Shown piece by piece: positions 1 to 23,897 of a stretch of 23,897 nt of DNA; positions within the stretch are counted from its first letter, which is position 1, and each line of letters begins with the position of its first letter. The notes beneath the pieces were generated by a model. The model saw only the letters and a program-made list of their open reading frames with translations, ran no database searches and was not told the DNA's origin. The position numbers were made by a program, and so were the translations under genes. This stretch comes from a virus. Location: positions 1 through 23,897 of the IMG/VR virus record IMGVR_UViG_3300037493_002653; one strand, written 5' to 3'.

Positions 1-8
1 TCATCATA

Positions 9-110
9 TTATTTTTGTTTGTTTTTAGGTCTTTCCATTGATGCTGCTCTTGTTAGGCAGAATGCCATGACTAGCGCAAATATGGCTAAGATAATGAATG
101 CAATGATCAT
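9..110 (-). CDS. Mini membrane protein, 33 aa
   Basis: This short reading frame starts with ATG at 110, four bases after the stop of the upstream gene (115-360), so it looks like the next gene of the same minus-strand operon. Residues 2-20 form one hydrophobic segment (MIIAFIILAIFALVMAFCL). A basic tail (ERPKNKQK) follows, predicting a single membrane span with a positively charged cytoplasmic end. The motif AFCLTRAA resembles AFCLAKAA in the small membrane protein at 1303-1542, so the two may be paralogues. There is no Shine-Dalgarno site, as for most genes here. The function is unknown; superinfection or lysis-related roles are possible but not shown. Confidence 0.5.
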   Translation of the reverse strand: MIIAFIILAIFALVMAFCLTRAASMERPKNKQK

Positions 111-114
111 CTAT

Positions 115-360
115 TTAGTTTGTTTTTGTTCTGTAAAAACGTGTGTTGTAGCTGTTTCCCGGCTTTGCTTCACGAAATTCAACGCCATCGAGCAAGCTGC
201 TTCCATAATCCGATTCAACTTTAGCTCGTGAAAGCCATAAGTCTTTTTTGAATCCTATAGAAGACACTAGATACTTTTGCTCTTCAGCATTGTAGTCTTT
301 TATTTCTTTTCCATAGTATACAGTTCCTATTTCTAGCGGTGTATCGTCAAAGATGCTCAT
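115..360 (-). CDS. Hypothetical protein, 81 aa
   Basis: A soluble, mixed-charge protein of 81 residues with no membrane segment, cysteine cluster or motif that I recognise. The sequence alternates hydrophobic and charged residues and ends in a basic stretch (TRFYRTKTN), which suggests a small folded domain. It lies in the minus-strand operon between the zinc-ribbon gene (392-607) and the mini membrane gene (9-110), with short gaps on both sides. The upstream leader (ACACACGACG before ATG) has no Shine-Dalgarno match. It is probably an early accessory protein; no function can be assigned. Confidence 0.7.
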   Translation of the reverse strand: MSIFDDTPLEIGTVYYGKEIKDYNAEEQKYLVSSIGFKKDLWLSRAKVESDYGSSLLDGVEFREAKPGNSYNTRFYRTKTN

Positions 361-391
361 CGTCGTGTGTGGTTAATTCTATAGCATTGTT

Positions 392-607
392 TTAGAGATT
401 GTCATAGACAGAAAACCAAAACCATTTATCAGGAAAATCACAAGGTTCACTACAGTATTTACAGTTTGGACACGTGATTTCTTCTGCATTGATTTTGTGT
501 AGCAGCGTGAATCCGCAATTACCGCAGTTTACCATGTGGACATCTGCCAGTTCGTTTATTGCTTTTACTAAGCATATCTGTTCGCTTATCAATAAGTTTG
601 TTTCCAT
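392..607 (-). CDS. Zinc-ribbon mini-protein, 71 aa
   Basis: The protein carries a CGNC pair near residue 29 and a CPNC pair near residue 47, in the form C-x2-C-x14-C-x2-C. This is the classic four-cysteine zinc ribbon; two further cysteines follow (KYCSEPC). Such ribbons bind nucleic acid or proteins of the transcription or replication machinery. The frame is open further upstream to 730, but that extension would overlap the separate small gene at 667-828. The ATG at 607 follows an A-rich leader like the other genes, so I chose it. The N-terminal part (METNLLISEQICLVKAINEL) looks helical. Zinc binding is well supported; the partner is unknown. Confidence 0.7.
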   Translation of the reverse strand: METNLLISEQICLVKAINELADVHMVNCGNCGFTLLHKINAEEITCPNCKYCSEPCDFPDKWFWFSVYDNL

Positions 608-666
608 ATTATGTTTTTGCCTAGGCTTATTGTCTTTGCCTGTTTGCACACAAAAATAGGGAGAGA

Positions 667-828
667 CTACTTGCGCATCTTGCATAGTGCGGCGGTTTCT
701 GGACGCACGTTCTGTGCATTCTTGAGCCATGCGGCTAGTGCAGTGCTATTCTTACGCGGAGACATCATCAGTGTTTGAATATGACGAGATGGACCGTCCA
801 TTGGATATTTATTTGGTTGTTTTCTCAT
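667..828 (-). CDS. Hypothetical basic small protein, 53 aa
   Basis: This frame begins with ATG at 828 and ends with TAG at 667. It encodes a basic 53-residue protein with a proline- and arginine-containing N-terminus (MRKQPNKYPMDGPSRH) and a helical C-terminal half (NSTALAAWLKNAQNVRPETA). It fills what would otherwise be a gap of over 300 bases between 607 and 926. If it is real, it also fixes the start of the zinc-ribbon gene downstream. I do not recognise the family. The basic charge would suit nucleic-acid contact, but that is only an inference. Confidence 0.5.
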   Translation of the reverse strand: MRKQPNKYPMDGPSRHIQTLMMSPRKNSTALAAWLKNAQNVRPETAALCKMRK

Positions 829-916
829 ACAGGTGGTTATTCGGTGATTTTATTCTGAGTTTGTGATTTGTAAATACGGATTACTGCTGAATTGGATATT
901 TATGAATAGTCATTGC

Positions 917-930
917 TTTAGTTGGCTAAA
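917..930. promoter_or_regulatory. Dyad TTTAG-CCAA-CTAAA (minus strand) over a stop codon
   Basis: Read on the minus strand this dyad contains the TAG stop of the gene at 926-1183 as bases 3-5. It differs at one base from the copy at 6385-6398, where the stop codon lies in the same register. Confidence 0.4.
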
Positions 931-1183
931 ATTGAAATTGACTTACATCATTTTCCCCAAGGAACTTACGAAGCAATTCTGTGTCTTCCGGCTTACTTGC
1001 GATGCGTAGACCTATTGATTCACCGTAGCATATTGCGCGGGAGCCATTAACAGTGCTCCAAAATCCAGCTGACACAATCATCTCATTAAGAGCTTTTGCT
1101 ATTTCTTTCATTTTCACGTGAGGAATTGCCTCAGTGAATAAGATGAACCCACTGTATTCTAGCCTGACGTATTTCTTTTCCAT
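926..1183 (-). CDS. Hypothetical protein, 85 aa
   Basis: A small soluble protein with a beta strand-like start (KYVRLEYSGFILF), a helix (MKEIAKALNEMIVSAG) and a C-terminal charged helix (PEDTELLRKFLG), suggesting one compact alpha/beta domain. It follows the SymE-like gene by 7 bases and is probably co-transcribed with it, so a partner or antidote role for the toxin is conceivable, though nothing in the sequence shows it. Its TAG stop lies inside the recurrent dyad TTTAG-CCAA-CTAAA (917-930). The family is not recognised. Confidence 0.75.
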   Translation of the reverse strand: MEKKYVRLEYSGFILFTEAIPHVKMKEIAKALNEMIVSAGFWSTVNGSRAICYGESIGLRIASKPEDTELLRKFLGENDVSQFQF

Positions 1184-1190
1184 AGCATTA

Positions 1191-1343
1191 TTAAGCTGGT
1201 TTTATCAATAACCCATCTTTGGTTAAAGTGATTGTGGTTTTAGTGCCTACCGAAAAGCCTGCTGCTTCGAGCCATTTCCCACGCAATCTTAGAAATGGCT
1301 TTTTATTTACGCATTCTATTACTTTCGAGGTTCTCTTTTTCAT
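1191..1343 (-). CDS. SymE-like toxin domain protein, 50 aa
   Basis: The frame starts with ATG at 1343 inside the end of the upstream gene (41-base overlap, other frame) and stops with TAA at 1191. Residues 16-50 read PFLRLRGKWLEAAGFSVGTK and continue into a beta-rich end (TTITLTKDGLLIKPA). This matches the pattern I know for the SymE family: L-x-G-KWL-x-x-AGF-x-x-G-x-x-(hydrophobic)-x-(hydrophobic), then a short GxLII-type strand. In Escherichia coli SymE is an SOS-induced toxin with an AbrB-like fold that condenses the nucleoid and lowers RNA levels; its translation is blocked by an antisense RNA. This copy is little more than the core domain. The family match is strong by eye; whether it is toxic in the phage is unknown. 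Confidence 0.75.
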   Translation of the reverse strand: MKKRTSKVIECVNKKPFLRLRGKWLEAAGFSVGTKTTITLTKDGLLIKPA

Positions 1344-1542
1344 GCTTTTGTTTTAGTAGTTTTATTCCTAAACGGTGATTGATTAATGGAGATTTGAAAG
1401 GAATCGGCGGTGGACTTACCATTTTGTGCGTTACTTCAATATCTTTTGCTGCTTTGGCAAGACAGAACGCACAGCCTACTACTAGGCATACTATTGCGCT
1501 GACTGATAGGATTGCAATTAATTCGTTGTGTGTTAGTGACAT
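1303..1542 (-). CDS. Single-span membrane protein, 79 aa
   Basis: Residues 8-30 form a hydrophobic, cysteine-containing segment (LIAILSVSAIVCLVVGCAF). A positively charged region follows that contains a proline cluster (SPPPIPFKSP) and a basic C-terminus rich in K, E and R. The topology is probably N-out with the C-terminus in the cytoplasm. The motif AFCLAKAA recurs as AFCLTRAA in the 33-residue protein at 9-110. The gene overlaps its upstream neighbour (1533-1787) by 10 bases and the SymE-like gene by 41 bases, implying a tightly coupled operon. No holin or spanin family is recognisable; the role is unknown. Confidence 0.65.
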   Translation of the reverse strand: MSLTHNELIAILSVSAIVCLVVGCAFCLAKAAKDIEVTHKMVSPPPIPFKSPLINHRLGIKLLKQKHEKENLESNRMRK

Positions 1543-1787
1543 GAGTATTGTGGTGGTAAGGATGAGAATTTGGATGGGTCGTCAACGTCTTTCATTGCGT
1601 CGGTTAATGCTTCACCAATGCTACGTCCGTAGCCAATTGGATCGTTATGCAGATTGTCGTAAATTTCCCAATGGCAGTCAAGTCCACCAATACCGTCTGG
1701 AATGCACGTTTTAATGCACATATGGCCGTTTTCATTCAACCAATCCAGCATGTTGTCACTAGTGATTATTCTGTCTGTATTGCTCAT
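1533..1787 (-). CDS. Hypothetical protein, 84 aa
   Basis: A small acidic soluble protein with the centre LDCHWEIYDNLHNDPIGYGR followed by a helix (SIGEALTDAMKDV). Proteins of this style, a WxIYD-type strand then a short EAL-x-DAM helix, are common among uncharacterised phage early proteins, but I cannot name the family. The start codon is immediately preceded on the minus strand by CACAGGCAAACA, and a second CAGGCAAAC lies 19 bases further upstream. The same 9-mer recurs as a pair in the 4541-5103 spacer, so this gene may be regulated through those sites. It is the first gene after the terminator at 1826-1859 and so probably starts a new transcription unit. Confidence 0.7.
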   Translation of the reverse strand: MSNTDRIITSDNMLDWLNENGHMCIKTCIPDGIGGLDCHWEIYDNLHNDPIGYGRSIGEALTDAMKDVDDPSKFSSLPPQYSCH

Positions 1788-1788
1788 T

Positions 1789-1816
1789 GTTTGCCTGTGG
1801 TTTGTGAGTTTGCCTG
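1789..1816. repeat. Paired GTTTGCCTG direct repeats upstream of 1533-1787 gene
   Basis: The plus-strand 9-mer GTTTGCCTG occurs at 1789-1797 and 1808-1816, 19 bases apart (about two helical turns), directly before the start codon of the minus-strand gene at 1787. The same word occurs twice more at 4938 and 4983. A DNA-binding site is the likeliest reading, but a translation-related leader element is also possible. Confidence 0.45.
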
Positions 1817-1825
1817 AACGTACAT

Positions 1826-1859
1826 AAAAAAAGGCAGAAGGGTTTTACCCCTCCTGCCT
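1826..1859 (-). terminator. Rho-independent terminator
   Basis: Read on the minus strand, AGGCAGGAGGG pairs with CCCTTCTGCCT over 11 positions (one G-U) around a six-base loop and is followed at once by seven T residues. This ends the transcript of the gene at 1913-2329. A second, shorter GC hairpin lies just before it (plus-strand GCGAGGGG with CCCCCCGC near 1885-1907) and may strengthen it. Confidence 0.92.
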
Positions 1860-1912
1860 ATACACAATATGATGGAAAGTTGTGCGAGGGGTTGTTAGCC
1901 CCCCGCTGTTGT

Positions 1913-2329
1913 TTAGAAGGCTTCGTCTGCCTCTTCGCCGCTTACAGCATCAGTTTCGTCGTCGGCAAGGATGCCTACGGCTTTCTGATACTCTGGCGTA
2001 AGTAACATTGCCTCATACGCCTTTTGATTGACGATTGTGAGGGTAGTTACTTCCTTCGCGGGTTGACTGCCCATTGAGCGGCCTCCTCCAGCAAGGACTT
2101 TATCCCACGCACGGAGCACGGTCACTTGACCGATTTCAGCTGCCATGTCGAGTGGCAAGCCTGTGGTGAGCAATTTGCCACCTTCAGCCTTGTGGTCAAG
2201 CATTTTGGCTTTGGATAGCGCGGTGAACCCGAACACGACTTCACATCCTGCGATTGCGGCAGGGATGACGGCGTTTAATGTGCGGAGTTCCTCTTCGTTT
2301 CTAACGTGTAACAGTTTTTGTTCTGACAT
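1913..2329 (-). CDS. Hypothetical protein with acidic C-terminal tail, 138 aa
   Basis: The first 90 residues look like an alpha/beta domain (hydrophobic stretch NAVIPAAIAGCEVVFGF, then a lysine-bearing loop). After a glycine-rich turn (LAGGGRSMGSQ) comes a strand (KEVTTLTIVNQKAYEAMLL) and a strongly acidic tail ending in phenylalanine (DETDAVSGEEADEAF). Acidic tails with a terminal aromatic are known from phage single-stranded-DNA-binding proteins such as T7 gp2.5, and from bacterial SSB, but no OB-fold signature is visible, so this is only a hint. It lies downstream of the 540-residue gene on the same strand and has its own strong terminator, so it is probably well expressed. Confidence 0.75.
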   Translation of the reverse strand: MSEQKLLHVRNEEELRTLNAVIPAAIAGCEVVFGFTALSKAKMLDHKAEGGKLLTTGLPLDMAAEIGQVTVLRAWDKVLAGGGRSMGSQPAKEVTTLTIVNQKAYEAMLLTPEYQKAVGILADDETDAVSGEEADEAF

Positions 2330-2385
2330 AGTTTTGTTTGTTTAGTTGTTAATGTTATCGAATTGGTTTAAATCCCAATTACCCT

Positions 2386-4008
2386 TCAACCCAAAGCGTA
2401 GCTTGCCTTTCTGTTGGCAACCTTGACTGCTTTGCGTAGAGAACCTGTAAGTTCTAGTGCTTTGAGCACATTATCGAGCCGCGAACCGTTTTTAGGCTGG
2501 CTAAAACGAGGGGTGGGTGCTTGTGGCATTTGGTTACGCTGACCATTTGCGTTGACAGCCACGCTGCCAGCTTTTCCTATCCATCTTGCGGTTTTATCCA
2601 TCGGGAGGCTAGAAACGCTCGTTATGGGGCGTTGTAGCTCATATACGAGTGATGGCTCAAGATACGTGGACTCTGGTGCGGGATTTTTTGCTGGAAGCAC
2701 AATGCGTCCATACACTGTTTCTTTTCCAAAAGGAAAGTATGTTGTAGGGATGATTGTTCCACGCATGGTGAAGAAGTCTTGCTGTGTGAGCTTTGCATCG
2801 CAATGAGCCATAGCATCATCTAGAGCTTCGGCAGCTTCTTCATGCATCATATTGGCTACAAACCAAGCCTTTTTGGTGATTTCGTAGTCGCTAGCAAGTG
2901 GTATTGATAGGCGATAGCGCCCTTCAAGCTCTTTTGCGGTGCGAGTAATCTTTTGGTCAACTAATTCTAAGTAGGTTTCATCAACCACTGGAGATCCTTC
3001 CATGAATGCAATCAAGTCGCCCATTTCAGTAGCGTAGTCCATAGCAATTAACATTGAGGGGGTGAATGTCTTAGGATTGAGCTTTTCTTCAAGGTCTTCC
3101 ATGGCGAATTGCGCTTGGAATGATTCATCAAACTCGAAACTGTTTGACTCTATGCATTCGTCGCATTCACCATCTGAGATCGAACGGCTCACTAAGGCAT
3201 ATTCAGCCTTGGAGATAGACGAACCTTCCATTGTTCCATCGTTTTCAATGGCATTGCCACATTCATCGACATGATACTTTGAAATCGTCTTCTGAGGGTC
3301 GCGCATTGCGGTGATAAGGACAACCCACTTACCATTGACCAAGACAGTCGCGGAAGTAGGAATTAGGTCTTTATCTCCTGCCAACTCTTTAACGATGCGT
3401 GAGTAGTCTCCAGCGATGCGCCTTCCAAGACGAGAGCAAACTTGTTGCATTGCGGTGGTAGGATTGGAATGAAGCATAGGCTTGTAGCCATTCCATTCTT
3501 CACCCAAGTCAACGCGAATGTCTCCATGTTTGAACACATAACGCGCCGGAGTGTGTGAGATTGTGCCATTGATTGCACCGGATTCGGTGGCTGCCTTCAT
3601 GTATGGAGGCCAAAGAGTGAACTGTGCGTCTACCCATTTACCATCACGCTTGCGGGAGGGCATAATGTCCTGATCGCTGCGCTTGTTGATTGCCTTAATC
3701 CACTTCTGTAAGCCCTGGTATTCAGAGATCACACCAAAGCAGATGGCAATGCTTGTATTCTCGTCATACGACTCTTCAGAGAAGCGCTCGCGTAACTGTT
3801 GCTTCACTTTGCGGGGAACTCCCCCAAAGCGCGTGGCGCACCATTTCTGAGCCCATACGGGCATAACATCTTCATGGATTAGAGCAGCATACTCTTCTCC
3901 AGTGATGTATTCCCCTTTGAGGGGCGTATTGTTGAGCTTCCCATTGTAGGCAAGCCTTATCGGTTGTGTTGTTGTAACGTGTCGTTGCATATGTGTATGG
4001 AAATTCAT
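2386..4008 (-). CDS. Large unknown phage protein, 540 aa
   Basis: This is the largest gene of the minus-strand block. It starts at ATG 4008 (an internal ATG six codons in is an alternative). The protein is mixed alpha/beta with no transmembrane segment. It has a basic, proline/glutamine-rich linker near residues 485-510 (NQMPQAPTPRFSQPKNGS) and a basic helical C-terminus (RLDNVLKALELTGSLRKAVK). A central acidic, cysteine-containing stretch (ISDGECDECIESNSFEFDES) is unusual. No polymerase, helicase, nuclease or protease motif can be seen. A linker plus basic tail would fit a DNA-associated or packaged virion protein, but this is a guess. A 14-bp sequence (CCCAAAGCGTAGCT) occurs at both ends of the gene. 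Confidence 0.8.
   Translation of the reverse strand: MNFHTHMQRHVTTTQPIRLAYNGKLNNTPLKGEYITGEEYAALIHEDVMPVWAQKWCATRFGGVPRKVKQQLRERFSEESYDENTSIAICFGVISEYQGLQKWIKAINKRSDQDIMPSRKRDGKWVDAQFTLWPPYMKAATESGAINGTISHTPARYVFKHGDIRVDLGEEWNGYKPMLHSNPTTAMQQVCSRLGRRIAGDYSRIVKELAGDKDLIPTSATVLVNGKWVVLITAMRDPQKTISKYHVDECGNAIENDGTMEGSSISKAEYALVSRSISDGECDECIESNSFEFDESFQAQFAMEDLEEKLNPKTFTPSMLIAMDYATEMGDLIAFMEGSPVVDETYLELVDQKITRTAKELEGRYRLSIPLASDYEITKKAWFVANMMHEEAAEALDDAMAHCDAKLTQQDFFTMRGTIIPTTYFPFGKETVYGRIVLPAKNPAPESTYLEPSLVYELQRPITSVSSLPMDKTARWIGKAGSVAVNANGQRNQMPQAPTPRFSQPKNGSRLDNVLKALELTGSLRKAVKVANRKASYALG
2390..2403. repeat. 14-bp direct repeat copy 1 (CCCAAAGCGTAGCT)
   Basis: Identical to 4021-4034. The two copies flank the 540-residue gene: this copy covers its last codons, the other lies 12 bases before its start codon. 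The pair could be shared control elements for the two minus-strand genes that begin downstream of each copy, or the border of a gene cassette. Confidence 0.5.
2490..2506. promoter_or_regulatory. Dyad TTTTAG-CCAGC-CTAAAA inside the 540-aa gene
   Basis: Minus-strand copy of the recurrent dyad, here in coding sequence (codons for FSQPK) about 100 bases before the stop codon of the gene. Confidence 0.3.
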
Positions 4009-4020
4009 TTTCCGCTATTT

Positions 4021-4034
4021 CCCAAAGCGTAGCT
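4021..4034. repeat. 14-bp direct repeat copy 2 (CCCAAAGCGTAGCT)
   Basis: Second copy of the repeat at 2390-2403, in the divergent spacer between the 540-residue gene and the small terminase gene. A perfect hairpin, AGCCAC-AGGAA-GTGGCT, follows at 4041-4057. Confidence 0.5.
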
Positions 4035-4066
4035 CTACGAAGCCACAGGAAGTGGCTGCGTTTTCA

Positions 4067-4095
4067 TTGACAGAACATTCGGTCAATTGTAGGAT
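4067..4095 (+). promoter_or_regulatory. Sigma-70-like promoter for the small terminase gene
   Basis: A perfect -35 box TTGACA (4067-4072), a 17-base spacer and a -10 box TAGGAT (4090-4095) stand directly before the ATG at 4103. Transcription would be expected to start at about 4102, so the mRNA may be nearly leaderless. The arms ATTGAC and GTCAAT around the spacer also form an inverted repeat (4066-4087) that could bind a regulator. Confidence 0.55.
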
Positions 4096-4102
4096 ACTCA
4101 CC

Positions 4103-4540
4103 ATGAGCAGAGCATATCCTACTGAAACTTGGAAAGACATTGAAACTCGTTATTGCGCTGGAGATGACAGTCTTATCGACTTAGCCAAGGAATACAACAT
4201 CCCCTACAACACCGTTCGGATGCGTAGCAAAAACAAACGGTGGGTGAGCAAGAAGCGAGTAGTTCATGCAATTACCCGAACAGACCTACTTCCCACCGAT
4301 CCTGCTAAAGCTTTAGCCGATAAATGGAAAGAGAGAAATGAGCAATTGCGGGAGTCCACTTACTTCGGTGCTAAACGCGCATTAGACACTTTCTTCCTCC
4401 TTAATCCAGTCCCTCAAGACTTCGCGGAGGCTGAGAAAGCCTTTAAGATACTAGAGAAAGTAATCAACCCTGAAGTCGCGGGGGGAGATTCTCTCAACAT
4501 CGCCCTATTAACTAACAACTTCATTCCTACCCTCCTTTAG
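4103..4540 (+). CDS. Probable terminase small subunit, 145 aa
   Basis: The N-terminal third has a helix-turn-helix of the type found in phage small terminases: an acidic helix (DDSLIDLAKEYNI), the turn PYNTV and a basic recognition helix (RMRSKNKRWVSKK). This part would bind the packaging site on phage DNA. A charged helical middle (ADKWKERNEQLRESTYFGAK) fits the oligomerisation core, and the end (LEKVINPEV) resembles the stretch that precedes the large-subunit-binding tail. The frame is open to 4052, but the ATG at 4103 just after the promoter is the better start. It is the only plus-strand gene in the left 8.5 kb and lies 4 kb from the large subunit, which is unusual. A transcription regulator is the main alternative. 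Confidence 0.65.
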   Translation: MSRAYPTETWKDIETRYCAGDDSLIDLAKEYNIPYNTVRMRSKNKRWVSKKRVVHAITRTDLLPTDPAKALADKWKERNEQLRESTYFGAKRALDTFFLLNPVPQDFAEAEKAFKILEKVINPEVAGGDSLNIALLTNNFIPTLL

Positions 4541-4933
4541 CCAATACCAAAATACTCACTAGCTATTAACAAACCCATTCACCCTCTTATTTCATTCTTC
4601 TCTGTTCACTCCGTTATACCTCATTTCTGAGGTCATACGTAAGTAAATAAAGTTAAAATAAAGCTTTACAGCATAAGGGAAACTGCTATAGTTGGTCGCC
4701 ATGCATCAAGTAGCTGAGATGATGTCCTCCCCGCAGATAATCTTCGGACAAGACGACAAATAAACTTATAGATGATGTATGTATAGACTGGCTAAAGCGG
4801 AAACTGTAATGGTTTGCCGCTATTTTGGTCTATGTTACTATGGCTATAGTATAAACTATGGATGTAGTAATTGATTGTTTGGTATGTCCCCAACGGTCAG
4901 TAACAACCAGCAGTTGAGCTAGTTGGTGGTAGG

Positions 4934-4992
4934 CAGAGTTTGCCTGTAGGACATGCAGAGAGCGCCTTCTCAGACGGTCAGAGTTTGCCTGT
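4934..4992. repeat. Direct repeats CAGAGTTTGCCTGT (two copies)
   Basis: The 14-mer CAGAGTTTGCCTGT occurs at 4934-4947 and 4979-4992, 45 bases apart; its core GTTTGCCTG also occurs twice at 1789-1816. Each copy is followed by AGG or TGG. Within the first copy AGGCA and TGCCT form a small hairpin. These could be protein-binding iterons. Confidence 0.55.
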
Positions 4993-5058
4993 TGGTTGCA
5001 TAGCAGAAGAGACAGGGAAGCGATGGAAAGTTGAGGGGATGTTCCTAGCGCCCAAGAC

Positions 5059-5085
5059 AACGCACTAAGACTGGCTTAATGCGCT
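5059..5085 (-). terminator. Stem-loop after the 5104-5571 gene
   Basis: In minus-strand RNA AGCGCAUUAAG pairs with CUUAGUGCGUU over 11 positions (two G-U) around the loop CCAGU. It begins about 20 bases after the stop codon at 5104. There is no run of T, so it may be a Rho-dependent or processing signal rather than a classic intrinsic terminator. Confidence 0.5.
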
Positions 5086-5103
5086 GATGATTGGAGGCTG
5101 TTG

Positions 5104-5571
5104 TTAATCTCCCATACGGAATCCTCTAGGACAATCAGTGTGTTCTGCTGCGATTCTCGCGAGGGAGTAGCGTTCTCTCGTCCACCAAGAGGCAAGAACA
5201 AGACCACTAAAGGTTTCTAGTAGACTATCTGCAACCTCAATTATTTGTGTGCAATCAATAGCAGTGGTTGTTATCTCATTATTAGACTTGCGATACACTG
5301 TCTCTGGTTTGCTAATAATATCCGCTTTCATGTATGGTTGCCCATCTGGTTTTTCTTGATAAACAGCTTTGACAACAAGCGAGTAGCCTTCGCGTAACGA
5401 TATTTTCCAAATTAGGCCTGTATACTCATTGTCATAGTCGTAATCCATTTCAGGGATTGCTAAGTATTCGGTGTGATATTTGCCATATTGGACTAGTCCC
5501 ATAGCCCAAGAAGCAACCATGGTGTCGAATTCAATTTCTTTCTTCATTTCTTGATTTGATGTTATTTTCAT
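5104..5571 (-). CDS. Hypothetical protein, 155 aa
   Basis: A soluble acidic protein. The N-terminal half carries aromatic beta-like segments (YGKYHTEYLAIPEMDYDYDN, then LIWKISLREGYSLVVKAVY). A helix follows (IIEVADSLLETFSGLVLASW) and a basic, cysteine-containing end (ARIAAEHTDCPRGFRMGD). The acidic Y/D stretch around residues 39-50 is unusual. No family is recognised. It is the last gene of its operon before the 4541-5103 spacer, and its leader (AATACACAAAT before ATG) again has no Shine-Dalgarno site. A host-directed early function is possible, but nothing in the sequence proves it. Confidence 0.7.
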   Translation of the reverse strand: MKITSNQEMKKEIEFDTMVASWAMGLVQYGKYHTEYLAIPEMDYDYDNEYTGLIWKISLREGYSLVVKAVYQEKPDGQPYMKADIISKPETVYRKSNNEITTTAIDCTQIIEVADSLLETFSGLVLASWWTRERYSLARIAAEHTDCPRGFRMGD

Positions 5572-5649
5572 ATTTGTGTATTGTTACCTGATTCCATTGT
5601 TGAAACCAGACTACTGCCCACCCCGCGAGGAGATGAGCAGTGTGTCTAA

Positions 5650-6138
5650 TTACAGGTCGATTGATGGGGTTACTACCTTCACGCTTTCGAGCGATGTGTT
5701 CATTAATACAGGGCTATTTTTGATGCGCATTTCCGCGATTCTTCTCGCATAGTCAATTGAGGAAGTGCATCCTCCCCCATCTGGGGTTTGCTCAAAGATG
5801 TATCTTGGCGTTTTACAATATGGCTTTTCATTTACTAATTTTCGGATTATGCCCTCTGCTACATAGTCTGCATCAGGCATTAGTCTTTGCAGTGTCTCAA
5901 TTGCTATGTGGCCTCGATGATCGTCATACCCCCCAAGTCTTTCGGCAATCCCATTCGCTAAAGCCTCAATAGAGACGTCTTTTGGCAGTTCGTAGGCCCT
6001 TAACCTAAGGGTTATTTGTATGTCAATTACCTTTGTCTTGTCGCGCCATGCCGGAACTTGTCTGACGTATGTCATACCAGTTGATGGGGGTTGGCAACGT
6101 AGTTTCTTTTTTATTTTCTTTCTATCTTTACGGTTCAT
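5650..6138 (-). CDS. Hypothetical protein with basic N-terminus, 162 aa
   Basis: The first 15 residues are strikingly basic (MNRKDRKKIKKKLRC), a feature of nucleic-acid-binding or ribosome-associated proteins. A beta strand (VIDIQITLRLRAYEL), a helix (SIEALANGIAERLGG) and a long helical region with two cysteines follow. The start ATG lies within the last codons of the zinc-finger gene at 6128-6298 (11-base overlap), so the two are probably translationally coupled and may act together. I do not recognise the fold; DNA or RNA binding is inferred only from charge and from the neighbour. Confidence 0.7.
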   Translation of the reverse strand: MNRKDRKKIKKKLRCQPPSTGMTYVRQVPAWRDKTKVIDIQITLRLRAYELPKDVSIEALANGIAERLGGYDDHRGHIAIETLQRLMPDADYVAEGIIRKLVNEKPYCKTPRYIFEQTPDGGGCTSSIDYARRIAEMRIKNSPVLMNTSLESVKVVTPSIDL

Positions 6139-6298
6139 TTTGTTTGTTCTTTCTTTTTAGTAGTGGATGTTTCTTTGTGAAGTGGCTCTTTAAGCCCCCT
6201 GAAGTGACATGGTTGCTCTTGCAGTAGTTGCATTGATATAGCCATAATTGGCCTCTCTTTACGCGACTGTGCTGTTCGTCTATGTATTGTGTTTCCAT
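6128..6298 (-). CDS. C2H2 zinc-finger mini-protein, 56 aa
   Basis: The centre of this small basic protein reads YQCNYCKSNHVTSGGLKSHF and goes on to TKKH. The spacing is C-x2-C-x12-H-x4-H, which fits the classical C2H2 finger pattern, with the hydrophobic leucine of the finger helix in place (GGLKSHF). Such fingers usually bind DNA, and the flanks are rich in lysine and arginine, ending KRKNKQNEP. C2H2 fingers are rare in bacteria and phages; bacterial examples (the Ros/MucR type) have a shorter C-to-H spacing. The start is ATG at 6298 after the A/C-rich leader CAAAACACAA, and the end overlaps the next gene by 11 bases. It is probably a small DNA-binding regulator; the target is unknown. Confidence 0.7.
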   Translation of the reverse strand: METQYIDEQHSRVKRGQLWLYQCNYCKSNHVTSGGLKSHFTKKHPLLKRKNKQNEP

Positions 6299-6384
6299 TT
6301 GTGTTTTGATTGCGCTGGACTCGTCAGTATGACGCGCTTGTTTCGTCCTAAGCCATAGACCGCTAAACGGCGGTTACGTTTGAT

Positions 6385-6398
6385 TTTAGTCGGCTAAA
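6385..6398. promoter_or_regulatory. Dyad TTTAG-CCGA-CTAAA (minus strand) over a stop codon
   Basis: Contains the TAG stop of the gene at 6394-6627 in the same register as the 917-930 copy. A further small stem, ACCGC-TAAACG-GCGGT, lies just downstream at 6359-6374. Confidence 0.4.
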
Positions 6399-6627
6399 TC
6401 TCTCTGTATGTGGCAAAGAACCTACCAGCGCTGTAAGTTAGCCCGATACGTTCATTGAGGATGAATGTCACTTGCGTCGTATTAGCCTCTACAACGCGAG
6501 CTTTGTTCTTATTGGTCTTACTGACCCACAATGAGCCAACAAGAGCAACAGGATGGACTGGAGGCGAAGCATTGGCTATTACAACCAGCATCTCTTCAGC
6601 CCATTGGTTAATCTCTTCCTCTGTCAT
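6394..6627 (-). CDS. Hypothetical protein, probable beta-barrel domain, 77 aa
   Basis: A short acidic helix (EEEINQWAEEMLVVIANA) precedes a run of beta strands: a WVSKTNKNKARVVEA strand-turn-strand, VTFILN, then a GRFFATYREI end. This layout resembles the small SH3-like or KOW-like barrels common among uncharacterised phage proteins, in which a W-V-x-x-R-V strand is followed by V-x-F and a final F-x-x-x-F/Y strand. The gene overlaps the upstream membrane-protein gene (6608-6832) by 20 bases. Its TAG stop lies in a copy of the dyad TTTAG-CCGA-CTAAA (6385-6398) in the same register as at 926. The function is unknown. Confidence 0.7.
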   Translation of the reverse strand: MTEEEINQWAEEMLVVIANASPPVHPVALVGSLWVSKTNKNKARVVEANTTQVTFILNERIGLTYSAGRFFATYREI

Positions 6628-6832
6628 ATAAGTTTAATAGGATTGCGCCGAGATACCCCAGCGTTGAGCAAGTCGCACAATACCAGCAATAGGTAGTGGA
6701 CGACATGACAGGAGCACCATTGGCATACGCTTGCGCGGCCAAGTAGGTGAGTCCCATCCATACTGCGACTGACCCTAAGACGAGAGTCAGTCCCGATGTG
6801 CGTATGATGCTCGCCAGCTTGTTTGGTTTCAT
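6608..6832 (-). CDS. Two-span membrane protein, 74 aa
   Basis: Residues 13-36 (SGLTLVLGSVAVWMGLTYLA) and 53-68 (CSTLGYLGAILLNLY) are hydrophobic and probably cross the membrane. The N-terminus is basic (MKPNKLASIIR) and the C-terminus is charged (DRGRD), so both ends are probably cytoplasmic. The loop is cysteine-rich (YCWYCATC), which is unusual and could bind a metal or form disulfides. The gene lies in the early block, not beside the endolysin, so holin activity is less likely than a superinfection-exclusion or host-membrane role; this is inference. It is coupled by overlap to the gene at 6394-6627. Confidence 0.6.
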   Translation of the reverse strand: MKPNKLASIIRTSGLTLVLGSVAVWMGLTYLAAQAYANGAPVMSSTTYCWYCATCSTLGYLGAILLNLYDRGRD

Positions 6833-6925
6833 ATTACGTATTTCGTGCGATATAGCACGTTATCACCATCTCCCCGATGGGCTGAGGACTTACACACGGT
6901 CTAGCCGTGATGCCCCAGCGAGGGA
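6833..6925. other. Spacer with three small perfect hairpins
   Basis: CGTGC-GATATA-GCACG (6844-6859), CCATC-TCCCC-GATGG (6866-6880) and CACGG-TCTAG-CCGTG (6895-6909) follow one another between two minus-strand genes. Similar small GC stems fill the neighbouring spacers up to 7891. None has a T-run, so they are not standard intrinsic terminators. Confidence 0.45.
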
Positions 6926-7210
6926 TCAAGGACGAGGGCCAGTTGGATAGGCTCCATCCCATGGGTCTATCACGAGTATTAGCTCGTCGTATTCAGCGCG
7001 AGCCCTCTCGATCGCCTTACACTCTTCCAGCTCTCCCCTTAGGTCGTTGAGTATTTCAAGCAGGATAACCCTGTGATTGGCCTTTCTTCGACACTGCTCC
7101 TCAAATATCCCGTCAGTATCCCATGGACCGCCCTCCATTTGATATCCTTGGTCTTCTAATGACTTGTGCAGCATTTCAGCTGCTTCGATTTCTTTCATGA
7201 TTTGTTTCAT
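6926..7210 (-). CDS. Hypothetical coiled-coil-like protein, 94 aa
   Basis: I chose the ATG at 7210 (MKQIMKEIEAAEML) because the leader around it resembles the other starts; an upstream ATG at 7225 would add five residues. The protein is mostly charged helix: KEIEAAEMLHKSLEDQGYQ, then RVILLEILNDLRGELEECKA with regular hydrophobic spacing, suggesting a coiled coil and oligomer formation. The middle (GGPWDTDGIFEEQCRRK) is a loop. The C-terminus ends in a proline/glycine stretch (PWDGAYPTGPRP). No family is recognised. It is probably a small early protein that acts through protein-protein contact. Confidence 0.65.
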   Translation of the reverse strand: MKQIMKEIEAAEMLHKSLEDQGYQMEGGPWDTDGIFEEQCRRKANHRVILLEILNDLRGELEECKAIERARAEYDELILVIDPWDGAYPTGPRP

Positions 7211-7412
7211 ATTTGCGTGTGCCACTTCATCGGCGTGTCGTGAACCCCGTCACGAAAGGACCAAGATCGCTGGTCAGGCGTTGCTCTCCCCATTAGAGCT
7301 GATAAGGGGCAGGAAAGAACTCCACTCTGCATTTACACGGGCTTGTGACCGTCACGCACCATGCGTGGCTGCATTAGAGGCTGTTGGTTACGCAGGCAGC
7401 TCTGCGGTAAAG
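7211..7412. other. Spacer with a series of small hairpins
   Basis: Perfect stems are TCGTGA-ACCCCG-TCACGA (7238-7255), GACCA-AGATCGC-TGGTC (7259-7275) and CACGC-ACCAT-GCGTG (7353-7367); a bulged CCCC/GGGG stem lies between them. A 41-codon minus-strand frame (7207-7332) ends overlapping the next start codon but its composition does not look coding. Confidence 0.4.
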
Positions 7413-7691
7413 TCAAGAGAAGTCATACGCACGTAGCGCATACCACTCGTTGGCTTCTTGCTCCTGTTGTTGCAGGAACTCCCATTCCGCTTTAGTCATC
7501 CACTCGCAATTGCAACCGAGGAACCGCAACCAAGCACGAAGCTGGTAATCGGGCCACTCTGCTGCTCTTGCATAAGTGTCTGCGCTAGGCCGATGACCGT
7601 AGAAAGACTTATGAGTATCACTGATACTGTCCATCATCTCTTGACGGGTGAAAGGCTTGCGGGCTGGAAACATTGGAGTCGTTGTTGTCAT
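7413..7691 (-). CDS. Hypothetical early protein, 92 aa
   Basis: A soluble helical protein. After a proline-bearing start (MTTTTPMFPARKPFTRQEMM) comes the motif THKSFYGHRPSADTY, followed by an aromatic, acidic region (EWPDYQLRAWLRFLG) and a glutamate/glutamine-rich helix (EWEFLQQQEQEANEWYAL). Small phage proteins with an HK-x-(Y/F)G-x-RP motif followed by a helix with alternating W, E and L are widespread and uncharacterised; I recall the motif but know no function. Spacers with hairpins lie on both sides, so this gene may be a separate cassette. Confidence 0.65.
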   Translation of the reverse strand: MTTTTPMFPARKPFTRQEMMDSISDTHKSFYGHRPSADTYARAAEWPDYQLRAWLRFLGCNCEWMTKAEWEFLQQQEQEANEWYALRAYDFS

Positions 7692-7891
7692 GGTCGTATG
7701 CGCACTTGCTGCGGCTTGTTCGGTTATACCGCCGAATCGGGGTGCGTAACTCTACACATCGAAGGTGAGAGAAACCGCTAAAGGACCATGACCGATCCAT
7801 TCTTACAGGTTCATTACGCCTGTATGCTTGCGTCTGGGCTTGGAACCAGAACTGCCGCATTACACCGCCGAAGCGGTGTCCTCTGCGAGGG
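7692..7891. other. Spacer with a TTCG-loop hairpin
   Basis: On the minus strand ACACCGC-TTCG-GCGGTGT (7862-7879) is a seven-base perfect stem with the extra-stable UUCG tetraloop, 13 bases after the stop of the gene at 7892. TACAGG-TTCATTACG-CCTGTA (7804-7824) is a second stem. No T-run follows either, so a terminator role is possible but not certain. Confidence 0.55.
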
Positions 7892-8200
7892 TTAACCTAC
7901 TAAGATTTGGCTCATCTCTTCCCAAGTGAGTGATTGATTAAGCGATACCAGTATCTCAATACAGGCAGGCTTAGTGACAATCCACTTTCCAGAGTTCCAG
8001 CCCCACTCATCTTCATCATGCTCCTCGTAACCTTCTTCTTCGTAGTAATCGAAGATGAGGTCCTCATAGCATCTTGACTCGCGGAGTTTAATAACATCGT
8101 CGAGTGAAGCAACGTCGTGACGGCTGCAAAAGACAGTGTAATCAACTCCTGATTCAATGAGTTGCTTAGCGTATTCCATGGTGATGTTCGTCATATTCAT
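7892..8200 (-). CDS. Hypothetical acidic protein, 102 aa
   Basis: I place the start at ATG 8200 after the leader ACTAACTATTATT; the frame is open to 8239 and a further ATG at 8194 is equally possible. The protein begins with a helix (MEYAKQLIESGVDYTVFCSR) and has a very acidic, tyrosine-rich centre (DLIFDYYEEEGYEEHDEDEW) and a helical end with tryptophans (LTWEEMSQILVG). Such strongly acidic small proteins are typical of phage DNA mimics and host-enzyme inhibitors, but this is an inference from charge alone. It is the first minus-strand gene after the divergent control region and so is probably among the earliest transcribed. Confidence 0.65.
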   Translation of the reverse strand: MNMTNITMEYAKQLIESGVDYTVFCSRHDVASLDDVIKLRESRCYEDLIFDYYEEEGYEEHDEDEWGWNSGKWIVTKPACIEILVSLNQSLTWEEMSQILVG

Positions 8201-8558
8201 AATAATAGTTAGTTTGTGTTGGTTGTGCCATTCATCCATCGTGGATCAAGGGCGAAGAGAACTAACTGTAGATATCTATGAGAACTATCTGCGTTACTAG
8301 GTCATTACTCTAGTGTTGTAGGCGTGGAGCTGTGGACCTATGGAGGGCGACGGGTGTCACCTGACTCCGCGATACCACCAAACTCACTACAACGAACGAA
8401 GAGAACGCATGCATAAAAAAGTCTTTAAAAAAATAAATCAATGGGGATAGAGGGGGGGGTGTTGATGATATGTGACAAGAGAGGGGGATGAGATGTGGTA
8501 GAAATGGGGAGATAAAATTTTTCTGTTTCTTTTAGTGAGAAGAGGGTAGAGTTGGGGC
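8201..8558. other. Divergent control region, gene-free
   Basis: This spacer separates the leftward early block from the rightward structural block. The inverted repeat ACTAG-GTCATTACT-CTAGT lies near 8297-8315. From about 8425 the plus strand nearly lacks C and contains a run of eight G (8452-8459) plus several further G4-G5 runs. TAAAAT at 8513-8518 could be a -10 box for the terminase gene, but no good -35 is visible. No tRNA or small gene was seen. The G-run cluster could form quadruplexes. Confidence 0.5.
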
Positions 8559-10289
8559 ATGGAGAGATATGGCTATGCGTTTCCGACTGGAGTTGATGAG
8601 TTAACGATAGAGTTGTGGTGTTACGCGCATAGGGACTGTGATAAGGAAGAGAGGTTTCAGCATTTCCGTAGGATTGTGGATTTGGCGTTTAACTGTGAGG
8701 GGAGTATTCGGAGGGTGATATGGAATCGGTGGACGGAGAGGATGATTAGGGCGGCGATTGGTGGGTGGGAGAAGAAGAGGTTTATGGGGATAGCGGGGAG
8801 TTCATCGAGTGGAAAGAGTGATGGATTTGCGTTGTATGCATTGGTTGAGTATTGGAGTAGGCCGGCAGACACGTATTGCTTTGTGATGAGCACGACGAAG
8901 AGTGATGCTCGGAAGAGGATTTGGAAGAGTGTTACGCAGTTATTTGGGCAAGCGCAGAGGAAAGGATGCCCAGGGAAGTTGAATGACAGTATTGGGGTTA
9001 TCCAAGGGGTGAGTAAGCTAGGGAAGTTTACACGGAACAGCGGGATTGAGTTGGTTGCTGCGGGTAGTGCTGACGCAGGTGAGGCGAGCGCTGGAATGAT
9101 TGGTATCAAGAACGCGAATGTTATTGTAGTTGCCGACGAGATGCCAAACTTGGGAGAAGGTATTTTAGAAGCGGCATGGGATAACTTGACGGCAAACGAG
9201 CGGGTTGTGTTTGCGGGATTGGGAAATCCAAATTTGTTTAGCGATCCATTTGCGAAGTTGTGTGAGCACGTATTAGGGTGGAGTGCGGTGACAGAGGACA
9301 TGAATGAATGGCCTACGAAGTATGGCATGTGTTATCGGTTCAATGCGGAAGACAGTCCACGGATTAAGGATGAAGGAGGGGAGAGGTTCTTTTGGCAACC
9401 CGATCAGGCATACATTGACAGAATTGCGGAGAACAGGGGTGGGAAGAAGAGCCGAGGGTATTACAGGTTCGTCAAAGCGTTTTGGTGTCCAGAAGGAGTT
9501 GGCAATACAATTTACTCTGAGAGTGAGTTCTTTGGCCGTGATGCGATGAACGAGCAAGAGCCTGAGTGGGACGCTACGCCAGCTTGCTTGAGTGGACTAG
9601 ACCCAGCGTTCACAAGAGGCGGGGACAGGGCATACAGCGGCATTGCGAAGGTAGGGAAGGTGAACGGACGAGACCATTTGCATATGTGCCACTACAAAGG
9701 GTTGACTGAGGACACTACGGACAAAAAAAATCCGTTGAGTCACCAGTTGGTTATGCAATGGAAGAGTATTTCTGATGACTGGGGGGTTACTCCGTTCCGG
9801 GCGGTAATGGATGGAACTGGCAGTGGTATTGCTTTTGGTCACATTGTTGATAGTTTGTGGAGTCCCGCGGTGAGCAAGATTAACTTCAGTAGCAAACCAT
9901 CGGGAAGAAAGGCATTATTCAGGGGGAAAGAGATTGAATACTATAACAAAAATAGTGAATTGTGGATTCAACCGAAGGAATACATACGTAGTGGTCAGAT
10001 TACGGGGGTTTCTAAGGCGCTGGTGGTGGAGTTGGTTACACGCCAATACCATGAAAAAGAGTCGGAGAGACTGAGGGTTGAGTCAAAAGAGACGCACAAG
10101 AACAACAATGGTGGTGAGAGTTGCGATATTGCAGACATGTTTTTGATGTTAGTGGACAAAGCCATCACATTAGGGATGTTTCATTCGGAAGAAGTGAAGA
10201 AAGTGAGTAGAGTCGTGGGTAAGGATTGGACAAAGCTAGTTAAGAAGACTAAAATTAGTGCTTGCTGTGGCAGGAAATTAAGGAGATAA
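8559..10289 (+). CDS. terL: Terminase large subunit
   Basis: This is the ATP-driven DNA-packaging motor and nuclease. The ATPase half shows a Walker A motif GSSSSGKS at residues 80-87, a Walker B VIVVADEM at 188-195 (D193, E194) and the coupling motif FAGLGNPN at 218-225. The nuclease half has the three expected acidic sites: D348 in SGLDPAF, D418 in AVMDGTGSG and D523/D526 in ESCDIADM. The length (576 residues) is normal and all catalytic elements are intact. Codon use is odd: 8 of the first 12 arginines are AGG, whereas the capsid gene uses CGT/CGC, and the plus strand is strongly G-rich over C. It begins the rightward block. Confidence 0.96.
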   Translation: MERYGYAFPTGVDELTIELWCYAHRDCDKEERFQHFRRIVDLAFNCEGSIRRVIWNRWTERMIRAAIGGWEKKRFMGIAGSSSSGKSDGFALYALVEYWSRPADTYCFVMSTTKSDARKRIWKSVTQLFGQAQRKGCPGKLNDSIGVIQGVSKLGKFTRNSGIELVAAGSADAGEASAGMIGIKNANVIVVADEMPNLGEGILEAAWDNLTANERVVFAGLGNPNLFSDPFAKLCEHVLGWSAVTEDMNEWPTKYGMCYRFNAEDSPRIKDEGGERFFWQPDQAYIDRIAENRGGKKSRGYYRFVKAFWCPEGVGNTIYSESEFFGRDAMNEQEPEWDATPACLSGLDPAFTRGGDRAYSGIAKVGKVNGRDHLHMCHYKGLTEDTTDKKNPLSHQLVMQWKSISDDWGVTPFRAVMDGTGSGIAFGHIVDSLWSPAVSKINFSSKPSGRKALFRGKEIEYYNKNSELWIQPKEYIRSGQITGVSKALVVELVTRQYHEKESERLRVESKETHKNNNGGESCDIADMFLMLVDKAITLGMFHSEEVKKVSRVVGKDWTKLVKKTKISACCGRKLRR

Positions 10290-10312
10290 CAGCGCAACAA
10301 AAAATTTCGGAT

Positions 10313-12652
10313 ATGTCATTTGAGCAAAGCAGACAAGAAATGGATCAACACGCGGAAAGTTTGCGCAATGTTGATAAGGAATCGGGTATAGCGCCTAAAG
10401 AAAGGATGTTAAATCCAGCTGCATTGCGCAATTTGCATGCAAAGAATGTAAAGGCTGATGAAATTGGTAGCTTTAACAGGAGTATTGTGCAGGGAGAAAT
10501 GGACTTTGTTCCACCTTGGGATGAAAAAGAGCTAGCAGAAAAGAACCAGGGGGATCGGTTTAACTTCAATACGGGAGAAGCTGCAGCAATTAAGAACGAA
10601 GCTGTGTCTGGATACGTCGATATTTACAGTTCTCCGGCTACGATTGTAGAAATTCCGCTAAAAAAAGAGATTGATGAATCGGTGCGCGGCCATTACGAGT
10701 TGATTTTGGCAGAAGAATTTACGGTTATGGACAGGGAAAAAGACTGTTCTTTCCCTACATTTTTACAGCTTTGCGATTTGTATGTTACTCACGGCGTTGC
10801 AATTGGCTATTTTGAAGACAAGCAAACAATGAACTACAAAGCTGGAGGCTTAGACACGTTCAAGTTTCCACGTAATACTAGCATTATTACCTCGGACATT
10901 ACCTTCTGCTCATGTACAACTACGATGTCAGTGATTGATTTGTATCGTAAGATTGGTGGGGATGAACCAATGAAGAATTGGAATAGAGAGGCAGTAATTG
11001 AAGCGATCACTAATGCGGCTAAAGCGGTAAACAACAAGTGGGATAACTGGGAAGTGATTCAGCAACATTTAAAGAGTAATGACGTTGAGTTTGAAAATGA
11101 CGTTGATTATATTGAGCTTGTCTATGGTTGGGTGGTTGAGTTTGATAAGTCTGTAAGCTTTTACATCACCACGGCATCGGGCGCTGATACTAATGGTCAC
11201 GGCACACGCGATGACTTCCTCTTTAAAGAAGTTGGCTACTACAAGAACGTGAATGAAGCGTTCCAAATCTTTTCCTTCACTGTTGGAAACAAGTCACGCA
11301 TCCATTCAGTCCGCGGATTGGGTTATTTGATTTACCAGATTTGTAATGCCATGAACGTGCTTACGTGCAAAATGATGGACAATGCGCGTATTGAAGGTTC
11401 AATGATGTTCCAAGCGGGGACTGCTGAAGACCTTGAGGACTTGGAATTGGTGGATTTCGGTGGTGGTATAGCCCTCCCCCCAAGCCTTAGTATCCCTGCT
11501 CGTCCACAAGGGGCTAATTTGAACAACTCAATGATTCCCGCTCTCCAAGTAGGCAAATCGCTCCTGGACCGCGCTACGGGCGGTTTAAGCGCTGGAAACA
11601 TGATGCTTGGCCAACAACAAGACCGCCGCACAAAGCTGGAAGTAAGCGCACAGCTTGATTTCATTAATAAACTGAATAGCTTTGCCATTAACTTGTTCTA
11701 TGGACCACTGGACAACCTGATCAAAGAGAAGGTTAAACGAGCATTTACTGTCAAACAGCAGGACAAGATTAGTCGTGACATGGTTGAGGAGATGAAAATG
11801 CGCTGTATTGCGCGTGGTGTCCCGGAAGAAGTATTTGAATCAATTGACTTCAAGAAAGTGAAAGCTATGAGAATCATCGGGACCGGTTCACGTGTTTCTC
11901 GCGTAATGATTTATGACCAGCTGCAGCAAATGTTTTCTTCTATGGATGACATCGGAAGAAAGAACTTTGTTCTTGATCGTGCTGCTGAATTGATTGGCGC
12001 CGACAAAGCGGTTCGTTACTTTGGAGCCGCTGGAGACAAGCGCATGCCAATTGACGCTAAGATTGCTGAAATTGAGAACATCCAAATGCTGGAAGGTTCT
12101 ACTATTGCCCCACTTGACGGAGAAATCCACATGGTTCATATCCCACGCCATATTGATATTATTGAAGAAAACCTTCAAGGCGTGGAAGAAGGGCAAGTTG
12201 ACCTTGTTGAATTTGCGATAAAATTTGCTCCTATTCATGAGCACTTGGTGAATACAATTGAAATGACCACAGTTCCAGAAGAATTGGAGGCTCAATACAG
12301 CAGCTACGTCCAACGTGTGCAGCAAATTGGCGAGATTATCGTCAATGGATTGCGGAAGCACAATAAAGAGCAACAGAAGCTACAGGAAGAGCAAGCTGCG
12401 GCTGGGGCTCAAGGTGGTGACCCACAGGCTCAAGAAGGGCAAGAAATGGCTTATAACGCCAAACTCAAAGATATGGAGACCAGGCAGAAGATGCAAATGC
12501 AAGCAGAGCTCCACCAAGAGAAGCTACGCCAGCTTAAAGAGATGGGGCAACAGAAGATTGTCCTTGAGGCGCAGAAGGCAATGAGCAATATTGCTTTAAA
12601 GGATGCCGAAATCAATGCGAAGTTGGCTAGGATCAAGTCTTTAGAATCATGA
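10313..12652 (+). CDS. Portal protein, 779 aa
   Basis: The portal forms the dodecameric ring through which DNA enters the head. I assign it from its position directly after the large terminase, its size (large, as in podovirus-type portals) and sequence features: an N-terminal helical clip region, a long mixed domain, and the stretch ATGGLSAGNMMLGQQQDRRT before a helix (KLEVSAQLDFINKLNSF) that matches the usual portal stem region. The last 100 residues are a Q/K/E-rich coiled coil (QMQAELHQEKLRQLKEMGQQ), which could form the barrel reaching into the head. The frame is open from a TTG at 10262 inside the terminase gene, but the ATG at 10313 is the likelier start. Confidence 0.88.
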   Translation: MSFEQSRQEMDQHAESLRNVDKESGIAPKERMLNPAALRNLHAKNVKADEIGSFNRSIVQGEMDFVPPWDEKELAEKNQGDRFNFNTGEAAAIKNEAVSGYVDIYSSPATIVEIPLKKEIDESVRGHYELILAEEFTVMDREKDCSFPTFLQLCDLYVTHGVAIGYFEDKQTMNYKAGGLDTFKFPRNTSIITSDITFCSCTTTMSVIDLYRKIGGDEPMKNWNREAVIEAITNAAKAVNNKWDNWEVIQQHLKSNDVEFENDVDYIELVYGWVVEFDKSVSFYITTASGADTNGHGTRDDFLFKEVGYYKNVNEAFQIFSFTVGNKSRIHSVRGLGYLIYQICNAMNVLTCKMMDNARIEGSMMFQAGTAEDLEDLELVDFGGGIALPPSLSIPARPQGANLNNSMIPALQVGKSLLDRATGGLSAGNMMLGQQQDRRTKLEVSAQLDFINKLNSFAINLFYGPLDNLIKEKVKRAFTVKQQDKISRDMVEEMKMRCIARGVPEEVFESIDFKKVKAMRIIGTGSRVSRVMIYDQLQQMFSSMDDIGRKNFVLDRAAELIGADKAVRYFGAAGDKRMPIDAKIAEIENIQMLEGSTIAPLDGEIHMVHIPRHIDIIEENLQGVEEGQVDLVEFAIKFAPIHEHLVNTIEMTTVPEELEAQYSSYVQRVQQIGEIIVNGLRKHNKEQQKLQEEQAAAGAQGGDPQAQEGQEMAYNAKLKDMETRQKMQMQAELHQEKLRQLKEMGQQKIVLEAQKAMSNIALKDAEINAKLARIKSLES

Positions 12653-12882
12653 ACGAAATACAAAAAGGTAAACTATTTGAGCACCTATCTACTGAAACAA
12701 TGAAATTAGCCTTTGATGAGCTGATTCTTTTGAAGCAGAAGACAGATGTTAGCTCAATCGAATCTGCGGCTCTAGCACAAGCGTTTAACGTCGGGCTTTT
12801 AGCTGGACTAAACGGATTACTGGAGCTAGCATCTATCAAAACAAGAATCACACTAACCACTAGAAAATTGAAACATGACTGA
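12649..12882 (+). CDS. Small helical protein between portal and scaffold, 77 aa
   Basis: The start ATG overlaps the portal stop by four bases (ATGA), and the end overlaps the scaffold start by eight bases, so the three genes are translationally coupled. The protein is nearly all helix: KLFEHLSTETMKLAFDELIL, then an alanine- and leucine-rich middle (IESAALAQAFNVGLLAGLNG) and a basic end (TRKLKHD). The location suggests a head-assembly cofactor such as a minor scaffold or head protein. I do not recognise a family. Confidence 0.75.
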   Translation: MNEIQKGKLFEHLSTETMKLAFDELILLKQKTDVSSIESAALAQAFNVGLLAGLNGLLELASIKTRITLTTRKLKHD

Positions 12883-14056
12883 AGACACCATTGAACAAGA
12901 AGTAGAATCCTCATCTATGCTAAACGCTCTTAACAGCGCGTTTCCGGCAATAGATTCTGAGTCGGAACTTACACGCGAAGCCCCGTTCACATTGACTGAG
13001 ACAGAAACAGTTGAACCCACCCCAGTTGTGGAGGCTACTGCAGTAACCCCCTCGGAATCTCTCATTGAAGAAGCTGAATCGTTTTTCAATGATACTACTC
13101 CAGTTGAAGATAAAGTTGGTGAGTTTAACAGCGAATCGTTTGACGCCGAGACCGAAAAGTTGTCTCAAGGTATGGACGTGAAGCAAGGGGAGAAATGGAA
13201 GCAACTGCGTAACGACCTTAAGGCTTACAAGCAAAAAGAGGCAGTTACACAGGTCCCTCCCGATGTAGCAGAGAAACTGACAAAGTTTGAACTTGCTGCA
13301 GCTGAAGCTGAAGGCTTGCGTCTTCAAGTGGAAGAACTCTCCAATATCAGCGCCAAGGTAAAGGTAGAGCAGTCATTGAAGTATAAAAATGAAGTGCTCA
13401 ATCCAGCTATGGAAATCATGGCAGCTGCAGAAAAGATTGCTGAGTCCAGCGGTGTTGACGCGGAGCTTATACAGGCCATCATTAAAGAAGGTGACCGGAA
13501 GCGACAAATTGAATACATCAAAACACACTTGCCTAATCTTGACGACCTTGAGAAGCAAGACATGTATCAGATGATCTACAAGTATAACGACATCAATAAG
13601 GTGCGTGAAGGAATGCTTGCAGAGGCTGCTACAAGTTTAGCCAAGTTAGAGGCTGAGCAAATTCAACTTGCTGAGAAAGCAGAAAAGGAAGAGAAAGAGG
13701 CCGTTAACTTAATTCAGTCAAGCATTTGGGATAAATACAAAACATCTATCCCTGGCTTTGTGGATGAAGCAGGTGCGGCCACAGAGAAGTGGAATACATT
13801 GCGCAGTAGATCACTGGCTATTGACTTCAACAAGGCTAGCGGCAAAGATAAGGCTTACGCTGCGTTTGCTGGCGTTGCGCTTCCTCACGTGTTGGCACAG
13901 CTAGAAGGCGTTAAGAAGGTACTAGCAAAATACACGAAAAACGAATACGTGGAAACCGAACGAATCCCTCGTATTGGTTTGCCTCCAGAGCCTGTTGACA
14001 ATGATGACAACCTATCATTTGTTGAAAGAATGAACAAAGCTTTAGCTAAACGATAA
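12875..14056 (+). CDS. Capsid scaffold protein, 393 aa
   Basis: Scaffolds guide capsid assembly and then leave the head. This gene has the expected place between portal and major capsid protein and the expected composition: a long acidic, disordered N-terminus rich in E, T, S and P (residues 1-120), a helical coiled-coil centre (KLTKFELAAAEAEGLRLQVE and AATSLAKLEAEQIQLAEKAE), and a basic C-terminal helix (SFVERMNKALAKR), which in known scaffolds contacts the capsid protein. No protease motif is visible. The family is not named, but role and position agree. Confidence 0.8.
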   Translation: MTEDTIEQEVESSSMLNALNSAFPAIDSESELTREAPFTLTETETVEPTPVVEATAVTPSESLIEEAESFFNDTTPVEDKVGEFNSESFDAETEKLSQGMDVKQGEKWKQLRNDLKAYKQKEAVTQVPPDVAEKLTKFELAAAEAEGLRLQVEELSNISAKVKVEQSLKYKNEVLNPAMEIMAAAEKIAESSGVDAELIQAIIKEGDRKRQIEYIKTHLPNLDDLEKQDMYQMIYKYNDINKVREGMLAEAATSLAKLEAEQIQLAEKAEKEEKEAVNLIQSSIWDKYKTSIPGFVDEAGAATEKWNTLRSRSLAIDFNKASGKDKAYAAFAGVALPHVLAQLEGVKKVLAKYTKNEYVETERIPRIGLPPEPVDNDDNLSFVERMNKALAKR

Positions 14057-14081
14057 AATTTAGAATAATTTTTATTGACAT

Positions 14082-14143
14082 ATGCTGTTATTTAGGCAAA
14101 GTCATCTCGAACTCCTGAGATGCAAAGTTCTAAATAACAGCAT
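14082..14143 (+). promoter_or_regulatory. Nested inverted repeat before the capsid gene
   Basis: ATGCTGTTATTTAG (14082-14095) and CTAAATAACAGCAT (14130-14143) are a perfect 14-bp inverted repeat. Between them CATCTC and GAGATG (14103-14122) form an inner hairpin, flanked on each side by a CAAAGT-containing 7-mer. TTTTCG follows. It could be a terminator, an mRNA-stabilising or processing structure, or a protein-binding cruciform. Confidence 0.75.
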
Positions 14144-14187
14144 TTTCGTTTGCTCGGTCGTTATCCGTTCTAACTAATTACCAACTC

Positions 14188-14213
14188 TTCTGAAATACTC
14201 AGAAAGATTTTTT
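14188..14213 (+). terminator. Weak intrinsic terminator or attenuator before capsid gene
   Basis: TTCTGA-AATAC-TCAGAA is followed by AGATTTTTT. The stem is short and AT-rich, so it would end only part of the transcripts arriving from the scaffold gene; the capsid gene starts 30 bases later, presumably from its own promoter. Confidence 0.45.
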
Positions 14214-14243
14214 AACACTTACAACAATTAACTACCTACTTAT

Positions 14244-15641
14244 ATGGCTAACGAAATTAATGACTATCTTGTTCGGGAAACTGGACGTATCGCACCTGAC
14301 ATCAATCAAAAGATGAAGGCAAAAATGACTCCATGGCTTTCGCTATTTGCGCGTGAAGCATGGCAAGAGGGAATGGGAGTAACAGGCAAAACTTTTGTCT
14401 GGGATCGCGTTCAACTGAAAGAAGCTGCTAAGGATTGGGCTAATATGTCCGATGCTCCTGATGTGGCTAACGGAGGCAGTTGCGTTCCACCTGCTGATGA
14501 AGTGATCTTCACGCAACAAAACCGTGAATACAATTTGCAACAAAAGGCAATTTGGGGTCCACGTATTTGCGTTAACAACCTGCGTTACACGTTTATGCGT
14601 AATGAGCAGATCAATGCTACGATTAAAGCTCTTGCTGACCAAGCCCGTGAAACCTGGATTACTCGCTATCGTAGTGAGTATACTCGTATCGCTGGCAACA
14701 AAGCACTTGCCAACTCCAGCTTTGCTCTGAACAACGACGGTTATAATAGCTTCGAGTTCCCAAGTCCTGGCGGCTCGCCAGCTGTGTCTGTATTGACCAG
14801 TGGCTTGCTTGACATGTGCTATGAATATCTAAATCATCAAGGTGCTCAAGAAGGATCTCTTGGCATGGCCGAGACTCTTCCTGTGTATGGTCTAATTACT
14901 TCGGCTCGTAACTCGCGTAATGTTATTCGTGAGAATGCCAAAATCCGTGAGGACTTCCGTTACAGCAAGGAGAACGAGAAGCTTCTTGGGCCTTTGGGCA
15001 TCAAACTTCAATACAATGGCTTTAGCCATTTGATTGACGACAAGCTTCCTCGTTGGAACTGGCAAGCCGCTACTGCGGCTACTGGCGCTGTGACGGGCTC
15101 TGGAGCAACCAGAACACTGACTCTTAGTGCGTCTTCTGCTCTTACTGTTGGTTCTCTTGTGTATATCAGCACAAACATGTATATTGTCACCGTTGTTACT
15201 AGCGGCACGGTTTATACGGTGGTTAGCGAGACCCTTGAAGCGCCAACAAACATCACTGCGACTGTTTACTCTGCATGGGTATCTGTTCCTGAGTATGTCA
15301 TTTCTAGTGGAGTTGAAATCCCTAACCCTGCTTGGTTGCAAGCTGGCTACGAGGATGTCTATATCTTCCATCAAAAAGCAGCTACGTGCTTGATTCCAAA
15401 ACCAATTACTGCTGTAGGTGGTGCGAAATTCGATCCAGTAAACTACGCTGGTGAGTTTTCATGGAAAAACTACACTGATGAATTGCTGAATCCTGATGGC
15501 ACTATTGGCCGTTTCCGTGGCGTTCTGTCGTCTGGCACACGTGCAGACAATCCTGAATACGCTATTGTAATGCGCGTCAAGTCTTGCCCAAATGCTTTTG
15601 GCTTGATTACTGACTGCACCACGCTTGGTTCGCCAGCGTAA
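14244..15641 (+). CDS. Major capsid protein, 465 aa
   Basis: The gene follows the scaffold and is bracketed by its own control structures, as expected for the most abundant virion protein. The N-terminus (EINDYLVRETGRIAPDINQK) and the conserved-looking core (VWDRVQLKEAAKDWANMSDA and YTFMRNEQINATIKALADQA) fit a capsid subunit in the helix-and-loop style of HK97-type proteins. At about residues 275-345 there is a threonine/serine/valine-rich insert (GATRTLTLSASSALTVGSLV onward), which looks like an added beta-sandwich domain exposed on the capsid surface. No Shine-Dalgarno site precedes the ATG; the leader is A/C/T-rich (AACAATTAACTACCTACTTAT). The capsid assignment is firm from context; the fold is inferred. 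Confidence 0.87.
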   Translation: MANEINDYLVRETGRIAPDINQKMKAKMTPWLSLFAREAWQEGMGVTGKTFVWDRVQLKEAAKDWANMSDAPDVANGGSCVPPADEVIFTQQNREYNLQQKAIWGPRICVNNLRYTFMRNEQINATIKALADQARETWITRYRSEYTRIAGNKALANSSFALNNDGYNSFEFPSPGGSPAVSVLTSGLLDMCYEYLNHQGAQEGSLGMAETLPVYGLITSARNSRNVIRENAKIREDFRYSKENEKLLGPLGIKLQYNGFSHLIDDKLPRWNWQAATAATGAVTGSGATRTLTLSASSALTVGSLVYISTNMYIVTVVTSGTVYTVVSETLEAPTNITATVYSAWVSVPEYVISSGVEIPNPAWLQAGYEDVYIFHQKAATCLIPKPITAVGGAKFDPVNYAGEFSWKNYTDELLNPDGTIGRFRGVLSSGTRADNPEYAIVMRVKSCPNAFGLITDCTTLGSPA

Positions 15642-15648
15642 CTTGTTT

Positions 15649-15692
15649 ATCCCCCTGTCTTGGAATACGCCGAGATGGGGGGATTCTCTTTT
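15649..15692 (+). terminator. Strong terminator after the capsid gene
   Basis: ATCCCCC-TGTCTTGG pairs with CCGAGATG-GGGGGAT (15 positions, some G-U) around a six-base loop, followed by TCTCTTTT. It starts eight bases after the capsid stop codon and so ends the capsid transcript, while partial read-through would supply the genes downstream. Confidence 0.9.
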
Positions 15693-15705
15693 AGCCAAGC
15701 TAAAA
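15689..15705. promoter_or_regulatory. Dyad TTTTAGC-CAA-GCTAAAA
   Basis: A perfect seven-base dyad overlapping the T-tail of the capsid terminator, 37 bases before the next start codon. Close relatives of this sequence occur at 917-930, 2490-2506 and 6385-6398. It could be an operator or a second short hairpin. Confidence 0.45.
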
Positions 15706-15742
15706 TGAAAACAAAGTCTATTAAATCAATCAACACAATCAT

Positions 15743-16015
15743 ATGTCAGACCAGACTCCTCCAGAATTCGATAGAGCTGCTTATTTAAGCAAGCCTAATT
15801 GCGCTCAGAGCGCTGTAGCCATTATTCCTGATACTCCCCTGACAAGCCCTTCACGTGGCCTGTATGTAGGTGTAGGAGGCAATGCCAACGTAACCATGGC
15901 TGACGGCACTACGGTGCTCTTTGTTGGATTAATTGACGGGTTGATCTATCCACTTAGTATTCAAGGGATTAGTTCAACTGATTTGACCGCTGATAACCTT
16001 GTAGCAACATACTAA
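15743..16015 (+). CDS. Probable head-spike base or decoration protein, 90 aa
   Basis: The protein has a short N-terminal tail (MSDQTPPEFDRAAYLSK) followed by a compact beta domain with the motif SRGLYVGVGGNANVTMADGT and an ending of the form FVGLIDGLIYPLSIQGISST-x-T. I recognise this pattern, RGIYVG-x-GG-x-x-x-V, then a (V/F)-x-G-x-(I/L) turn and a final strand, from small proteins encoded just after major capsid genes. Some of these are annotated as spike base proteins after the Rhodobacter gene transfer agent. The role would be a small capsid-surface or vertex protein. The family recall is by memory, so moderately sure. Confidence 0.65.
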   Translation: MSDQTPPEFDRAAYLSKPNCAQSAVAIIPDTPLTSPSRGLYVGVGGNANVTMADGTTVLFVGLIDGLIYPLSIQGISSTDLTADNLVATY

Positions 16016-16140
16016 TGAAAATTGAAATCCAAATAGGAATCGGAACATTTAATTCTGGTGGTGCGTCAGGCAACATGTGGAGTTATGACTTGTCCGGTTA
16101 CTTTTGTGATAATGAAGGAAATCCATTTGTAATATTATAA
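16015..16140 (+). CDS. Small hypothetical protein, 41 aa
   Basis: The ATG shares its A with the TAA stop of the gene before (TAATG), a classic coupled start, and the frame ends four bases before the fibre gene. It encodes a small, probably beta-rich peptide (MKIEIQIGIGTFNSGGASGN, ending CDNEGNPFVIL). The arrangement within the virion operon strongly suggests it is translated. I recognise no family. Confidence 0.65.
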   Translation: MKIEIQIGIGTFNSGGASGNMWSYDLSGYFCDNEGNPFVIL

Positions 16141-16144
16141 CATT

Positions 16145-17464
16145 ATGCCAAAAGTAAATTTATCTGAAAACATGTCAAAACTCCTGAAAAGCCTTTCAGG
16201 TGGTATTCTTGACTTTTTTAATGAAAGCAAAATTCAAGAAGCACCTATTGGAGGCATTCGCCAAGTGTGCATTGCTGACTATAAAAAAGATTGGTCATTA
16301 GGATCAAATTACTATCGTGGTCAATCAAATTCCGAAGTCATTAGGCTTACTGATATGCAGTTTTACGCACCAACAACCACTGATGACGAAACAAAAGGTT
16401 TCGCTGCGGGAAGTTGGTGGGTTCTGGAGAACGGCAATATGTATCAATGCTATGACGCTACTGCAAGCGCAGCCGTATGGGATATTATTTCGACATCTGT
16501 CCCAGACCCAACTACAGTAAGTGGAGGCGGGGAATTTGACTTTAATTTTTCTGGAACAATTCCCACTAATTGGAAGGTCAGCAATACTAATATTACAAAC
16601 TTGCATATCGGTAGCACTGTTACGACTATTGGCGATTACGCATTTTTAAGTTGTTCCAACCTAGTTGGAGGTCTTGTTATTCCAAATAATGTGAAATCTA
16701 TCAACGCAGGTGCATTTAGCAACTGCATTGGCTTAACTTCACTCGACCTTGGCACATCGGTTACTAGCATTGGTGATTCAGCATTTGCTTATTGCAGTGT
16801 TATGTCAGGTGATCTAATCATTCCTAATTCAGTTACAAGTATTGCAAACTCGGCGTTCAACACTTGCACTAGTTTTATGGGTACGCTCAGTATTGGCACA
16901 TCGGTTACTAGTATTGGCGATACAGCGTTTTATATATGCAATTTTACAAACAACTTAATTATACCTGATTTAGTTACACATATTGGTTTTGAGGCGTTTT
17001 ACCAATGTGGGTTTACGGGAACCTTAACTATTGGAGCCACTGTTGACACTATTTCTGCTAACGCATTTTATGGATGCCAATTCACAGGCGACTTAATCAT
17101 TCCAGATTCAGTTACAAGTATTGGTGCTTCTGCATTTTATGGATGTGGATTTAATGATAATTTGACTATTGGGAATTATGTAGGTTTGACTATTGGTAAC
17201 AACGCATTTGAAGATTGCGCCAATCTTGACGGAGTCCTAAACATAGGAAGCGGCGTTACAAGTATTGGTGATTATGCGTTTGGTGGATTAACTTTACTAA
17301 CTGCCATTAACTGCTACGCCGTAGTTGCACCCACGCTTGGAACTAGCGTATTCAATAACACGATGCTCGCCGACATTCACGTTCCAACTAGCTCTTATGC
17401 TAGTTATAATGCCACCAACTCGAATGGCACCTATGGAGGATTAACAATAGTCGCCGATTTATAA
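16145..17464 (+). CDS. Receptor-binding fibre with BspA-type leucine-rich repeats, 439 aa
   Basis: Residues 1-130 form a unique N-terminal part (with the tryptophan/glycine stretch GFAAGSWWVLENGNMYQCYD) that probably attaches to the virion. From about residue 145 onward come roughly ten repeats of about 23 residues of the BspA/Treponema type (LRR_5), with units such as VTSIGDSAFAYCSVMSGDLI followed by IPNSV. These build a curved solenoid used by bacteria to bind surfaces and proteins. The last 60 residues (ending in TYGGLTIVADL) form the cap typical of such repeats. In a phage this would be a host-recognition or adhesion fibre. Repeats differ at the exposed positions, as expected for binding. 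Confidence 0.85.
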   Translation: MPKVNLSENMSKLLKSLSGGILDFFNESKIQEAPIGGIRQVCIADYKKDWSLGSNYYRGQSNSEVIRLTDMQFYAPTTTDDETKGFAAGSWWVLENGNMYQCYDATASAAVWDIISTSVPDPTTVSGGGEFDFNFSGTIPTNWKVSNTNITNLHIGSTVTTIGDYAFLSCSNLVGGLVIPNNVKSINAGAFSNCIGLTSLDLGTSVTSIGDSAFAYCSVMSGDLIIPNSVTSIANSAFNTCTSFMGTLSIGTSVTSIGDTAFYICNFTNNLIIPDLVTHIGFEAFYQCGFTGTLTIGATVDTISANAFYGCQFTGDLIIPDSVTSIGASAFYGCGFNDNLTIGNYVGLTIGNNAFEDCANLDGVLNIGSGVTSIGDYAFGGLTLLTAINCYAVVAPTLGTSVFNNTMLADIHVPTSSYASYNATNSNGTYGGLTIVADL

Positions 17465-17468
17465 TTTT

Positions 17469-17969
17469 ATGAAATATGCACTCACAGATATCAAAGGCAG
17501 GGTCTTACGCATCCTAGATGCGCCAACAGACCAAACGACAGCAATAACTGACAAGCAATCCAAAGTTGTTAATGCTAACCCGAAAATTCCTCACTTTCTT
17601 GTGGGAGGCGAATTGCTGACACAGCGTCAATTCATTGATCGCGAGATTGCGGCACATCGTGTTGAACGAGAAGCCAAACGACTTGCTGCCATGTCGCCTG
17701 AACAACGTGCCATGCACTTAAAGTTCCTTGCTTCTAAAACACCGCAGCCACGCGCAATAACCAAGCGTGAACTAGTGGACAAGCTAATCGACCTCGGAGT
17801 AGCTGCTGAGTTTAACGCTCTACTTGGCAAGCTCCCACTTGAGGAGAAGTTACGCTGGGAAGCATCACCGACAATTCATCCAGAATATCCATTCTTGGTG
17901 CAAGAACGCGCCACAATCCTCACCGCACTCGGCATCACTGGTGAGCAATTTGACAATCTATTCTATTAA
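17469..17969 (+). CDS. Fibre-associated protein, 166 aa
   Basis: The gene starts four bases after the repeat-fibre gene. The protein has a small beta N-terminus (MKYALTDIKGRVLRILDAPT) and then a long charged helix (FIDREIAAHRVEREAKRLAA). The C-terminal part (EEKLRWEASPTIHPEYPFLV, ending in LGITGEQFDNLF) resembles the ends of small phage tail proteins in which W-x-(A/S) and a final hydrophobic helix recur. A chaperone or adaptor for the neighbouring fibre is a reasonable guess from position, not proven. Confidence 0.7.
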   Translation: MKYALTDIKGRVLRILDAPTDQTTAITDKQSKVVNANPKIPHFLVGGELLTQRQFIDREIAAHRVEREAKRLAAMSPEQRAMHLKFLASKTPQPRAITKRELVDKLIDLGVAAEFNALLGKLPLEEKLRWEASPTIHPEYPFLVQERATILTALGITGEQFDNLFY

Positions 17970-17972
17970 CAT

Positions 17973-18332
17973 ATGAGTGAATATGCAGCTACATACAATT
18001 TGCAGGGAATCATTCGTGATGATAGCTGGAGAGGTATTCCAGTTATCCAAATTATTGTAAATGCAAGTCCTCCAGCAGTTCCTGTTTCAAGTGCTGAAAT
18101 GATCTTTAAAAAGAAAAGTAAGCAAAGCACTATTGATTTAATTCTTACAAGTTCTGGAGCTTCTCCAACAATTATTATTGAAGATGATGAAACATGGGAA
18201 ATGAGTATTCCTAGAATTATAGATTTCCCTTTGTCTACTGGAGTATGGCATTACGTCTTCAAGACTATTGATGCTGATGGATTCAAGAGATCATATTTTG
18301 GTGGAACAATAACATTAACTGATGAGCCATGA
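17973..18332 (+). CDS. Baseplate or fibre-adaptor beta-sandwich protein, 119 aa
   Basis: The sequence is a run of beta strands: YNLQGIIRDDSWRGIPVIQI, an SAEMIFKKKSK strand, WEMSIPRIIDFPLSTGVWHY and a final KRSYFGGTITLTDEP. This order, with a D-x-W/F-x-G start, a basic MxxKxK strand, a WxYx(I/V) strand and a GTITLT end, is the pattern of small N-terminal domains that link fibres to the baseplate in many phages (BppU_N-like). Its stop overlaps the start of the collagen-stalk fibre by four bases (ATGA), which supports joint assembly with it. Confidence 0.65.
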   Translation: MSEYAATYNLQGIIRDDSWRGIPVIQIIVNASPPAVPVSSAEMIFKKKSKQSTIDLILTSSGASPTIIIEDDETWEMSIPRIIDFPLSTGVWHYVFKTIDADGFKRSYFGGTITLTDEP

Positions 18333-19834
18333 GTGATGAAGTAATAGTAACAATAACAGAAATAGCAGAACAAGCTATTGTTGAGCTTACAGAAGTATCT
18401 GAAAGTGTTGTTGTTGTTATACAAGAGGCTGCAAATGGAGAGCCTGGACCAATTGGTCCTACTGGAGCGAACGGAACAAACGGAACAAACGGAACAAATG
18501 GCACAAATGGCACGAACGGCACAAACGGCACTAATGGCACTAATGGCGGGTCAGTCAGCGCATGGAATTATAAAGCCAAGACCAATGCAACCAGCGGCTA
18601 CCCGACCAACGGCCACCTACTTTGGAATAACGCCACACAGACAAGCGCAACTAGCATACTTGTCTCACACCTAACCGATGACGACACCGACATTGAGTTG
18701 TTCCTTTCCTTTTTCGTCATCAACCAAAAAATCTTTATACAGAATCGGGATGACTCAAGCCAAAATCAAGTCTGGCAAATAACTGGAACGCCAACGGTGA
18801 CGGGGGCGAATACTAGCACAGCATACTACACTTTTCCCGTGACCTTGGTATCATCGGCGGGTGCGGCATTTACAAACAACCATTCTATTTTATTCGGTCA
18901 AATCGTAGTTGCTACAAACTCAGTGACAAGCGCAACGACCAGCAATGGGACTTGTGATCTTGATATCGAATCTTTGACGCTGAATACATGCAATAGCGAT
19001 TTTATATTTTTAGCTGACGGAGCTTATGACATCGGAACAGGAAGTAATTATGTAAGGACGGCGTATATAAACACAGTTTTTTCTGGAGCGTTGACAGTTG
19101 GATACAACTCAAGTGGTTCATATTTGGGTCAAATTATAATTTACTCAGACACAGCGGGTTCCAGCACGACTCTCAATCCAACAACTGGCGGGAGTGGTTT
19201 ACTAACGCTACCATCTGGCACTGGCACTCTCGCGCTAACGAGCGACATCACAGTCACTCCTACTAACACTGTCACCCTCACCAACAAAACGCTGACCAGT
19301 CCAGCGATCAACTCTGCGACCATTGGCACGGCGGCGACATTTAACGCGACGACCTACACGTTCGGGGCGGGGGCGGCGGCTGCACTAAACACCGCACTTG
19401 GAACAACTCGAGTTATGCGGACCACGCTTGCAACTCGGACAAGTGGGACAATGACCGTAGATGACACGCTTGTTTTGCCAGTTGTAAGCGGCGTAACTTA
19501 TCGGGTGCGCGTTCACTCTCTAACGAAAAACAGCACGGCGACTGTCGGAATGGTTTTACGCATAGACCACCCAGGCATCACGGCAAGCGGAAGCGATACC
19601 GTCGGACACCTGATGAACGGCGGCGGTAATGCTGGAATCACACCAAGCACGTCAACGTCTCTGACAAATAGCGTTAACCAAAACGGGCAGAATTTATCGA
19701 CAATAACAGAGGTAATTTTAACGCCAAGCGCATCGGGCGACGTAAAAGTAATGTGGGCGGCGCGCGTGCCGGCGGGTGTCGAAACCGCAGGATTAAACAT
19801 CGGAAGCTATTTGGAAGTCATCAAAATATCATAA
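18329..19834 (+). CDS. Tail fibre with collagen-like stalk, 501 aa
   Basis: The N-terminus (MSDEVIVTITEIAEQAIVEL) is beta-rich and probably binds the virion. Residues 37-74 are Gly-X-Y triplets: GEP, GPI, GPT, GAN and eight GTN, then GG. Such collagen-like stretches make a trimeric rod in phage fibres. The remaining 420 residues are threonine/serine/glycine-rich, with typical trimeric-fibre segments (LPSGTGTLALTSDI and TLTNKTLTSPAINSATIG), and end in a compact beta tip domain (SASGDVKVMWAARVPAG onward). No enzymatic motif is visible. It follows the small adaptor gene and is coupled to it by ATGA overlap. Confidence 0.85.
   Translation: MSDEVIVTITEIAEQAIVELTEVSESVVVVIQEAANGEPGPIGPTGANGTNGTNGTNGTNGTNGTNGTNGTNGGSVSAWNYKAKTNATSGYPTNGHLLWNNATQTSATSILVSHLTDDDTDIELFLSFFVINQKIFIQNRDDSSQNQVWQITGTPTVTGANTSTAYYTFPVTLVSSAGAAFTNNHSILFGQIVVATNSVTSATTSNGTCDLDIESLTLNTCNSDFIFLADGAYDIGTGSNYVRTAYINTVFSGALTVGYNSSGSYLGQIIIYSDTAGSSTTLNPTTGGSGLLTLPSGTGTLALTSDITVTPTNTVTLTNKTLTSPAINSATIGTAATFNATTYTFGAGAAAALNTALGTTRVMRTTLATRTSGTMTVDDTLVLPVVSGVTYRVRVHSLTKNSTATVGMVLRIDHPGITASGSDTVGHLMNGGGNAGITPSTSTSLTNSVNQNGQNLSTITEVILTPSASGDVKVMWAARVPAGVETAGLNIGSYLEVIKIS
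18473..18544 (+). repeat. Eight tandem 9-bp repeats coding Gly-Thr-Asn
   Basis: The first units are identical (GGAACAAAC) and later ones vary in third positions (GGCACAAAT, GGCACTAAT). Slippage would change stalk length in frame. The antisense frame over this tract is an artefact. Confidence 0.9.
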
Positions 19835-19836
19835 TC

Positions 19837-20205
19837 ATGGACACATCACTAACAACAGCGGAATTTGAAAAGGGTTTGACCCGTAAAGGCATCATCGCAA
19901 CTAAGCATTTAGCAGACACTCTCAACGAGTGCTATGCTGAATTCTGGAATCGGGACAAGCAAGTAATCCTCGATAGCATGAACGGCAATCTTTCTGTCAC
20001 TCTCGAACGATTCACAGCAAACACAGAGCTAGGCGATGCGGCAAATTTGCAACTAGCCAAGACTGACATTGGCACTCGCGTGATCGTATCAATGCCAACT
20101 GGCTTCGGATTTGTAGATGGTCAATTTGTTTACACCGCACCAGTAGTTCTAGAACCAGAACCAGAGCCTGAGCCAGAACCAGAACCAGAACCTCTTCCAG
20201 AATAA
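19837..20205 (+). CDS. Hypothetical virion-associated protein with EP tail, 122 aa
   Basis: The frame is open upstream into the fibre gene, but the ATG at 19837, two bases after the fibre stop, is the sensible start. The first 100 residues are a soluble domain (LTRKGIIATKHLADTLNECY, then LERFTANTELGDAANLQLAK and a beta end). The C-terminus is a run of Glu-Pro dipeptides (LEPEPEPEPEPEPEPLPE), a stiff charged arm as seen in TonB-type linkers. The function is unknown; the arm may span a distance or bind a basic partner. Confidence 0.7.
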   Translation: MDTSLTTAEFEKGLTRKGIIATKHLADTLNECYAEFWNRDKQVILDSMNGNLSVTLERFTANTELGDAANLQLAKTDIGTRVIVSMPTGFGFVDGQFVYTAPVVLEPEPEPEPEPEPEPLPE

Positions 20206-20210
20206 ATATT

Positions 20211-20396
20211 ATGATTGAGGAACACAGCGCAACGTATAACATAGTGAACGGTTTAATCGGCATTGCCGCATCAGCACTAGGGGTCATTACTCAGTTTCAA
20301 GAACAGTTGGATTGGGCTTTGAAAACGTCTTCAACGATATTGTTGATTTGCGTTTCTACTGTTACTCTTTATAATCTGCTAAGGAAAAAGAAATGA
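20211..20396 (+). CDS. Small membrane protein, holin candidate, 61 aa
   Basis: Residues 9-26 (YNIVNGLIGIAASALGVI) and 39-57 (TSSTILLICVSTVTLYNLL) are hydrophobic; the loop is acidic and the C-terminus is basic (LRKKK). Two spans, a small size and a charged tail are the features of class II holins, and the endolysin lies under 1 kb downstream. The next gene overlaps it by ATGA and is also a small membrane protein, so the pair may be holin and antiholin. This is inferred from topology and location only. Confidence 0.6.
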   Translation: MIEEHSATYNIVNGLIGIAASALGVITQFQEQLDWALKTSSTILLICVSTVTLYNLLRKKK

Positions 20397-20590
20397 ATCA
20401 AAAACAATCTAGCGCAAGACTATCTCTTTACATTCTTATTGCAATTGGAACAAGTGCCAGCGCGGGATTGCCAACAGTTAATTTCTCCGATTGGCGCGAA
20501 ACTACGTCATTTATGTTGTCAGTGGCAATGACAGGTTTAATAACGGCACGAAGCTACATTGACCAAACACCAAGCAAAATTGAACAATGA
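20393..20590 (+). CDS. Small membrane protein, 65 aa
   Basis: Overlaps the previous gene (ATGA) and the next one (ATGA). After a polar N-terminus (MNQKQSSARLS) there is a hydrophobic segment (LYILIAIGTSASAGLPTV) and a second one (TTSFMLSVAMTGLITARSYI), then a polar end. An AAGGA about eight bases before the start could serve as a Shine-Dalgarno site. Together with its neighbour it is probably part of the lysis module; no family is recognisable. Confidence 0.6.
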   Translation: MNQKQSSARLSLYILIAIGTSASAGLPTVNFSDWRETTSFMLSVAMTGLITARSYIDQTPSKIEQ

Positions 20591-21060
20591 ACTATCGAAC
20601 CCTACATCCAGTCAAAGAAGGAAAACGTAAATATAGATTTGCGTCTGTTGGAGTAAATTGTACGGCTTTAAAAGGAAAGCTATCGCAGCATCCAAACGTC
20701 GAGTTTTATAGTGCTGATGGAGTTCTACGCGCATGGATCAAAAACGGATGGATATTTGCTGTTAATGAATATTTCTGGAATGGATGTAGTCCAAAGAAAT
20801 ATGTTGGTTTTTACCCATTAGGTTTTTGGGTCGGGACTCCTGATTTTGAAGGCGCGATCGAAGCATCATTTTGGCATGATATTCTTTTTCAATTTGCAGC
20901 TGTTGGCATGTATGACTTGCGTGATGCAAATTATCAATTCCTATATCTCATGGAGCGTAACGGCTTTACTCTTGCCAGTCACTACTACGATGCTGTTGAA
21001 GCATATGGAGATAAGTATTTTGGCAAAGATAAGGATGGAGTATATGTTAAAATTTTATAA
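20587..21060 (+). CDS. DUF1353-like phage protein, 157 aa
   Basis: The centre reads WIFAVNEYFWNGCSPKKYVG, then TPDFEGAIEASFWHDILFQF. This recalls the phage DUF1353 pattern, in which an N-G-(A/C)-S-x-P turn is followed by A-(A/S)-x-x-HD-x-L-(Y/F). Proteins of this group occur next to lysis genes in many phages and have no proven function. The aromatic-rich C-terminus (LASHYYDAVEAYGDKYFGKD) is unusual. The start overlaps the preceding membrane-protein gene by ATGA, so the three are coupled. Confidence 0.6.
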   Translation: MNYRTLHPVKEGKRKYRFASVGVNCTALKGKLSQHPNVEFYSADGVLRAWIKNGWIFAVNEYFWNGCSPKKYVGFYPLGFWVGTPDFEGAIEASFWHDILFQFAAVGMYDLRDANYQFLYLMERNGFTLASHYYDAVEAYGDKYFGKDKDGVYVKIL

Positions 21061-21063
21061 GAC

Positions 21064-21091
21064 ATGTTACCGAAATCAGTTTCGGGAACAT
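21064..21091. other. Stem-loop between lysis genes
   Basis: ATGTT-A-CCGAAA pairs with TTTCGG-G-AACAT around a TCAG loop, 11 pairs with one A-G mismatch, four bases after the DUF1353-like gene stop. No T-run follows on the plus strand. It may end or protect the upstream message. Confidence 0.65.
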
Positions 21092-21136
21092 AAGCAAAAA
21101 CATTGAAATACTAATGAATTCACATAAAAACAAATT

Positions 21137-21268
21137 ATGAAACTACTAATTGCAATCATCTTAGTAATTGCCTGTCAATCTTGCGTAGAAAAAATTACAG
21201 TGCAGGGGCAATACGGAGAATACTCATTTAAACCCCGCAAAGTAATCGTCATCGAGGAGGCTAAATGA
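21137..21268 (+). CDS. Mini-lipoprotein, possible outer-membrane spanin, 43 aa
   Basis: The frame starts at ATG 21137 and overlaps the endolysin start by ATGA. MKLLIAIILVIAC is a short lipoprotein signal with the lipobox VIAC, so the mature protein would begin at Cys13 and be lipid-anchored. The remaining 30 residues (VEKITVQGQYGEYSFKPRKV and a short end) are beta-like and charged. A tiny lipoprotein beside an endolysin is how outer-membrane spanin subunits look in Gram-negative phages; no inner-membrane partner is obvious, although the gene at 20393-20590 could be examined. It implies a host with an outer membrane or at least lipoprotein processing. Confidence 0.65.
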   Translation: MKLLIAIILVIACQSCVEKITVQGQYGEYSFKPRKVIVIEEAK

Positions 21269-21858
21269 ATAAACAAGAAATCACAGCAATGCAGCAACGC
21301 ATTCATGACAAGTTTGACAAGAACTTAATAGTGGATGGATTTTGGGGGCAACGATCAATTGTTGCGTGTCAGAGTTATTTGCGCTCACTTATGCCTAGCC
21401 CGAATCCATGGCCTAGTAGTGACCAAGGAAGCCTTAATAAGTTTTATGGCAAAGCCGGTGATGAAAGTAATCTTGTCTCAATTACTTTTCCATTCCCAAT
21501 GTATTATGATGGGAAACTTGTAAAAACAACACGTGTTAATCGTCGTTGTTCCGCATCATTACTTAGGGTTTTAACAGCTATTGGCGACAAATATCATGGC
21601 AATAAAGAAGTAATTGAAGAAGCTGAGGACTATGGTGGTTGCTTTAACTTTCGTTTGAAGCGCGGAGGATCATCTTACTCATTGCATGCATTTGGTGCTG
21701 CAATTGACTTAGATGCGGATGACAATACTTTTAAAGATTCTTGGCCAATGATTGCTGATATGCCATTGGAGATTATGGAAGAGTTTGCTAAAGAGGGTTG
21801 GTTATCTGCTGGCGCTTTTTGGGGTTATGATGGGATGCATTTTCAAGCAACAATTTAA
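21265..21858 (+). CDS. Endolysin, M15-type peptidase with N-terminal wall-binding domain, 197 aa
   Basis: Residues 1-43 resemble the PG_binding_1 fold (LIVDGFWGQRSIVACQSYLR, with the DG-x-WG-x-x-(S/T) turn). The catalytic domain shows the zinc motif SLHAFGAAIDLD (H141, D148) and the third ligand H192 in YDGMHFQ. E177 in KEGW fits the catalytic acid. This is the D-Ala-D-Ala carboxypeptidase/L-Ala-D-Glu endopeptidase type (VanY-like) that cuts cell-wall peptides. A strong Shine-Dalgarno GAGGAGG lies at 21254-21260, four bases before the ATG, unlike most genes here. There is no signal peptide, so release needs a holin. Confidence 0.9.
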   Translation: MNKQEITAMQQRIHDKFDKNLIVDGFWGQRSIVACQSYLRSLMPSPNPWPSSDQGSLNKFYGKAGDESNLVSITFPFPMYYDGKLVKTTRVNRRCSASLLRVLTAIGDKYHGNKEVIEEAEDYGGCFNFRLKRGGSSYSLHAFGAAIDLDADDNTFKDSWPMIADMPLEIMEEFAKEGWLSAGAFWGYDGMHFQATI

Positions 21859-21876
21859 ATTAAGTTAAATTAAATT

Positions 21877-22671
21877 ATGAAGACAACGAGCAAAGTTCTA
21901 TTAAATATTAGTGATCTGCACGTTGGATCAACAGTTGGGCTATGGCCTAAAGACTTTATTACTAATGAAGGAAACCATATTGGTCAAAACAACTTCCAGA
22001 AATGGTTATGGTTGTGTTGGGTAGACATGCAGTCGTGGGCAACAAAGATCATCGGAAATGATGACTTTGATATTGTCATCAATGGTGACGCTATCGACGG
22101 CATACATCACAAAACATTGCAAGTAATGACACCTGATGTAGGGGATCAATTCGCAGCCGTTAAACACATCCTTGGCGACATGGCAAAGAAATGCAAAAAT
22201 CTGCACATAATAAAAGGGACGGAATGCCACACGACTAACTTCGAGATTGCACTAGGACACGCTTTAGGCGCAAGTAAGGACAAATCCACGGGGCAACACG
22301 CATGGGACAACCTAGACTTAGAAGTTCACGGAACTCTTTATAACTTTGCTCACCACATTTCGGCTACGGCAAGAACATACCTTGAGGCGAGCGCGCACAG
22401 CATCATGCTGGGCAACTTGACCCATTCGCGTGCTAGGACAGGGAAACCCATTCCAAAGGTCATGGTGAGGGCGCACAGGCACCGCCACGGCATCTGGCAG
22501 GATGGCAACCAGACAAGTGCAATTTGCGGAGCTTGGCAGGGGCTGACTCGGTTTGGACATAAAGTAGTTCCTGACGCTATTCCTCAGCCTAGCGCAATTA
22601 TTTTTGACCATCGGGGGCTAGATAAGAACGAAACACCATTGATCCATCAACGAGTCTACACAGCGAAATGA
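21877..22671 (+). CDS. Calcineurin-like metallophosphoesterase, 264 aa
   Basis: The metal-binding motifs of the family appear in order: ISDLHVGS (D13, H15), INGDAIDG (D71), KGTECH in place of the usual GNH (residues 113-118), HH at 159-160 and RAHRHRH at 198-204. These would hold two metal ions and cut phosphoester bonds in nucleic acids or small phosphates. The start is near normal for the family. The position after the endolysin, coupled by ATGA to a putative DNA-binding gene, is not typical of a wall enzyme. Substrate unknown; a nucleotide or DNA-end role is possible. Confidence 0.85.
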   Translation: MKTTSKVLLNISDLHVGSTVGLWPKDFITNEGNHIGQNNFQKWLWLCWVDMQSWATKIIGNDDFDIVINGDAIDGIHHKTLQVMTPDVGDQFAAVKHILGDMAKKCKNLHIIKGTECHTTNFEIALGHALGASKDKSTGQHAWDNLDLEVHGTLYNFAHHISATARTYLEASAHSIMLGNLTHSRARTGKPIPKVMVRAHRHRHGIWQDGNQTSAICGAWQGLTRFGHKVVPDAIPQPSAIIFDHRGLDKNETPLIHQRVYTAK

Positions 22672-22919
22672 AAACTATCGGAAACAGAAAACAAGTTATG
22701 AGCGCACTTGATTATGCGCTAGAGCAAACCGAGGGAACGAATCGCAAAGATGATGAATTTACATCTGGCGAGTTTTACCGTGCGTTAATTGCCAAGGGAG
22801 TTAAAATATCCAATTCAGGCGCAATGTATCGATTGACGGAAATGGTGGCTAAAGGAGAGTTAACAAAACGCAAAATCATGATCAATGGCGCAACGACTAA
22901 TCTTTACAGTAAGCCGTAA
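22668..22919 (+). CDS. Probable winged-helix-like small protein, 83 aa
   Basis: A basic protein overlapping the phosphoesterase gene by ATGA. A helix (KQVMSALDYALEQTEGTN), a second helix (TSGEFYRALIAKGVKISN), a third one (SGAMYRLTEMVAKGELTKRK) and a final strand pair (IMINGATTNLYSKP) give the order of a winged helix, with the G-x-L-x-(K/R) turn before the wing. It may bind DNA or act with the phosphoesterase. I am not sure of the fold. Confidence 0.6.
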   Translation: MKTIGNRKQVMSALDYALEQTEGTNRKDDEFTSGEFYRALIAKGVKISNSGAMYRLTEMVAKGELTKRKIMINGATTNLYSKP

Positions 22920-23064
22920 CCTTTAATAAGGATTTAGTTATTGAACATAATGTATGTAATCTTTAATATGGGTAAACTGCCAATCTGCGCAACATTAAAT
23001 CTTGAAGCCAATAGTCCTTTGGAAACTCTATATTGATATAAGAACTATTTAGTCTTGCCAACAA

Positions 23065-23096
23065 TATAAAATCAATTAACTTCTTTTCAGGTATGA
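23065..23096 (+). promoter_or_regulatory. Late leader copy 1: TATAAA then TTCTTTTCAGGT-ATGA
   Basis: A TATAAA box (23065-23070) is followed ten bases later by the 16-base sequence TTCTTTTCAGGTATGA, which includes the start codon of the gene at 23093. The same 16 bases occur at 23882-23897. No clear -35 box is seen. The rest of the 22920-23092 gap is AT-rich and holds only a 28-codon frame (22950-23036) that I do not trust. Confidence 0.6.
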
Positions 23097-23842
23097 GTAT
23101 TCCAATTCCATTACTTTTGAAAAAAGGCGATCAAATCAAAAATGCTGCTAGTAAGTTTATTGCTCCTTTGCCGCCAACTGTTAATCTTGGAAAACCTAAT
23201 TCACTTTCTGTTAATTTAGAAAAAAACATTGTCCAAAATAATGCTCCACCTGTAGGTGACCAGTTTATAAAGCCATATAATAACTTTGAAAAAACAATAC
23301 AAGGTATTGAAAATGCAAATGACTTTATTACAACTCTTGGATTTGGTTCTAGTGTCACAAATTTTGCGGCGCCATCAAGCAAGTTTGCAAAATCAATAAG
23401 CCCACTAAGTAAGGTAGGCAACAAAGCTAATCAAGTTCAGGCGGGACTTTGGGTTATTGATGCAGGAAGAGCATTGGTTGACCCAGAATATAGAGAAAAG
23501 GTTCAAGATGGCATTAATCAAATGTTTGATGATTCTCAAGGAAATACAGATTTAATGTCAACTGCTTTTCTGTATGGCTCACAAAGGCCTATAGCATTTA
23601 CTGCCGGATTGCTTAGGAATGCACAAAATACAAGAGATGAAATAAAAAAGCTAAAGTCAGAAAGCAAGGCCTTAAGCAATCAAATAGAGGAAAAGAAATT
23701 AAATATGCAGTCAAGCATTACAAGTAAAGGCGCTAGAGATATTGGGAATACGGGAATGGATTTCAAAGATTTTATGGATACTCGACGTGACCAAGGCATA
23801 ATTTTAGATCAGGCTCAAAACTATAAAAGTCAAATAAAATAA
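23093..23842 (+). CDS. Unknown late protein, 249 aa
   Basis: The first 60 residues are proline- and asparagine-rich (IAPLPPTVNLGKPNSLSVNL), then helical segments follow with glycine/serine-rich joints (GFGSSVTNFAAPSSKFAKSI). A long charged helix lies near residues 178-205 (NAQNTRDEIKKLKSESKALS), a probable coiled coil. The end is polar (FMDTRRDQGIILDQAQNYKS). There is no membrane span or enzyme motif. The mixture of low-complexity start and coiled coil is often seen in virion proteins, including internal or ejected ones. It has its own leader, shared with the next gene, so the two are probably co-regulated. Confidence 0.75.
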   Translation: MSIPIPLLLKKGDQIKNAASKFIAPLPPTVNLGKPNSLSVNLEKNIVQNNAPPVGDQFIKPYNNFEKTIQGIENANDFITTLGFGSSVTNFAAPSSKFAKSISPLSKVGNKANQVQAGLWVIDAGRALVDPEYREKVQDGINQMFDDSQGNTDLMSTAFLYGSQRPIAFTAGLLRNAQNTRDEIKKLKSESKALSNQIEEKKLNMQSSITSKGARDIGNTGMDFKDFMDTRRDQGIILDQAQNYKSQIK

Positions 23843-23869
23843 AAACATTCTGTTCTTGATTCTATTTCC

Positions 23870-23897
23870 TATAATAGTATTTTCTTTTCAGGTATGA
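23870..23897 (+). promoter_or_regulatory. Late leader copy 2 and start of the next gene (cut by window end)
   Basis: A perfect -10 box TATAAT (23870-23875) lies six bases before TTCTTTTCAGGTATGA, identical to copy 1. The ATG at 23894 should begin another rightward gene of which only ATGA is inside the window. Confidence 0.65.

Follow-up and report, generated by a model that had tools for sequence, protein, structure and literature searches.

The SymE family comprises proteins predicted to bind DNA through a MazE/AbrB-type fold. One of its members is the 113-aa protein of Escherichia coli (yjiW; NF010128/PF08845), whose antisense RNA, SymR, lies over the 5' end of symE and is transcribed from a promoter inside the coding sequence (PMC1891008). 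As Thompson et al. (2022) are summarised in PMC11894785, this protein binds DNA and compacts the nucleoid, no RNase activity having been found, and its C-terminal helices are predicted to help form a tetramer (PMC11894785). Bacterial SymE operons have been reported with HTH, RHH or YefM regulators (PMC1891008). It is also already known that isolated Flavobacterium phages carry SymE genes annotated in RefSeq: the Duneviridae phages 6H, 1H, 2A, 23T and laban6-1 encode stand-alone SymE proteins of 61-68 aa within a block of small genes and with no recognisable antitoxin, as is the case for the gene analysed here, which lies in an environmental virus record of 23,897 bases (the window, i.e. the whole stretch of DNA under analysis).

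The translation of this gene is MKKRTSKVIECVNKKPFLRLRGKWLEAAGFSVGTKTTITLTKDGLLIKPA. A sequence-only reading had proposed a SymE-like toxin at this place, and its coordinates and the recognition of a SymE core were correct: the minus-strand ORF contains LRLRGKWLEAAGFSVGTK, after which two strands are predicted (residues 36-40 and 45-49). Profile searches agreed on the family, residues 12-49 aligning with positions 17-54 of the 54 of PF08845 (SymE_toxin) at 41.8 bits (E = 1.1e-10; curated cut-off, 29 bits), a score far beyond chance and the sole match to this profile in the record. The E. coli equivalog model NF010128 returned 25.2 bits, below its cut-off of 132, and was covered over the core only (model positions 36-68 of 113); the phage protein stops four residues after the last of these positions and, therefore, the C-terminal domain of SymE has no counterpart here. 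Both proteins share the core PFLRLRGKWL..AGF..G plus two strands, but that of the phage has 50 instead of 113 residues, is devoid of the long N-terminal tail and the C-terminal helices, has no SymR and is encoded inside an operon-like gene block. A sequence search of solved structures gave no relevant match, and PADLOC reported nothing for symE and its two neighbours. The ORF is a real, minimal and very short SymE-family gene whose family membership is secure, unlike its membership of a type I toxin-antitoxin system. The idea of a stripped-down copy is not borne out as an oddity, since phages and bacteria commonly encode short SymE proteins that stand alone.

Close homologues were found in two viral contigs of one metagenome (loci L002 and L003, 62% and 56% identical, respectively), and a wider search retrieved the Duneviridae proteins (34-42% identical; RefSeq label 'SymE family type I addiction module toxin') together with proteins from other environmental viral contigs and from bacteria, including Xanthomonas relatives, Chitinophaga and Odoribacter. 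Residues P16, G22, W24 and G33 are invariant in the 25 aligned sequences, L20, A28, G29 and F30 nearly so. Pairwise comparison of the window, L002 and L003 over 48-50 codons revealed 31-33 differences at third positions versus 10-15 at first and second positions, with dN of 0.33-0.41 and dS saturated or above 2; the frame is a constrained gene under purifying selection. On the bacterial side, one contig of a Thermoanaerobaculia MAG (JAUIJL010000005.1) bears four symE copies spaced by about 7 kb (L040, L041, L043 and L044), which suggests a repeated cassette.

The AbrB-like fold anticipated from the sequence ranked first, though weakly, in structure comparisons. The AlphaFold2 monomer models (pLDDT 79) had their best PDB matches in MazE, the MazE-DNA complex, AbrB, SpoVT and VapB, MazE being the closest, with Foldseek E-values that were all non-significant (best 0.16) and with the N-terminal strands not formed. 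Such an incomplete-looking monomer is expected because the fold is normally a swapped dimer, which a monomer model cannot display. All 12 phage relatives matched PF08845 and seven of them also PF04014 (MazE_antitoxin; best E 2.3e-4); the window protein gave no significant PF04014 match and, together with its SymE-type GKW..AGF signature, this sets it apart from the DNA-binding domains of MazE, AbrB and VapB. Low in the fold-match list are C68 (pSSVx) and C56 (pSSVi), small stand-alone proteins of archaeal virus-plasmid elements; these matches are very weak (E 2.6 to 6.0, TM about 0.3) and the proteins archaeal, and they may set a precedent for mobile elements that encode minimal DNA-binding proteins.

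The surroundings of symE were compared in related phages (Table 1). The window terminase has a single distant relative (24%) among sequenced phages and shares 75-77% identity with the terminases of 16 viral loci; searching viral contigs with the 540-aa neighbour returned nothing, because patterns built from one sequence are too specific, and it was the terminase alignment that worked. The region past the 138-aa gene is covered in four lineages, namely the window, L003, L007 and the group L014-L016, whose three loci have matching values at every gene and count as one. Each of the four shows, after the 138-aa gene, a terminator hairpin with z-scores between -3.4 and -4.8 and then the TTTTTTTATG...CAGGCAAA leader, which has the general pattern TTTTTTT(A/G)TG...CAGGCAAA. 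An Rfam hit to the L20 leader at 1820-1900, obtained at a relaxed threshold (E 0.086; 22.5 bits against 58.7), falls in this terminator region and was taken as chance. CAGGCAAA occurs in addition in pairs about 45 bases apart, always near the same place.

The genes behind the element differ among the lineages. The window has the 84-aa ORF there and L003 has symE; L007 carries yet another gene, and L014 the p112-p81 pair. Thus, symE comes directly after the 138-aa gene in L003 and after two intervening ORFs in the window; it is missing from this place in L007 and L014-L016, whose full contigs (61.0, 28.8, 18.7 and 61.0 kb) were negative for PF08845. In L003 the gene next in line after symE shares 49% identity with the second slot gene of L007, and symE thus sits in another gene's place in L003. 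Between the window and L014, identity reaches 78-82% for the p112 and p81 proteins but only 40-46% for the flanking 138-aa and 540-aa proteins, a contrast that fits an exchange of cassettes. The p112-p81 genes are preceded by a copy of the element in both phages, and the similarity to L014 and the leader both indicate that the 112-aa ORF probably starts at its internal ATG. The simplest reading of this arrangement is that about 1.2 kb containing p84, p79, symE, p85 and p53 was inserted at the element relative to the order in L014. Conservation of the frame in homologous phages, on which the original proposal was staked, therefore gave a divided answer, symE being kept at the same place in L003 and missing from L007 and L014-L016, which makes it real but dispensable: it is optional cargo of a small-gene block, present in the window phage and in L003.

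Table 1. Positions of the features discussed, in the window and in related phage loci
Feature	Locus	Position	Strand	Remarks
112-aa ORF (p112)	window	392-730	-	internal ATG at 607
Second, partly degenerate element copy	window	635..680	-	hairpin 3' half plus CAGGCAAA leader; matches element before p112-p81 in L014
85-aa ORF	window	926..1183	-	directly downstream of symE; weak PHROG match phrog_3988 (function unknown), E = 3.4e-4
symE-like gene	window	1191..1343	-	50 aa, single MazE/AbrB-like domain, PF08845
79-aa ORF	window	1303..1542	-	upstream of symE; one hydrophobic N-terminal stretch; 41-base overlap with symE
84-aa ORF	window	1533..1787	-	first gene past terminator-leader element; no significant family match
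Terminator hairpin and leader TTTTTTATGTACGTTCAGGCAAA	window	1790..1859	-	heads variable gene slot; kept in L003, L007, L014
138-aa gene	window	1913..2329	-	conserved, function unknown; marks left side of slot
540-aa gene	window	2386..4008	-	conserved, function unknown; upstream within same block
Terminator-leader element	L003	9946-9997
Terminator-leader element	L007	~5431-5480
Terminator-leader element	L014	~4524-4575
CAGGCAAA pair	window	4946, 4991
CAGGCAAA pair	L003	6884, 6929
CAGGCAAA pair	L007	8550, 8595
CAGGCAAA pair	L014	7973, 8017
Ribozyme	window	7834-7887	-	twister-P5
Ribozyme	L003	4677-4730		twister-P5
Ribozyme	L007	9463-9516		twister-P5
Ribozyme	L014, L015, L016	9453-9523		pistol
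Ribozyme	L006, L013	70-140		pistol
Ribozymes	L018	3167-4022		two twisters and one pistol in a row
Ribozyme	L021	3136-3659		twister-P5
BspA-type leucine-rich repeat protein (PF13306)	window	16145-17464		adjoins structural genes
Collagen-like repeat protein	window	18329-19834		adjoins structural genes

Two further features deserve mention. In most of these phages a self-cleaving ribozyme is found on the strand opposite to the terminase gene, some 460-960 bases upstream of it; besides the cases listed in Table 1, it is of the twister-P5 type in L008, L011 and L020. At this one syntenic site, two ribozyme classes that are unrelated to each other replace one another. The BspA-type and collagen-like proteins of the window are perhaps receptor-binding or tail parts.

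In most of the phage relatives symE overlaps or adjoins the gene upstream. In L002 (9006-11274) symE lies between genes for a MoxR-type AAA ATPase and a DUF2201 metallopeptidase/VWA protein, with a 4-base overlap with each; in L024 and L027 an AAA ATPase gene follows symE, again with a 4-base overlap, and in the Duneviridae symE overlaps a gene of 73-76 aa by 11-17 bases. The overlap with the upstream gene amounts to 4 bases in L002, 1 in L024, 11 in L026 and 17 in L028-L034, and a 2-base gap is found in L027. Overlap or abutment of this kind fits ordinary operon expression, and the common theme is tight operon embedding with changing partners, unlike an addiction pair.

Taken together with the E. 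coli protein, we consider it reasonably likely that the product of this gene is an optional phage protein that binds DNA as a dimer and, without a dedicated antitoxin, acts on the nucleoid or on transcription. The protein would consist of a single MazE/AbrB-like domain and nothing else, two copies of which may dimerise into a small barrel binding double-stranded DNA, as the predicted fold and the analogy with E. coli SymE suggest. It would be expressed as part of the leftward small-gene operon of the phage, gene order pointing to early expression, and would influence either transcription, be it of the phage or of the host, or the packing of the nucleoid; its target might be, at a guess, the host nucleoid or phage promoters. 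The gene itself would be gained and lost as optional cargo at the terminator-leader slot. Sequence does not distinguish a regulator from a free-standing growth inhibitor that lacks an antitoxin of its own.

Variable blocks of small phage genes often house host-acting genes, and symE sits in one. Since PMC11894785 also describes compaction of the nucleoid upon overproduction of E. coli SymE, the phage protein could be imagined as a takeover toxin condensing the host nucleoid and thereby shutting down host transcription or replication. We regard this as rather unlikely, given that the C-terminal helices, which are predicted to contribute to the tetramer of SymE (PMC11894785), have no equivalent in a protein spanning model positions 36-68 of 113 and that the fixed operon place of symE in the Duneviridae fits a regulator at least as well.

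Very unlikely, in our opinion, is a two-gene toxin-antitoxin or addiction module formed with the 85-aa neighbour, as had been suggested, or with the 79-aa ORF upstream. The tight spacing (7 bases) and the overlap (41 bases, 1303-1343) are exactly as first described, and the regulators reported in bacterial SymE operons (PMC1891008) offer a precedent, but these neighbours are not conserved beside symE wherever examined and match no antitoxin or regulator family. The 85-aa ORF, with weak phage matches in jumbo phages only (best E 7e-3), has no homologue in the fetched loci, in the scan of viral contigs or beside any other symE examined, and was rejected as a partner. The 79-aa ORF gave no family match and no homologue in any fetched locus; symE does overlap another frame, as the notion of a gene hidden in overlapping frames implied, but that frame is no more than a putative gene. 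Pfam searches of the adjacent ORFs of the window returned no HTH, RHH or YefM match, and neither did any of the 13 neighbourhood proteins scanned, although such searches could overlook very divergent members; none of the 10 neighbourhood proteins around five other phage symE genes matched an antitoxin or regulator family. A role of symE as half of a toxin-antitoxin pair is thus not supported, there being no conserved partner.

The family name and the E. coli precedent (PMC1891008) would call for a type I module, in which a SymR-like antisense RNA from the plus strand restrains the toxin, and L003 does show one promoter-like site antisense to symE. This site (9/12, against 0.6 expected by chance) is not above chance and was not found in the window, whose plus strand has no promoter-like site at 1191-1390; the 200 bases upstream are not conserved between the window, L002 and L003, and the leader preceding symE in L003 is common to unrelated genes in L007 and L014. 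Rfam gave no SymR match, which is a weak negative because the known SymR family is enterobacterial. The antisense control originally envisaged has left no sign in any of these searches, and we judge it highly improbable. The least probable explanation is that of a decoy or anti-toxin, in which the MazE-like fold would neutralise, in infected cells, a MazF-like toxin of the host. No fold match is closer than MazE, and seven relatives weakly match its family, but MazE blocks MazF via its C-terminal tail, and the phage protein does not extend beyond the DNA-binding domain.

Our comparison of L003, L007 and L014 exposes a terminator-leader slot loaded with differing small genes, which is a useful site in which to search for host-acting phage proteins. 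The evidence as a whole further argues that 'SymE family type I addiction module toxin', as a label on such phage genes, transfers a merely presumed function, because these genes show no antisense region, no conserved partner, a DNA-binding core only, operon embedding and dispensability between sister phages. It is tempting to speculate, if only tentatively and with doubt prevailing, that minimal SymE proteins are widespread phage DNA-binding regulators or nucleoid proteins, with an operon position that is fixed in Flavobacterium phages but swappable in this environmental clade. If this were true, the database label would be mistaken, and the toxin of E. coli would represent an extended version derived later.

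Follow-up and report, generated by a model that had tools for sequence, protein, structure and literature searches.

The window analysed here (the whole 23,897-nucleotide stretch of IMG/VR record IMGVR_UViG_3300037493_002653) has a gene order by size – terminase, portal, scaffold, coat – that fits a P22-like phage. A scaffold-like gene of 393 residues precedes a capsid-like gene of 465 residues, and in phages far more capsid than scaffold protein is needed from such adjacent genes. None of the terminase-, portal-, scaffold- and coat-size genes was recognised by PHROGs, Pfam or NCBIfam, PHROGs searches with 18 capsid-like proteins gave four families, for each of which one of the proteins matched (E 0.04-0.07), and a solved-structure profile search gave one unrelated match (E 0.54). 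The predicted structure of the capsid-like protein is of low confidence (mean pLDDT 48.6, pTM 0.50), and Foldseek matched it four times at E<=0.001, each time to phage P22 coat protein; VIA-align returned a mixed list, which was discounted, headed by a portal-tail chain, with ATP synthase chains at about residues 273-348 and with the Moo19 and N4 capsids matched in part. The neighbouring genes fit scaffold and capsid.

Between these genes lies a perfect inverted repeat, P1, with arms ATGCTGTTATTTAG and CTAAATAACAGCAT that are complementary at 14/14 positions and separated by 34 nt (Table 1). It is the sole perfect inverted repeat of at least 12 bp with a gap of at most 60 nt in the window; dinucleotide shuffles contain a mean of 0.025 such repeats, and 0/40 shuffles has one of at least 14 bp. 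The RNA fold of 14076-14155 reaches -26.4 kcal/mol on the plus strand and -26.0 kcal/mol on the minus strand (z -5.6 and -4.9 relative to shuffled controls), and the repeat also folds as DNA. A previous sequence-only reading had reported these 14-bp arms and an inner 6-bp hairpin, CATCTC/GAGATG, and both are present. Two other identities were considered for the repeat and rejected: in the window a short reading frame begins with the ATG at 14082, yet the same ATG in the relative L184 runs into a stop and is missing from other clades (by eye), and no tRNA-like element was found.

Table 1. Coordinates of the leader and its surroundings in the window
Feature	Position	Strand	Basis and remarks
TTGACA, -35-like hexamer	14075..14080	+	Fixed distance from GAAC; with G14109 as +1, G14095 is at -14 and A14098 at -11
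P1 left arm	14082..14095	+	Repeat and covariation; within promoter-like spacer
CAAAGT, weak -10-like hexamer	14097..14102	+	16-nt spacer, 6 nt to G14109; T at -7 not conserved in relatives
CATCTC, left half of inner hairpin	14103..14108	+	Partner GAGATG at 14117-14122; predicted in read-through form only
P3 hairpin GAACT/AGTTC	14109..14130 (14109-14113 with 14126-14130)	+	Covariation; G14109 is the proposed +1
Pseudoknot loop strand GAGATGC, in P3 loop	14117..14123	+	Covariation; 7/7 pairs in window, 2 of them G-U
P1 right arm	14130..14143	+	Repeat and covariation
Pseudoknot downstream strand GCATTTT	14140..14146	+	Covariation; 14140-14143 common to P1 right arm
Conserved tail, UCGnnCGUUAUCnGUYCUAR	14151..14173	+	21-mer match and alignments
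P4 hairpin followed by six T, terminator-like	14186..14213	+	T-rich-tailed hairpin of -5 kcal/mol or better in 20/24 leaders, counted without a shuffled control
Capsid-like gene, served by the leader	14244..15641	+	465 residues; model and Foldseek
GC-rich terminator-like hairpin, 3' of capsid-like gene	15649..15684	+	Such hairpins also in 11/11 relatives read by eye

The repeat is part of a conserved element of approximately 105 nt. Contigs that carry it have a single copy, placed between the scaffold-like and the capsid-like gene, and the phage clade concerned has been met in IMG/VR only. Searching that collection with the capsid returned 7, 22 and then 29 loci, with capsid identity to the window down to about 43%, and the element stands before the capsid-like gene in 29/29 of these capsid-selected loci. 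A covariance model, R1, detects a single copy per source in 36 sources and a single copy per record in 18/18 whole records of 16 to 80 kb; no further copies were found in the window. An upstream scaffold-like frame resembling that of the window is present in 23 of the 24 distinct leaders, with L180 having a different, 68-residue frame. The position at the scaffold/capsid boundary given by the sequence-only reading is thus one at which the element is conserved and the neighbours fit, although the capsid label itself comes from a low-confidence model only. A search of Rfam gave no match to the element at gathering score (best E 1.3 among 4227 families), on which ground a further ribozyme or a known riboswitch was rejected, and no relatives of the element were found among the GenBank phages searched or confirmed among the cellular genomes searched. 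A loose pattern scan returned nearly all chance matches among those listed, and R1 applied to 100 such loci gave one weak match (E 0.24). Searches of open-licence PubMed Central papers found no description of the element or of the arrangement.

Covariation was examined in alignment A5, which holds 14 of the 24 leaders and leaves out the window's own group of six (in which P1 has another register), the near copy L191, L164, and the P1-less leaders L163 and L169, the last two having been missed by regular expressions and placed in the leader set by hand. Permutation tests used 17 representatives of the 24 leaders, which cover all groups omitted from A5 except near copies. P1 in A5 comprises 12 column pairs with 88.1% of cells paired and 28 double changes (0/500 shuffles), and its summed energy over the 17 representatives is -394.9 against -215.3 (sd 18.2) for permuted arms, about ten standard deviations below (0/20000 permutations). 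In 21 of the 23 leaders compared (L192 left out), no more than 2 non-cognate arms pair as well as the cognate one. The compensatory changes that had been proposed as a check in related phages therefore exist in P1: the arm sequence changes from clade to clade while pairing is kept, and G-U pairs are in use.

This pattern bears on what kind of element P1 could be. A DNA-level element, either a cruciform or a dimeric protein site, agrees with the repeat being perfect and folding as DNA too, but arm sequence that is almost free as long as pairing is kept, together with the G-U pairs, points to RNA, and we regard such an element as very improbable; of the RNA element and protein-binding cruciform put forward earlier, it is the RNA role that is better supported. 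An intrinsic terminator for scaffold transcripts has about the same slight standing. In the window and the leaders closest to it the stem does run into a T-rich stretch, but other clades have CTCGG or similar there, with the T-run missing outside the window's group, and P1 has neither the GC-rich stem (4/14 pairs are G-C) nor the short loop of an intrinsic terminator and was not flagged by a terminator scan of the window with a loop limit of 8. The earlier remark that it is unlike a usual terminator agrees with this.

The conserved core of the element is a second structure, hairpin P3 (GAACnn/nnGUUC), which is found in all clades (as GUCCC/GGGGAC in L163) and has 97.2% of cells paired over the 24 leaders, with 16 double changes (0/500 shuffles). 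Its loop pairs with a strand starting about 10 nt after GUUC to give a predicted pseudoknot, whose strands differ between clades: GAGAUGC/GCAUUUU in the window, AAUCAGG/CCUGAUU in L176, AACUAAG/CUUAGUU in L181, and GACCGGG/CCCGGUU in L165. In a fixed register 109/119 pairs form, against 88.6 (sd 3.0) in permuted sets (0/20000), and P3 and the pseudoknot together have 94.0% of cells paired in A5 with 25 double changes (0/500 shuffles), slid controls reaching at most 58.8%. By energy, 7/23 non-cognate strands are as good as the window's own, and energy alone makes the pseudoknots of L164, L169, L177 and L189 no better than most non-cognate pairings; P3 is also not always first in minimum free energy folding of the short RNA, using a program that cannot draw pseudoknots. 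The geometry is presumably that of an ordinary H-type pseudoknot with short loops one and two and an A-rich loop three, which would explain the conserved UAAA. Judged by covariation, P1, P3 and the pseudoknot are all well supported as predicted structures.

The nested near-symmetry that the sequence-only reading ascribed to the whole element is not this core, in which the P3 loop is instead predicted to be pseudoknotted to the right-arm region. The CAAAGT that it noted in both connectors is present in the window, but is changed within the window's six-member group, to TAATTG, CAATTG or TTATTTG on the left and to GCATGGTT or GCAAAGTT on the right, and the symmetry looks like a coincidence. The span then given for the element, 14082-14143, includes P1, but the structure formed by P3 and the pseudoknot had been missed, as had 21 conserved nucleotides beyond it (14152-14172). 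This exact 21-mer occurs in 16 IMG/VR stretches and is identical between phages with capsids about 45% alike. The tail, although strongly conserved, plays no part in the reading favoured below. It may form a small hairpin, with CGG/CCG in the window and other pairs in L163, L164 and L169 (by eye), and GCUC/GAG pairing that might connect it to P4 was also noticed by eye.

P1 and the pseudoknot use the same downstream strand (A5 columns 74-80 in both, with 14140-14143 common in the window) and are therefore mutually exclusive, and the GAGATG of the inner stem occupies the pseudoknot loop strand in the window. Competition of a spacer strand and a hairpin loop for one RNA strand would let the fold depend on where transcription originates.

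The sequence immediately upstream of P3 has promoter-like geometry. In the window TTGACA is followed by 16 nt, CAAAGT, 6 nt and G14109, and, counted from the G of GAAC as +1, TTGAC occupies -35 to -31 with 14-15 of 19 representatives agreeing at each base, G-14 and A-11 are each present in 18/19, and C-1 in 16/19. A -35 hexamer match of at least 5/6 at the fixed place is found in 13/19 clade representatives, where shuffling gives 0.1 on average, and the TTGAC-29-GAAC spacing varies by no more than one base, although the helices shift position from clade to clade. A sigma70-type -35 with a 16-18 nt spacer is recognisable in those 13 and also, with a spacer of 16 nt, in the window and L181, but not in L164-L166, which have no TTGAC; L171 has TTGCC, and L164 and L166 have TG at -15/-14. 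The -10 hexamer matches at 4/6 or better in just 6/19 representatives, and T-7 is not conserved. These positions are judged by general sigma70 coordinates from E. coli. No TTGAC was seen in the other plus-strand intergenic regions of the window, so that no second promoter of the same type lends support, and no Shine-Dalgarno-like stretch is evident by eye before the capsid-like start. The conserved TTGAC, G-14 and A-11 mark a putative capsid promoter. The L176 clade has an extra hairpin, GGGAATttcaacATTCCC and variants, just upstream of TTGAC (between the scaffold stop and TTGAC), with changes on both sides.

We give even chances to a compound element that provides the capsid gene with both promoter and leader, the transcript starting with the pseudoknot and P1 forming only in read-through RNA. 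The promoter would start the transcript at G14109, and the left arm of P1, since it sits in the promoter-like spacer upstream of +1, looks to be absent from locally started RNA. The 5' end of that RNA would be base-paired in P3, with the loop pairing to 14140-14146 as an H-type pseudoknot, and the pseudoknot might protect or regulate an abundant capsid message closed by the hairpin terminator 3' of the gene. Because the left arm lies upstream of +1, P1 would be confined to RNA reading through from the scaffold gene; there P1 would occupy the downstream strand that the pseudoknot needs, and CATCTC would engage the loop strand in the window, with the result that read-through and locally started RNAs would adopt different folds.

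Two leaders, L163 and L169, are natural knock-outs within this RNA family. They are the sole two with no P1 complementarity, and they alone among the 24 leaders have a GC-rich hairpin and T-run between the scaffold stop and GAAC, standing upstream of TTGAC. They also have the longest scaffold stop-GAAC gaps (179 and 139 nt, versus 54-97 or less elsewhere) but retain TTGAC and P3. The L163 pseudoknot has nine pairs with one bulge by eye (6/7 in the fixed register), and that of L169 is weak (5/7). A capsid tree places them as two independent changes. Since P1 is lost where an upstream terminator stands, its presence seems tied to possible read-through out of the scaffold gene, although two cases cannot prove a rule.

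Processing of the message, in which P1 and the inner stem would be cut by RNase III or a comparable enzyme, or would shield a 3' end, and so separate scaffold and capsid messages, as the sequence-only reading had envisaged, would also account for the absence of P1 where a terminator already separates the genes, and for a long conserved duplex exactly between both. It leaves the pseudoknot, the promoter-like spacing and the conserved tail unexplained, and we consider it unlikely. Rather unlikely, too, is an arrangement with no local promoter, in which the 105 nt lie within a long late transcript as a two-state switch between P1 and the pseudoknot, moved by a protein or ligand as in riboswitches or in operators of the T4 gene 32 kind, and controlling P4 termination or capsid translation. 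The mutually exclusive covarying helices, the conserved single-stranded tail and the terminator-like P4 behind it would all suit such a switch, but the TTGAC-29-GAAC spacing is fixed while the helices slide, and the strong terminators upstream in L163 and L169 mean that transcription must start, or be rescued, behind them.

The compound promoter and leader could be extended to a sensing of transcript origin, which we put forward as a doubtful addition: local RNA without the left arm would fold the pseudoknot and pass P4, whereas read-through RNA would fold P1 and be stopped at P4 or discarded. Both phages with an ordinary upstream terminator (L163 and L169) lack P1 as well as a T-tailed P4 that reaches -5 kcal/mol, the latter also being missing in L164 and L011. 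If origin sensing is true, one strand choice would separate capsid messages from read-through, replacing an upstream terminator.

Several known systems resemble parts of the proposed leader. Phage T4 gene 32 is regulated by a leader pseudoknot, called in 2010 perhaps the only viral pseudoknot in translational autoregulation (PMC3014915). The gene 32 leaders of T4, T2 and RB69 share with the present element an H-type pseudoknot in a phage gene leader upstream of the start codon (PMC3014915), which is predicted here by covariation. The element differs in serving a capsid gene, in its sequence, in having P4 between the pseudoknot and the start, and in a P1 that excludes the pseudoknot; the unstructured A+U-rich stretch that runs from the gene 32 pseudoknot over the ribosome binding site is not found, P4 being present in 20/24 leaders. 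RppH requires unpaired 5' nucleotides and is hindered by paired 5' ends (PMC3997798). The proposed capsid message would resemble those with 5'-terminal stabilising stem-loops (e.g. ompA, papA) in beginning with a paired base, but would differ in having a pseudoknot whose sequence is strongly conserved and an upstream strand that competes.

The put RNA of phage HK022 is folded as two hairpins. It acts on RNA polymerase by itself (PMC9378689) and, like the element here, is a structured RNA near a phage promoter with a terminator-like hairpin after it; the present candidate differs in having a pseudoknot and in preceding a late capsid gene rather than early genes. In conjugation operons, spurious transcription is reduced by antitermination combined with internal terminators (PMC8955417).

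Self-cleaving Twister and pistol ribozymes occur in the same phages, elsewhere and on the other strand, and the element matches no ribozyme model. Rfam identifies a Twister-P5 ribozyme at 7834-7887 on the minus strand of the window, approximately 0.7 kb upstream of the terminase-size gene and on the opposite strand to it. Among 17 records of close relatives, pistol is found in three and Twister-P5 in three above cut-off, with two weaker. The sites in relatives (L021 655-725 and L022 70-140, minus strand) are at the matching spot within the window's group, where one class of ribozyme seems to have been exchanged for another.

A short palindrome, TTTAGnnnnCTAAA, is present in five copies in the window (starting at 917, 2491, 6385, 12798 and 15690), mostly intergenic, where a simple count would expect about 0.1. 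It occurs in 16/18 scanned loci of relatives, often about 40 nt before the capsid start, and is possibly an operator or an RNA hairpin. Further downstream, 16145-17464 encodes a repeat-rich protein that matches two PHROGs of unknown function and is leucine-rich-repeat-like by eye, and 18329-19834 encodes a protein with a collagen-like stretch just below the Pfam cut-off.
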